From: Chitinophaga pinensis | GTDB taxonomy: Bacteria; Bacteroidota; Bacteroidia; NS11-12g; UBA955 | NCBI GenBank assembly: GCA_945888525.1 | Contig: CAMDAF010000014.1 | Span: 1 to 50,585 of the forward strand | Direction of reading: 5' to 3' | Length of the DNA: 50,585 nt | Shown here: one piece after another, positions 1-50,585 of the stretch | Position numbering within the stretch: the first letter of the stretch is position 1 | Layout of the letters: each line of letters begins with the position of its first letter | Position numbers and translations under genes: made by a program | Notes under the pieces: generated by a model | Told to the model about the DNA's origin: nothing | The model's input: the letters and a program-made list of their open reading frames with translations, nothing else | Databases searched by the model: none

Positions 1-134
1 TTACAATATGACTCATAAATTGGCGGAATTACTTGTCCAACTTTTTCACCGTAAAGTCTTATGTCTTGAAGTGGTGAATTAGGAATTAGTTCAGTAAATA
101 ACCAACTTGCTTTATTTATATTTTCTGTCGTCAT
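1..134 (-). CDS. Unidentified protein, 5' part only (runs off the left edge)
   Basis: An open frame starts at an ATG (complement of 132-134) and runs without a stop for 44 codons to the window edge. The visible peptide begins MTTENINKASWLFTELIPNS and continues with LYGEKVGQVIPPIYESYC. It shows no signal peptide, membrane segment or catalytic motif I recognise. The peptide composition looks like a real protein, but the family is unknown to me. The region upstream of its start holds a hairpin at 172-206. Confidence 0.45.
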   Translation of the reverse strand, partial: MTTENINKASWLFTELIPNSPLQDIRLYGEKVGQVIPPIYESYC

Positions 135-171
135 AAGGTTGCGCATAACTTACTTATATAGATAAAAAAAC

Positions 172-206
172 TATCCTTTATCTTACCTATTAGAAGATAA
201 AGGATA
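172..206. terminator. Perfect 13-bp hairpin, possible bidirectional terminator
   Basis: tatcctttatctt (172-184) and aagataaaggata (194-206) are exact inverted repeats with a 9-nt loop. An A-run lies on the left flank and a T-rich stretch on the right, so either strand could give a stem followed by U residues. It lies between the unidentified gene at the left edge and tRNA-Val and would stop leftward read-through from the tRNA. Confidence 0.5.
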
Positions 207-328
207 CTTTTAGTTTCCTTACAAATTAAAACCTTTATAGTCAGATATCAAAATCATCGTATGGACTTTTTATATTTTCATTGCTTTTGTTTTAGAGCGA
301 ATGTGAGAATGAATGTGAATGCGAGGAC
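207..328. other. AT-rich spacer without a gene
   Basis: No open frame with coding character is seen. The only structure is a short run of imperfect gaatgtga units at about 299-323. It separates two hairpins and may be remnant sequence. Confidence 0.3.
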
Positions 329-362
329 AAAAAAAACCTCAGTTAAAACTGAGGTTTTTTTT
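329..362. terminator. Intrinsic terminator downstream of tRNA-Val
   Basis: cctcagtt (337-344) and aactgagg (347-354) form a stem flanked by six A on the left and eight T on the right, so it can act on both strands. It lies three bases past the 3' end of tRNA-Val, which is transcribed leftward, and is most simply the terminator of that tRNA transcript. Confidence 0.85.
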
Positions 363-364
363 AG

Positions 365-439
365 TGGGAGCTACTGGGTTCGAACCAGTGACCCTCTGCT
401 TGTAAGGCAGATGCTCTGAACCAGCTGAGCTAAGCTCCC
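365..439 (-). tRNA. tRNA-Val (anticodon UAC)
   Basis: On the minus strand the sequence folds as a normal cloverleaf. The acceptor stem is GGGAGCT paired with AGCTCCC, the D-arm is GCTC...GAGC, the anticodon loop is CTTACAA (anticodon TAC), and the T-arm carries TTCGAAC. The discriminator base is A and CCA is not encoded. It lies downstream of rsfS on the same strand. A second, broken copy of its 5' end sits at 466-504. A -7 element at 557-564 is a candidate promoter. Confidence 0.96.
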
Positions 440-465
440 TTTTTATGAACTCTTAAAGGTTTTGA

Positions 466-504
466 TCTGAACCTCCCGATAGCTATCGGGAGAGCTAAGC
501 TCCC
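466..504 (-). pseudogene. Broken tRNA-Val 5' fragment carrying an 18-bp palindrome
   Basis: Reading leftward from 504, the first 13 nt (504-492) equal the first 13 nt of tRNA-Val. Next comes the 18-bp palindrome (491-474), then GGTTCAGA (473-466), which equals the tRNA sequence after its D-loop AGCT. The palindrome has AGCT at its centre, so the fragment reads as a tRNA-Val 5' end with about 14 nt added symmetrically around that AGCT. Everything 3' of GGTTCAGA is lost. It lies upstream of the intact tRNA in the same orientation, consistent with a former tandem tRNA-Val pair. Confidence 0.65.
474..491. repeat. 18-bp palindrome tcccgatagctatcggga, copy 1
   Basis: This is a perfect inverted repeat. 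With the flanking c and g it extends to 20 bp (473-492). An identical 18-bp copy is at 19163-19180 in an unrelated intergenic region, which points to a dispersed palindromic repeat. Here it sits inside the broken tRNA-Val fragment. Confidence 0.85.
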
Positions 505-556
505 TTTTCCTTTTAAACTACTTGAAGTGCAATACCTTTTTCGTTTTTAGGGACTG

Positions 557-564
557 CAAAAATA
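557..564 (-). promoter_or_regulatory. -7 element TATTTTTG, candidate tRNA-Val promoter
   Basis: The complement of caaaaata at 557-564 matches the Bacteroidota -7 consensus TAnnTTTG. It lies downstream of rsfS and about 118 bp upstream of tRNA-Val in the right orientation. No clear -33 element was identified. A transcript from here would include the broken tRNA fragment and its palindrome as a leader. Confidence 0.4.
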
Positions 565-612
565 GATATAAATCGGACTTTTGCAAATTATATTTTAAAA
601 AAAATATAAAAT

Positions 613-1203
613 TTACTTTTTAGCTGTTTTTGCTGGCGTTTTAGCTGTTTTTGCAGCTGGCTTTTTTGCCTTAGCTTTCGCTTTTGGAGCAGCAGATGCT
701 TCCTTGGAAACTGCTTTTACTTTAACTTTTGCTTTTGGAGCAGCTGTAGTTTCCTTTTTAGCAGATTTTGCTTTTGCCTTTATCGGTTTGGCTGCAGGCT
801 CATCTTTGTTTGAAGCAGAACCTATTTTATGGTCTTTTTCATCTTTAATGATGGTAATCTCTGCATCGCTCCATAAATCTTCTATTCCATAGAACGCACG
901 TTTCTCATCTATGAATACATGCACAACGATATCGAAATAATCGAGCAATACCCATTCGTTAAGTTCAGAGCCTTCAACATGCCAAGCGCGTTCGCCTGCT
1001 AGTTTTTTAGTTTGCTCTTCAACACTATCAGCGATGGCACTAACTTGTTTGTCGCTGTTACCATGGCAAACAATAAAGTAATCGGCCATAGAAGTTTTTA
1101 ACTTCCTAAGGTCTAAAACTGTTATGTCGTTGGCTTTTTTTTCAAGCATGCCAATAATGATGGCATCTTTTAAATCAATTTTGGCGGATTTCTTTTTTGG
1201 CAT
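613..1203 (-). CDS. rsfS: Ribosomal silencing factor RsfS (Iojap/YbeB) with a Lys/Ala-rich tail
   Basis: RsfS binds ribosomal protein uL14 on the 50S subunit and blocks subunit joining when nutrients are scarce. Residues about 10-118 form the family core, with the typical SMADYFIVCHGNSDKQVSAI segment, AWHVEG, and the WVLLDYFDIVVHVF strand, followed by FYGIEDLW. The core fits the usual protein length of about 110-130 residues. Residues about 128-196 are an extra, low-complexity tail of Lys, Ala, Pro and Thr with a repeated AAPKAKxKxKA unit. This tail resembles bacterial histone H1-like proteins and is probably disordered and nucleic-acid or rRNA binding (inference). The gene diverges from birA across 33 bp. 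A -7 element lies at 1244-1251. Confidence 0.93.
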   Translation of the reverse strand: MPKKKSAKIDLKDAIIIGMLEKKANDITVLDLRKLKTSMADYFIVCHGNSDKQVSAIADSVEEQTKKLAGERAWHVEGSELNEWVLLDYFDIVVHVFIDEKRAFYGIEDLWSDAEITIIKDEKDHKIGSASNKDEPAAKPIKAKAKSAKKETTAAPKAKVKVKAVSKEASAAPKAKAKAKKPAAKTAKTPAKTAKK

Positions 1204-1236
1204 TAACCTTGTATCTTTAATTGTATAGCTTTAGTT

Positions 1237-2016
1237 GTGTTTGCAAAAGTAAAACCAAATACCCAATTTATCGGTCAAAATATTATTTATTTTAACCAAG
1301 TGGATTCGACCAACACTTTTGCCATTGAATTGATGAAGCAAAACATGGCTAAAGATGGCACTTTGGTGGTGGCTGAGTTTCAAGGAAAAGGCCGTGGACA
1401 AAGCAAGAATGTATGGATCAGTGAAGCATTTGAAAACTTATTGTTTAGCATCGTTCTAAAACCTACAACTAATTTTAGTGTCGATCTGTTTAGCCTCAAT
1501 AAAACAATTGCCGTGAGCATTTACTCTGCACTCAGGGCATTTTTACCACAAAACACAGTGCACATTAAATGGCCCAATGATATTTTAATTGAGCGCAGAA
1601 AAGTAGCAGGCATTTTAATTGAGAATAATTTTATTGGCAATAAACTTAATTGGAGCATTGCCGGAATTGGGCTCAATGTGAATCAGAAATTTGAACATCT
1701 AACGGAAATAAATGCAAGCTCTTTGAGCGAAATAACTGGAAACACAATAGAACGTGAGCATATTTTAAAACTGATTTTAGAAAAACTAGAACACAATTAC
1801 CTTTTATTGCTAGCAGGTCAGAAAGAAGAAATAAACATACAATTTGACAATGCGCTGCTTTCGTATCAAGAAAAAACAGAATTTAAGACCCAAAATGGTA
1901 CATTTGAAGCCATCATAATGGGTTGCGATGGGGATGGCCGTTTATTGCTAAAACACAATGACGGCGGCATTCAAGCCCATATTCACGGAAGCATTAAACA
2001 AAAAATACATGCATAG
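1237..2016 (+). CDS. birA: Biotin--[acetyl-CoA-carboxylase] ligase, single-domain BirA
   Basis: This enzyme activates biotin with ATP and attaches it to the lysine of biotin carboxyl carrier protein for fatty-acid synthesis. Visible family motifs are VDSTNT (22-27), the biotinyl-AMP loop GKGRGQSKNVW (50-60), KWPNDI (111-116) and KVAGILIE (122-129), then a small C-terminal domain. There is no N-terminal helix-turn-helix, so it is a catalytic-only class I ligase and not a repressor. The start is GTG. A near-consensus -7 element (TAGCTTTA, 1226-1233) lies only 3 nt before it, so the mRNA may be leaderless. It overlaps coaX by 8 bp. Confidence 0.95.
   Translation: MFAKVKPNTQFIGQNIIYFNQVDSTNTFAIELMKQNMAKDGTLVVAEFQGKGRGQSKNVWISEAFENLLFSIVLKPTTNFSVDLFSLNKTIAVSIYSALRAFLPQNTVHIKWPNDILIERRKVAGILIENNFIGNKLNWSIAGIGLNVNQKFEHLTEINASSLSEITGNTIEREHILKLILEKLEHNYLLLLAGQKEEINIQFDNALLSYQEKTEFKTQNGTFEAIIMGCDGDGRLLLKHNDGGIQAHIHGSIKQKIHA
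1244..1251 (-). promoter_or_regulatory. -7 element TACTTTTG for rsfS
   Basis: The complement of caaaagta at 1244-1251 fits TAnnTTTG and points at rsfS, giving a leader of roughly 40 nt. The element lies inside the first codons of divergent birA. No well-spaced -33 TTG was found. Confidence 0.4.
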
Positions 2017-2719
2017 AGGCGTAATTGATATTGGAAACACCCGCATCAAAGCGGCAGTATTCAGTTCGGAAGGCGAATTGGCGAACAAACAATATTTCAA
2101 TGATTTGAGCTTATGTTACCAATGGCTTAAGCAAGAAAACATCTACAGTGTTATTGTCTCTTCAGTGGCCCAAGGCAGCACCGAAGAAGTTATAGGATTT
2201 GAAATACATTCTTTAAGTTATTTGTCAAAACTGCCATTTAAGAACCAATACTTAAGTAAGGAAACCTTGGGTGTCGACCGTATTGCAGCACTCGCAGCAG
2301 CGGCTACTCAATTTCCAAATCAAGCATGTTTGATATTTGACATTGGCACCTGCATGACCATCGATTTTTTAGATCCTGATTTAAACTATAATGGTGGCAA
2401 TATATCTCCAGGCATTGCAATGCGCTTAAAGGCCATGCACCAATTCACTGGTCGTTTGCCTTTGGTCGATATCAAAGATGCAAATTTCACTATGGGAAGC
2501 AACACCAAAGAAGCGATGGCAAATGGAGTCCTGTTGGGCATGCAGCATGAAATAGAAGGCTATATTCAAACTTTCACAAAAAAGTACCCGAATCTACAAA
2601 CGGTGCTCTGCGGAGGCGACCATTCCCATTTTGTTATCCCATCTAAATACAAGATATTTGCGAACGAAAACTTTGTCCTTGAAGGTTTATACGCCCTGTT
2701 ATTACTGAATGAAAAATAA
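2009..2719 (+). CDS. coaX: Type III pantothenate kinase
   Basis: It phosphorylates pantothenate in the first step of coenzyme A synthesis. The 236-residue protein has the ASKHA-fold motifs of CoaX: DIGNTRIK (7-14), GVDR (88-91) for substrate binding, FDIGTCMTID (110-119) and GGNISPG (129-135). The longer open frame begins at 1958, but ATG 2009 places the phosphate-binding DIGNT motif where the family has it. That start gives an 8-bp overlap with birA, suggesting translational coupling. The 3' end overlaps the next gene by 11 bp. Confidence 0.95.
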   Translation: MHRGVIDIGNTRIKAAVFSSEGELANKQYFNDLSLCYQWLKQENIYSVIVSSVAQGSTEEVIGFEIHSLSYLSKLPFKNQYLSKETLGVDRIAALAAAATQFPNQACLIFDIGTCMTIDFLDPDLNYNGGNISPGIAMRLKAMHQFTGRLPLVDIKDANFTMGSNTKEAMANGVLLGMQHEIEGYIQTFTKKYPNLQTVLCGGDHSHFVIPSKYKIFANENFVLEGLYALLLLNEK

Positions 2720-4163
2720 AAAAAACGCAGTCATCTGTTTCTTCCTGATTTGTTACAGCATTACTTATGCGCAAAACAATACCAGTTCACCTTACTCAAG
2801 CCGTGGATTTGGCGAAATTGAGCAATACTCAAATGCTTTTAGCCGCGCCTTGGGCGGAAGCAGCAATGGCATAAGAACCAGCAGAACCATTTCGCTATCC
2901 AATCCGGCCTCGGTGGGTGCAATGAAACAGGTTTCTTTGGATTTTGGTTTTAGAGCACAATACAGCAAAGTATATACAGACAGCAGCGCGAGGACCAATT
3001 ACAACGGCAACATCAACTATTTTGGTTTGGCCTTTCCTGTTTACAAAAAACAAGTTTTAAAAGACAGCTCCTCCAAAAAAAGTGAAAACAAATTATACAA
3101 AGAATACAGAACCTTATGGGCCGTCGCATTTGGCATTACCCCATATTCTAGCATTAATGTTTCTTACTTTAAAACCAAAGATGCCACCTATGGTCAATTG
3201 GGAAACTACTATTCAAACCTTGGAGGATTAAGCCGTTTATATTTGATCAATGCGGTTAATTTGACCCAAAATTTATCGATAGGATTAAACAGTTCGTTTC
3301 TATTTGGGCAAAGCAGATCGACCGAAACCTATTACCTCTTTGATACCGGAAAATCGCGCGCAACCTATTACGACAAGAACACACAACTGAATGGTTTTAA
3401 ATTCGATTTGGGGCTGCAAGGTGAGCGCAACCGCGATACCATTGTACGTCGTGATTCAGTGCTAGAAGGCGGAAAAATGATTTACAAAACTTACCGTTAT
3501 CCGGTTCGTTTTGTTTATGGTGCCACCATAAGCAACCAAGCAAGCATTCGCTACAATGAATACAGACAGGTTTTAAATATCAGCAACTATTACACGACAG
3601 CAAAAAAAGACACCGTTTTAAACGAGAATAACCTAAGAGGCAAAACGCATTTACCAATGTGTTTTTCAGCCGGATTTAGCGCTACGTTTAATAAACTTTG
3701 GATGGTGGCGGCAGATTACCGAACCGATATGTGGTCGAAGATTGACAAAAATCTATTCAATGATTCTTTTGGCAACAGCTCACAAATCAGTTTGGGCTTC
3801 GCCTACAGACCCGACCCAGATGTTGATTTTTCTGAAAGTGTAAAGGCAAAAGGCAAACGCAAAGCGAGAATTGAATACCGTTTTGGTTTTAGAATGCTCA
3901 ACACCGGTTACCTTTTTCTAGACAATAAAAAAGAAATAACCGCATTAAAAGAATATGGCATCAGCTTCGGTTTTGGCATACCAAAAACAAGAACCGATGT
4001 TGATGGTAGAAATAAAATCTTATTGAAATCATTGTTTAACTTCACAGCAGAATACATACACCGTGGCAATACGTTAAATGGTATGTTGGCAGAAAATGTT
4101 TTTAGACTAACAATAGGATTTACCTTAGCTGACAATTGGTTTAAACAAAGAAAATTCTATTAA
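2709..4163 (+). CDS. Outer-membrane beta-barrel protein of unknown function
   Basis: A 484-residue protein with a clear signal peptide (ending ...CYSITYAQ, about residue 22). It continues with SSPYSSRGFGEIEQYSNAFS, a Gly/Asn/Ser-rich N-terminus of the kind seen in FadL-like Bacteroidota barrels. The rest is alternating aromatic and polar strands (for example YRFGFRMLNTGYLFL and GISFGFG) ending on an amphipathic strand with a C-terminal aromatic residue (KFY), as expected for a BAM substrate. It overlaps coaX by 11 bp and precedes lptC by 35 bp, so it is likely co-transcribed with envelope genes. The transported substrate is unknown. Confidence 0.8.
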   Translation: MKNKKNAVICFFLICYSITYAQNNTSSPYSSRGFGEIEQYSNAFSRALGGSSNGIRTSRTISLSNPASVGAMKQVSLDFGFRAQYSKVYTDSSARTNYNGNINYFGLAFPVYKKQVLKDSSSKKSENKLYKEYRTLWAVAFGITPYSSINVSYFKTKDATYGQLGNYYSNLGGLSRLYLINAVNLTQNLSIGLNSSFLFGQSRSTETYYLFDTGKSRATYYDKNTQLNGFKFDLGLQGERNRDTIVRRDSVLEGGKMIYKTYRYPVRFVYGATISNQASIRYNEYRQVLNISNYYTTAKKDTVLNENNLRGKTHLPMCFSAGFSATFNKLWMVAADYRTDMWSKIDKNLFNDSFGNSSQISLGFAYRPDPDVDFSESVKAKGKRKARIEYRFGFRMLNTGYLFLDNKKEITALKEYGISFGFGIPKTRTDVDGRNKILLKSLFNFTAEYIHRGNTLNGMLAENVFRLTIGFTLADNWFKQRKFY

Positions 4164-4198
4164 GGCTTGGCATCAATTGCTAACGAAAAATCAAAAAC

Positions 4199-4759
4199 AT
4201 GAACAAGCTGTTGTACCTATTATTTGCGGCAATCTTAATCGGTTCATGTGGTGATTATGCCTCTAAAAATGTGGCCAAAATGCTGCAAGCAGACACGATG
4301 TTGTTTACACAAGAAGGCCGCAATGTTACCATCAATTACAACGACTCCGGCAGATTGAAAGCCAAGATATTTGCAAAGCAACTAATTGGATACAAAAAAG
4401 ACGGCAACGACATTGTGCGCATGCCCAAAGGCATAACGGGCAATTTTTACAACGATGAAGGCAAAGCAGAAAGTTATTTAAGTGCTGAAAAAGGCATTTC
4501 ATATCAAACACAAAAAATTACTGAGGTGAGTCAAAATGTTGTGGTAATGAACAACAAAGGCGAAAAGCTAAATACAGAGAAATTAATTTGGGACCAAAAA
4601 AAACAAATTATTTACACCGATAAATTTGTGCGCATTACCACCAAAAATGAAATATTAACGGGAGAAGGCATGGAGAGCAAGCAAGATTTCAGCGATTGGG
4701 TAATCAAAAAGCCAAGAGGTGTAATTAGCATTCAGGATTCGGCAAAAAAAGAGAAATAA
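4199..4759 (+). CDS. lptC: LPS export protein LptC (lipoprotein)
   Basis: LptC passes lipopolysaccharide from LptBFG to LptA across the periplasm. The 186-residue protein starts with a lipoprotein signal, lipobox IGSC with Cys17, unlike the membrane-anchored E. coli form but common in Bacteroidota. The body shows the OstA/LptC beta-jellyroll pattern: TMLFTQEGRNVTINYNDSGR, then FYNDEGKAESYLSAEKG, and KLNTEKLIWDQKKQIIYTD followed by TGEGMES. The stop overlaps the start of the next gene by one base (TAATG). Confidence 0.9.
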   Translation: MNKLLYLLFAAILIGSCGDYASKNVAKMLQADTMLFTQEGRNVTINYNDSGRLKAKIFAKQLIGYKKDGNDIVRMPKGITGNFYNDEGKAESYLSAEKGISYQTQKITEVSQNVVVMNNKGEKLNTEKLIWDQKKQIIYTDKFVRITTKNEILTGEGMESKQDFSDWVIKKPRGVISIQDSAKKEK

Positions 4760-4962
4760 TGGAGAAAAAATCTTTGGTCAGCAAACAGGTTGGTATAGTA
4801 TTGTATTTAATGGCAGCAGCTATTTCGTGCATAGAAGCGACGGTTCAATACAAAATCGGTGGGTTTGGCAATTGGAAATTGTACTTGGTGCTTCTTGTAT
4901 TCGTGTTCTCCGTAAGTATGTATTTTATTAAGAAAAAACAACGCTTCCAGGAGAAGAAATGA
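4759..4962 (+). CDS. Small two-helix membrane protein, unknown function
   Basis: A 67-residue protein with two hydrophobic segments (about 10-30 and 41-58), a short linker containing YKIGGFGNWK and a basic C-terminus. It starts on the ATG that overlaps the lptC stop, so it is translationally coupled to lptC and probably co-expressed with envelope biogenesis genes. I recognise no family. Confidence 0.75.
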   Translation: MEKKSLVSKQVGIVLYLMAAAISCIEATVQYKIGGFGNWKLYLVLLVFVFSVSMYFIKKKQRFQEKK

Positions 4963-5063
4963 TTCAGAAGTAGGCCCCGTTCTTTATTTGTTTTTCTAAT
5001 CCATTCACTAAACCACACAATTTCGACTTATGTTTGTTTTGTAAATAGCAATTATCTTGGCAA
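4963..5063 (+). promoter_or_regulatory. Spacer with -7 element TATGTTTG (5029-5036)
   Basis: TATGTTTG at 5029-5036 fits the Bacteroidota -7 consensus and would give a leader of about 24 nt for the gene at 5064. This suggests that gene is transcribed separately from the birA-coaX-lptC run. No convincing -33 element is visible. Confidence 0.45.
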
Positions 5064-7034
5064 ATGCAGAGACCAATTTTAATATTTTCACTGTTTTTAT
5101 TTCTGAATGGCGTTTGGGCTCAGAACAGCTGCATGGTCAATTTATGGTCGAATGGCAATTTTGAAAAGCCTAGCAATTCTTGTTTAAAAGTCAATCCGCT
5201 TAACAATGTAAACAATCCTGCCCCATTTACTGGCAATACGGTATTTAGATGGCGGGCCAACAAGCCTTTTCAACCCCTATACCTCGATGAAGTAAAAACA
5301 GACAAAACACTGGGCACACAGCTTGGCCACTACTTGTATGTGGACCCACGCAATAAAAATGGCTGGGATTATGATTTTTACCAAAATATAGCCGTAGAAG
5401 AAAATACCACCTACACCTTTTCAATGTGGTATTGTTCGATGAACAAACCAACTCTGGCTCCTGCACAAATCCGCTTAAAAATAAACAATGACATCCTAAC
5501 GGTTTTAACCATTAGCAACACACCATTTGTTTGGAAAGAGATCAAAGTAACCTGGAATTCAGGCAACAGCTCTACAGCCATTGCCAGATTCGAAACCTAT
5601 GCATCCACCATTATGGGTTACGATTTTGCCATTGATGACATATATTTTGGACAAGGCAAGCTATTGTCAGATGCTGGAAGAGACACTGTAATATGCGAAG
5701 GCGAAAGGGTTTTACTTGGCGGAAATATCCCGGGAAACTTAGGGGTGATTTGCAACACAGGATATGTCTACGAATGGCAGCCAGCCAATTATATAAACGG
5801 GGGTAACAAAATGGCCAAGCCAGTTAGTATGGCTCTAAACGATGCACGACAATTTTATTTAAAAATCATCGACAACGACAGCAATATTTGTTTTGATACC
5901 GTTCAGGTCAATGTGAAGCGCAAGCAAAAGCAAAATTTAGATATTTTTAGAGATACACAGCTTTGTTTGCCAATAAATTACCAATTAACGCTGAACCCAA
6001 AATACCAAATCATCAAATGGGAGGATGGCAGCAAATTGACTACACGCACATTTAAAGATACTGGATTATACTGGATAAACTTTCAGGCCCAATGCATCGA
6101 ATATTCAGATACCATGCGCTTGAGCGCCCACCCAGTTTTAGAGCAAGTAAAAGTAAATGACACCATAGTTTGCGCCAAAAATGGTGCAAGATATAACTTG
6201 AGCAAGTACAACCAAGGTGCCCAATTTACCTGGGGTGATACCGGTCAATTTAAGACCAGACTTTTTACAAAACCCGGTATTTACAGCTTTAAATTCACTG
6301 GCCCATGCAAAAGCATTTCAGATACTTTTGAAATTAAATTTTTCGACGAAAGCTTTGATGTTTTGCCGGACAGAATGAATTTCTGCAAAAATGCATCGAC
6401 ATCAATTAGCATACCTTATCGCTATAAAACAATCACTTGGAATGATGGAGACAGCAGCCATATAAAATGGTTTAAGTCAAAGGGCAACTATACTGTTAGA
6501 AATAATATTTGTTCATTAAAAACAGACAGCATTGAAATTGATTATTTTAAAACTAAACCAATATTCATTGGGCAAGACGACAGCATTTGTTATTTTGAGC
6601 GCTATCTAATTCAAGGACCAATTGCCAATAACTATTTATGGAGCACTGGCGAAACCACGCAAAACATCGTTGTTAAGTCTCCTGGAAAATACACCTTAAG
6701 TATTCGAGACAGCAACCTGTGCGAGGTGAGCGACACCATAGCGTTGTTGCAAAAAAATGGTGATTTTATTTTTTGGATACCCAATGCTTTTACACCAAAT
6801 GACGATGGCATGAACGACCGTTTTCCTGATAACAGCCTAAAATTTGATGCAGAAATACGCATTTATTCGCGTTGGGGAGAATTGATTTGGCAATCTGAGA
6901 ACGGCGAAACATGGGATGGAAAATTAAGCAATGGAGAAATCTGCAGTGATAATTTATTGATGTACTGCATCAAATACAGAGACTGTCAAAAAATTACACG
7001 CATCAAAAAAGGGACGTTTCACCTTTTAAATTAA
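5064..7034 (+). CDS. Secreted T9SS type B protein (gliding-associated C-terminal domain)
   Basis: A 656-residue protein with a signal peptide (cleavage after GVWAQ). An N-terminal jelly-roll-like domain (about 20-195) contains SNGNFEKPS, an FSMWYCS strand and a terminal FAIDDIYFG, as in CBM4/9-like lectin folds. The middle (about 200-565) is Cys-containing Ig/PKD-like repeats with recurrent DT and ITWNDGDS-type strands. Residues about 575-656 are the CHU_C/gliding-motility-associated domain: WIPNAFTPNDDGMNDRF, IYSRWGELIW, TWDGKLSNGE. That domain directs type IX secretion and surface attachment of large adhesins. The ligand is unknown. Confidence 0.88.
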   Translation: MQRPILIFSLFLFLNGVWAQNSCMVNLWSNGNFEKPSNSCLKVNPLNNVNNPAPFTGNTVFRWRANKPFQPLYLDEVKTDKTLGTQLGHYLYVDPRNKNGWDYDFYQNIAVEENTTYTFSMWYCSMNKPTLAPAQIRLKINNDILTVLTISNTPFVWKEIKVTWNSGNSSTAIARFETYASTIMGYDFAIDDIYFGQGKLLSDAGRDTVICEGERVLLGGNIPGNLGVICNTGYVYEWQPANYINGGNKMAKPVSMALNDARQFYLKIIDNDSNICFDTVQVNVKRKQKQNLDIFRDTQLCLPINYQLTLNPKYQIIKWEDGSKLTTRTFKDTGLYWINFQAQCIEYSDTMRLSAHPVLEQVKVNDTIVCAKNGARYNLSKYNQGAQFTWGDTGQFKTRLFTKPGIYSFKFTGPCKSISDTFEIKFFDESFDVLPDRMNFCKNASTSISIPYRYKTITWNDGDSSHIKWFKSKGNYTVRNNICSLKTDSIEIDYFKTKPIFIGQDDSICYFERYLIQGPIANNYLWSTGETTQNIVVKSPGKYTLSIRDSNLCEVSDTIALLQKNGDFIFWIPNAFTPNDDGMNDRFPDNSLKFDAEIRIYSRWGELIWQSENGETWDGKLSNGEICSDNLLMYCIKYRDCQKITRIKKGTFHLLN

Positions 7035-7067
7035 ACCTTACCGCTTGGGTTTTCGACTATTGAGTAG

Positions 7068-8204
7068 TTATTTCGCATCTATAATCCTACCCTTCCATTG
7101 AATGCGGAACAATTTTGAGTAGATCAATACAAAGGGCAAGTAAAATTGATACAAAGGCAAGATAAAAATCGAAAGGTAATTTAACTTTAAAACCTCGCCC
7201 AAGCGCTTTGCAAATGCGAGTTCTGACACATAAAGCAAAAGGAACAAAACCCAAGGTGTGCTGCTTCCCCAATAAAAACAGTTAATTACCATAAAGAAAA
7301 GCAGTGCCCAATAAGTCAAGAATTTCAATCCCATTAAGGCAAACAAATACTTATTGTAAGGAAAGAGGTAGTGCTTGCGCTTACTGGCCCAGCGGGCTCT
7401 TTGAGCAAAGAAAGTACTTATTGATTTTTCAGGTTTGGTGCTTACCGCCGCATCTGGATGCATGGCGTAGCGACAGGCCCCTAAATTATGATTAAAAAAC
7501 GCATGCATTAAAAAATCGTCGTCGCCCGAACTTAAATGTTTGTAATTTTCATAGCCTTTCAATTGCATAAAAACATCCTTGCGAAACATCAAATTAGCCC
7601 CATTGCAGGTAGCCGGTTTGCTTGAATTCAACATCACGGCACTAATGCCTACAAGAGCAGCAGATTCAGCGGCTTGCAAGTTTTGAAACAAACCCTTAGC
7701 AGGCGCAAGATTGACCAATCCGCAAAGCATATTTAAATTTTCAGCTTGGAAAGTGCTTGCCATATAGGCTAGGGTATTGGAACCTAAAACACAATCGGCA
7801 TCAACAGTATAAACAATATTGTATTGTGCGGCTGCAACTCCAGTTTGTAAGGCAGCCTTCTTCCCTACTCCATTAGAGTTAATAAATTGAAAGGGCAAAC
7901 GGCCTGCGAATTCTGCAATAACCGCAGCGCTTTCATCCTCAGAACCATCGTCTATTAAAAGTATTTCAAATGGAAACGAAATATTTTTTTGCTGAATAAA
8001 ACCATTTAAGCAATTTTCTAAATTCACAGCTTCGTTTCTAAAAGGAATTAAAACAGATAGCCCTTCTACAATGGGGTTTATTGTTTCCATTTTAGGTTCT
8101 ATTCTAAACCTACCCGCACACCAAAACATAAAAGCTGTGTAGATGCAAGCAATCAAGGCGAGTAAGACAAATACGATCAAAAATACCCCGATAATAAAGC
8201 CCAT
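7068..8204 (-). CDS. Membrane glycosyltransferase, family 2
   Basis: A 378-residue GT2 enzyme. It has an N-terminal helix (about 3-28), a GT-A domain from LSVLIPFRNE (49-58), IDDGSED (84-90), the metal-binding DAD (135-137), the catalytic GDDD (227-230) and the QRARW motif (268-272), then three or four C-terminal membrane helices. The sugar and acceptor cannot be read from the sequence; a lipid or cell-surface glycan is likely. Its start overlaps the stop of the upstream flippase-like gene by one base (TAATG), so the two form an operon and may act on the same lipid-linked product (inference). Confidence 0.9.
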   Translation of the reverse strand: MGFIIGVFLIVFVLLALIACIYTAFMFWCAGRFRIEPKMETINPIVEGLSVLIPFRNEAVNLENCLNGFIQQKNISFPFEILLIDDGSEDESAAVIAEFAGRLPFQFINSNGVGKKAALQTGVAAAQYNIVYTVDADCVLGSNTLAYMASTFQAENLNMLCGLVNLAPAKGLFQNLQAAESAALVGISAVMLNSSKPATCNGANLMFRKDVFMQLKGYENYKHLSSGDDDFLMHAFFNHNLGACRYAMHPDAAVSTKPEKSISTFFAQRARWASKRKHYLFPYNKYLFALMGLKFLTYWALLFFMVINCFYWGSSTPWVLFLLLYVSELAFAKRLGEVLKLNYLSIFILPLYQFYLPFVLIYSKLFRIQWKGRIIDAK

Positions 8205-9160
8205 TATTTTTTCATTTTCAAAGACAAAAGAATACCTGCTCCTATGAGCATTGGTATAAGAATATTAAACACATAGATCACCATGCCCGGCATAAAATCA
8301 AAGTTATTACTGGCATCAAATGACCCGGAAAAAACCAGAGCAGGAACGCTGATGCGTATGGCCAAATCGGTTAATATAAAACTTGGAGAAACCGTTTGTA
8401 GAAAAAAAATGCAAGACACCGAGCACATCAAGGACAACAAATCACTCGATCCTCCAACCTGAAAATATTGTGCCATTAGTGCATAGGGCAAAACAAAAAG
8501 CAAGTAGCGCAAACTTGAAAAGCCAATTAAGCGAAGACGGTCGCTGCGTTTTAAAAATCCTAAAGCCTCGCGTATAGCGGTAAAAAAAGCACTTTGTTTG
8601 AGGGGAATAAATTGAGGCATGTATTGATATCCTATACCCAAAAGCACGATCAAGGCAATAAGTGAAAGTACAAAATACAGAGGAATTTCTATTGGTTGGA
8701 TATAAAAAAAAGCCAAAGTGCCGAAAAACAAGGTAACCAAGAGCTGGGTAAAACTACCGGCAATAGACAAGATACCCGCATTGATTTTATTGTCATCGCG
8801 CACAAACGCTAAGCGGCCTAAAAATTCGCCTGTTCTAAAAGGCAGTAGTTGAGAAACTGCCATACCTGAGAGCACCGATTTACTGGCCACTTTAAAAGAT
8901 TGCAGTTCTATTTTACAAATTAAGTATTGCCATTTGCGGATTTCAAGTCCCCAGTTGAGCAAAGAAAAACCGATTAAAACAAGGTACCAATACCAAGGCA
9001 GTGAGGTAAATTGCAGAAAGAAAAACTCGAAGGAAACCCCTGCATTTTTATAGAACTTCTTATACAGTATTAGGGCAATTAGAAATGGCACCAACCATTT
9101 TATAAGCTTGAAAACAGATTGCCAATTGACATTTTTATGTATCTTTGTCTTGTGTTGCAA
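8204..9160 (-). CDS. Flippase-like integral membrane protein (LPG synthase TM / UPF0104 family)
   Basis: A 318-residue protein with about eight hydrophobic helices and the family pattern: WGLEIRKWQYLI, then a segment with LPFRTGEFLGRLAFV, and a late polar stretch in the membrane (TVSPSFILTDLAIR). This superfamily includes the MprF N-terminal domain and AglD-like proteins, and is thought to move lipids across the membrane. The start is TTG at 9160, with no better in-frame start until residue 23. The 5' end overlaps the divergent ruvC 5' end. It is coupled to the glycosyltransferase downstream. Confidence 0.82.
   Translation of the reverse strand: MQHKTKIHKNVNWQSVFKLIKWLVPFLIALILYKKFYKNAGVSFEFFFLQFTSLPWYWYLVLIGFSLLNWGLEIRKWQYLICKIELQSFKVASKSVLSGMAVSQLLPFRTGEFLGRLAFVRDDNKINAGILSIAGSFTQLLVTLFFGTLAFFYIQPIEIPLYFVLSLIALIVLLGIGYQYMPQFIPLKQSAFFTAIREALGFLKRSDRLRLIGFSSLRYLLFVLPYALMAQYFQVGGSSDLLSLMCSVSCIFFLQTVSPSFILTDLAIRISVPALVFSGSFDASNNFDFMPGMVIYVFNILIPMLIGAGILLSLKMKK
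9119..9147 (+). promoter_or_regulatory. ruvC promoter, TTG-18-TATCTTTG
   Basis: TTG at 9119-9121 and TATCTTTG at 9140-9147 are separated by 18 bp, matching the Bacteroidota -33/-7 arrangement. The -7 element ends 4 nt before the GTG at 9152. This makes the in-frame ATGs at 9119 and 9137 unlikely starts, because they lie in the promoter. Confidence 0.7.
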
Positions 9161-9745
9161 CGATTGGAATTAGAGGATTTTGACCGAATTGTTTTGGGTA
9201 TAGACCCAGGTACAAATATAATGGGTTATGGTGTAGTTGGCTTAAAGGGAAAAGAATTTTCTTTAATCAGCATAGGCATTATCCGTTTGGATAAGTTGGA
9301 AGACCATGCCATCAAGCTCAAGCACATTTTCGAGCGGGTTACAGGATTGATAGACAGTTACAAACCCGATGAATTGGCCATTGAAGCGCCTTTTTATGGC
9401 AAAAATGTGCAATCGATGCTAAAACTTGGGCGTGCTCAAGGTGTTGCAATTGCAGCCGCTTTGATGCGTGAAATGCCGATTTACGAATACCAACCAAGAA
9501 AAATAAAATTGAGTATTACAGGCTCTGGAAATTCGAGCAAAGAAGCCGTAGCAGAAATGTTGCAAAGGCTTTTAAAATTTGACGACATGCCAACACATTT
9601 GGATGCAACAGACGGTTTAGCGGCAGCAATGTGTCATATCTTTCAGGCCAATCCGAGGGGGTTCGGCGCCAAAACCGGCAGCAGCAATAAGAAAGCCAAC
9701 AGTTGGGAAAAGTTTGCCACCGAAAACAAATCAAGGATTAAATAA
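9152..9745 (+). CDS. ruvC: Holliday junction resolvase RuvC
   Basis: RuvC cuts four-way DNA junctions held by RuvAB in recombination repair. The acidic active-site segments are visible: GIDPG near the N-terminus, AIEAPFYGKN with NVQSMLKLGRAQG, and ATDGLAAAMCH near the C-terminus. It also has the KKIKLSITGSGNSSKEAV-type DNA-binding stretch (here PRKIKLS...). About 30 residues at the C-terminus (SNKKANSWEKF...) exceed the usual family end. The open frame begins at 9119, but the promoter at 9119-9147 favours GTG 9152 (197 residues) or TTG 9155/9164. It diverges from the flippase gene with overlapping 5' ends. Confidence 0.93.
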   Translation: MLQRLELEDFDRIVLGIDPGTNIMGYGVVGLKGKEFSLISIGIIRLDKLEDHAIKLKHIFERVTGLIDSYKPDELAIEAPFYGKNVQSMLKLGRAQGVAIAAALMREMPIYEYQPRKIKLSITGSGNSSKEAVAEMLQRLLKFDDMPTHLDATDGLAAAMCHIFQANPRGFGAKTGSSNKKANSWEKFATENKSRIK

Positions 9746-9795
9746 GAATGTAACTGGAAAAAGTTTAATAGAACATTCAGAATTAAAATCCGAGC

Positions 9796-10716
9796 TTATT
9801 TCACCTTCAACTTACGGCCCAAACTCAGAATACTTGTAGAACGAAGCTTGTTCATTTTACAAAGCTTAGAGACTGTTGTCTTGTGCTTGCGGGCAATAGA
9901 GCTAAGCGTCTCACCTGAGCGAACAACATGGTACTTAGAAACTGGTTTCTTAACCGACTTATAGTGAGACTCAGCAAACTCAGCATCTGCTTGTCTTTGT
10001 TTGTGAATCAATTTGCCGTTGTCAAACGTGGTGCTGTCAATTTGCACATCGTTGTTAAGCAGCGAAAAATTATCGAAAGAAATAAACTTTGAAGGATCAA
10101 TTGGTTGGCCCATGAAACGAATTTCAAAATGCAGATGCGAACCAAAACTATGCCCCGTATTTCCACCTAAACCAACAAAAGCACCTGCCTTAATTTTTTG
10201 CCCTGGCTCAACCAATACTTTGGACAAGTGGCCATATAAGGTTTCCAACCCATTGTGGTGACGAACCACCACCATATTGCCATAACCGCCGTAGTATCGG
10301 GACATACGCACCACACCATCGAAGGCCGACACCACGGTATCTCCGGTTTCAAGATCTAAATCAACCCCTTGGTGCGCTCTGCCGTGTCTTGGACCATAAG
10401 TTGATGTAACAACGTTAGTTATAGGCATCACAAAACCAAAAGAATCTGCAGCCAAAACAATATTAACTGGTTGTTTGAAACTGCTGTAATCATAGGTGTA
10501 GGGATTCAATACTTCGGTGTCCCAAGTATTCAAATAAATATCCCAAGCAGAGCAAAAGGTAGAATCGAATGCAGAAGTGAGACGAGAAGGATCAGAACCA
10601 GGTTCAGCATCGTTCAAAGAAACAAACGCGTTTAAGTGAAGTCCATCAGCATAACCATTGCTTACCAAGAAGAAAGCAATAAAGGCTAGGCATTTATAAA
10701 TGAAGGATCTTTTCAA
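9796..10716 (-). CDS. Secreted M23 metallopeptidase with C-terminal LysM
   Basis: A 306-residue exported peptidoglycan hydrolase. It has a signal peptide (about 1-23) and an M23/LytM domain (about 100-215) with the zinc and catalytic residues: H115 and D119 in GRAHQGVDLD, YGHLS with H163, and HLHFE with H194/H196. A C-terminal LysM domain (about 262-306, YHVVRSGETLSSIARKHKTT) binds glycan strands. All zinc ligands are present, so it should be active and not a degenerate EnvC/NlpD activator. Its start lies 23 bp inside the end of ribF, so it is likely read from the same message. Confidence 0.92.
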   Translation of the reverse strand: MKRSFIYKCLAFIAFFLVSNGYADGLHLNAFVSLNDAEPGSDPSRLTSAFDSTFCSAWDIYLNTWDTEVLNPYTYDYSSFKQPVNIVLAADSFGFVMPITNVVTSTYGPRHGRAHQGVDLDLETGDTVVSAFDGVVRMSRYYGGYGNMVVVRHHNGLETLYGHLSKVLVEPGQKIKAGAFVGLGGNTGHSFGSHLHFEIRFMGQPIDPSKFISFDNFSLLNNDVQIDSTTFDNGKLIHKQRQADAEFAESHYKSVKKPVSKYHVVRSGETLSSIARKHKTTVSKLCKMNKLRSTSILSLGRKLKVK

Positions 10717-11626
10717 GAGCGTTTTTTTTGTCGAGATGCAAAATTAACGCTAATTCCTCTATATTTCCAAACTTTTTTTCATCTCTAATTCTTGCTATTA
10801 CGAAGATTTCGACAACTTTACCGTAGATATCGGCACTAAAATCGAAGATATTTACCTCAATACTGAAATCTTTTCCCGGCACCGTTGGGTTGTTGCCAAT
10901 ATTCATCATGCCTCCATAAATTTGGCCATCAACTTTGCATTGAACAGCATAAACACCATTGGCAGGAATAAGTTTATTAGGGTGGTTGATGTCCAAGTTG
11001 GCGGTTGGGTACCCAATAGTTTTGCCTAGTTTTTTACCATGAACCACTGTTCCGCAAAACGAATAGGGTCTTCCCAAATAAGCATTCGCCGTATCAACAT
11101 CACCAGAAAGCAATGAATTGCGGATTTTGGTGCTGCTAATGGTAATATGGTCTATGTCTTCAGGACCAATTTCTAAGACCTTGTAATTGTATGGTTTTTC
11201 GAGAGATTTAAGCAAATTGATATCCCCTTCTCTGTTGCGGCCAAAGCGGTGGTCATATCCAATTATTGCCGTGTGAATATTAAGCGAATTGACCAAAAAA
11301 TCTTTAATAAAATCTTCTGGCAACATTTGGCTAAACTCTTTTGTAAAAGGCAAAACAACGACATTGTCGACACCCGCCTTTTCCAATTGATCCATTTTTT
11401 CCTCCAGCGTTTGTAAAAGTTTCAAACCGTTGTCATCAGGGAATAAAAACAAGCGGGGATGGGGCCAAAAAGTCAACAGAACACTTTCACCTCCTGCCTT
11501 TAGGCTTTCATCTTTTAAACGTTTAAGAATCTTTTGATGTCCTAAATGAACACCATCAAACGTACCTTGGGTAAAAACGGTATTAGAAAACTCTGGTAAG
11601 CGACCAATCGAATTAAAAATCCTCAT
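10694..11626 (-). CDS. ribF: Bifunctional riboflavin kinase / FAD synthetase
   Basis: RibF converts riboflavin to FMN and then FAD. The 310-residue protein has an N-terminal nucleotidyltransferase domain with GTFDGVHLGHQ (21-31) and the ISSTKIR motif. The C-terminal riboflavin kinase domain shows KTIGYPTAN, a GVYAV strand and the MMNIGNNPTV motif. It lies 3 bp after truB, the usual partner in bacteria, and overlaps the M23 gene. No FMN riboswitch is visible, as expected inside an operon. Confidence 0.96.
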   Translation of the reverse strand: MRIFNSIGRLPEFSNTVFTQGTFDGVHLGHQKILKRLKDESLKAGGESVLLTFWPHPRLFLFPDDNGLKLLQTLEEKMDQLEKAGVDNVVVLPFTKEFSQMLPEDFIKDFLVNSLNIHTAIIGYDHRFGRNREGDINLLKSLEKPYNYKVLEIGPEDIDHITISSTKIRNSLLSGDVDTANAYLGRPYSFCGTVVHGKKLGKTIGYPTANLDINHPNKLIPANGVYAVQCKVDGQIYGGMMNIGNNPTVPGKDFSIEVNIFDFSADIYGKVVEIFVIARIRDEKKFGNIEELALILHLDKKNALEKILHL

Positions 11627-11629
11627 AAA

Positions 11630-12364
11630 CTATCGTCTGCAAAGTTGCTCAAAATTTTCAATACTAAACGCATTTTCAATTTTAAAATCGCCAATGGCAG
11701 TTCGTCTCAATTGGGTGAGGTAAGCACCACTTTTCAAATGGGCGGCAAAATCGCTGGCCAAAGTACGGATATAGGTTCCTTTGCTGCAGTTTACTTCAAA
11801 TGCCATATCAGGCAATTGTTTGTCGACTTTGAAACCGTATATTTTAATGAACCGACTTTTCATTTCCACTTCTTCCCCATTCCTGGCCATTTTGTAGGCG
11901 CGGACGCCATTTACTTTAATGGCTGAAAAACGCGGTGGGGTTTGAGCAACATCGCCCATAAAGGTTTGAACAGCTGCATCGATATCAGACTCTTTGATAT
12001 GTTCGTATGGAAATTCTCCATCAAACTCGGTTTCTAAATCGTGAGACGGGGTGGTCTTGCCAAAATTAAAAACACCGGTGTAAGTTTTTTCCATGTCTTG
12101 GATCTTCTCTATCATTTTAGTGCATTTGCCTGTGCAAATAATCAAAAGACCTGTAGCCAATGGATCGAGGGTACCAGCATGACCAACTCTAACGGCCTTG
12201 CTTAAGTAACGCACTTTTTTAACCAATTGAAAAGAAGACCAAAGTTCTGGTTTATCAAACAACAAAACGGCGCCATGTCTGATTTTCTCAAGGTCAAAAT
12301 TGTCAGAATTAATTAAATAATCGGTTAACTCAAGTGGGGTCTCGTTACTTGCTAAAACTTCCAT
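11630..12364 (-). CDS. truB: tRNA pseudouridine(55) synthase TruB
   Basis: TruB makes pseudouridine 55 in the T-loop of tRNAs. The 244-residue protein has GAVLLFDKPELWSSF, the catalytic GHAGTLDPLATG (61-72, Asp67), TPPRFSAIKVNGVRAY, and the CSKGTYIRTLASD segment followed by LTQLRRTAIG. The start is an ATG that overlaps the 3' end of the upstream secreted-protein gene by 20 bp, and ribF follows after 3 bp. Confidence 0.96.
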   Translation of the reverse strand: MEVLASNETPLELTDYLINSDNFDLEKIRHGAVLLFDKPELWSSFQLVKKVRYLSKAVRVGHAGTLDPLATGLLIICTGKCTKMIEKIQDMEKTYTGVFNFGKTTPSHDLETEFDGEFPYEHIKESDIDAAVQTFMGDVAQTPPRFSAIKVNGVRAYKMARNGEEVEMKSRFIKIYGFKVDKQLPDMAFEVNCSKGTYIRTLASDFAAHLKSGAYLTQLRRTAIGDFKIENAFSIENFEQLCRR

Positions 12365-14207
12365 TGGAGATTAATTGTGCATTTGCGGTGATGGTATAAA
12401 AATAAATACCTGAAGCAAATTCAGACGTATTGATAAATGCCTTTTGTTGTCCTGGATTTTGATTTTCAGTCAATGAGAGCATCAACTTTCCCGATTGATC
12501 GTAAACTTGTATTTGAACCATTGCAACATTGTTTATGATAAATGGCAAAGTAAGCACATCGGCTACAGGATTTGGGTAAGCATCCAATTCCTGCATTTGT
12601 TTTTCTGCTGTGCTTTGAATGCCTACTGAAGGGTCGTTGATGCTAATTTTACTGATCCATGTGCCTACAGCGTTGGTGTTCTTACCATAAGAACCCGTAA
12701 TCCAAAACTCGTTTGGATTTTTGTAGCGCCTTTGTATGGAAGTATAATCGCCCCAGCGTTCTGAAGTATCTGCAATAAAGCTGTTGATAATGCCTTGGCC
12801 TTTTTTTACCATTAACAAATCGGAATAATTTCCGCTGTTGTCGTAATACACCACAGATGTACCTGGAAAAATATTTTCACCACTATGGGAAAACGTGATA
12901 AGACTTTGTCTGCCGTATACTTTATTTCCTGCACTTGCAATGCTTGGGTAAGCAATATCGACACTGTCGTATGAAATCATGTTGGCGGTAATTTCAGGTA
13001 GAGCCGCATCGGGGTATTGAACAGTACCGTGGTATACAGACGAACGACCGTTTACAGTGTTCATCGATGTTTGTACATACTGAATTTTATCGTTTACGTA
13101 AAAAGCGCCAAGCACGCGGGCATCATTGGTTTGCAATCTAAAACCAGCCGTTTTTTGAGGCGCCACCGGTGGCAAGCCATATTTTTTATTTGACTTCAGC
13201 ACTTTAAACGAATATTCGGCGTTTCCGCTGCTAAAATTGTGGTTGATGCTTTGAAGAAAAACAGTATCGTTCGATTTATCACCAGGGCGAACCGATAAGA
13301 AATACATACCCTCTTTACCCGGTTGAAACGCATCTTGCACCGGGCAAATGTTCCAAATAGATTTGCCATTGTACTTCAGGTCGCTCCATAAGTTGTATTG
13401 CAAGGTATCGCCATTGTAACCCCGGCTTTTCGGCAATTGCCAAATAACAGATTGTGTAAAACCATCGCGCCAATCGGTATTGTCTCTAAGAATATTAACC
13501 GTTATAAAAAGATCTTCACCATTGATAGCGATCATTGGATAATCGGTCCAAACTTTGCCGCCGAAAGGATTGCCATCGAGTTGGTAAACATTCCATCCAT
13601 CGAGTGGACTATTGGTTTTGCTGTAGGCTACCATAATGCGGGTATCCGTGCTTTCGCTGCCTTCGAGGTAAACAATAATAAAACGGTTGGCGACAGGATC
13701 AAAAACAATTTTTGGATCATAGCTCCTGTCGAGTGTTCCAACACCCGGCGAACTTGCTTTAGGGTCTTTTGGAAAAAACTCTAGACTCCAGTTCTTTTTA
13801 AAAACCCCATTGGTGTTGTATACTCGGATAAAAGTATTTAAAACGGAAACAACAAAACTATCGTTGTTTACGGCCATATTGTTGTCGTTGGGTGTTCCCT
13901 CGTTCAAAGCACCAGAGAAACCGCTCAAAACTTGAGGCATAAAAGCCGAACGTTTTTTAGAGGCGGGCATACTTTGTGTTGACAACGCATGCCGCACTTG
14001 GTTGGCTTGGTATTTAAGTACTGGATCTATTCCTGCGGGAACAGGATAGGTATTGCTGATATTGTATATTCCACTTTGAACTTTTGAAAGGCTATCCGGT
14101 TCAAAAACATTGTGAAGGGGAACGGCACCTGTGCTGCGGTTCACCTCAAATTGCGCCATTAGCGCCATTGTATAAAAACACAAACCCAATAGAGTAAATT
14201 TTCTCAT
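12345..14207 (-). CDS. Secreted protein with T9SS type A sorting domain
   Basis: A 620-residue protein with a signal peptide (MRKFTLLGLCFYTMALMAQ). The long middle region resembles a beta-propeller-like or repeat-rich exoprotein (NDNNMAVNNDSFVVSVLN, then FIIVYLEGSESTDTRIMVAYS and ERWGDYTSIQRRYKNP...FWITGSYG). The C-terminal 80 residues are a Por-type sorting domain: DAYPNPVADVLTLPF, VQIQVYDQSGKLM, FASGIYFYTI. No catalytic motif was found. The open frame extends to an ATG at 14225, but that codon and the -7 element TATTTTTG at 14212-14219 overlap. The ATG at 14207 lies exactly 4 nt after the element, so 14207 is chosen. Confidence 0.85.
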   Translation of the reverse strand: MRKFTLLGLCFYTMALMAQFEVNRSTGAVPLHNVFEPDSLSKVQSGIYNISNTYPVPAGIDPVLKYQANQVRHALSTQSMPASKKRSAFMPQVLSGFSGALNEGTPNDNNMAVNNDSFVVSVLNTFIRVYNTNGVFKKNWSLEFFPKDPKASSPGVGTLDRSYDPKIVFDPVANRFIIVYLEGSESTDTRIMVAYSKTNSPLDGWNVYQLDGNPFGGKVWTDYPMIAINGEDLFITVNILRDNTDWRDGFTQSVIWQLPKSRGYNGDTLQYNLWSDLKYNGKSIWNICPVQDAFQPGKEGMYFLSVRPGDKSNDTVFLQSINHNFSSGNAEYSFKVLKSNKKYGLPPVAPQKTAGFRLQTNDARVLGAFYVNDKIQYVQTSMNTVNGRSSVYHGTVQYPDAALPEITANMISYDSVDIAYPSIASAGNKVYGRQSLITFSHSGENIFPGTSVVYYDNSGNYSDLLMVKKGQGIINSFIADTSERWGDYTSIQRRYKNPNEFWITGSYGKNTNAVGTWISKISINDPSVGIQSTAEKQMQELDAYPNPVADVLTLPFIINNVAMVQIQVYDQSGKLMLSLTENQNPGQQKAFINTSEFASGIYFYTITANAQLISNGSFSK

Positions 14208-14211
14208 GTGA

Positions 14212-14219
14212 CAAAAATA
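14212..14219 (-). promoter_or_regulatory. -7 element TATTTTTG, 4 nt before the start codon
   Basis: The complement of caaaaata at 14212-14219 fits TAnnTTTG. The start codon of the secreted-protein gene follows after gtga (14208-14211 on the plus strand). Transcription would begin at or next to the A of ATG. No clear -33 TTG was found at 17-23 bp. Confidence 0.5.
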
Positions 14220-14355
14220 GCACAAGAAAACGAGAAAAACGCCGTTGAAACAATAATAAAACCAATGAATTATCAGACTATCTCAATCTGAGTACACTAT
14301 GTTTAAAACTCCTTTTGCAACAGCGCCTACGATAAACGAAATTTGCCTAGATATC

Positions 14356-17300
14356 ATGACCATTCAGCGTTTATACAGAATCATTTTGATCAGTTTGCTT
14401 AGTTTGATTTTTATTCAAGCCAAGGCACAGAAAACTGCAGCCAACGAAGACAAGATAAAACTCTACAATACCGCGTTGGAGTTGTATGACAAACAGTTGT
14501 ACAATGCTGCAATTTCCAATTTCATGGATTACCTCCCATACGCAACTGACAACATTAACACGAGTGATGTGGAGTTTTACATTGCCAGTTGCAAATTGAA
14601 ATTGCTGCACAACAATGCGCTTGCCAATATGTTGGATTTCATTGCACGCTATCCACAAAGCAGGAAGATAAATGCGGCAAACTTAGAATTGGGCGATTAT
14701 TATTTCAAGCTTGGAAAATTCAAAAGTGCACTGTCTTACTACAAAACTGTTCAGGAATCAAACCTAAGCGGAGAAGACAAGGAACGTTATGCTTATCGAT
14801 TAGGGTATTGTTACATCAAGAGCAACAAAACCAAAGAGGCTAAAGAAATATTATACCCCTTAACCAATACCGACAATCCATACAGAACGGAGGCAACTTA
14901 CTATTATGGCTATGCCTGCTACATGGACAAAGATTACACAAAAGCACTTGCCGCATTCAAGCAGGTGCAAGACCAAAATATTGGTGCAGTTAAACTTTAC
15001 ATCGCTGAAATTTATTACCTCCAAAACGAGTATCAAAAGGCCATTGACTTTGCGGGTTCTAAAGACTTTGCAGAATTGAATACCAACCGCGATATGCTCT
15101 TGGGAAAATGCCATTATCGATTAGGAAATTACGAAAAAGCACAAACATATTTTGAAAGCAGTCGATACAAAATAAATGAATTGACCAATGCCGAAGCGTA
15201 CGAAATTGGTTACACGTATTTCTCCAATAAAAACTGCATCAAGAGTTCTGAATTGTTCGAAAGAATTGCCAATTCAGGAGATGCCATGGCCCAGAGTGCT
15301 AGTTACCATTTGGGCGATTGCTTTTTGAAAATAGGGAAAAAGCAAAATGCATTCAATGCCTTTTACGAAGCACAAAGAACTGAATTTGACAAATCGATTC
15401 AAGAAGAAGCCATGTTTGCATATGCCAAATTGGCCCAAGAACTCGAATTCAACAACAAAGCAGTTGCTGCTTATCAGCGTTTCAACGAAACTTTTCCAAA
15501 GTCTAAATACAAGAACGAAGGCAGTAAAAATTTAGCCACGCTTTTATACACCAGCAACGACTACAAAGCGGCAATCGCTGTGTTGGAGGACATGAATATT
15601 TCAGATGAAAGCACCAAAGATTTGTACCAAAAAATCTTATTCTTGCGTTCTGAGGAATTGTATTTACAAAAAGACATTTCCGGTGCAGAAGGCATGTTTA
15701 AACGCTGCATTGCATTAAACAGCAGCAGTGAAATCTCCGGGGAGAGCAATTATTGGTTGGGTGAAATAGAATACAACCGTTTTAAATACGACAATGCACG
15801 CAGCTTTTATCAAAAGTTTATGGATATAGCTGAAACCAAGAAGACCAAATACTACCCAGAAGCATTGTACGGAATAGCTTATACCTATTACAAGCAACAG
15901 AAGTTTGCGGAGGCAGCCAATTACTTTTTGAGCTACAAACAAAGCGTTGGCTATACTTTACCCGAAAGCATGTTCCATGATGCAACCTTAAGATTGGGCG
16001 ATTGCTATTTTGCCATTTCAAATTACAATGCCGCTTTAGATGCGTATACCTATATCATCAGCAACCGCAAACCAGGCGCCGATTATGCCATGTTCCAACA
16101 AGGCATGATCTATGGTTTACAAGGCAAACAAACATCAAAAATTGTCGTCCTAAAAAAGATTACAAGTTCCTACCCTAATTCTTTGTTTATACCTGAAGCT
16201 GTGTTCCAAACCGCTGAGGTTTATTTAAGTTTAGAAAACGATGTTGAAGCTGAACGCAACTACAATTATTTGATTGGCGATTACCCCAACAGTCCATTGG
16301 TAAAAGAATGCCACGTTCGTTTGGCCAGTATTTACTATGCGCGTAACGATTACGGCAAAGCAATGGAAACATACAAATACATTGCCCGCACTTACCCGGG
16401 AACACCAGAGGCCTCAAAAGCAATTAAAAATGCGGAGGTTGTAGCCAAGAAACAAAGCAACATCAAAGAATACTTAGATTGGGTTAAAACTTTGCCTAAC
16501 GTAAACATCAGTACCAGCAAAGAAGATTCGTTATACTATGATGCAGCCTACAGGAAATTTACCAGCAACAAATACAAGGAAGCAACAGCAGATTTTAAAG
16601 AATACTTAAACAATTTCGGCAATGGTTTCTTCACTTTACAAGCCCATTATTACAGTGGCTTGAGTTATTTGAATTTGAAAGACACCAGCAACACCCTTGA
16701 GCATCTGGAATTTGTAGCCAATTACCAAAATTCTGAGTACAAAGAGGATGCTATATTGCAAGTGTGCAACATTTACAGCAAACGCCAAGATTGTGAGAAA
16801 GGACTCCCTTTTTACGAACAACTTGAGAAATACAGCAGCAATACTTTGTCATCTCGCAAGGCTTTGTACGGTCAATTGATTTGCCACAACAAAACAAAAT
16901 CATACGAAAAAGCGAAAATAAAAGCAGAGCAAATTTTAAAATACGACCAAATTACCAATTCAGAAAAAGGTGAGGCGAACAATGCCATTGGACGCTACTA
17001 CTTAAATGATAGCATGTATAAAGTGGCTAGTGCTTATTTTGCCAAAACATTAAAATCACAACAAGACGTATACGCTGCTGAAGCGAAATACTACGAAGCG
17101 TATATCAGATATTCACAAGACAGTTTAGACAAATGCAAAAAAAGCATCATGGAGTTTAACAACCAATTCAACAACTATGATTTTTGGTTGGGCAAAACTT
17201 TCATTTTATTGTCTGATTACTACTTGAAGAAAGGCGACGAATTCCAAGCAAAGGCCACATTAAATAGTGTGATGGAGCAATTTGACAACCCTGAGATTGT

Positions 17301-17373
17301 AGCAACTGCAAAAGAAAAACTAGCTGCTTTAGAAGCCCGCAACAAACCATTGGCACCAGTTGAAGGCGAATAA
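14356..17373 (+). CDS. Large periplasmic tetratricopeptide-repeat protein
   Basis: A protein of about 1005 residues with a signal peptide (cleavage near IQAKAQ) and then many TPR/Sel1-like helical repeats. Examples are YNTALELYDKQLYNAAISNF, FYIASCKLKL, LGDYYFKLGKFKSALSYYK, LGYCYIKSNKTKEAKEIL, and similar units to the C-terminus, with the BamD/YbgF-like spacing of Y-x(3)-A-x(3)-F. Such proteins are scaffolds in cell-envelope assembly; the partner here is unknown. The longer frame starts at 14299 but lacks a good signal sequence there, so ATG 14356 is preferred. The FAD oxidoreductase follows after 17 bp and is probably co-transcribed. Confidence 0.85.
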   Translation: MTIQRLYRIILISLLSLIFIQAKAQKTAANEDKIKLYNTALELYDKQLYNAAISNFMDYLPYATDNINTSDVEFYIASCKLKLLHNNALANMLDFIARYPQSRKINAANLELGDYYFKLGKFKSALSYYKTVQESNLSGEDKERYAYRLGYCYIKSNKTKEAKEILYPLTNTDNPYRTEATYYYGYACYMDKDYTKALAAFKQVQDQNIGAVKLYIAEIYYLQNEYQKAIDFAGSKDFAELNTNRDMLLGKCHYRLGNYEKAQTYFESSRYKINELTNAEAYEIGYTYFSNKNCIKSSELFERIANSGDAMAQSASYHLGDCFLKIGKKQNAFNAFYEAQRTEFDKSIQEEAMFAYAKLAQELEFNNKAVAAYQRFNETFPKSKYKNEGSKNLATLLYTSNDYKAAIAVLEDMNISDESTKDLYQKILFLRSEELYLQKDISGAEGMFKRCIALNSSSEISGESNYWLGEIEYNRFKYDNARSFYQKFMDIAETKKTKYYPEALYGIAYTYYKQQKFAEAANYFLSYKQSVGYTLPESMFHDATLRLGDCYFAISNYNAALDAYTYIISNRKPGADYAMFQQGMIYGLQGKQTSKIVVLKKITSSYPNSLFIPEAVFQTAEVYLSLENDVEAERNYNYLIGDYPNSPLVKECHVRLASIYYARNDYGKAMETYKYIARTYPGTPEASKAIKNAEVVAKKQSNIKEYLDWVKTLPNVNISTSKEDSLYYDAAYRKFTSNKYKEATADFKEYLNNFGNGFFTLQAHYYSGLSYLNLKDTSNTLEHLEFVANYQNSEYKEDAILQVCNIYSKRQDCEKGLPFYEQLEKYSSNTLSSRKALYGQLICHNKTKSYEKAKIKAEQILKYDQITNSEKGEANNAIGRYYLNDSMYKVASAYFAKTLKSQQDVYAAEAKYYEAYIRYSQDSLDKCKKSIMEFNNQFNNYDFWLGKTFILLSDYYLKKGDEFQAKATLNSVMEQFDNPEIVATAKEKLAALEARNKPLAPVEGE

Positions 17374-17390
17374 ATTCTAATCCCAGCCCA

Positions 17391-18932
17391 ATGCCCGAAG
17401 AATTAGAATTAAAACTAGAACCAGCAAAGGCCTTCGACGAGGTTTTTATCCGTCAACAAGTATGCCGAGCGCTGCGCATAGACAATGATCAATTAACGGC
17501 ATTTAGAATTCTAAAACGCTCTATCGATGCGCGTAAAAGTCCGGTTTACCTCTTGCGTATTGAAGCCTATTTAAATGGCGAAACCATGGAAGTCTTGCCA
17601 GGTGGTTTTAATTTGTCAGAAGAAAAATTATTAAAGCGTAGAGTGGCAGTGGTAGGTTTTGGCCCCGCTGGCATATTCGCCGCCATGCAGTTGATAGAAA
17701 ATGGCTATTGGCCATTGGTAATTGAAAGAGGTAAAACCGTTAAAGAACGCCGACGCGATTTGGCGGTATTAAACAAAGAACTTGTCGTAAATCCCGAGAG
17801 CAACTATTGCTTTGGTGAAGGTGGCGCTGGAACATACAGCGATGGTAAACTCTACACCCGAAGTAAAAAGCGCGGCAATGTTTTAAAAGTCTTACAAACC
17901 TTTGTAGACCATGGAGCCAATCCCGATATTTTAATCAATGCCCATCCGCATATAGGCACCAACAAATTGCCTGGCATTATTGAAAACATGCGCGAGGCCA
18001 TTATCAAAGCCGGCGGTGACATAAGGTTTAACGCCAAGCTCACTGACTTTTCCATTAAGGATGGTAAAATAGAAAGCATACAGGTAAACGGAAATGAAGA
18101 CGTAACGGTAGATGCCGTAATATTGGCAACAGGACATTCGGCCCGAGATATTTTCGAATTGTTGAGCCGCAAAAATGTACATATTGAAGCCAAACCATTT
18201 GCCTTGGGTTTGCGCATAGAACATCCCCAAGAACTTATAGACAGTATACAATACAAGATGGCCGACCGCGGAGAATATTTGCCCCCAGCGTCATACAGCT
18301 TGGTGACCCAAGCAGCAGGCAATGGTGTGTTTTCCTTTTGCATGTGCCCGGGAGGCATTATAGCACCAGCGGCAACCGATGCAGGAGAAGTGGTGGTGAA
18401 CGGATGGAGTCCTAGCAAACGCAATGGCAAATTTTCGAACAGTGGTATGGTGGTAACGGTTAACCCAGCCCATTGGTTGCAAACCTATGGCGAAGGACCA
18501 TTGGCCGCCTTGGCATTTCAAAAACATGTAGAACAGAAAGCATTTGCGCTTAACAAAAGCATAGTTGCACCGGCTCAGCGCATGGACGATTTCATTGTAA
18601 AGAAAGTATCAAAAGACTTACCTGAGTGTTCGTATTTACCAGGGGTTACTTCGGCTGATTTGCATAAAATATTGCCCATTTTTATTGGACAATCATTGGC
18701 TGAAGGCTTGAGTCATTTTGGCAAAAGCATGAAAGGCTATAGAACCAATGAAGCCCTATTGGTGGGTGTAGAAAGCAGAACCTCCTCCCCTGTGCGCATT
18801 CCGCGCGACAAAGACACTTACCGTCATACCCAGATTGAAAATCTTTTCCCATGCGGCGAGGGTGCTGGATATGCAGGAGGAATAGTCAGTGCGGCGCTAG
18901 ATGGAATGGCGTGTGCGGAAGCTTATAAATAG
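17391..18932 (+). CDS. NAD(P)/FAD-dependent oxidoreductase (COG2509-type dehydrogenase)
   Basis: A 513-residue flavoprotein. After an N-terminal alpha/beta domain (about 1-80, RALRIDNDQLTAFRILKRS) comes the dinucleotide-binding fold VAVVGFGPAGIFAAMQL. It is followed by the family-specific FGEGGAGTYSDGKLYTR, a second FAD contact VILATGHSARD, CMCPGG, and a C-terminal FPCGEGAGYAGGIVSAALDG that closes the FAD site. These features match the uncharacterised dehydrogenases annotated as COG2509. The substrate is not known. It lies 17 bp after the TPR gene and is followed by a repeat-rich intergenic region. Confidence 0.9.
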   Translation: MPEELELKLEPAKAFDEVFIRQQVCRALRIDNDQLTAFRILKRSIDARKSPVYLLRIEAYLNGETMEVLPGGFNLSEEKLLKRRVAVVGFGPAGIFAAMQLIENGYWPLVIERGKTVKERRRDLAVLNKELVVNPESNYCFGEGGAGTYSDGKLYTRSKKRGNVLKVLQTFVDHGANPDILINAHPHIGTNKLPGIIENMREAIIKAGGDIRFNAKLTDFSIKDGKIESIQVNGNEDVTVDAVILATGHSARDIFELLSRKNVHIEAKPFALGLRIEHPQELIDSIQYKMADRGEYLPPASYSLVTQAAGNGVFSFCMCPGGIIAPAATDAGEVVVNGWSPSKRNGKFSNSGMVVTVNPAHWLQTYGEGPLAALAFQKHVEQKAFALNKSIVAPAQRMDDFIVKKVSKDLPECSYLPGVTSADLHKILPIFIGQSLAEGLSHFGKSMKGYRTNEALLVGVESRTSSPVRIPRDKDTYRHTQIENLFPCGEGAGYAGGIVSAALDGMACAEAYK

Positions 18933-19203
18933 TGAGCAAGAACTTAGTGAAACGAAGTGTGGCGTTCTCACGAACTAAACGGAACGAAGTGGAGTGTTCT
19001 CACGACCAAAGGGAGTACACCAAAGGGAGTAACAAGAACTTAGCGCAGCAATTTCACGACCGGAGGGAGTAGCAGGAGGAAGGCAATCGAAAATGCTTCA
19101 TGTTTTCGTTTTCAGAACTAATAACAAATAATTATTAACGATTAACTAATAACTAGACCCTATCCCGATAGCTATCGGGACCCAGCCCCTAGACCCTTCG
19201 TCT
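18933..19203. repeat. Intergenic cluster of short repeats
   Basis: Two related units of about 26 bp (18950-18975 and 18981-19007) share aacgaagtg and gttctcacga. They are followed by two exact tandem accaaagggagta copies (19005-19017, 19019-19031; 14-bp period) and a variant accggagggagta (19059-19071). The 19 nt at 19000-19018 recur exactly inverted at 34688-34706. The region also holds the second 18-bp palindrome (19163-19180). No open frame with coding character is present. Confidence 0.7.
19163..19180. repeat. 18-bp palindrome tcccgatagctatcggga, copy 2
   Basis: This is identical to the copy inside the broken tRNA-Val fragment (474-491). Here it lies in the intergenic region just downstream of the giant PKD gene, which is read leftward. 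It could form a strong cruciform or RNA stem of 7-9 bp but has no T-run after it, so it is not a standard terminator. Confidence 0.85.
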
Positions 19204-22200
19204 CTACCTCATCAACATAAACATCTGCTGATACACTTTCATCCTGCCTTTGAATGGCACCAGTTGAACGCGGCAGAGGTAAGCACCTTCCATGCAGATT
19301 TCGCCTTTGTAGGTGCCGTCCCAACCTTGATTGATGTCGAAGGTTTCGAACATTTTCTCACCCCAACGGTTGAATATTTCTAAATGGAATTTGTATATAA
19401 ATGCACTTCCCACGCCCTTATAATTGGCATTAAATGGGTCGTCGTTTGGTGTGAATGCATTTGGTAAATAGTAGAAGAAATCAGGGATAATCATGCCTGT
19501 GGTTTTGCGAACGGTATCAGAACAGCCTTCGCTGGTATAAGCCACCATCGTAATCCAGAATCTTCCAGTGTCTTGGTACAAGCCAATAGGCTCTTTTTGA
19601 ATACTGCTGCTTGCGTTTCCAAAATCCCAGTCATATCGGGTGCTGTTAGAAGAAGACAGATTTTTAAACTGCAAACGGGTTTGGTCCTGCTCTATGGTAG
19701 GCAATTGGGTGAAACTAAAATTCGCTTTTGGTTTCGCTTGCACCACCGCTGCTGAAGGAATCAAAAGGGTGTCTTTGCAGTTATAGCTAGAACTGGTAAT
19801 GAGTTGCACGTTGTAAACGCCTGCGCTGGTGTAATTATGAATAGGCTCGGAAATAGCACTGCTACTGTTATCGCCAAATTTCCAGTCGTAACTCCTAATT
19901 ATACCTGAACTAATGCTTGTATTGTTTTTGAAAACTACAGGCTCAGGAAAACAAACCTTGTCGGCGGTAAATGAGGTCTTAGGATGCGGATAAATGCGCA
20001 CCGTTCTGTAGGTAGTATCCATGCAAGAAACGGCAGATTGCGTAACCAACATTACTTTGAACAAACCTTCGTATCTAAACTTCAAAGAATTTGGCTTATC
20101 AATATTTGACGTTTGTCCGTCGCCAAATACCAATTTGCTGCTTATAAACGTAACGCGCGCATTGGTCTTGGTGTTAACGAAATTAAACAAATTACTCTTC
20201 CAACATTGAGAATCTAGCTCAGTAAAATCGATAGTAGAATTGTGGTGGTTTTCGAGGTAAATCAAATTTCTCGATGTGTCAGTACAGCCTTTATCGGTAA
20301 TGATAGACAACTCCACAAAATGGTTTTCAGGCAGGTTAAATTGTTTCCCTATGAAGTCTTTTGTAATGCCAGTACTTAAATCGTCGAACCACCATTTAGA
20401 GCTAAAATCACCTCTGCTAACAGCGGATGTATTGGTAAAATCAAAACTGTGCTTGTTAAAACATTGGTCAATATCGTTGACTACAAAACCAGCCTTCGGT
20501 GTGGCATAGAACCCAATAGGAAGTGTTGTAGAATCTTTGCAATTGTAATTGGTTTCAACCATTAATTTAATGGTGTATGAGCCGCTATTCTTGTATGATT
20601 TAATTGGACTCTTTGCAGTGTCTTTTGTATTGTCGCCAAAATTCCAATTGTAGCGCATGCTTCCAAACTGAACACTCGTATTGTTTTGAACCACAAATCG
20701 GTTAAATCTGAAGCACTGGGAATCATTGTTGAGAGCAAACCTAACATTTGCATGTGGAGCTACCACTACAATCTTCTCAATGGTATCGTAGCAATTTGTT
20801 AGCGATGAATATGACACAAGGCTCATTGGATACAATGATGCAGCGTTGTATGTCGCATTAACCGGTGTGATCCCAGTGGTCTTATTTCCATTTGCATAAT
20901 CCCACCAATAACTCAAGGTACTCATGGCACTAAAGGTTGTTTTATTGGTAAAACTGTATAAGTGGCCTTTGAAACATTGAATGGAATCGTTGATGGTAAA
21001 TTCAGAGACAGGACGCTCCAACAAAGCGATGTCGTGTTGGGCAGAATCGCGGCATCCATGGTCTGAAACTGCCTTGTAGGTTATGGTATAAGATGCAGAT
21101 TTATTAGGATAAATTTTGTTGTTTGGCTGGTACACATTTGAGAATGTGTTGTCTCCGAAGTTCCATGAACTGCTTATTACCCCATACTTTAATTTGGTTT
21201 GGTTGCTAATCACAAAAAAGTTCTTTTGCCAACATTGGCTATCGTTCGGAATTAAGAACTTAACCACAGGCTGGGCAAATGTTACGGCAATTTTTCTAGC
21301 GGTGTCATAGCAGTTTTTGTCATTCAACACCACCAAGTTTACTTTGAAGGTATCCTCAGTTCTGTACTTATAGTTGTTTACAGCATAAGTACTAAAGAAC
21401 TTGTTGTCGCCCATATCCCATTTATATTGTATGATGCTACCTTTAGAAACAGAGCTTGAATTGCTAAAACTAAAATCATTACCTCTGTAGCACTGGCGGT
21501 CTTTGCTTATGGCAAAACGGGCGTCAGGACTTACGTTTAGAACCAATAGTTTAAAGCTTGTATCCTTACATGCATTCTCAGTATTGCTAATTAAGCGAAC
21601 ATTGTAAACTGAATCTTTAAAATACTTTTTCGTCGGGTTGGTGTCTGAACTAAATCCACCGTCTGCAAAATTCCAAGCATAAGTCAATTGACCATGTTTT
21701 ACTGTCGATTGGTTGGTAAACACAAAGTTTTGTTGCTTGAAACATTGAACATCATTGTTAACTATGAACTTGGCTTTGGCTTGTGGAAAAACCACCACTT
21801 GCTTTTCAACTGTATCAGCACAGGCATTGCTTGAAACCACCACCAATCGAACCTTAAAGGTGTCTTCGCTTGCGTATCTTTTATCTAAGCTATTGGAACT
21901 ATCAGAGCCCGTCAAATCGCCATGACTCCAATAACTATTATCGATGCTTCCACTTGCAATGCTTGATGAATTGATGAAATCAAAGCTATGTCCTTTATAA
22001 CATTGCTTGTCTGTATTGATATTAAATGTAGCACGTGGACTTGCATTTACAAGCACCTCTCGGATAAAAGTATCCTTACAATTATGGTCGCTTGTAGACA
22101 CCAAGGTCACCGAATACAATCCATAACTGTTGAATTTTTTTGCAGGATTAATGCTGTCTGAACTGTTGTTGTCTCCGAAAGTCCAACGGTAAGTGAGTGA

Positions 22201-25200
22201 ACCAAATTTAATAGCAGAGGTATTTGGGAAAAGAAATTGATGTTGATCAAAACACTGAATAGGATCTAAATTTTTAAATTGGGCTTTACCCTGAGGGAAT
22301 GTCACCACCATCGCATTCGCAGTGTCGCGGCAATTAAGATTCGAAACTGTTATTAAACGAACAGTAAAGCTGTCTTCGGTTTTATAGTTGTAATTGCTAA
22401 TGTTTTTAAGTTTGGACGAGTCGCCATTGCCAAAAGTCCATAAATTTTTAGCCACAGATCCATAGCGGATGCTGCTGGTATTGATAAGATTGAACAAATT
22501 GCCTTTGAAACATTGACGGGCATTAATGACACTGAATTTCGCATCTGGATAAGCCCCCAAATACACTGATTTCACTTTTTGGGCGTAACAACCAACGCTG
22601 GTGGTGCTGGATAGTTTAACCGTATAAATGGAATCTTTGCTAAAGGTCTTGTTTAAAAAGTTGCTGTCGGTGCTGCTGCTGGCATCTGAAATATTCCAGT
22701 TGTAATTGAGGCTGCCTTTAAATTTGGTGGCATTGGTAAAACTGAACGAATGGCCATTGAAACATTGGGTATCTTTGTTGATGGTAAAATCAATTACCGG
22801 AGTTTCATTGACATTTATTGTTCGAAGAATGGTGTCACGGCAACCTCGAGGCGACCAAACCGAAAGTTTTATTTTGTATTGACCTGAATTAGCAAAACTG
22901 TGGTAACTCAATGAATCATTGCTATTCTTTGTAGAATCACCCCAATTCCATTGGTAAGCGAGTGGTCTATGTTTTGAATATGTTATACTTTTAAATGGAA
23001 TAGAATCGCGCGAACAATACACCGCATTAGGCACTATGAAATTTGCTTTTGGATTAGGCACCACGGTGAGCGATTTGCTCATGGTATCAATACATCCGTT
23101 CTTGTTTTCATAAATCAATAAAATCTTAAACATTCCGGAGTCAGCATAGGTTCTTTTTCCAACAGGATTGCCATTGCTGATTACAAAACCTTCACTGAAA
23201 TACCATTTAAATCGCCTGTGGTCATTGGTATTTATGACGGTGTTGTTTTTTAGTTCAATAGCATTGTTGTTAAAGCAAGTATCTTTTCTTGTGAAGGTAA
23301 AGTTTGCCTTAGGTGAAGGCAATACATCCACCACCATAAAGGTATCATGGAAACAATTGAACTTGGTGTTAGCCCTCAAAATAATTGGAAAAGTATTTGC
23401 CTTTTTGAATCGGTGCACCACAACGCTGTCCATGGTGGTGATAACGGTATCCCCAAAATCCCAGCGGTAACTGGTAACGGTATCTTTCCAAGTAGAACGG
23501 TTCTTAAACACCACATTAACGTTTCGGTTCAAACAAAACGAATCATTAGAAACAGTAAAATTCGCTTTTGGAAATGCACTGTTGCTGGCTCTAAATGTGT
23601 CTCTAAATGCACAACCATTTCTTTCTTTTACTTCTAACCACAGCAAACCAGGGTTTTTAACAGCGCGGTAATATACAGGGTGACCATCGTTCCATTTATA
23701 CTCATTGTCGATGTTAAAACCTTTTGAAATTAAAACGAAGTTGACCTTGCCACAAATCGCGGTATCCTTGCCAAACAAGGATTGAATTTTTGTATCCGCA
23801 ATGTAAAGGGATTTAGTCACCGAATCCTTGGAATTGGTTCGCTTCTGGTAACAATACATTTTGACGGTATACCAACCGGTGTCTTTGTATTTGTGTTTTA
23901 CATTGGGCCCAGTTGCGGTGGTGTTGTCGCCAAACTTCCATGAATAATTCGAAAAACTATCATTCTGGACCGCTTGAAAGACAACTGTATCTTTTTTACA
24001 TTGGGCGTTGGTTATGACAAAGTTATTTTGAATGGCTTTAAAATTTGCCGCTGCTGCAAACGCATAACCTTCATAATAAAGATAGCCATAAACATAGGCT
24101 AGGAATCCTTTGTTGCTTTTTAAATAATGGCTTCCACTGTCTACCTTTATTTGGGCAAAATGATAATTGCTAAAATTAGCCTTTGACTTCCACGAAGCGC
24201 TTGGTAGTTTTTTATTGTTGATTTGAAAATTCGATGTATCAGTGGTTTTGGTCATCACATTGATGTAATGTTCAGAACCTGCATTTTGCCACCACCAATT
24301 GTTGCTCCACCACCACCACATGGTTTGGCTAACCGTATTAATTGTTGCACTTTGGCCAAATTGCTCATCAGGGAACAGCATCATCATAGCAGGATCACCA
24401 ATATAAGGTTTGGTAGGGTGGTTGCTGCATCCATAGCCCCCCAAAGCAAATTGAGCTACTGAAATTCGGTTGTTCGCGGTAATGCGCAACAAGGTATCTG
24501 TGTAGGCTTGGTAAGTGTAAGATTTACCTTGGTTAAGGTTGCAAAGAAAATTGCCATTGATTCGAACCGTGGTGTTGTTTTCAGCTGCTACAATTTTCAA
24601 GGTGTAACCTTTCACATTGTTTTTGAATGGCATGGCTGTGTAGTTGTTGCCCCAAGTAATGGTGGGCATCATCTGCTCGTAAATATGATCCCAACTACTC
24701 CAACATGTCGTATTGTTATAGGTTCTTGTGGTATAGCTTTGTCTGTTCCCCGCAAAAACTGCGTATTTTGAATTGATGTATTTCGACCGGACAATACTCC
24801 CAGTAAGGTCGTAATCGGTGGTCATGTATTGAAAGGTTTGTCCCTTTTTTAAAGTGATTTGAAAGGGCAGATTGGCTGGACTATTTCTTGATGAGGCCCC
24901 TGTTGGAACAACTTCGATTACCGAAGAATCAGCAATACCAACAATGGTGAATTCGGGAGATTGCAAACTTTTACCATTGCAATACCAGCCCCAGGAGTAG
25001 CTGTCGTGGTTGGTGGTAATAAAATATTCTGGAGAATAAGCAATGGAAGTTACGGGGATTACAACCGTAGCACCCTTTGAAAACCAGTATCGGTTTACAG
25101 CATAAACATTGATGGTTGTATCCGCTCTGATGTTTACCCCATTGGTGGTAACAGAATCGGAATAACGGCAAACCACTTCACGGGGCATGCGCACCATGGT

Positions 25201-25452
25201 GGTAATATTTGGGGCAAGGGTAACTGACTTGGTAAAATTCTGTCCCGGCGCAGTTATGGTTACCTTGGCGGCAAATTGAGAGGATAAAAAGAGTTCGGCG
25301 GTGTCGTTGTTGTAGTAATTGTTGTTGTAATAACAACCCCAATCTTGGGCCATAAAAGCCACCCAAAAATCTTTGCCTGCAGTTCCCTGAGCACTTGATT
25401 TAGAAGAACTTATAATTAAAATTAAAACTATAAAGAGTAGCCTTTTAATCAT
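19204..25452 (-). CDS. Giant PKD-repeat surface protein with T9SS type B end
   Basis: A 2082-residue exported protein. It has a signal peptide (about 1-22, ending SSAQ) and an N-terminal IgGFc-binding-like domain (about 23-480, starting GTAGKDFWVAFM) containing an unusual Trp-rich stretch TMWWWWSNNWWW. Next come about 17 PKD/Ig-like modules of roughly 85-90 residues. Eleven consecutive modules open with QC(F/Y/W) and carry YxWxFGD and Y.V.L...S...C.DT strands. The C-terminal CHU_C domain (YYLPNAFTPNDDPFNANY, then IFNRWGEKMFET and GWDGTYKGE) directs type IX secretion. It is likely a cell-surface adhesin or matrix protein (inference). A candidate -7 element is at 25503-25510. Confidence 0.93.
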   Translation of the reverse strand: MIKRLLFIVLILIISSSKSSAQGTAGKDFWVAFMAQDWGCYYNNNYYNNDTAELFLSSQFAAKVTITAPGQNFTKSVTLAPNITTMVRMPREVVCRYSDSVTTNGVNIRADTTINVYAVNRYWFSKGATVVIPVTSIAYSPEYFITTNHDSYSWGWYCNGKSLQSPEFTIVGIADSSVIEVVPTGASSRNSPANLPFQITLKKGQTFQYMTTDYDLTGSIVRSKYINSKYAVFAGNRQSYTTRTYNNTTCWSSWDHIYEQMMPTITWGNNYTAMPFKNNVKGYTLKIVAAENNTTVRINGNFLCNLNQGKSYTYQAYTDTLLRITANNRISVAQFALGGYGCSNHPTKPYIGDPAMMMLFPDEQFGQSATINTVSQTMWWWWSNNWWWQNAGSEHYINVMTKTTDTSNFQINNKKLPSASWKSKANFSNYHFAQIKVDSGSHYLKSNKGFLAYVYGYLYYEGYAFAAAANFKAIQNNFVITNAQCKKDTVVFQAVQNDSFSNYSWKFGDNTTATGPNVKHKYKDTGWYTVKMYCYQKRTNSKDSVTKSLYIADTKIQSLFGKDTAICGKVNFVLISKGFNIDNEYKWNDGHPVYYRAVKNPGLLWLEVKERNGCAFRDTFRASNSAFPKANFTVSNDSFCLNRNVNVVFKNRSTWKDTVTSYRWDFGDTVITTMDSVVVHRFKKANTFPIILRANTKFNCFHDTFMVVDVLPSPKANFTFTRKDTCFNNNAIELKNNTVINTNDHRRFKWYFSEGFVISNGNPVGKRTYADSGMFKILLIYENKNGCIDTMSKSLTVVPNPKANFIVPNAVYCSRDSIPFKSITYSKHRPLAYQWNWGDSTKNSNDSLSYHSFANSGQYKIKLSVWSPRGCRDTILRTINVNETPVIDFTINKDTQCFNGHSFSFTNATKFKGSLNYNWNISDASSSTDSNFLNKTFSKDSIYTVKLSSTTSVGCYAQKVKSVYLGAYPDAKFSVINARQCFKGNLFNLINTSSIRYGSVAKNLWTFGNGDSSKLKNISNYNYKTEDSFTVRLITVSNLNCRDTANAMVVTFPQGKAQFKNLDPIQCFDQHQFLFPNTSAIKFGSLTYRWTFGDNNSSDSINPAKKFNSYGLYSVTLVSTSDHNCKDTFIREVLVNASPRATFNINTDKQCYKGHSFDFINSSSIASGSIDNSYWSHGDLTGSDSSNSLDKRYASEDTFKVRLVVVSSNACADTVEKQVVVFPQAKAKFIVNNDVQCFKQQNFVFTNQSTVKHGQLTYAWNFADGGFSSDTNPTKKYFKDSVYNVRLISNTENACKDTSFKLLVLNVSPDARFAISKDRQCYRGNDFSFSNSSSVSKGSIIQYKWDMGDNKFFSTYAVNNYKYRTEDTFKVNLVVLNDKNCYDTARKIAVTFAQPVVKFLIPNDSQCWQKNFFVISNQTKLKYGVISSSWNFGDNTFSNVYQPNNKIYPNKSASYTITYKAVSDHGCRDSAQHDIALLERPVSEFTINDSIQCFKGHLYSFTNKTTFSAMSTLSYWWDYANGNKTTGITPVNATYNAASLYPMSLVSYSSLTNCYDTIEKIVVVAPHANVRFALNNDSQCFRFNRFVVQNNTSVQFGSMRYNWNFGDNTKDTAKSPIKSYKNSGSYTIKLMVETNYNCKDSTTLPIGFYATPKAGFVVNDIDQCFNKHSFDFTNTSAVSRGDFSSKWWFDDLSTGITKDFIGKQFNLPENHFVELSIITDKGCTDTSRNLIYLENHHNSTIDFTELDSQCWKSNLFNFVNTKTNARVTFISSKLVFGDGQTSNIDKPNSLKFRYEGLFKVMLVTQSAVSCMDTTYRTVRIYPHPKTSFTADKVCFPEPVVFKNNTSISSGIIRSYDWKFGDNSSSAISEPIHNYTSAGVYNVQLITSSSYNCKDTLLIPSAAVVQAKPKANFSFTQLPTIEQDQTRLQFKNLSSSNSTRYDWDFGNASSSIQKEPIGLYQDTGRFWITMVAYTSEGCSDTVRKTTGMIIPDFFYYLPNAFTPNDDPFNANYKGVGSAFIYKFHLEIFNRWGEKMFETFDINQGWDGTYKGEICMEGAYLCRVQLVPFKGRMKVYQQMFMLMR

Positions 25453-25493
25453 TTAATTGGGGCCTAAATGGTGGTTTTATTGTGAAAAACCTA

Positions 25494-25510
25494 TATTTTT
25501 GTCAAAAATA
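25494..25510. promoter_or_regulatory. Palindromic pair of -7 elements between divergent genes
   Basis: tatttttgtcaaaaata is a perfect 17-bp inverted repeat with one central base. Read rightward it gives TATTTTTG (25494-25501) for the caspase-like gene. Read leftward it gives TATTTTTG (25510-25503) for the giant PKD gene. Leaders would be about 60 and 50 nt. No well-placed -33 TTG was found for either direction, which lowers confidence. Confidence 0.45.
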
Positions 25511-25563
25511 AGAATTTAAACTTATTTGATTGTCACAGTTTCGTAAAATAATCTTTTAAACCA

Positions 25564-26142
25564 ATGAAGACAGCCAACACTTATGCCAAGCAGATATTTT
25601 GTTTAGAAGGAGATTGGCATCCTGATTTGCGCCAAAAAGACACCATAGAAAACGCGTTGAAGTTTATGGAAACTGCCAGTGGAATGAAGATAAAATACAT
25701 CCACAGACATTGCAGTACGCCACAAGAATTGGAAAACCGAATCAACGAATACACCAAAAAACGCTACGCCCAATTCAGCATTTTTTACCTTGCGTTTCAC
25801 GGGGTTCCCAATGGATTAAAATTAAGCCCTAAGAACATATTGTCTTTGGATGAATTGGCTGAAATGGCCGATGGCAAATTGCAAAATAAAATTTTACATC
25901 TTGGCAGTTGCGAGACCCTAAACATCTCAAGACCCCAAATCAAAAAAATCCTAAAGCAAACCGGTGCTTTGTGCATCAGCGGATTTAAAAAAGAAGTTCC
26001 TTTTGTGAGCTCCACCATTTTCGACGTATTGTATTTTGAAATGTGTCAGTATTACAAACAAATGAACGTCATAGAAAAGCACATGAAAAACTATTACGGA
26101 AAACTAATGAAAGAACTTCAATTCGTTATGGTTTATGAATAA
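25564..26142 (+). CDS. Stand-alone caspase/CHAT-like (clan CD fold) protein, function unknown
   Basis: A 192-residue cytoplasmic protein. It has the strand-His-Gly and strand-Cys pattern of caspase-like proteases: FSIFYLAFHG with His79, about 37 residues later KILHLGSCETL with Cys116, then ALCISGFKKEV as the following strand and turn. This is the order and spacing of the catalytic His/Cys dyad in CHAT and peptidase C14 domains. There is no signal peptide and no fused sensor, TPR or effector domain. The assignment is motif-based, so the catalytic role is inferred. Its 3' end overlaps the next gene by 8 bp. Confidence 0.65.
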   Translation: MKTANTYAKQIFCLEGDWHPDLRQKDTIENALKFMETASGMKIKYIHRHCSTPQELENRINEYTKKRYAQFSIFYLAFHGVPNGLKLSPKNILSLDELAEMADGKLQNKILHLGSCETLNISRPQIKKILKQTGALCISGFKKEVPFVSSTIFDVLYFEMCQYYKQMNVIEKHMKNYYGKLMKELQFVMVYE

Positions 26143-26632
26143 CGACATCAAAGAAAAATTTAGAACAAAGAACGGCTATTGCTTTTTGTTAAGCGACCGT
26201 TTGATTATGGGTAGAAGCAATGCGATAGATCCATCAAAAGTAAACAGCAAAGACCCGATTAAATCTATTATAGGCATTTACTTATTGCTTTCAATTGGCC
26301 TGTTTTACTACGCCAATTTTGAATACCAAAGACACAGCAACATCAACGCAATTTTATACCTTTGTTTAGGCTTATACCTTAGCATTGGCGCCTTGTACAG
26401 CCTGCGTTATTCAGCTGTATCGATGATTGAATACAAGAACATTAAAAGCATACGCATCAGACGCAGTATACCAGGCTTGCTGCGCAACCGTTTTATTGTA
26501 AGTTTTGATAGTGCAGAAGGGAAATTAAACAAGCGCTTAATCCTTATGCCCGGCACCTTAGGCAAGGGTGAAGCTGAAACCGAATTGGCCGAAGCGGCCT
26601 TTGAGCGTATGGGATTTAAAGTGGAATTATAG
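26135..26632 (+). CDS. Two-helix membrane protein, possible PH-like domain, partner of the caspase-like gene
   Basis: A 165-residue protein: a polar N-terminus (about 1-44), two transmembrane helices (about 45-62 and 72-92) with a short loop, then a cytoplasmic-looking region of beta character (AVSMIEYKNIKSIRIRRS, later NRFIVSFDSAEGKLNKRLIL). That region resembles YcxB/PH-like domains of small bacterial membrane proteins. It ends with an amphipathic helix. ATG 26135 lies inside the end of the caspase-like gene, so translation is probably coupled and the proteins may act together (inference). I cannot name a family with confidence. Confidence 0.6.
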   Translation: MNNDIKEKFRTKNGYCFLLSDRLIMGRSNAIDPSKVNSKDPIKSIIGIYLLLSIGLFYYANFEYQRHSNINAILYLCLGLYLSIGALYSLRYSAVSMIEYKNIKSIRIRRSIPGLLRNRFIVSFDSAEGKLNKRLILMPGTLGKGEAETELAEAAFERMGFKVEL

Positions 26633-26685
26633 GTCGCAGGGCTTACAGCCAATATTCGCCTAAAATTAGCTGTCTTACATTTACC

Positions 26686-28851
26686 CTACAAATTCATCAA
26701 CAAGAAATTGGTTATCTTACCAAACAAATGCAAACGTACCTTACCGCCGCGTATGCCGTGGTTGGTGTTTGGATAGTATTCAGCATCGTATGGAATGTTT
26801 TTCTCATTCATAGCCTTAACCATTTCAGCGGCATTTTGGAAATGCACATTGTCATCGGCTGTTCCATGAATTAACAAATACTTGCCCTTAATTTTATCGA
26901 CATGGTTGATCGGCGAATTGTCGTCGTAACCTGCTGCATTTTCTTGCGGTGTGCGCATGTAACGTTCTGTGTAAATATTGTCGTAGTATCTCCAATTGGT
27001 AACCGGAGCAACTGCAACTGCTGCTTTGAATACCTCTGCACCTTTGGTGATACAATTACTGGCCATAAAGCCACCATAGCTCCAACCAAATACACCAATT
27101 CTACTGGCATCTACATAGCTTTGTGCACCAAAGTATTTTGCGGCTTCTATATAGTCCATGGTTTCATATTTACCCAAGTTCAAATAGGTCATTTTTTTGA
27201 AAGCCTCTCCTCTTCCACCGCTTCCACGGTTATCGATTGAAACAACGATGTAACCCAATTTGGCCATATACTGGTACCATAAATAATTGGCACCTTGCCA
27301 TTGGTTTTTTACCGTTTGGTAACCAGGACCACCATACACAAAAAACAAAACAGGGTATTTTTTATTGGCATCAAAATCTGGAGGAACAATTTTCCAATAA
27401 TCTAATTTTACATTTTCTGAACTTTGGAAACTACCGAATTCGATTGGGGCAAATTTCATTGAGGTCAATTTATCGTTTAAGACTTTATTGTCTTCCAACA
27501 AACGCAGCAATTCACCATTCTTGTTGTTTATAACTGTTGCAGCTGCGCTCGACATTGTCGAATACTGGTCGGTAAAGTATTCAAAGGTTTCAGTAAATGA
27601 TATAGAGTGCCAAGCTTTTTCTTTGGTTATTTGAGTCAATACCTTGGTTTTAATGTCCATTTGGTACAACTGTCTTTCAGCAGGATTGTCCATGCCAGAA
27701 GTGAAATAGGCTAAGTTTTTATTCACGCCCAAGAACTGGTCTATTTCCCAATTTCCTGAACTCAATTGGCTAACGGTTTTTCCATCTTGGCCCAAGGCAT
27801 ATAAATGTTTATAGCCTGATTTTTCACTGGTAAAGTATGCAGAATACTCTGGCATCATTTCAGCTGCTTGGGTAAACGTCCACTCATCAACCTCTAAGTA
27901 CTTTTCGTTTTCTTCTGTGTACAATACTTCTCCCTTGGGATAAAGATAGGTATAGCGAATCAAGTCCAATTTGTTTTGGTGTCTGTTCAAACGTTGCACA
28001 CTCAAATAATTGGTGCTCATCCATTTTATACGCGGTAAGTATTGATCGTTTTGTGATCCAGTTTCGCACAGCACTGGTTTTTTTTTGCCCAATTTATAAA
28101 TCAATACATCAACACGGCTGTTTGGTTCACCAGCTTTTGGATACTTCCAAACCTCGCGCGAAGGGTAAAGACTGCCGAAAATATCCATTCCAAATTCAGG
28201 CACCTTGCTTTCATCAAAACGGTAATAAGCTATGTAAGTACCATCAGGACTCCATTCGAATCCTTTGCTCATACTGAATTCTTCCTCATATACCCAATCC
28301 ACTCCACCATTGATAATCGAATTTTTCAAGCCATCAAATGTGATTTGAATGTCTTTTCCTTTTTGCACATCAAAATAAAACAAGTTGTTGTCAGACACGT
28401 AAGCCACTTGGTTTCCATCGGGACTTAAACTGGCATACATAATTTTCTTGTTGCTAACCTTTACCAGTTTGTTGCTCTTTGCATCATACCACCAGGTATT
28501 GCTTTTACCACTGTGGCGGTATACAGCTTCGTAACCATTGGTGAAGAGCACCTTCGATTCGTCTTGGCTAAAAGAAAACGATTCTATGTTGATGGGTTTT
28601 TGATCGACCAATATTTTGTCAGTCGAAAAAATAGTTCCTAATTCGTTGCCTGTTTTAATTTCATAGCGTTTACATGAACGCGATTTGTCTTCGTTATCCA
28701 CCATACGGCAATAGCTTGAGCCATCACTTAAGAATTGCATACCTGGAACAAACTTGGGATTAAACTCGCGGCTATACCAAATATTCTCAAGACTTAACTG
28801 GGCGTTCAAGTTCAAAAACACCATGGATAATAAGAAGAAAAATAGTTTCAT
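26686..28851 (-). CDS. S9 family peptidase, dipeptidyl-peptidase IV type
   Basis: A 721-residue exported serine peptidase that removes N-terminal dipeptides, usually X-Pro. The signal peptide is MKLFFFLLSMVFLNLNAQ. Residues about 60-440 form the DPPIV N-terminal beta-propeller, including VDWVYEEEF with the Glu-Glu pair that binds the substrate amino terminus. The alpha/beta-hydrolase domain carries the triad: Ser591 in GWSYGGF, Asp666 in HGTADDNVHF and His698 in NTNHG. The open frame starts at 28863, but that codon falls in the -7 element at 28861-28868, so the ATG at 28851 is used. It converges with the caspase/membrane pair. Confidence 0.93.
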   Translation of the reverse strand: MKLFFFLLSMVFLNLNAQLSLENIWYSREFNPKFVPGMQFLSDGSSYCRMVDNEDKSRSCKRYEIKTGNELGTIFSTDKILVDQKPINIESFSFSQDESKVLFTNGYEAVYRHSGKSNTWWYDAKSNKLVKVSNKKIMYASLSPDGNQVAYVSDNNLFYFDVQKGKDIQITFDGLKNSIINGGVDWVYEEEFSMSKGFEWSPDGTYIAYYRFDESKVPEFGMDIFGSLYPSREVWKYPKAGEPNSRVDVLIYKLGKKKPVLCETGSQNDQYLPRIKWMSTNYLSVQRLNRHQNKLDLIRYTYLYPKGEVLYTEENEKYLEVDEWTFTQAAEMMPEYSAYFTSEKSGYKHLYALGQDGKTVSQLSSGNWEIDQFLGVNKNLAYFTSGMDNPAERQLYQMDIKTKVLTQITKEKAWHSISFTETFEYFTDQYSTMSSAAATVINNKNGELLRLLEDNKVLNDKLTSMKFAPIEFGSFQSSENVKLDYWKIVPPDFDANKKYPVLFFVYGGPGYQTVKNQWQGANYLWYQYMAKLGYIVVSIDNRGSGGRGEAFKKMTYLNLGKYETMDYIEAAKYFGAQSYVDASRIGVFGWSYGGFMASNCITKGAEVFKAAVAVAPVTNWRYYDNIYTERYMRTPQENAAGYDDNSPINHVDKIKGKYLLIHGTADDNVHFQNAAEMVKAMNEKNIPYDAEYYPNTNHGIRGGKVRLHLFGKITNFLLMNL

Positions 28852-28860
28852 AATAAAATT

Positions 28861-28868
28861 CAAATTTA
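28861..28868 (-). promoter_or_regulatory. -7 element TAAATTTG for the S9 peptidase
   Basis: The complement of caaattta at 28861-28868 matches TAnnTTTG and lies 9 nt before the ATG at 28851, giving a very short leader. No clear -33 TTG at the usual distance. Confidence 0.45.
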
Positions 28869-28973
28869 AGGGAAATACTCAAAACAGAAAGGTCAAATTA
28901 TTTCGGAAAAAAATCAAATTCTATGCAATATTTTAAACAGAGCCATCGTTTATCATTTGTAAACCAAACGCCT

Positions 28974-30665
28974 ATGTGTAAAACAAGCTCTCTCATCGCC
29001 ATTGTACTTCAATTTTTGGTTTATAGCCTTTGCGCCGAAGTACCCAATTTACCCAAGAGACTAAAACGAATAAGTACCACGAAAATCGAAGTACATGAAG
29101 GAGATTCGAACACACTTTACTTTCCTATGGAATTTAATGGGGCGGTTCCAAAAGCCAAACTTGAAAAAGTAAAAGCACTAGACATTGCCTCTATTTCTTT
29201 GGTCTATAGCCGCTACAGATTGAGCGAGACTTTCGACCAATTGACCTTAAATGCACAACGCATGGACAAACTTTACGCAAGCATGCCAGGCTTAAAAGGC
29301 AATTTAAACATACAATGGAATTGGGTTGAACAAACAGGTTGCGAAGATCCCGATGCTTGTAAAGACTATTTCCATGGCTTTGTTATTAAACTAAAAAGCA
29401 AAGTGGAAATGATAAGCAGTGAAACAGAAATTGCTCTGATGGATTATTACATCAGCGTATACGAAGGTGGTTCTGATAGCAAAAAAATGGATTCATTAAT
29501 CGCTGTTGGTAAACTTAGCTATTGCAAAGTATGCGACACCATTAAAATGCGTAAAATCAATAGGCGCAATAAAATGCCCAGTCTGAATGGTTGGAATGAA
29601 GACAACAAAAACAAACTTGCCCGGTATTTGCGCGATGAATTAAAAGACTCTTCGTCGTATGTTCTGGAGTTAATAATGAATAAAAATGGTGAATTGTATT
29701 TTGCAGATTCCAGCGAAATGCCGCACAAAGTGAAGAAGATTTTACACCTATTAAATGATAAATTGAAACACACACCCCCTCGCTTTAACGGTAAAAAAAT
29801 CAGCAGTAGAATATCACTTTATGTCAGTCAAGACGGGTCCGGCCTCGATATTGAAACCATGCTGTCCCCTATTCTACCCAAAGGAAAAAAATTCACCCTC
29901 GACTCATTTTTGTACATCAGACGCACCGACATTGTCTGCGACTATGTTGACAGCAGTGGTAAAAGCATAGTAAAAACAACAGGCATTGCAAATACCCCCG
30001 ATGTGATATTCAAGGTGTTTGACCGCAATAAGCAATGGAAAAACTGCCTAATTGCTACAGATGTTACCAGCAGCATGTATCCTTATTTGGCTCAATTTAA
30101 AGTGTGGCACAAACTTCACCTTAATGGCAATAGCCATAACCAAGATTTTATCTTCTTTAACGATGGAGATAATATGCCAGACAATCTTAAAGTAACTGGT
30201 CAAGTTGGTGGACTATATTATGTTCATACAAGTTGCTTCTCAGATTTATCTACATCCATGAACATGGCCATGAGCAGCGGAGGCGGAGGCGATGGCCCAG
30301 AAAATAATTTAGAGGCTGTTTTAGAAGGTCTTAGCAACAATCCTGATATTAAAGAAGTGATAATGATTGCCGACAACAATGCAACTCCCCGCGACTTGGC
30401 GCTACTTTACAAAATTAAAGTTCCTATCCGCTTGATTCTTTGTGGGGCACAATTTGGCATTAACACTGACTATCTTGAAATGATTCGAACCAATGGCGGC
30501 AGCATACACACCATGGAAGACGATTTGTACCAACTGTCGAAACTAAACAACGGCGAAAAAATAGTTATTGATGGGATTGAATATGAAATGAAATACGGGA
30601 AATTTTTGAGGGAAAGCAAAACAGCCATACCTACAGTTATAACAACGCTTACCACATTCAAGTAA
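28974..30665 (+). CDS. Secreted von Willebrand factor A-like protein, function unknown
   Basis: A 563-residue protein with a signal peptide (MCKTSSLIAIVLQFLVYSLCA). The N-terminal two thirds show no domain I recognise; two Cys-rich spots occur (TGCEDPDAC and YCKVC). Residues about 357-540 look like a vWA fold: IATDVTSSM with D363, T365 and S367 as the metal-binding DxSxS-type motif (Thr in place of the first Ser), GGGGDGPENN near 436-445, and EVIMIADNN as the late strand. The open frame starts at 28923, but ATG 28974 gives a proper signal sequence. A terminator follows at 30671-30702. Confidence 0.7.
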   Translation: MCKTSSLIAIVLQFLVYSLCAEVPNLPKRLKRISTTKIEVHEGDSNTLYFPMEFNGAVPKAKLEKVKALDIASISLVYSRYRLSETFDQLTLNAQRMDKLYASMPGLKGNLNIQWNWVEQTGCEDPDACKDYFHGFVIKLKSKVEMISSETEIALMDYYISVYEGGSDSKKMDSLIAVGKLSYCKVCDTIKMRKINRRNKMPSLNGWNEDNKNKLARYLRDELKDSSSYVLELIMNKNGELYFADSSEMPHKVKKILHLLNDKLKHTPPRFNGKKISSRISLYVSQDGSGLDIETMLSPILPKGKKFTLDSFLYIRRTDIVCDYVDSSGKSIVKTTGIANTPDVIFKVFDRNKQWKNCLIATDVTSSMYPYLAQFKVWHKLHLNGNSHNQDFIFFNDGDNMPDNLKVTGQVGGLYYVHTSCFSDLSTSMNMAMSSGGGGDGPENNLEAVLEGLSNNPDIKEVIMIADNNATPRDLALLYKIKVPIRLILCGAQFGINTDYLEMIRTNGGSIHTMEDDLYQLSKLNNGEKIVIDGIEYEMKYGKFLRESKTAIPTVITTLTTFK

Positions 30666-30670
30666 AAAGT

Positions 30671-30702
30671 AAAAAGGCAGTTTTAACAAACTGCCTTTTT
30701 TT
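30671..30702. terminator. Bidirectional intrinsic terminator between convergent genes
   Basis: aaaaaggcagttt (30671-30683) and aaactgccttttt (30688-30700) form a perfect 13-bp stem with a 4-nt loop. A-run and T-run flanks let it work on both strands. It sits between the vWA-like gene and the TonB-type receptor gene, six bases past the stop of each. Confidence 0.92.
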
Positions 30703-30708
30703 ATGCCT

Positions 30709-33534
30709 TTACTTTCTTGTTTTACCCGCATCCTTGGGCGCAGGTTTCACTTTAAAATGCCGTATCGAATACGTGAAAGTCAACATGTAAAAGCGGGTTA
30801 ATATCTGCGTGTTTTTATCTTCAATATAACTCTCGCTTACGGTTCTGGCTATGCTGGTGTTTTGCTTTAAAGCATCAAACACCGAAAGCTTCAACTCACC
30901 CCTGTTGTCTTTTAAAAACTTATAGCCAAAGCCCGCATTGCACAACCAAATATTCTGATTAAATGTTGCACCCAATCCTTTGTAAGAACTGTTGGTGATA
31001 TCTGCATTAAGCACCCATTTTGGTGTAGGCATAAAATTGATTTTAGCATTGAAATTTTGAATCACATACTGGTTGTTCAAACTGCTTTGCAAGGTATTTT
31101 GAACCGTGGTGTAATTTACGGTGTAGTTCAAAGTAAAGTCTAAACTCTCGCTGATGTTACTAGCCAAAACAACACCCACATTGCTGTTGAAGTTGTTGCT
31201 AAAATTGGTATTTCCGTTGATCAAAGCTGGGGTGCTGCTGTAGGTTTGTCCGAGATTTAAATTAAATGTTGATTTGATTTTTTTAATCGGCATGCCATAA
31301 GACAAATAGGCCCTAAAGCTTTTATAGCCATTAAGATTCGCCGGCAAACTCAATTGAGCGCCTTTTCTCAATTCAATGCCGTTGACTGAAGTGTCTTTTT
31401 TTGCCAAGATGGTGCTGTTGCCTATATAATTTGAAGCGGTGGTTAGATTGCTGTAGATAAACATGGTGCGACCCTTAGCCACATTGCTTTTACTGTAGCG
31501 TAAATGGATCATGTTTCTAAACTCTTGAACCAAACTGGCATTACCCGCACTTAAAATCAAAGGGTTGCTGTTGTTAAGCACATTTTGCAATTGAGAGATG
31601 CTGGGCAAGTTGGTGCTGCTGCGGTAGAACAAACGCAAGTTGCTCGACTTACTTGCCGCATAGGTAAACATGGCATTGGGTAAAATGTTGTTAAACGGTT
31701 GATGAAACTCATAATTTAAAGGGAAAGTTTGAGCACCGTTCAATTTAACGCTTTGCGCATCAGCACCAATATTAAACGACACCTTTTTGTAGTTGTAACG
31801 GTAGGTCATACCTGCCTTTTGGGTGCTGGTATTGTTGTCGAAGGTATTGCTCAACAAACTGTCTGTATAGTATGGCACACCAAAAACATCCAAACGTTTG
31901 GTCAACTTACTTGACTTGTTGTAATTCAATGAAGGATTATACGTCAATTCAATGACCGAGCGTTTTTTAATTGGATGGGTGTAAGACAGGTTAGGGCTGA
32001 AACTAAAATTATTGCTGTTGCGGTCTGAGTTCTGCCTGAAGATATTTGAAATGGTATCCAATTCGTAATAGTAGTTGCCCGACTCCAACAAAGTAGCACC
32101 CGAATTCTTGCTGTTGCTGGTGTTAATGTTTAAGGAAATCGTTTGCCCTGCTTTCTTAAATTTATGTCTCAACAACAAGGATTGGTTAAAATTATACCCA
32201 CTGGTATTTGAAACCGTTTTGCTGTTGGAAAGATTAAGATTCAAAGCCTCTTGTGTAGCCGTTTTACCCAAAAACAAGGTGTTGCTCTTATTTCCTTGTA
32301 AGCTAAACTGAGGGGTAAATATGATAGAATTATTGGTGTCCAAATTGTATTCGAAGCGGGCATTAAATTTATGGTTGCTGTTGTTCGTGGTTCCTGTATC
32401 GCCTTGGCTGTATAGCTGATTGGTTAAGGCACTTAAAAAATAAGTTCTATCTAAAAAAGATGAGGTTGTGTTTTTACCCGTATTAAAAAAATAAGAGGCC
32501 GTTAGTTTATACTTCTTACCACCGTATAATGAATAATTCATTCCAATGGCATTGGTGGTGTTGATACCACTTTGGTTGTTCACGGTAAAATTGTTGTTAC
32601 CACCTCCCCAACTGCCCATTCCACCGCCACCCATACCACCTCTTCCACCGCCCATATTGGTGTTTCCTGTTAGGCCTAAGATATCGGTTGATGAAAAATT
32701 TTGTTGGTTGATGTTGTTGCTCATGCCAATTAATGACAAGCGCTGTTTGCCTTTAAACACATTGATATTAGCACCTGCTGCCCAACGGTCGTCGGTTCCA
32801 TAACCTCCGTATATTTTGCCAAATTGTCCGTTGTTTTTGCCTGCTTTGGTTATAATATTTAAGGTCTTGCTGCTATTGCCATCGTTGATACCTGAGAACT
32901 GCGATTGGTCGCTCATACGGTCGTATACCTGAACTTTATCAACCACCTCGGCGGGTAAATTTTTCAGGGCTGCTGAGGCATCATCTCCAAAAAAGTCTTG
33001 CCCATCCACGGTTACCTTTTTAACCTCTTCACCTTGGGCTTTAATAACCCCATTCTCATTGGTAATACCAGGCATTTTAGTAATTAGATTCTCTGCCGAG
33101 GCATCTTTATTGACCTTGTAATTGCTGGAAGTGTATTCTATGGTATCATTTTTTTGAGTAATCGCATCTTTTCTACCTATTACGGCCGCACCTTTGATGT
33201 TGTCAATTCTATTGTTCAATTGCACCACGCGGTTCAGGCGTTGAGCAGAATCGAGGTAAAACGAAATCGTTTCTGTTTCATAAAGTAAACTTTTTACCTG
33301 CAAGGTATAATTACCGGGTGTTAAGCGCCTAAATACAAACTTGCCGAATGAATCGGTAAAACCGCCGGCGATTTTTACTGAATCACGCTTTAAAGTAAGT
33401 CCTGTGTAGGGCAAACTCTTTTTATCAGGATCAACAACTTGACCTGAAAACACCTGCGCCTGCGCAACGAATGCGAAAAAAAAACTGAAACCAAATGTAA
33501 AAATTACACGTTTGTTTGATGAGAAAAATAACAT
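30709..33534 (-). CDS. TonB-dependent receptor-like outer-membrane barrel (SusC/FecA-like)
   Basis: A 941-residue protein with a signal peptide (ending FAFVAQAQ). A carboxypeptidase-regulatory-like domain follows (about 27-110, FSGQVVDPDKKSLPYTGLTL). The plug (about 110-225) contains DASAENLITKMPG, VTVDGQDFFGDDASAALKNL and VVDKVQVYD. The large barrel ends in a strand (FYMLTFTYSIRHF). An extracellular loop near residue 300 is Gly-rich (MGGGRGGMGGGGMGSWGGG). No SusD partner is adjacent, so it may be a two-domain barrel for ions or peptides and not a glycan importer. A -7 element lies at 33549-33556. Confidence 0.88.
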   Translation of the reverse strand: MLFFSSNKRVIFTFGFSFFFAFVAQAQVFSGQVVDPDKKSLPYTGLTLKRDSVKIAGGFTDSFGKFVFRRLTPGNYTLQVKSLLYETETISFYLDSAQRLNRVVQLNNRIDNIKGAAVIGRKDAITQKNDTIEYTSSNYKVNKDASAENLITKMPGITNENGVIKAQGEEVKKVTVDGQDFFGDDASAALKNLPAEVVDKVQVYDRMSDQSQFSGINDGNSSKTLNIITKAGKNNGQFGKIYGGYGTDDRWAAGANINVFKGKQRLSLIGMSNNINQQNFSSTDILGLTGNTNMGGGRGGMGGGGMGSWGGGNNNFTVNNQSGINTTNAIGMNYSLYGGKKYKLTASYFFNTGKNTTSSFLDRTYFLSALTNQLYSQGDTGTTNNSNHKFNARFEYNLDTNNSIIFTPQFSLQGNKSNTLFLGKTATQEALNLNLSNSKTVSNTSGYNFNQSLLLRHKFKKAGQTISLNINTSNSKNSGATLLESGNYYYELDTISNIFRQNSDRNSNNFSFSPNLSYTHPIKKRSVIELTYNPSLNYNKSSKLTKRLDVFGVPYYTDSLLSNTFDNNTSTQKAGMTYRYNYKKVSFNIGADAQSVKLNGAQTFPLNYEFHQPFNNILPNAMFTYAASKSSNLRLFYRSSTNLPSISQLQNVLNNSNPLILSAGNASLVQEFRNMIHLRYSKSNVAKGRTMFIYSNLTTASNYIGNSTILAKKDTSVNGIELRKGAQLSLPANLNGYKSFRAYLSYGMPIKKIKSTFNLNLGQTYSSTPALINGNTNFSNNFNSNVGVVLASNISESLDFTLNYTVNYTTVQNTLQSSLNNQYVIQNFNAKINFMPTPKWVLNADITNSSYKGLGATFNQNIWLCNAGFGYKFLKDNRGELKLSVFDALKQNTSIARTVSESYIEDKNTQILTRFYMLTFTYSIRHFKVKPAPKDAGKTRK

Positions 33535-33548
33535 AAACTAAATTAGAG

Positions 33549-33556
33549 CAAATATA
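33549..33556 (-). promoter_or_regulatory. -7 element TATATTTG for the TonB-type receptor
   Basis: The complement of caaatata at 33549-33556 matches TAnnTTTG and lies 14 nt before the ATG at 33534. No -33 TTG at the consensus distance was seen. Confidence 0.5.
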
Positions 33557-33679
33557 AGCTTACAGGCAAACATTATCTATAAGCAAATCGATTAAAGTGG
33601 GAGATAGGAGCTTAAGCAACCCTAATTTGCGGTGAAATCAAACTGTTTAATGAATATAATGAAATTGAAATGAAAGTAT

Positions 33680-33687
33680 TATTTTTG
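33680..33687 (+). promoter_or_regulatory. -7 element TATTTTTG for the small barrel gene
   Basis: TATTTTTG at 33680-33687 lies 21 nt before the ATG at 33709. It overlaps codons of a longer reading frame starting at 33670, arguing that the longer start is not used. Confidence 0.5.
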
Positions 33688-33708
33688 AAATCCATTATAC
33701 AAACCCCC

Positions 33709-34413
33709 ATGAAAAAAACACTAGGACTTTTGTTTTCATTTTGCTTAATCGGCAGCGCAGTGGCACAAAAACCAATACAAGGCCAGCGCACGGCTGAGGT
33801 CAATTTAAATTTCCAAACTGGCGTAGCCGCCATTTCATACAATCTACCAGCTGAACTAAGATTTCGTTATTTCTTAAAAGACAATGTCGCTCTCCGCTTG
33901 CGTTTGGGCATGAGTTCTAACAGCAGCAAATACTCTGTTTCAAATTCTCAAGGCACAGTGATTTCTGAGGTCGTAAACCATTCGGGCTTCGGATTCAGCT
34001 TTGCGCCAGGCATTGAAAAACATTTTGCAGGCACCAAGAAACTTTCGCCATTTATGGGTGCTCAAATTGGCCTTTCATTAAAAGGTGGAGCACGAAAAGA
34101 TGTCAGCAATTCTGGGTACGCAAATCCTACCAACAATGTTGTTATAGATGGCGACTATTACCATTCGAAATCAGGTTCTACTTTTGGATTGAACCTCGGT
34201 GGCTATATGGGTGCTGACTATTATTTTGCAGAACATATTTATTTAGGCGCTGAATTTGGCATTGGCCTATTTGGCATCAGCAACACTGGCGAAGGCACTG
34301 AAAAACACGTTCGCTTGGGCGCAAACGAAGTAAACAGCAAAACACTAGGATCAAGTAACAGCAGCTTTTTTGGCGTGTATACTGGTGGGCTGCGTTTGGG
34401 ATTTGTGTTTTAG
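33709..34413 (+). CDS. Small outer-membrane beta-barrel protein
   Basis: A 234-residue protein with a signal peptide (MKKTLGLLFSFCLIGSAVAQ) and an OmpW/OmpA-like eight-strand barrel pattern: AEVNLNFQTGVAAISYNL, LRFRYFLKDNVALRLRLG, SGFGFSFAPGIEKHF, KLSPFMGAQIGLS, GLNLGGYMGADYYF, IYLGAEFGIGLF, and a last strand GGLRLGFVF ending in Phe, the usual BAM signal. Function unknown. Start chosen from the signal peptide and the -7 element at 33680. A terminator-like hairpin follows at 34439-34471. Confidence 0.85.
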   Translation: MKKTLGLLFSFCLIGSAVAQKPIQGQRTAEVNLNFQTGVAAISYNLPAELRFRYFLKDNVALRLRLGMSSNSSKYSVSNSQGTVISEVVNHSGFGFSFAPGIEKHFAGTKKLSPFMGAQIGLSLKGGARKDVSNSGYANPTNNVVIDGDYYHSKSGSTFGLNLGGYMGADYYFAEHIYLGAEFGIGLFGISNTGEGTEKHVRLGANEVNSKTLGSSNSSFFGVYTGGLRLGFVF

Positions 34414-34438
34414 GGGAAGCTCATAATTCACAGATAAG

Positions 34439-34471
34439 ATTCCTCTCGATTTATTTCGAGGGAATTTTTTT
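34439..34471 (+). terminator. Intrinsic terminator after the small barrel gene
   Basis: attcc-t-ctcga (34439-34449) pairs with tcgagggaat (34456-34465), with one bulged t and a 6-nt loop, followed by a T-run to 34471. It lies 26 bp after the stop codon. Confidence 0.8.
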
Positions 34472-34824
34472 ATGGGCGCCATCTCTTCGCCCTCCGGCTG
34501 CGCTTCGCTCCGGTCGTTTGCAGCAAATAGAAAACCGTTGCTGCAAACGGACTGCTGCCACTTGGGATTGCGGTTGCTTGATTGCCGATTGGTGGCCGCA
34601 CCTACAGTCAAAGGGCGCTAGCGATGTGTTGGAGATTTCCTTCCCTAACACCCCAAAAAAAGCTTGGATGAATTTTTCCATTTGGGAGTACTCCCTTTGG
34701 TCGTGATCCCAAATGAGGAGGCTAAATATGAAAATCAAAACAGCTTTGCTGCGCAAATCTGATTTTATGCCCCTGCAAAAATTCCCTCAAGCGCAGAGCC
34801 GCTTGGATGAATTTTCTTGGGGCA
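34472..34824. repeat. Gene-free region with inverted and dispersed repeats
   Basis: No coding frame is convincing. Structures seen: a 12-bp inverted repeat cgtttgcagcaa / ttgctgcaaacg (34515-34526, 34538-34549); a stem catttggga / tcccaaatg (34679-34687, 34707-34715) enclosing the palindrome gggagtactccc (34684-34695); the 19-nt copy of the 19-kb repeat (34688-34706); and gcttggatgaatttt in two copies (near 34662 and 34801). Its GC-rich ccctccggctgcgcttcgct stretch differs from the neighbouring genes. It looks like a composite of dispersed repeats. Confidence 0.6.
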
Positions 34825-34858
34825 TAAAAAAACCCACAAGCTGCGCTTGTGGGTTTTG
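34825..34858. terminator. Terminator downstream of tRNA-Ser
   Basis: aaaacccacaagc (34829-34841) and gcttgtgggtttt (34845-34857) form a perfect 13-bp stem with a 3-nt loop, with A and T tracts built into the stem base. It lies 13 bp past the 3' end of tRNA-Ser, which is read leftward. Confidence 0.88.
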
Positions 34859-34870
34859 ATTTTCATCTTG

Positions 34871-34955
34871 CGGAGAAAGAGGGATTCGAACCCCCGTTAG
34901 CTTGCACTAAAACAGTTTTCAAGACTGCCGCATTCAACCGCTCTGCCATTTCTCC
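34871..34955 (-). tRNA. tRNA-Ser (anticodon UGA)
   Basis: An 85-nt minus-strand cloverleaf. The acceptor is GGAGAAA/TTTCTCC with discriminator G, and the anticodon loop CTTGAAA gives anticodon TGA. A long variable arm and TTCGAAT in the T-loop mark a class II serine tRNA. CCA is not encoded. A -7 element (34972-34979) lies just upstream and a terminator (34825-34858) just downstream, so it is a single-gene transcript. Confidence 0.96.
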
Positions 34956-34971
34956 TCTCGAAAATGGAGTG

Positions 34972-34979
34972 CAAAAGTA
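34972..34979 (-). promoter_or_regulatory. -7 element TACTTTTG for tRNA-Ser
   Basis: The complement of caaaagta at 34972-34979 matches TAnnTTTG. It lies 16 bp upstream of the mature 5' end of tRNA-Ser. Confidence 0.5.
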
Positions 34980-35054
34980 AGGAGTTTTTTGAAATAATAA
35001 AATTTTTTTAATGTAATTATTATAATGCCAATAATTACAAGCCCTTGGCACCTA

Positions 35055-36041
35055 TTAAGTCCCCCTAAATCGGTTCTCAAGCTTACGCTTTTCTTGGGCT
35101 ATTTTCACCACAGTGGTAATGCTTTTGTTGAGCTCAAATCCAACCAAAATGCACAAGGTGTTAAAATAGATAATCAACATCAGGACGATTATTGCCCCAA
35201 TACTTCCATAGAGCTTGTTGTAGCTATCAAAACCATCTACGTAATGCGAGAACGCATAAGTGGCGATCAAAGACAGCACCGTCGAGACAATGGCCCCAGG
35301 GGAGAAAAATTTCCAGCGTTCTTTGGCAGAGTGTCCGAAATAATACAAGGCACTCATAATAAAAAACACCAAAGTGCTAAGGGTGATAAATTGAACAACC
35401 GTGACAAAAACCAGCATCACCGCTTTGTTAATCAATTTCTTTTTAATGATCCAAACAGACAATAAATTACCAGAAATCAAAACACTTAAAGCCAATAATA
35501 TCAGCATGGAAATACCCAAAGTAATTAAAATAGATTTGCCGCGTTTTTGAAAAAAATTGCGTTTCTTTTTTTCACCTTCATTAAAGTTGCTGTCAAAAGC
35601 CAGCATCATAGAGAAAACGCCATTGCTAGCAAAATACAAAGCGGATAAAAAACCAAATGACAAAAGTCCTGAACGCTGATGGGAAATAATATCCCTTACA
35701 GTTGTCCGCACAATTTTATACGCATCATCTGGCAAGAAAAAATCCATTTGAAGGAGAATGGACTTCTGCAAATTAAAACCTGGTATATGGATGTAAGCAA
35801 TTAATGTAAATAAGAAGATTAAGGAAGGAAAAATGGCTAAAAAAAAGTTCCACGACAAAGACCCTGCATACAAATTAAACTTAGGACTAATAATGCCTTT
35901 AAAGAAAAACTGAAAGACCGAATATAAGGAAGCACCTTGAAAACCCGGCAAATAAATATTGTCTAAAAAGTTTACAAGCTTTTTTACCAGAATAAAATTT
36001 CTGATGCGCTCTTGAATCGATATCTTTTTAACCTGCCCCAT
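35055..36041 (-). CDS. YihY/BrkB-family integral membrane protein
   Basis: A 328-residue protein with about six transmembrane helices and the family pattern: an N-terminal amphipathic lead, ASLYSVFQFFFKGII, then LYAGSLSWNFFLAIFPSLIFL (first helix), SGLLSFGFLSALYFASNGVF, and late FSPGAIVSTVLSLIATYAFS and YGSIGAIIVLMLIIYFNTL. The family was once called ribonuclease BN in error; it is an envelope protein of unknown role. The start overlaps the methyltransferase stop by one base (TAATG). The end is about 100 bp upstream of tRNA-Ser. Confidence 0.9.
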   Translation of the reverse strand: MGQVKKISIQERIRNFILVKKLVNFLDNIYLPGFQGASLYSVFQFFFKGIISPKFNLYAGSLSWNFFLAIFPSLIFLFTLIAYIHIPGFNLQKSILLQMDFFLPDDAYKIVRTTVRDIISHQRSGLLSFGFLSALYFASNGVFSMMLAFDSNFNEGEKKKRNFFQKRGKSILITLGISMLILLALSVLISGNLLSVWIIKKKLINKAVMLVFVTVVQFITLSTLVFFIMSALYYFGHSAKERWKFFSPGAIVSTVLSLIATYAFSHYVDGFDSYNKLYGSIGAIIVLMLIIYFNTLCILVGFELNKSITTVVKIAQEKRKLENRFRGT

Positions 36042-36820
36042 TAAAAACGAATGGTAAAATGTTCCCTCTCTTGTTCGGTTCTAAAAAACACAATGCCCAT
36101 AGCATATAAGTCGACACTTACACCCACTAAAGGATGGTTTTTGATTTTATTCCAAGCCAATAGCATATCATCGCTCCAACGAATATCGTCAAAAACAAAT
36201 ACGGTTCCACTATGGGCTTTTTGCAAGCAAAGTTCAAAGTATTGCAATGTTGCATCCAACTGGTGGTTGCCGTCAAAAAAAACATAATCAACCCTTGGCA
36301 ATTCATTCAACAATTGAGGCAAGGTTTGTTCAAACAGACCTTCACGAAATTGAACATTCGGCAATTCGGCTTTTCCAATATTGTGTTCGGCAATTTTAAG
36401 GCTGTCGTGGTTACCCTCTAGGGCAAACAAATAGCCTTGTTTAATCCCAGCGGCTTGGTACATGGTGCTCATACCCACTGAACTCCCAATTTCGATGGCG
36501 AACTCCGGATTGAAATAGGCACACAAACGCTCCAATAATTCTGCATACTTGGCCGATTTAGCGCTTTTTTTGACCAAATCACTCAATTTCTTTTTGCCAG
36601 AAAACGATGAAGCTCCAATTGGCAAGATTTCTACATCCGCATTGCTTTTAAGCATATTGCTGCGAATCAATTCGTAGGTATGGTATTCAGGTTTAATGCG
36701 GCGGGCATTAATAACCTTAGTGACCAGGTCGTATATAAAAGGTGAATGCACAGAATGCTTATTGCCTGCTGTGAAAAAATAAAACAGGTAATTAACAGCA
36801 AATTGTATTCGGTTCAACAT
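36041..36820 (-). CDS. Class I SAM-dependent methyltransferase
   Basis: A 259-residue protein. The Rossmann-like methyltransferase core runs from about 110: AIEIGSSVGMSTMYQA (motif I, glycine-rich), LFALEGN (acidic end of strand 2), VQFREG, DYVFFDGNHQ (strand 4) and FVFDDIRWSDD (strand 5). This order matches O-methyltransferase-like class I enzymes. The N-terminal 100 residues (HSVHSPFIYDLVTKVI) are a family-specific cap seen in Bacteroidota homologues. Substrate unknown. It lies 24 bp after the DUF349 gene and overlaps YihY, so the three form an operon. Confidence 0.88.
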   Translation of the reverse strand: MLNRIQFAVNYLFYFFTAGNKHSVHSPFIYDLVTKVINARRIKPEYHTYELIRSNMLKSNADVEILPIGASSFSGKKKLSDLVKKSAKSAKYAELLERLCAYFNPEFAIEIGSSVGMSTMYQAAGIKQGYLFALEGNHDSLKIAEHNIGKAELPNVQFREGLFEQTLPQLLNELPRVDYVFFDGNHQLDATLQYFELCLQKAHSGTVFVFDDIRWSDDMLLAWNKIKNHPLVGVSVDLYAMGIVFFRTEQEREHFTIRF

Positions 36821-36844
36821 GGTAATCTAGTCAGAAATTAGAAT

Positions 36845-38716
36845 TTACCTAGTATTCCTGTAAGATTGTATCAATTTAAGTTCTTCTTGCAGTTTTGTAA
36901 TTTGTTGATTCGAAACTTCAATTTTTTCTTCAATTTGTTTTCTTAATGCATCCGCATTTTTAGACTTAGCAAAGAATTCAATATTGTTTTTCAACGTAGC
37001 GGCATCGTCTCTTAAAGCACGCAATTTGTCGTTAATCTGGCGTTCCTCATAGCGAATCTTATCATCGCCATTTGGCGCTGTTGACAAGGTATCTAAATGT
37101 TCCTTAAAACGGAAAGCTTTGTTATCATCTGCAGTCTGCTTGAATTTTTTATAAATGGCATCAACCGCCTTGCTGTATCTGTTTTGCAAATCCGCTTTTA
37201 CTTTAATCGGCACAAAACCCAATGAATTCCATTCCTTTTGTAATTTTCTTAATTCTTCAAAACTAGGACCCATTTCCTCAATCGCCAATAAAGCAGTAGC
37301 GTCTGCAATGATGCGTTCTTTAATGGTTTGGTTTTCTTTTTCCCCTACATTCTTCACTTTGTAAAACTCTTCTTTGCGTTTAAAGAATTTATCACATGCC
37401 GAGCGGAAGCGCGACCAAATTTCTTCGTTCTTAGATTCATGAACAGGTCCAATAGATCTCCATTTTTCTTGCAATGAAATTAAAAGTTTGGCTGTTGCAT
37501 CAAACTGTGTACTTTCGGCAGCCTTTTCGGCTTCTTCGCACAAGCTTATTTTGAGTGCTAAATTCTTTTCTTTGCCAGAATTCAAAGAATCAAAAAACTG
37601 CTTTTTATTTAAATTAAATAATCCTTGAGCATCTCTAAAACGTTTCCAAATTTGGTCGTTAACACTCTCTGGAACAGGCCCTATTGTTTTCCATTCTGTA
37701 AAAATGGCTGTAATCTCTTCGGCTTTTTCCTTCCACATTTTTGGGGATGTTAAAGGCAATTGATTCATGTGCTCAACCTTTTCGCAAAGAACCTTTTTCA
37801 ATTCTAAGTTTTCGTTGCGCTTTAATTTTATTAATTCTAAAGCTTGGCGCTTATCGTTCAGAATTTGATCGGATGCCTCTTTAAAACGCTTCCAAATTTC
37901 TTCTGCCACATCCTTTCCCGGAACAGGACCTGCGTTCTTAAATTCTTCGTGGTATTTATTTAATAAAATATGGGCTTTCTTGATCGACTTCTCTTCTTGA
38001 AGGGTTGATACTTTTTTAATCAGTTCAATTTTTATTTCAAGATTCTTTTGTCTATCCTTTTCTTTAAGTTCATTGTTAATGGCGTGGTTGTCGTAGAACT
38101 TATCTAAGAAAAAACGGTAGTTTTCCCACAACTCTTGCATATGTTCTCTTGGAACGGTGCGGATTTGGCGCCATTGTTTTTGAAGTTCTAAAACCTCTTT
38201 AAAAACCGATTCAGTTTCATCTTCCGCTGACAAAACCTTCAAGCGTTCTATAATGGCTTTTTTTGCCATATAGTTCTTCTGCTTCTCTTGTTCAGCTTCC
38301 TTCTTTTCTTCAGCACGCTTTTCAAGGAAAGTGGTATAAACTTTATAGAATTTTTCTTTTACCTCATCATAAGGTGGTTTAAACTCCCTTACTTCATTTC
38401 CTTCATCTGCCCAAGCCTTTACCAAAAGGACACGTTCTGCTTTTATGGCATCATCAAACAGCACACGTATCTTTTTAAAGATGTCGTGCGCTTCTTTAAT
38501 GTTTGGATGAAAAACCAATTGCTCAGCCTTTTCAAGGAAATCTGTTTTCGTGAATCCAGAATAATCTGTTTGGTCACGTTTTTCTTCCTCAACTTCTGAA
38601 AACTCATCATGCTCTTCTGCATCGCCTATTTTTTCTAGGGATACTAGTTTGTTTTCTAGTGCTTGGTCGTTTGCATCTAATTGTGGATCATTCAAATGCT
38701 TATTTGTCTCTGTCAT
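36845..38716 (-). CDS. DUF349 repeat protein
   Basis: A 623-residue, highly charged, mostly helical cytoplasmic protein. After an acidic N-terminus it shows five DUF349 units, each W-x(3)-G-x-V-P...W-x-R-F: WRQIRTVPREHMQELWENY, FKNAGPVPGKDVAEEIWKRF, WKTIGPVPESVNDQIWKRF, WRSIGPVHESKNEEIWSRF and WNSLGFVPIKVKADLQNRY. A C-terminal coiled coil ends the protein. The molecular role of DUF349 proteins is not settled; they are widespread in Bacteroidota. The promoter is at 38829-38860, giving a leader of about 110 nt. Confidence 0.92.
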   Translation of the reverse strand: MTETNKHLNDPQLDANDQALENKLVSLEKIGDAEEHDEFSEVEEEKRDQTDYSGFTKTDFLEKAEQLVFHPNIKEAHDIFKKIRVLFDDAIKAERVLLVKAWADEGNEVREFKPPYDEVKEKFYKVYTTFLEKRAEEKKEAEQEKQKNYMAKKAIIERLKVLSAEDETESVFKEVLELQKQWRQIRTVPREHMQELWENYRFFLDKFYDNHAINNELKEKDRQKNLEIKIELIKKVSTLQEEKSIKKAHILLNKYHEEFKNAGPVPGKDVAEEIWKRFKEASDQILNDKRQALELIKLKRNENLELKKVLCEKVEHMNQLPLTSPKMWKEKAEEITAIFTEWKTIGPVPESVNDQIWKRFRDAQGLFNLNKKQFFDSLNSGKEKNLALKISLCEEAEKAAESTQFDATAKLLISLQEKWRSIGPVHESKNEEIWSRFRSACDKFFKRKEEFYKVKNVGEKENQTIKERIIADATALLAIEEMGPSFEELRKLQKEWNSLGFVPIKVKADLQNRYSKAVDAIYKKFKQTADDNKAFRFKEHLDTLSTAPNGDDKIRYEERQINDKLRALRDDAATLKNNIEFFAKSKNADALRKQIEEKIEVSNQQITKLQEELKLIQSYRNTR

Positions 38717-38828
38717 TAATAAAAGTGTGGCGTAAAAAAGTGCGGTATTTCTGGTTGTAAGACGGTAATTAATACATAGTATTTTAGATAGATGTTATGT
38801 ATTATAGGGTGTTCCCATGTTGTGTTCA

Positions 38829-38860
38829 CAAATATAAGCCATAAGAATTCATATTTTCAA
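38829..38860 (-). promoter_or_regulatory. Promoter TTG-21-TATATTTG for the DUF349 operon
   Basis: On the minus strand TTG (38860-38858) is followed after 21 bp by TATATTTG (38836-38829), a Bacteroidota-type -33/-7 pair. The leader to ATG 38716 would be about 108 nt, unusually long for this window. Confidence 0.55.
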
Positions 38861-38880
38861 ATGTTTTTTTCGTTAAAAAA

Positions 38881-40020
38881 TCAACGCCCTGTTAACACAA
38901 AATTTGCCAAACCCTGCTTATCGACATGGCTGCTGTGCTTGCTGTTGGTAAGCACTACAACACAAACTTGCTGATCAAAACGGTTCCAAAAGGATGTCCA
39001 AAACCCTCGCCACCAACCGTTGTGGTAAGTCCATTGTCCGGTATAGTTTTTCATTAATCTAAATCCTAAACCGTAACTTCCTCCATATACATTGTGTTGA
39101 AATGATGGCTCTTGCATTAAATTTAGTAAAGTTTTGTTGATTAAGCGACCCTCAGACAAAGCCAAATGAAAGTAGAACATATCCTCAACATTGCTGTACA
39201 AACTTTTATCGCCCAAAACCCCGTCCATATAATAGGGTTCGTTGTATTCGTGGTGGCTAAGGCGTCCAATAAGCACTCTAGCCTTAATGCGTTCAGGTTT
39301 GTATCCCAAGTAAAACGAATTGCGCATACCTGCTGGTTTAAAAATGCGCTCCTCCACAAATTGATGGAAGGGTAAGCCAGAGATTTCAGAAATTAAATAC
39401 GCTAAAAACGCATAATTGGTGTTGCAATAACTAAAACCAACACCCGGATTTAAAGAGGGTATTGGCTTTGAAACTATCATGAAATGATAAAGATCTTCAT
39501 TGTTCATGTACCTAGCTGTATCTTTCCAAAACGTATCTGTGTAATACATATAATTGGCGATGCCACTTCTATGGGTTAACAACTGGCGTATCGTTACATT
39601 TGGATAAGGAAAATCAGGCAGGTACTTGAGCACCAGAGAATCTAAGGCCAATTTACCTTCTTGAATCAAGACCATAGTCGCAACTGCTGTAACTGTTTTT
39701 GACACTGAGGCCAATTGGAAAACATCATCAACAAGCATCTCAGGTGAATGCGCCAAGCCAATTTCCCCGAAGGCCTTTTTAAACAATTTTCCTTGTTTAT
39801 ACACCAAAACAGTTCCATTAAAATCTATTGGAAAGAAAGCTTTTAGGCTGTCTAAAAAATGGTTTGAAAATGATTTGTATTCACGCTCGGTATTGAAAAA
39901 TCCTTCTTCATTTAAAACCAATTTTCCTTTTTGTTTAGACGATTGATTGACGCAAGAAAACAAGAAAATGATTGCCAATAAAAGAGACTTAAATACGAGA
40001 TTGCGGCTAGAGCTTATCAA
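38881..40020 (-). CDS. Serine hydrolase lipoprotein (class C beta-lactamase-like)
   Basis: A 379-residue protein with lipobox LFSC (Cys23), so anchored in the envelope. The penicillin-binding/class C fold is shown by S105-V-S-K108 (SxxK), Y198-C-N200 (YxN) and HNG near 340 in place of KTG, as is common in esterase/DD-peptidase-like family members. Other family markers are LTHRSGIANY and YGLGFRLM. It is more likely an esterase or peptidase than a true beta-lactamase. The reading frame begins with TTG; no ATG occurs before the lipobox. Separate from its neighbours by 109 bp and 164 bp. Confidence 0.87.
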   Translation of the reverse strand: MISSSRNLVFKSLLLAIIFLFSCVNQSSKQKGKLVLNEEGFFNTEREYKSFSNHFLDSLKAFFPIDFNGTVLVYKQGKLFKKAFGEIGLAHSPEMLVDDVFQLASVSKTVTAVATMVLIQEGKLALDSLVLKYLPDFPYPNVTIRQLLTHRSGIANYMYYTDTFWKDTARYMNNEDLYHFMIVSKPIPSLNPGVGFSYCNTNYAFLAYLISEISGLPFHQFVEERIFKPAGMRNSFYLGYKPERIKARVLIGRLSHHEYNEPYYMDGVLGDKSLYSNVEDMFYFHLALSEGRLINKTLLNLMQEPSFQHNVYGGSYGLGFRLMKNYTGQWTYHNGWWRGFWTSFWNRFDQQVCVVVLTNSKHSSHVDKQGLANFVLTGR

Positions 40021-40065
40021 GCTTGAAAATTAAGAATACTAAAGTAAACAAACAAACACAAAATA

Positions 40066-40100
40066 AAAAAATTCCCGAGGCAATTTCTACCCCGGGAATC
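40066..40100 (-). terminator. Intrinsic terminator after the 291-residue lipoprotein gene
   Basis: attcccgagg (40071-40080) pairs with ccccgggaat (40090-40099) with one mismatch and a 9-nt loop. On the minus strand it is followed by a T-run (A-run at 40063-40071). It lies 30 bp past the stop of the leftward gene. Confidence 0.8.
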
Positions 40101-40129
40101 TTACAATATCAATCAATGAGCAGCCGATT

Positions 40130-41005
40130 TTATCTAACTGTATAGAAATATTCTTTCCCGTTAATTGTTGCCTTCGCAAACAAATCACAGGCTTGATCAT
40201 TATAGGGATCGTAATCAATAGAGATGGTTTTGCCTGTGCTTGTATTTGATAAAGTTATTTTACCTTTAACAAAAGTCCTTGCACAGCCCATTTCAACTTT
40301 CTTTAACAATGGCAAATCTATTTTCACTGTAAAATTTCCGCCATTACGGTTAATACCTGAGGCTTCTCCAGTGATTTGAAATTGGTCGCCCAAAATTCCA
40401 GCACCCGCATCTACCAATTTAATTATCGTTCTTGAGCTCTGCCACGCCACAGTTCCTTTATCATTGATGGCACGCGCATCCATAACATCAATTTTTAATG
40501 TTGTAGCATCAACACGTTTGATTTTTACAGTGCCAATCAATTGGGTCAAACTTACCCCATCGCTTCCAGCGTAATATTTATCAGAATCAGATACTGTGAT
40601 TAACAGCTCAGCGCTGTCTAAGAAATATCTTCTATTAGAACTGATGTGAATTTTACCTGCTCTAAATCTCCCATCCTGACATATCTTGCCTTTAGGTACT
40701 GTATTTTTGATTGGACCGAAATCGATGGTTGCTTCAACCCCGTCTCCATCCGTATAACTGCTGTCTTGGAATGTAAGCACCGCACCACTTGGTAGAATTG
40801 TATTTCCAGCACGGGTTCTTCTGTCGTTGCTCGAAAAATCGTCGGCAACATCAAACAATGAAGTAAATTCATTTTCTGCTGTTGAATTGTCTTCTGCAGA
40901 TACAATGGTTTCTAGAGTTTCGTTTTTGTTTTTTCTACATCCAATTAAGAATACGCTTACTGATGCTGTAAGCGTCAAGGTAAAAATTAAACTGATTTTT
41001 TTCAT
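40130..41005 (-). CDS. Lipoprotein of unknown function
   Basis: A 291-residue protein with a clear lipoprotein signal, lipobox LIGC (Cys23). After an acidic, probably disordered linker (about 28-65) the rest is beta-rich: ILPSGAVLTFQDSSYTDGDG, GKICQDGRFRAGKIHISSNR, repeated Thr/Val-rich strands, and two late Cys (GCARTF, NDQACDLFA). The pattern of CxDGR and the C-terminal DYDPYNDQACD is seen in lipoproteins of related bacteria, but I know no function. It lies 50 bp after the aminotransferase on the same strand and is followed by a terminator. Confidence 0.75.
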   Translation of the reverse strand: MKKISLIFTLTLTASVSVFLIGCRKNKNETLETIVSAEDNSTAENEFTSLFDVADDFSSNDRRTRAGNTILPSGAVLTFQDSSYTDGDGVEATIDFGPIKNTVPKGKICQDGRFRAGKIHISSNRRYFLDSAELLITVSDSDKYYAGSDGVSLTQLIGTVKIKRVDATTLKIDVMDARAINDKGTVAWQSSRTIIKLVDAGAGILGDQFQITGEASGINRNGGNFTVKIDLPLLKKVEMGCARTFVKGKITLSNTSTGKTISIDYDPYNDQACDLFAKATINGKEYFYTVR

Positions 41006-41055
41006 TTTGTATGTGTGTTTTTATTTTTCTTTACTATTTTAGATCCAACTTTATC

Positions 41056-42255
41056 CTATAGGTTGCATTGCTTTTGAATATTTTCAATAACAATGCCAGA
41101 AACTGTCTCGATTTGTTCTTTGCTTATAATTAGCGGGGGCGACAAGCGTATTTTATTCTCTGCATACAAAAACCAATCGATCAGTAAACCACTATCTACA
41201 CAGGCATCAATAACTTTTCTGCAAAACTCTACATCCTCAAAAACCAGAGCCAACATCAAACCTTTGCCATCTATATTTTTAATTTTGGGATGAACCAACA
41301 AACGACGAAACAAGTGCTCTTTTTCCGCAATTCCATCCATGATAGACTCCGTGTGTAAATAATTTAAGGCCGCAAGCGAAGCGGCGCAGCTCATAGGATG
41401 TCCGCCAAAAGTGGTAATGTGCCCCAATACAGGATTTTCGGTAAATACCTGCATAATGTTATTCGATGCAATAAAAGCACCCAACGGCATTCCAGCACCA
41501 AATCCTTTGGCCAAGACTAAAATATCAGGAACGACCTCTAATTGTTGAAAAGCGAACAAGGAACCCGTGCGGCCATATCCACTTTGAATTTCATCAAATA
41601 CCAAGAGTGTTCCTGTCTCATCGCATCTTTTACGCACTGCTTTTAAGTATGCCATTGAACAAGGCAAATACCCCTTTTCACCCATAATGGGTTCAATAAA
41701 AACCGCAGCAGTTTGATGGGTGATAAGACTGATGATTTCAGAATGGTCATTTTGCTTAATAAAATCAATGCCCGGCAATAAGGGTGTAAAGGAATTGCTA
41801 AAATACGGGTCACTCATCAAACTTAAAGCACCATGGGTAGATCCGTGGTAAGCATTTTCTTGGGCAACAAAACGTGAGCGCCCAGTATAGCGCTTGGCCA
41901 ATTTCATGGCGCCTTCTATCGCTTCACTTCCACTGTTTACAAAATACACCGATTGCAAATTACTTGGTAAATAGGTTGCAAGTTTTTCAGCCAATTGGAC
42001 CTGAGAACTCTGAATCATTTCACCATAAACCATTAGATGCAGGTGTTTGTCAATTTGGTTTTTCAATGCTTCATTTATAGCCGCATTTGAATGTCCAAGA
42101 TTGCTTACCGATATCCCTGAAATGCAATCGATATAGGTTTTACCATTGGCATACAAATAAACCCCTTCCGCTTTTTGAATTTCAATAGCCAGAGGGTTGT
42201 CTGACGTTTGGGCCAAAAAGCCAAAGAATCTTTCTCTATTTGTATGTTTCTGCAC
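41056..42255 (-). CDS. Class III aminotransferase (PLP, acetylornithine/ornithine-type)
   Basis: A 399-residue PLP enzyme. Motifs: NLGHSNAAI, VNSGSEAIEGAMKLA (GSE, 109-111), AYHGSTHGALS (aromatic stack, 135-145), VFDEIQSGYGRTG with D221 for the pyridine nitrogen, LAKGFGAGMPLGA with Schiff-base K250, and TTFGGHPMSCAA. It belongs with ornithine/acetylornithine/4-aminobutyrate transaminases; the exact amino donor is not certain. The start is GTG, preceded by TACCTTTG and exactly 4 nt, predicting a leaderless mRNA. The HU terminator abuts this promoter. Confidence 0.92.
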   Translation of the reverse strand: MQKHTNRERFFGFLAQTSDNPLAIEIQKAEGVYLYANGKTYIDCISGISVSNLGHSNAAINEALKNQIDKHLHLMVYGEMIQSSQVQLAEKLATYLPSNLQSVYFVNSGSEAIEGAMKLAKRYTGRSRFVAQENAYHGSTHGALSLMSDPYFSNSFTPLLPGIDFIKQNDHSEIISLITHQTAAVFIEPIMGEKGYLPCSMAYLKAVRKRCDETGTLLVFDEIQSGYGRTGSLFAFQQLEVVPDILVLAKGFGAGMPLGAFIASNNIMQVFTENPVLGHITTFGGHPMSCAASLAALNYLHTESIMDGIAEKEHLFRRLLVHPKIKNIDGKGLMLALVFEDVEFCRKVIDACVDSGLLIDWFLYAENKIRLSPPLIISKEQIETVSGIVIENIQKQCNL

Positions 42256-42259
42256 GATG

Positions 42260-42267
42260 CAAAGGTA
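42260..42267 (-). promoter_or_regulatory. -7 element TACCTTTG, 4 nt before the aminotransferase GTG
   Basis: The complement of caaaggta at 42260-42267 is followed by catc and GTG (42255-42253). A TTG lies 22 bp upstream (42292-42290), within the loop of the HU terminator hairpin region. The predicted transcription start coincides with the start codon. Confidence 0.65.
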
Positions 42268-42303
42268 AAAAAAAATCCCCTTGCTGTTGCAAGAGGATTT
42301 TTA
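42266..42303 (-). terminator. Terminator of the HU gene
   Basis: aaaatcc-c-cttgc (about 42271-42284) pairs with gcaag-a-ggatttt (42289-42302), one internal mismatch and a 4-nt loop. The U-run on the minus strand is formed by the A-run at 42267-42274. It lies 23 bp past the HU stop and overlaps the start of the aminotransferase promoter. Confidence 0.85.
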
Positions 42304-42325
42304 GGTTAATAGTTAGGTGTAAAAA

Positions 42326-42598
42326 TTATTTTACTTTGCTTGACAAGTCTGCACCAGCTTTGAATTTAACCACTTTTTTAGCAGCGATTTTAATTTCTTT
42401 ACCAGTACGTGGGTTACGACCTGTTCTTGCAGCTCTTTTAGTTACAGAAAAAGTTCCGAAACCTACTAGGATTAATTTGTCGCCTTTTTTCAATGCACCT
42501 GTTGTTGCAAGGATGAAAGAGTTTAAAGCTGCTTGAGCTTGTGACTTTGTTACTTTGGCATCAATGGCCATTTTGCTGATTAGATCTGATTTGTTCAT
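42326..42598 (-). CDS. HU-family nucleoid DNA-binding protein
   Basis: A 90-residue HU protein that bends DNA non-specifically and compacts the nucleoid. It has the standard N-terminal helical dimer part (MNKSDLISKMAIDAKVTKSQ), the LVGFGTFSV turn, and the DNA-contact arm with RAARTGRNPRTGKEIKI. The length is exactly that of the family. It is a single transcription unit with its own strong promoter (42647-42676) and terminator (42266-42303), as expected for an abundant protein. Confidence 0.97.
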   Translation of the reverse strand: MNKSDLISKMAIDAKVTKSQAQAALNSFILATTGALKKGDKLILVGFGTFSVTKRAARTGRNPRTGKEIKIAAKKVVKFKAGADLSSKVK

Positions 42599-42646
42599 AA
42601 TTGAAATAATTAATAAATGTTATTGTTTTAAATGAATTCTTGAGGT

Positions 42647-42676
42647 CAAAAGTATTGTAAAGTTTAATAAAACCAA
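42647..42676 (-). promoter_or_regulatory. Canonical Bacteroidota promoter of the HU gene, TTG-19-TACTTTTG
   Basis: On the minus strand TTG (42676-42674) is followed after exactly 19 bp by TACTTTTG (42654-42647). Both parts match the consensus known from Bacteroides and Flavobacterium. The leader to ATG 42598 would be about 42-45 nt and is AT-rich, as for highly translated genes in this phylum. Confidence 0.85.
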
Positions 42677-42725
42677 GGGGTTCCAATATTTTTTTCAAAA
42701 TAAATATTAACACTCAATTCACAAT

Positions 42726-43256
42726 TCATTTTTTTCGCCTTTGGCTAATTTTTATAACCCCTTGAATAACAGAAGTTAACGAAGTATTGTGTGCTGTATT
42801 TATTTCCGAAACCAAATCCGCTTTTGCATATTTTTTTTTGCGCAAATCGTAAATTTCATGCAATTTTATTAAAATTTGCTCTTCGTTAAGTCCCATAAAC
42901 AATGGTCTACGCGTTATATTTTGCAAAATCCTTCTGGCAATTAAGTTCAAATCTGTGTTTACCCAGATTACAATTCCTGTGCTTTTCATTATTTCAATGT
43001 TGTTGTAAAACATCGGCGCACCGCCTCCACAAGATATTACACAATTGTTATTGCTGCTTAATTTTAACAGAACCTCATGTTCTGCTTCTCTAAAATGGGT
43101 TTCGCCCTTTTCAGGAATAATCTGTCTCACCAAAGCACCTTCTCTTTTTTCAATTTGTTCATCCAAGTCAAAAAACTGCAAATGCAAACTTTTTGCCAAT
43201 AAGCGACCAAAATGTGTTTTGCCTGTGCCCGGCATGCCTATTATATATATACGCAT
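42726..43256 (-). CDS. aroK: Shikimate kinase
   Basis: AroK phosphorylates shikimate in the chorismate pathway. The 176-residue protein has the Walker A loop GMPGTGKTH (7-15), FFDLDEQIEKREG (substrate Asp), ISCGGGAPM (shikimate-binding glycines) and NITRRPLF in the lid with its arginines. Length is typical. It is the last gene of a four-gene leftward run and starts 3 bp after the permease stop. Confidence 0.95.
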   Translation of the reverse strand: MRIYIIGMPGTGKTHFGRLLAKSLHLQFFDLDEQIEKREGALVRQIIPEKGETHFREAEHEVLLKLSSNNNCVISCGGGAPMFYNNIEIMKSTGIVIWVNTDLNLIARRILQNITRRPLFMGLNEEQILIKLHEIYDLRKKKYAKADLVSEINTAHNTSLTSVIQGVIKISQRRKK

Positions 43257-43259
43257 GCT

Positions 43260-44306
43260 TTAACTTAGTTTAACTCTAGGATCTAAAAAGACATAAATCA
43301 AATCAACCAAAACGTTGACCACAATAAATATAAATGCGATTAAAAGCACGGCGCCCATCACCACTGGCAAATCACTTTGCTGCAAGGCGTCTATGCACAC
43401 CTTCCCTAGACCTTTCCAGCTGAATATGTATTCAATAAAAAATGCACCGGCCAATAAGCTTGCAAACCAACCACTAGCAGCCGTAACAACAGGATTTAAG
43501 GCGTTCTTTAATGCGTGTCTTCTTATCACCTCAAATTTGCTTAAACCTTTTGCCATCGCTGTGCGGATATAATCTTGACGCATCACTTCAATTAAACTGC
43601 TGCGGGTTAATTGCAAAATGATTGAAAACGGTCTCACCCCTAAAGCTATTGCAGGCAATATAATGTGTTTCAATGCCAATTGATTTTGCCCTGTTGCAGG
43701 ATTCAATTCATACAGGCTTCCTGTCATAGACAGTCCTGTGTAGGGTTTTAAAACAAAACCAAACAACCAAGCAATAATAACTGCAAGAAAAAATGAAGGC
43801 AAGGAAATTCCAAGTGTGGCAATGGCCAAATTGAAGCGGTCGAGAAACCCACTTGGCTTTAATGCGGAAACAATGCCAAGACCAATGCCCAAAAACAAGG
43901 CAATGCCCATAGCAAAAAAAGCTAAAACCAAAGATCCAATAAAGGCTTCTCCTAGTATTGAAGAGACAAGTTTTTTTGATTGGTAACTCTTTCTTAAGTA
44001 TGGCCATTTCAGCATGAAGCCATAATTGGCTTTGCCTTGAACCAATAACCCTTGGTATTCGGGATTAAATGTTTTTGATATTACAACTGGCGAAAGGTCT
44101 TTCAAATAAATAAATAGCTGAACTGTTTTGGACTGGTCTAAACCCATTTCTTTGCGCATGGCTTCCTTGGTAGCGGCATCGGCTCTTTGCCCGGAGGCAA
44201 TCTCTTCAGCGGAGGGGAATAAAACAAACAAGGCAAAGATTAAAAGCACCACACCGAGCAATACCATTACCCCTGCGCTGAGCTTCTTTACCAAGTAGCG
44301 AAACAT
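43260..44306 (-). CDS. ABC transporter permease, DppB/OppB type
   Basis: A 348-residue inner-membrane permease for peptides or nickel-like ligands. It has an N-terminal helix (RYLVKKLSAGVMVLLGVVLL) with the family FVLFPS stretch, a periplasmic segment, and five further helices. The cytoplasmic EAA loop that docks the ATPase reads YIRTAMAKGLSKFEVIRRHALKN. The start of the TM domain is FIGSLVLAFFAMGIALFLG. The usual partners (DppC, ATPases, binding protein) are not adjacent, so it is an orphan permease in this window. Gaps to both neighbours are 2-3 bp. Confidence 0.9.
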   Translation of the reverse strand: MFRYLVKKLSAGVMVLLGVVLLIFALFVLFPSAEEIASGQRADAATKEAMRKEMGLDQSKTVQLFIYLKDLSPVVISKTFNPEYQGLLVQGKANYGFMLKWPYLRKSYQSKKLVSSILGEAFIGSLVLAFFAMGIALFLGIGLGIVSALKPSGFLDRFNLAIATLGISLPSFFLAVIIAWLFGFVLKPYTGLSMTGSLYELNPATGQNQLALKHIILPAIALGVRPFSIILQLTRSSLIEVMRQDYIRTAMAKGLSKFEVIRRHALKNALNPVVTAASGWFASLLAGAFFIEYIFSWKGLGKVCIDALQQSDLPVVMGAVLLIAFIFIVVNVLVDLIYVFLDPRVKLS

Positions 44307-44308
44307 AT

Positions 44309-45847
44309 TTATTTCATTAGATTTTTTAAGGCCTTCATAGAAGGTATACTTCTACAACTCCATTTATCTAAAACGGTTCCATCGTGCCAAAACATGACAC
44401 CAGGATTTGAACGCACTATTGTTTTCAATAAAGTCTCGTCGGCATTGTTAAATTTAAATGGCAATTGCTTTTCATTACTGAATGCATCGGCCATTTCCAA
44501 AGGGCTTGAGGTAACAGCATAAACAGGTATGCCAGCTTTTTTAGCTTCAATGGCCATAGATTTTATATTGTCCCAAGAACTTTCATGCGACTTTTCTAAA
44601 TGGGTTACCACCAGCAACAAATAATATCCCTTTCCATACAACAAAGTATCTTTGATGTTGATGTCGTTTTCGTCGCGTTTAATAAATTCAAAATCATGAA
44701 TTTTGGATTTCCAAGCCGGCACTATAATTCTGTCCAATCGGTCTACATAGGCCCATGATGAGTCGGGCATATTTGGGTATACAAAAGAATCTATTTTATT
44801 GTCTTTTTTATAGACATAAACCATTACGGTAGAATCAGTGACGCGTTGACCTTTTGGCACTTCCATCATTTGTCTTACATTGTTGCCTGCTTTATACGGA
44901 AGAAAATCCCAAGCCGGCAAAAACATATTGCAATAAATGGCAAAGACCGTTGAACTTAAAGTTACCACAATCATTGCATTGATGCTAAACAAAGGAGAGA
45001 ACAATGGAATTAGCTTATCCTTTCTGATAAATATAATTAAAATAAAGAACAGTAGCACCAAATCTTTTATAAATGAATGCCACGGTTTCAATTTTATAAA
45101 ATCGCCAAAACAACCACAATCGGTTACCTTATTGAAATAAGCACTGTACCAAGTTAAAAAGGTAAAGAACAAAACCATCAGCAGGATAGACCAGCTCATC
45201 AATTTGGGTTGCCATCCAATTAAAATAGCAAAGCCCAACACAACCTCTAGAATACACATGATTATAGAGAACAATAAAGAGTAAGGTTTCATTCCTCTAA
45301 AAATGCCTACCCAAAATGAGTCTTGTTGCACGTATGGATATGTTGCAACACGCTTGCTTAATTCATGTTTTGATTTGGCGCTCAAGCTCAAATTCCATTG
45401 TTCTGACAAGGCCTTAGAACTGGCTTTATTTTCGGCACAAATTCCATTGCTTAACTTGACAGAAAAATTCACAGGATCAATTGAATCTCCAAGTTCATAA
45501 AACTCATTGTACAAAGCAACTCCGTTTTTAACAACAAAGATATCACAACCGTAAGTTGAATCAACATCTCCTTCAAACAGTTGATTGCGTGGAGATGATT
45601 GGTTAATTTCTATATTGGCAAAACTATCGGAAGAAATAAAGGTGTTGTCAAAATACTCAGCGGTGCCCAAGTCATCACTCACTGAAATCTTTAAGGTATC
45701 TTGAGCGTGTTGCATGCTTGAAGCAAAGACATCAAAATATTCATTGAGTTTTATTCCTGTACCTTTTGGGTCATTGCTTTTAATAATCCCAGAAAAGATG
45801 AATAATAATCCAACAATAACTCTGGAAATAGAGGTAATTAATTTCAT
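44309..45847 (-). CDS. BT_3928-type DoxX-family membrane protein
   Basis: A 512-residue protein. The first helix carries the DoxX signature SRVIVGLLFIFSGIIKSNDP. A soluble insert follows (about 35-185), then about four helices (about 190-320) with LEVVLGFAILIGW and CGCFGDFIKLKPW, the CGC motif typical of MauE/DoxX redox-linked proteins. The C-terminal 190 residues look like a degenerate thioredoxin-like domain (YLLLVVTHLEKS, AKKAGIPVYAVTSS, VMFWHDGTVLDKW) without a CxxC. Probable role in thiol redox at the membrane (inference). It sits between DUF1599 and the permease with gaps of 3 and 2 bp. Confidence 0.85.
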   Translation of the reverse strand: MKLITSISRVIVGLLFIFSGIIKSNDPKGTGIKLNEYFDVFASSMQHAQDTLKISVSDDLGTAEYFDNTFISSDSFANIEINQSSPRNQLFEGDVDSTYGCDIFVVKNGVALYNEFYELGDSIDPVNFSVKLSNGICAENKASSKALSEQWNLSLSAKSKHELSKRVATYPYVQQDSFWVGIFRGMKPYSLLFSIIMCILEVVLGFAILIGWQPKLMSWSILLMVLFFTFLTWYSAYFNKVTDCGCFGDFIKLKPWHSFIKDLVLLFFILIIFIRKDKLIPLFSPLFSINAMIVVTLSSTVFAIYCNMFLPAWDFLPYKAGNNVRQMMEVPKGQRVTDSTVMVYVYKKDNKIDSFVYPNMPDSSWAYVDRLDRIIVPAWKSKIHDFEFIKRDENDINIKDTLLYGKGYYLLLVVTHLEKSHESSWDNIKSMAIEAKKAGIPVYAVTSSPLEMADAFSNEKQLPFKFNNADETLLKTIVRSNPGVMFWHDGTVLDKWSCRSIPSMKALKNLMK

Positions 45848-45850
45848 GGT

Positions 45851-46393
45851 TTACTTAATATTTTGGTGCAAGGTAATCAAAGCAAATATAGAATAATTCA
45901 TCATGTCTTGGTAATTGGCATCAATGCCTTCACTCACCAAAGTATTCCCTGCATTGTCTTCTATTTGTTTGGTTCTGCTAATTTTCATTAGTATAAGATC
46001 GGTAAAACTGCTCACGCGCATTTCGCGCCAGGCTTCGCCATAGTCGTGGTTCTTTTTAAGCATCAAGCTGCGGGTTTCTTCCAACTCATGGTCGTACATC
46101 GCCATAATTTCCGACACTCCCATGGCTTCTGTTTTGCCAGCGTATTTGAGTTGCATTAAACCAATAATGCCATAGTTGTAAATACCGATAAACTCATCTT
46201 CAATACCCTCTCCCACTTTGCTAACGCCTTTTTCTTCGAGGCTCCTAATGCGCAAGGCTTTAATCATTATTTGATCGGTAACACTTTTAGGTCTCAAGAT
46301 GCGCCAAGAGTCGCCGTAATCGGTGTTCTTTTTCTGAAACAATTCGCGGCATTTGCCTATTTCTGTATTGTATTGTTGAAGTGTATTATCCAC
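45851..46393 (-). CDS. DUF1599 protein with two tandem repeats
   Basis: A 180-residue protein of two homologous halves. The first has NTDYGDSWRILRPKSVTDQI and EGIEDEFIGIYNYGIIGLMQL; the second has NHDYGEAWREMRVSSFTDLI and EGIDANYQDMMNYSIFALITL. DUF1599 is linked to nucleotide modification (Nmad1-like) and has an all-alpha, MazG-like character; here no activity is proved. The start is GTG at 46393 with a -33/-7 pair at 46419-46447. First gene of a four-gene operon; diverges from folP. Confidence 0.88.
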   Translation of the reverse strand: MDNTLQQYNTEIGKCRELFQKKNTDYGDSWRILRPKSVTDQIMIKALRIRSLEEKGVSKVGEGIEDEFIGIYNYGIIGLMQLKYAGKTEAMGVSEIMAMYDHELEETRSLMLKKNHDYGEAWREMRVSSFTDLILMKISRTKQIEDNAGNTLVSEGIDANYQDMMNYSIFALITLHQNIK

Positions 46394-46410
46394 TATTGCT
46401 GTTTAATCTT

Positions 46411-46418
46411 TATTTTTG
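46411..46418 (+). promoter_or_regulatory. -7 element TATTTTTG for folP
   Basis: TATTTTTG at 46411-46418 precedes folP ATG 46431 by 12 nt. It directly abuts the oppositely oriented -7 element of the DUF1599 operon (46419-46426). Confidence 0.55.
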
Positions 46419-46447
46419 CAAATATATCCAATGTTCGCGGAATACAA
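46419..46447 (-). promoter_or_regulatory. Promoter TTG-18-TATATTTG for the DUF1599-aroK operon
   Basis: On the minus strand TTG (46447-46445) and TATATTTG (46426-46419) are 18 bp apart. The leader to GTG 46393 would be about 22 nt. The -33 part lies within the first codons of folP. Confidence 0.6.
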
Positions 46448-47279
46448 ACCCTATTCTCTCAAAATCAAGAATATTAACTATTCTATTACCCGTCCGCAAG
46501 TGATGGGCATTTTGAATACGACCGATGATTCCTTTTATGATGGCGGCAAATATCATACCATAGACAAAGCCTTATTTAGATGTGAAGACATGTTGCACGA
46601 AGGTGCCGACATCATTGACATTGGAGGACAAAGTACCCGACCAGGCGCAGACAGCATTACCGAAAACGAGGAGATTAGGCGAACGGCCCCAGTAATCGAC
46701 GCAATTATCAAACGCTTCCCAGATTGTATTATAAGTATTGACACTTTTAGATCCGCGGTGGCAAATCATGCCGTTCGAGCGGGTGCTGCCATTGTCAATG
46801 ATGTAAGTGCTGGCGACGACGATGAAGAAATGATCAGAATGGTGTCTCGGCTCCAAGTACCTTATATTGCTATGCACAAAAAGGGTTTACCGAAAACCAT
46901 GCAAGACCAACCCCACTATGAAGATGTATTGCATGAGGTAAAATTGTATCTTGAGAATAAACTTAGATTATACCGCGATGCTGGCATTGAAGACATTGTT
47001 TTAGATCCTGGATTTGGATTCGGAAAAACACTTGACAACAATTACCATTTGTTAAAACATTTGGATGTATTTCATACCCTTAACTGTCCAATCTTGGTAG
47101 GTGTTTCACGCAAAAGCATGGTGTGGAAATTATTGGCCACAGAACCGAGCAAAGCCTTAAATGGCAGCACGGCCTTACACATGTTGGCTTTGGCCAAAGG
47201 CGCCCATTTCCTGAGGGTTCACGACGTAAAAGAAGCAGTTGACTGTGTGAAAATTGCAGAGGAAATGTATAAGGTTTAA
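46431..47279 (+). CDS. folP: Dihydropteroate synthase
   Basis: FolP joins p-aminobenzoate to the pterin pyrophosphate in folate synthesis and is the sulfonamide target. Motifs: VMGILNTTDDSFYDGG (pterin site), GADIIDIGGQSTRPGA, IVNDVSAGDDDEEM, MHKKGLPKTMQ, and LDPGFGFGKTLDNNYHLL, GVSRKSM, HFLRVHDVKEA. The TIM-barrel order is complete at 282 residues. The open frame starts at 46416 (TTG), but ATG 46431 follows a -7 element and is preferred. The stop is 29 bp before the ZIP gene. Confidence 0.95.
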   Translation: MFAEYKPYSLKIKNINYSITRPQVMGILNTTDDSFYDGGKYHTIDKALFRCEDMLHEGADIIDIGGQSTRPGADSITENEEIRRTAPVIDAIIKRFPDCIISIDTFRSAVANHAVRAGAAIVNDVSAGDDDEEMIRMVSRLQVPYIAMHKKGLPKTMQDQPHYEDVLHEVKLYLENKLRLYRDAGIEDIVLDPGFGFGKTLDNNYHLLKHLDVFHTLNCPILVGVSRKSMVWKLLATEPSKALNGSTALHMLALAKGAHFLRVHDVKEAVDCVKIAEEMYKV

Positions 47280-47291
47280 ACAATTTTAAAT

Positions 47292-47299
47292 TACATTTG
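47292..47299 (+). promoter_or_regulatory. -7 element TACATTTG for the ZIP transporter
   Basis: TACATTTG at 47292-47299 matches TAnnTTTG and lies 9 nt before ATG 47309, so the transporter may have its own transcript despite following folP closely. No clear -33 TTG. Confidence 0.45.
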
Positions 47300-47308
47300 C
47301 ATACCACT

Positions 47309-48136
47309 ATGAATGATGCAATACAATATTTTAAAGACTTGAGTCCTGTGATGCAAGCTTTGCTTGCAACCACATTTACTTGGTTATTAACTGCATTGGG
47401 GGCGAGTATGGTTTTGGTGTTCAAAAACATGAGCCGCCGCTGGCTCGACTTTCTTCTTGGATTTACAGGTGGCGTAATGGTGGCTGCGAGTTTCTGGAGT
47501 CTGCTTACCCCAGCTATAGAGATGTCGGAAGACACCTATGGAAAAGCTTGGGCTTGGGTGCCTGCAGCAGTTGGTTTTATTATTGGCGCTGGCTTTATTT
47601 ACATCATTGACAAAATCATTCCGCATTTGCATTTAAATGCCAACATGAGTGAAAAAGAGGGATTGAAAACCACTTGGGACAGAACCATATTATTGGTATT
47701 GGCCATCACTTTACACAATATCCCAGAAGGTTTAGCCATTGGGGTCTCCTTTGGTGCCGTGGCAATGGGCGATCCGCATTTTACAATGTCTGCTGCCATT
47801 GCATTAACCATCGGTATAGGTATACAAAATTTCCCTGAAGGAATTGCGGTAGCAATGCCATTAAGAAGACAAGGTATAAGTCCATTGAAAAGTTTTTGGT
47901 GGGGGCAACTTAGCGCCATCGTTGAGCCTGTTGCTGGTGTTATCGGTGCAGTTTCAGTGATGTACGCGCAACCGATATTGCCTTATGCATTGGCCTTTGC
48001 CGCAGGTGCTATGTTGTACGTTGTGGTAGAAGAAGTGATCCCTGAAACGCAACGAGACAAGTATGCGGACTTTGCAACCATGGGCTTTATCATTGGTTTT
48101 GTCATCATGATGGCCTTGGATGTAGGTTTGGGTTAA
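47309..48136 (+). CDS. ZIP-family divalent metal transporter
   Basis: A 275-residue membrane protein with about eight helices. The metal path is marked by the ZIP motifs TLHNIPEGLAIGVSFGA (helix IV) and NFPEGIAVAMPLRRQG (helix V). A short His-containing loop (IIPHLHLNANMSEKEG) lies between helices III and IV, typical of bacterial ZupT-like proteins for zinc and similar ions. The end has VVEEVIPETQR, also a family motif. A longer frame begins at a TTG (47297) that overlaps the -7 element; ATG 47309 is preferred. Confidence 0.93.
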   Translation: MNDAIQYFKDLSPVMQALLATTFTWLLTALGASMVLVFKNMSRRWLDFLLGFTGGVMVAASFWSLLTPAIEMSEDTYGKAWAWVPAAVGFIIGAGFIYIIDKIIPHLHLNANMSEKEGLKTTWDRTILLVLAITLHNIPEGLAIGVSFGAVAMGDPHFTMSAAIALTIGIGIQNFPEGIAVAMPLRRQGISPLKSFWWGQLSAIVEPVAGVIGAVSVMYAQPILPYALAFAAGAMLYVVVEEVIPETQRDKYADFATMGFIIGFVIMMALDVGLG

Positions 48137-48178
48137 GGTTTCAATTCGTCAGTTTTGCATCATGTTGCAAGCGCCTTG

Positions 48179-49510
48179 TTAAAGTGGTAAATCGCTTTCA
48201 ATAAAATCGATTCCAAAACTTTTCAGTTCCTCCAATACGGGCAAATAAATGTCTTCAAACACGGGAGCTAAAACACCTTTTTTAGAAATCTTATTTTCCA
48301 AAATCAATTTAACCCCAATGGCCAAAGGCAAGCCCACAGTTTTCGCCATGGCGGTGTGGGTGTTGCTCTCCCCTTTTAAAACCATGCTGGCTATTTGGGT
48401 ATGGGCTTGTCCATTCAAGTTGTAATGAATCTTGTGCAACATCACCACCAGGTCTTTGTCATTGGCTTCGAGCTTCCATTTAATTTTTAAGACCTCTTCC
48501 AAAATCTGTGCGGAGCTGCCTTTGAGCAAGGGCAATAAATCATTGGAGAAAAATCCCAAATATTTTAGCTTCTCAATTTCAGCTTCCGAGCAATGCGTGT
48601 GTTGCATGAGACGTGATTCTAAGCTGTCTTGTCCTGAAGGCAAATACATACCCAACCAATCTTTCATGGTCATCTCAGAAGATAGGTTTAGCACCTGAGA
48701 ATCGTCGCATATTCCCAATTCTACAAACACTTGCCAAGCCTTGCAGTAGCCAGGTTTTCTGAAAGTACCACGCACCATGTCTTTAACACCCTGTAGATGG
48801 TAAAGTTCAATATATTTAAGCGAATCGCGGTTGGGATAAGCCTCTAGTTGTCCGTATTGAGGGATGTCGAATGTTAGAGGATGGGCAAATACTTGGTGGT
48901 AAGGCGTAAGCTTTAATTGGCCTTGTTCAAGAAACATGGCAGGTGCACCTTGAGCGGCCAAAACCACATTGCGCGGGTTCCAAGAAAACTTGTATTTCCA
49001 AGGATTCTCACCATCATCCTCATCGGCCACCAAGCCACCGCAATAACTTTTAAAACCATCGATAACACCGCCTTTAGCACGAATTTCATCCATCATTTTC
49101 ATGGCACTCATGTGGTCAATGCCAGGATCGAGACCCGTCTCATTTAAGAATATTAAACCTTTAGATTCAGCTTCTTGGTGCAAGGCTTTCATTTCATCAG
49201 AAATGTAAGAAGCGGTTGCCAAATGCTTATGGGCTTGCAAACACCATTTCGCAATATGTATATGCAAAGCAGCCGGCAAGAGAGAAACCACCACAGATGA
49301 ATTTTGTATTAAAGGCAATACAGCAGCCTCATCAAAAATATCAATGCTTACAAAACGTATAGAAGAATAACCCTTTACATGGCTTGATGCATACTGAACA
49401 TCTTTGTCGCATACCAAAAGCTGATACTGCTCTTGATCTGCGTATTTGGCCAAATATTCAATGAGGGTTAAACTCGAGCGCCCTGCGCCTAATACAAGAA
49501 TTTGTTTCAC
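48179..49510 (-). CDS. Saccharopine dehydrogenase (lysine pathway type)
   Basis: A 443-residue oxidoreductase like the SDH half of the LKR/SDH enzyme, which splits saccharopine to glutamate and 2-aminoadipate semialdehyde. It has the dinucleotide fold VLGAGRSSLTLIEYLA, VVVSLLPAALHIHIAKWCL, KHLATASYISDEM, NETGLDPGIDHMSAMKMMD, FKSYCGGLVA with KYKFSWNPRNVVLAA, and a C-terminal substrate domain. The frame extends to ATG 49537, but a -7 element (49515-49522) lies in those codons and ends 4 nt before GTG 49510. Diverges from kynurenine monooxygenase. Confidence 0.9.
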   Translation of the reverse strand: MKQILVLGAGRSSLTLIEYLAKYADQEQYQLLVCDKDVQYASSHVKGYSSIRFVSIDIFDEAAVLPLIQNSSVVVSLLPAALHIHIAKWCLQAHKHLATASYISDEMKALHQEAESKGLIFLNETGLDPGIDHMSAMKMMDEIRAKGGVIDGFKSYCGGLVADEDDGENPWKYKFSWNPRNVVLAAQGAPAMFLEQGQLKLTPYHQVFAHPLTFDIPQYGQLEAYPNRDSLKYIELYHLQGVKDMVRGTFRKPGYCKAWQVFVELGICDDSQVLNLSSEMTMKDWLGMYLPSGQDSLESRLMQHTHCSEAEIEKLKYLGFFSNDLLPLLKGSSAQILEEVLKIKWKLEANDKDLVVMLHKIHYNLNGQAHTQIASMVLKGESNTHTAMAKTVGLPLAIGVKLILENKISKKGVLAPVFEDIYLPVLEELKSFGIDFIESDLPL

Positions 49511-49514
49511 GGGG

Positions 49515-49522
49515 CAAAGATA
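49515..49522 (-). promoter_or_regulatory. -7 element TATCTTTG, 4 nt before the saccharopine dehydrogenase GTG
   Basis: The complement of caaagata at 49515-49522 is followed by cccc and GTG (49510-49508). The arrangement is the same as at ruvC. No -33 TTG at the usual spacing. Confidence 0.6.
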
Positions 49523-49630
49523 ACGGAAATAAGGCATGGGCTAAACGCATTCAAAATGCTTTTAAATGTGATTCTATAAGTTTCTGACCAATATCATTCG
49601 TTCTATAGAACATTATACTTTTAAAATTGT

Positions 49631-49638
49631 TAAGTTTG
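49631..49638 (+). promoter_or_regulatory. -7 element TAAGTTTG for kynurenine monooxygenase
   Basis: TAAGTTTG at 49631-49638 lies 9 nt before ATG 49648, the same spacing as at the ZIP and S9 peptidase genes. No clear -33 TTG. Confidence 0.5.
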
Positions 49639-49647
49639 CATCCCGAT

Positions 49648-50585
49648 ATGAAAGAAAAAATTGCCATTATAGGCGGTGGTTTGAGTGGCTCATTGTTGGC
49701 CATCTGCCTTGCCAAACGCGGTGCTCAAGTTGAATTGTACGAACGCCGTGGTGACATTAGAAAAGGCCAAGCAGCTGCAGGCCGTTCAATTAACCTAGCC
49801 CTTTCAACCCGTGGTATCGAAGCACTAAAACGCGTTGGACTAGCAGAGCAAGTGCTAAACGATGCCATTCCTATGAACGGCAGAATGATGCACAGTGTCG
49901 ATGGTCAACTAACGTATCAAGCCTATGGCAAAGAAGGCCAATACATCAATTCTGTTTCCCGTTCATTGTTGAACATCAAATTGCTTGAACTTGCCGATGA
50001 ATTTGACAATGTAAAAATCCTTTTTAAACAAAAATGTGTAGATGTTGATTTAAATAAAAACACAGCGGTAATGGAAGATGAAAACGGTGTACAAACCAGC
50101 ATCACCGCAGATATTCTATTTGGATCTGATGGCTCATTTTCAGCAGTGCGCAGCGAAATGCAAAAAACCAGCCGTTTCACCTATTCTCAAACCTACGAAA
50201 ATTACGGGTATAAAGAATTGGAAATAGTGCCAGGTCCTGACAGCAGCTTTCAAGCTGAAGAACACGCTTTGCATATTTGGCCAAGGGGCGAATTTATGAT
50301 GATTGCCTTGCCTAATCCTGGAGGCAACTTTACCTGTACTTTGTTTTTACCCTACGAAGGTGAAAGAAGTTTTGAAAAATTACAAACCCCTCAAGAAATC
50401 GAAGCTTTCTTCAAACAATACTTTGCAGATGCCCTGCCAATGATGCCGAATTATATTGAGGATTTCATGAGCAATCCTACCGGCAGTTTGGTTACTATAC
50501 GCTGCAACCCTTGGGTGAACAAAAAGTTTGCTTTAATAGGCGATGCAGCCCATGCGGTTATACCGTTTTATGGACAAGGCATGAA
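49648..50585 (+). CDS. kmo: Kynurenine 3-monooxygenase, N-terminal part (runs off the right edge)
   Basis: KMO hydroxylates kynurenine with NADPH and FAD in tryptophan degradation and the de novo NAD route. The visible 312 residues have the FAD fold IAIIGGGLSGSLLAICLAK with GxGxxG (9-14), the ERRGDIR turn, RSINLALSTRGIEAL (typical of KMO and not general hydroxylases), LLNIKLLELA, FGSDGSFSAVR, and the second FAD site ALIGDAAHAVIPFYGQGM. The C-terminal membrane-linked part is beyond the window. Divergent from saccharopine dehydrogenase across 137 bp. Confidence 0.94.
   Translation, partial: MKEKIAIIGGGLSGSLLAICLAKRGAQVELYERRGDIRKGQAAAGRSINLALSTRGIEALKRVGLAEQVLNDAIPMNGRMMHSVDGQLTYQAYGKEGQYINSVSRSLLNIKLLELADEFDNVKILFKQKCVDVDLNKNTAVMEDENGVQTSITADILFGSDGSFSAVRSEMQKTSRFTYSQTYENYGYKELEIVPGPDSSFQAEEHALHIWPRGEFMMIALPNPGGNFTCTLFLPYEGERSFEKLQTPQEIEAFFKQYFADALPMMPNYIEDFMSNPTGSLVTIRCNPWVNKKFALIGDAAHAVIPFYGQGM

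Follow-up and report, generated by a model that had tools for sequence, protein, structure and literature searches.

The small dispersed repeats (SDRs) of cyanobacteria, which Elhai and colleagues are said to have described in 2008, are reportedly hairpin-forming, gene-less sequences of 21–27 nt that lie within other repeats and nest in one another, their mobility being deduced. Repeats of the SDR type are tens of nucleotides long, dispersed, hairpin-forming and non-coding, and they are embedded in other repeats and in copies of themselves. To our knowledge, how gene-less elements of about 20 nt spread has been an open question ever since the cyanobacterial SDRs. Dispersed palindromic repeats are also present in bacterial genomes as the Rickettsia palindromic elements (RPEs), while MITEs are defined by a target-site duplication. 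Organelles harbor hairpin elements of their own, fungal double-hairpin elements among them.

In Volvox, according to the available part of the report, short palindromic repeats averaging 50 nt are inserted within other palindromes and keep their loop sequence (PMC2670323). The RHE elements of sponges, as far as the available text goes, have conserved helices and substitutions in the loops (PMC2800124). REP and REPIN sequences, associated with RAYT transposases, are short bacterial palindromes that the available portions of two papers treat as probable non-autonomous mobile DNA (PMC3733652, PMC3116915). The same portion of one of them reports no obvious correlation between transposase and copy number among REP carriers, and a CGTC at one end of the RPEs of R. 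conorii (PMC3733652).

Here, we analyze a window, by which we mean the whole stretch of 50,585 nucleotides from contig CAMDAF010000014.1, in which a palindrome sits inside a spare, partial copy of a tRNA gene. The palindrome is dispersed, and it replaces short segments both in spare tRNA copies and in the hairpin of another repeat, with no duplication of the target.

The tRNA-Val unit

The working tRNA-Val gene, with anticodon TAC, lies on the minus strand at 364–439 (ARAGORN, 364–439; Rfam RF00005, 71.8 bits, 365–439), and its 5′ end on that strand reads GGGAGCTTAGCTC AGCT GGTTCAGAGC. Upstream of it, the minus strand from 504 to 466 consists of three parts, exactly as the original prediction had read them, base for base. 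The 13 nt GGGAGCTTAGCTC (492–504, minus strand), the left side of the partial copy, match nt 1–13 of the working gene exactly. The 18-bp perfect palindrome TCCCGATAGCTATCGGGA (474–491) stands in place of nt 14–17 (AGCT), as established from the sequence, the copy counts and the reading of the junction. The 8 nt GGTTCAGA (466–473, minus strand; junction L003), the right side of the copy, match nt 18–25 exactly. The spacer between the partial copy and the working gene (440–465, minus strand) no longer has a recognizable likeness to tRNA in its sequence, and the palindrome is 34 nt from the gene. Judging by their length, exact matches of 13 and 8 nt on either side of one palindrome, with the matched gene 34 nt away, exclude chance.

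A probable promoter of the unit, a TATTTTTG box with a TTTG-type box upstream of it, is located at 555–590 on the minus strand. It was recognized by eye from its likeness to the TTTGCA-type stretch found 5′ of many other tRNAs, and partly from what we take to be the Bacteroidota promoter consensus. Given this predicted promoter, the partial copy would lie inside the transcribed leader. A probable terminator, a hairpin followed by a T-run, was seen by eye at 337–354 on the same strand. The neighboring genes are ordinary by their Pfam matches: ribosomal silencing factor RsfS, a biotin/lipoate ligase-family protein and type III pantothenate kinase.

The second copy of the palindrome that had been predicted in the window is present at 19163–19180; by the sequence search and the flank and ORF tests it has no overlapping ORF of at least 90 aa and no tRNA-like flanks. 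Degenerate short direct repeats (GAACGAAGTG..., AAAGGGAGTA...) can be seen by eye 5′ of this copy, at 18960–19080.

Relatives were compared at the tRNA-Val site, with genomes designated G000 (that of the window) and onward. A match to the tRNA-Val gene was found in 14 of the 17 genomes of the genus, and tRNA-Val(tac) in 13. Within the displayed 170 nt, an upstream partial copy is present in 5 of these 13, and it contains the palindrome in 3 (G000, G004 and G006). The partial copy of G008 has an intact D-loop AGCT, but a different hairpin in its anticodon arm, and that of G016 is degenerate and lacks the palindrome. The remaining 8 of 13 show no partial copy in that stretch, and three of them (G007, G011 and G014) have a leader that by eye is otherwise like that of G006. 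The replacement at this site is thus visible both against the working gene and against the palindrome-free copy of a relative, G008. The check on relatives that the original prediction had proposed came out in two parts: tandem tRNA-Val copies exist in 5 of 13 genomes and an empty site reading AGCT exists in G008, but AGCT is not the general state of such sites.

A dispersed palindrome and the segments it replaces

The window holds two instances of the 16-nt core of the palindrome when up to three mismatches are allowed; 100 shuffles gave 0.07 on average, and one of them also reached 2. The genome of the window (Bacteroidota; 2.42 Mb in 63 contigs) has nine exact core copies and none of the same letters reversed. 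The proposal that a repeated palindrome lies within a partial tandem copy of tRNA-Val is borne out. The genus has 64 exact 16-nt cores in 12 of its 17 genomes (reversed control, 0), and 21 of the 59 genomes searched have a core match, with a reversed control of 0 in every case; both counts take in the window's own genome. None of the nine copies in G000 falls in an ORF of at least 90 aa, whereas an ORF of that size covers a share of 0.9355 of random window positions. Mismatches in mutated copies cluster at the tip of the hairpin, with 18 of 41 on the central 2 of the 18 positions, or 10 of 24 against 2.7 expected once loci fetched by fixed-arm patterns are left out. One palindrome is nested in another (L194). 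This locus has two tandem 5′ copies of tRNA-Lys, of which one bears the nested palindromes. The exact 25-nt D-loop form had 0 matches in IMG/VR, where viral carriage would appear, and three forms of the palindrome string were absent from papers in the open literature library searched.

Three of the nine palindromes of G000 are within 5′ partial copies, one each for tRNA-Val, tRNA-Ala and tRNA-Met; in every case a promoter-like TTTGCA stretch precedes and the intact gene follows. When flanks were required to match a tRNA across a gap of 0–8 nt, tRNA-like flanks were found for 20 of the 63 copies fetched from the 64 of the genus, against 38 of 1500 random window positions, a comparison that ignores kinship within the genus. 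The matching gene was downstream for 14 of these 20 copies, upstream for 1, and absent from the fetched locus for 5. A larger count, 33 of 85, takes in loci picked by D-loop patterns and was set aside in favor of 20 of 63. A D-loop gap pattern with a free interior gave 17 matches in the 59 genomes and 0 in its control. Fifteen of them are the 18-mer or a one-base variant, all within 9 of the 17 genus genomes, and the other two, in G057 and G009, are non-palindromic.

Similar structures are found outside the genus. The pattern AGCTCTCCCG-N8-CGGGAGG-N0-3-AGAG matched in 7 of 395 genomes of the class, from 6 families (control, 0), and the N8 center was ATAGCTAT in five matches and AAAGCTTT and ATAGGTAT in one each. 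All seven are upstream of the matching tRNA (Val, Met, Trp, Ala, Thr(cgt), Thr(tgt) and Asn), which starts 61 to 105 nt after the start of the match. A loose-pattern scan of genome contigs in another collection returned at least 117 stretches, of which 17 match rows remained after filtering and nine loci were inspected. Among the matches listed, seven of these nine lie upstream of the matching tRNA, L239 has no tRNA, and L216 is in a tRNA array whose matching gene is not adjacent. Carriers among the matches listed include two Salinimicrobium species (tRNA-Gly), Litoribacter ruber (tRNA-Met), Chryseolinea sp. H1M3-3 (the tRNA array) and several metagenome assemblies; the Litoribacter ruber locus (L219) has the same sequence as G359 of the 395-genome search and L209 is the G006 locus, and these are therefore not independent. 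Most loci outside the genus were found by patterns in which the D-loop and the outer arms were prescribed, and the wider searches therefore show spread rather than a preference for the D-loop.

The Chryseolinea array (L216, around 1050–1170) also holds a pseudo tRNA-Ile with palindromes in both its D-loop and its T-loop. At L053, L060 and L134 (G009 and G006), three tandem units of about 79 bp each consist of a 5′ copy of tRNA-Asn, a palindrome and a spacer. A leader unit of tRNA-Asn in G149, from another family (L288), is 89% identical over 61 nt to the G006 unit, a likeness that may reflect constraint or horizontal transfer; the stretch flanking the G149 unit is about 66% identical to G009 over 225 positions. 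The query of this tRNA-Asn comparison matched in only 3 of the 395 class genomes, and in G208, where the fetched locus lacks a tRNA gene, the match covers 26 nt.

In tRNA copies, we read 49 junctions at which a hairpin stands for a segment, 41 upstream and 8 downstream of the gene; many are from loci selected by their D-loop, and at least two (L236 and L014) look like chance. The replaced segment is usually 3–5 nt long. A segment of 1 nt appears in two junctions, L236 and L053, the latter where trimming of the hairpin shortens its GTC. The exact 18-mer, whose center is AGCT, stands where the real D-loop reads AGTT (tRNA-Gly of two species), AATT (tRNA-Trp), AACT (tRNA-Arg) or ATTT (tRNA-Ala, G011). 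Other lost segments are AGAAT in tRNA-Asp, AGCCT in tRNA-Gly and, in the anticodon region of tRNA-Met, ATAAT, replaced in G001 and, by a variant palindrome, in G012. Longer TCCCGC...GCGGGA hairpins replace whole anticodon arms. Lost segments reach 17 nt and include entire stem-loops as well as stretches that extend into a stem (ACCCAAAGGT; GTC where T-stem and acceptor meet), so that replacement of the loop is a tendency and not a rule.

The same exchange is seen away from tRNAs. In a CCCTTCGAC...CAGGGTGAC-type repeat, the 18-mer replaces AGCTT or AGGCT, with filled and empty copies in G006, G007 and G011. A filled CTACTG[18]GTCGAATG in G007 compares with an empty ATACTG AGCTT GTCGAATG in G006, and a filled CTTCGAC[18]CAGCATGAC in G006 and G007 with an empty CTTCGAC AGGCT CAGCATGAC in G011. 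At L031–L036, L038–L040, L056, L057, L303 and L314, this repeat appears as a hairpin, CCCTTCGAC-loop-CAGGGTGAC, with an exchangeable loop (AGCTT, AGGCT, TCCGCT or the 18-mer). In the orthologous pair L038 and L292, followed over its full length, the hairpin is present in both genomes with its tip changed; in G004 a different hairpin occupies that position. Sites that are clearly empty belong to other copies of a repeat, or to tRNA copies and genes, and no near-identical strains were found to differ by a recent insertion at a unique site.

Flank complementarity was scored at 74 distinct 18-mer sites, with a mixed overall result that likewise speaks against a simple loop rule. At least 4 bp at an offset of up to 6 were found at 28 sites against 15.4 expected (maximum of 300 shuffles, 25), at least 5 bp at 3 sites against 5.6 expected, and at an offset of up to 3 the mean was below expectation.

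A second palindrome, TCCGCCGCGGCGGA, of 14 bp, has 15 copies in 5 of the 17 genus genomes (control, 0), none of them in G000. Seven of these stand in copies of tRNA-Met, where they take the place of T-loop or anticodon/variable segments, and one copy in G003 is, by eye, at the tip of a hairpin unrelated to tRNA. At L374 and L391 (tRNA-Met of G001 and G006), at least two 3′ partial copies lie downstream of the gene; in these, TCCGCCGCGGCGGA stands for the T-loop region, and a terminator-like T-run comes after each copy. The downstream 3′ copies at L078 (tRNA-Pro, G000) and L366 (tRNA-Ser, G012) have a different, 29-nt T-loop insert after TTCGA, and the two inserts resemble one another.

Origin of the unit and competing explanations

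Self-copies were surveyed by BLAST within 350 nt of 129 distinct tRNA genes of G000, G001, G006 and G012. Upstream self-matches were found for 15 genes, none passing tRNA nt 64, and downstream self-matches for 11, which contain the 3′ part in 10 cases, the exception being a weak match at the tRNA-Trp of G001. The partial copies resemble the products of ordinary tandem duplication with one breakpoint within the gene, and the polarity, 5′ copies upstream and 3′ copies downstream, is the one expected of a duplication that ends inside a gene that must survive intact. Downstream of the tRNA-Met of G006, a terminator-like hairpin and the 3′ part have been duplicated together; at the tRNA-Met of G012, the same is true of a promoter-like leader and the 5′ part. 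A duplication ending inside the tRNA thus yields a 5′ partial copy directly, as at the G012 gene, and the deletion of the rest of a tandem tRNA-Val that had originally been proposed is unneeded.

We consider that the locus probably records two events, a tandem duplication that left a 5′ copy of tRNA-Val and, later, the replacement of its D-loop AGCT by a dispersed 18-bp hairpin element. In the first step, a tandem duplication with one breakpoint in tRNA-Val would have left the intact gene preceded, in its leader, by a partial copy of its 5′ part; the tRNA-Met of G012, promoter-like leader included, offers a directly visible parallel. In the second, an 18-bp palindromic hairpin element would have moved in, taking the place of the 4-nt AGCT of the spare copy. 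Such an element would be a gene-less, non-autonomous miniature mobile hairpin favoring the loops of other hairpin-forming sequences, with the D, anticodon and T arms of tRNAs and the CCCTTCGAC...CAGGGTGAC repeat as its targets, and the target would lose a short segment and gain no duplication. We infer that the element is mobile, that hairpin structure guides it and that the spareness of the copies makes it tolerable; it would be seen in spare copies because insertion into a working tRNA would presumably do harm. The spare tRNA-Val copy is probably functionless, and RNase P may remove it with the leader.

The enzyme that might drive such movement was sought among Y1 transposases. G000, which is 98% complete and has nine palindrome copies, had 0 matches to Y1_Tnp (PF01797, E ≤ 0.001). 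Matches occur in 12 of the 17 genus genomes without a visible link to palindrome copy number, and G012, G013 and G014 have 2–4 matches each and 0 palindrome copies. A Y1/RAYT transposase as the present engine is therefore unsupported; as the available part of the source reports no obvious correlation among REP carriers either, the absence of Y1 alone is compatible with a role in the past (PMC3733652).

A single event has also to be weighed, in which DNA synthesis halts or changes template at the hairpin of the D arm, recopies the 5′ part of the tRNA and leaves a hairpin at the switch point. By-eye reading of the four surveyed genomes found at least one hairpin insert in 13 of the 15 upstream partial copies, which is more than expected of a rare mobile element and hints at joint origin or joint retention; the tandem units of about 79 bp in G009 and G006, each with copy, hairpin and spacer, also fit. 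Two further sets outside the 15 bear inserts: the tRNA-Ala copy of G000, missed by the BLAST cut-off, and the tRNA-Asn copies of G006, at a contig end where the intact gene is absent. But the identical 18-mer is also found far from tRNAs and in other repeats, and its sequence is therefore not made locally. Hairpin-free partial copies exist too, namely those of tRNA-Arg(cct) in G000 and G006, which are the two exceptions among the 15, and the degenerate tRNA-Val copy of G016; and at the tRNA-Met of G012, the hairpin is at the anticodon, yet the duplicated tRNA sequence continues past it. We regard a single event as unlikely. The hairpin-free 5′ copies of tRNA-Arg(cct) (L087 in G000 and L392 in G006) end 7 and 10 nt before the gene.

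No better placed is the idea that the tRNA-like 5′ copy and its stable hairpin form a functional leader element tuning transcription, folding or processing of the downstream tRNA. The layout is regular in all seven class-wide matches, with a 5′ copy bearing a hairpin, a short spacer and the matching tRNA, but this order already follows from tandem duplication ending inside the gene. The spacer is alike by eye among genus members, the G149 tRNA-Asn unit shares 89% with that of G006 over 61 nt where its flank shares about 66% with G009 over 225 positions, and some predicted precursor folds pair the 5′ strand of the copy with the 3′ end of the real tRNA. The distribution is patchy, however: the D-loop form occurs in 7 of 395 class genomes and the palindrome-bearing tRNA-Val unit in 3 of 13 genus genomes, the affected tRNAs differ between genomes, the otherwise G006-like leaders of G007, G011 and G014 lack the unit, and the same palindrome is found in places unrelated to tRNA. 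A leader function is improbable on this evidence.

The original prediction gave AGCT a special part, either as an insertion site retained as the center of the palindrome or as the sequence around which repair built it. The D-loops of the matching tRNA-Val, Ala, Asn and Thr(tgt) of several carriers do read AGCT. The exact 18-mer, however, also replaces AGTT, AATT, AACT, ATTT, ATAAT, AGAAT, AGCTT and AGGCT, which contradicts this explanation and makes it very unlikely. AGCT is not a required target, because the real D-loop often reads AGTT, AATT, AACT or ATTT; and because the same AGCT-centered 18-mer sits at D-loops of those other sequences, the identity of center and target in tRNA-Val is a coincidence. 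An artefact of assembly or chance is hardly credible, for although the genus genomes are draft assemblies of about 30 to 400 contigs, the structure is common to many separate assemblies, the named isolate genomes of Salinimicrobium and Litoribacter included, and the controls are 0.

The reading of duplication followed by hairpin replacement may extend beyond this locus. The arrangement recurs in scattered relatives, at tRNA genes other than tRNA-Val as well, and this points to a mobile element of unusually small size that tends to land in hairpin loops. More tentatively, Bacteroidota may host a widespread exchange of hairpin for loop, in which the segment at the tip goes out and an 18-bp (or 14-bp) palindromic hairpin comes in, its target being a structure rather than a sequence; if so, the element would be among the smallest mobile elements in bacteria. 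Such a reading would explain odd tRNA-like fragments beside tRNA genes in Bacteroidota. Since the intact gene next door reveals the ancestral sequence of the copy, each event can be read to the base, in what was lost, what was gained and in which order, and the mechanism is therefore testable by comparing strains.

Relation to described hairpin elements

The 18-mer has several traits of an SDR-type repeat. It is short, dispersed, palindromic and non-coding, with nine copies in G000 and none of the nine in an ORF of at least 90 aa; it is embedded in another repeat, as the filled and empty CCCTTCGAC/CAGGGTGAC copies show, and one palindrome (L194) is nested. As SDRs are reportedly described, the two are alike in being very short, hairpin-forming, dispersed, gene-less, present within repeats and nested. 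SDRs are said to be cyanobacterial and 21–27 nt long, whereas the 18-mer belongs to a different phylum, is perfectly palindromic and takes the place of a short target segment, tRNA arms being prominent among the targets.

Against REP and REPIN sequences, which the available portions of the sources describe as 20–40 bp long with a GTAG or CGTC tag, the 18-mer is shorter and untagged, and G000 has no Y1 transposase (PMC3733652, PMC3116915). Within 10 nt of either end, GTAG was found at 9 and CGTC at 5 of 85 distinct sites, and control words of the same composition at 2, 5, 9 and 12 of 85. RPEs and the 18-mer are both dispersed bacterial palindromes, and on the one feature compared, the CGTC end given in the available part of the source, the 18-mer differs in lacking it (PMC3733652). 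Nor does the 18-mer show the target-site duplication of MITEs, as filled and empty pairs show target bases lost and not duplicated. It falls outside the definitions of both REP and MITE.

Organellar hairpin elements are closer in form. The palindromic repeats of Volvox, in the available part of their description, nest in palindromes as the 18-mer does, but are longer and keep their loop, which varies in the 18-mer (PMC2670323). The conserved stem and variable loop reported for RHE in the available text are also found in the 18-mer, with 18 of 41 mismatches at the tip, or 10 of 24 without the fixed-arm loci (PMC2800124). Organellar elements are mitochondrial or plastid, whereas the 18-mer was found in prokaryote genomes in the searches made, and its insertion into spare tRNA copies has no counterpart in the available parts of the two organellar reports (PMC2670323, PMC2800124). 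The 18-mer is a miniature hairpin repeat that tends to land in the loops of spare tRNA copies, and its nearest kinds are the SDRs of cyanobacteria and the hairpin elements of organelles.
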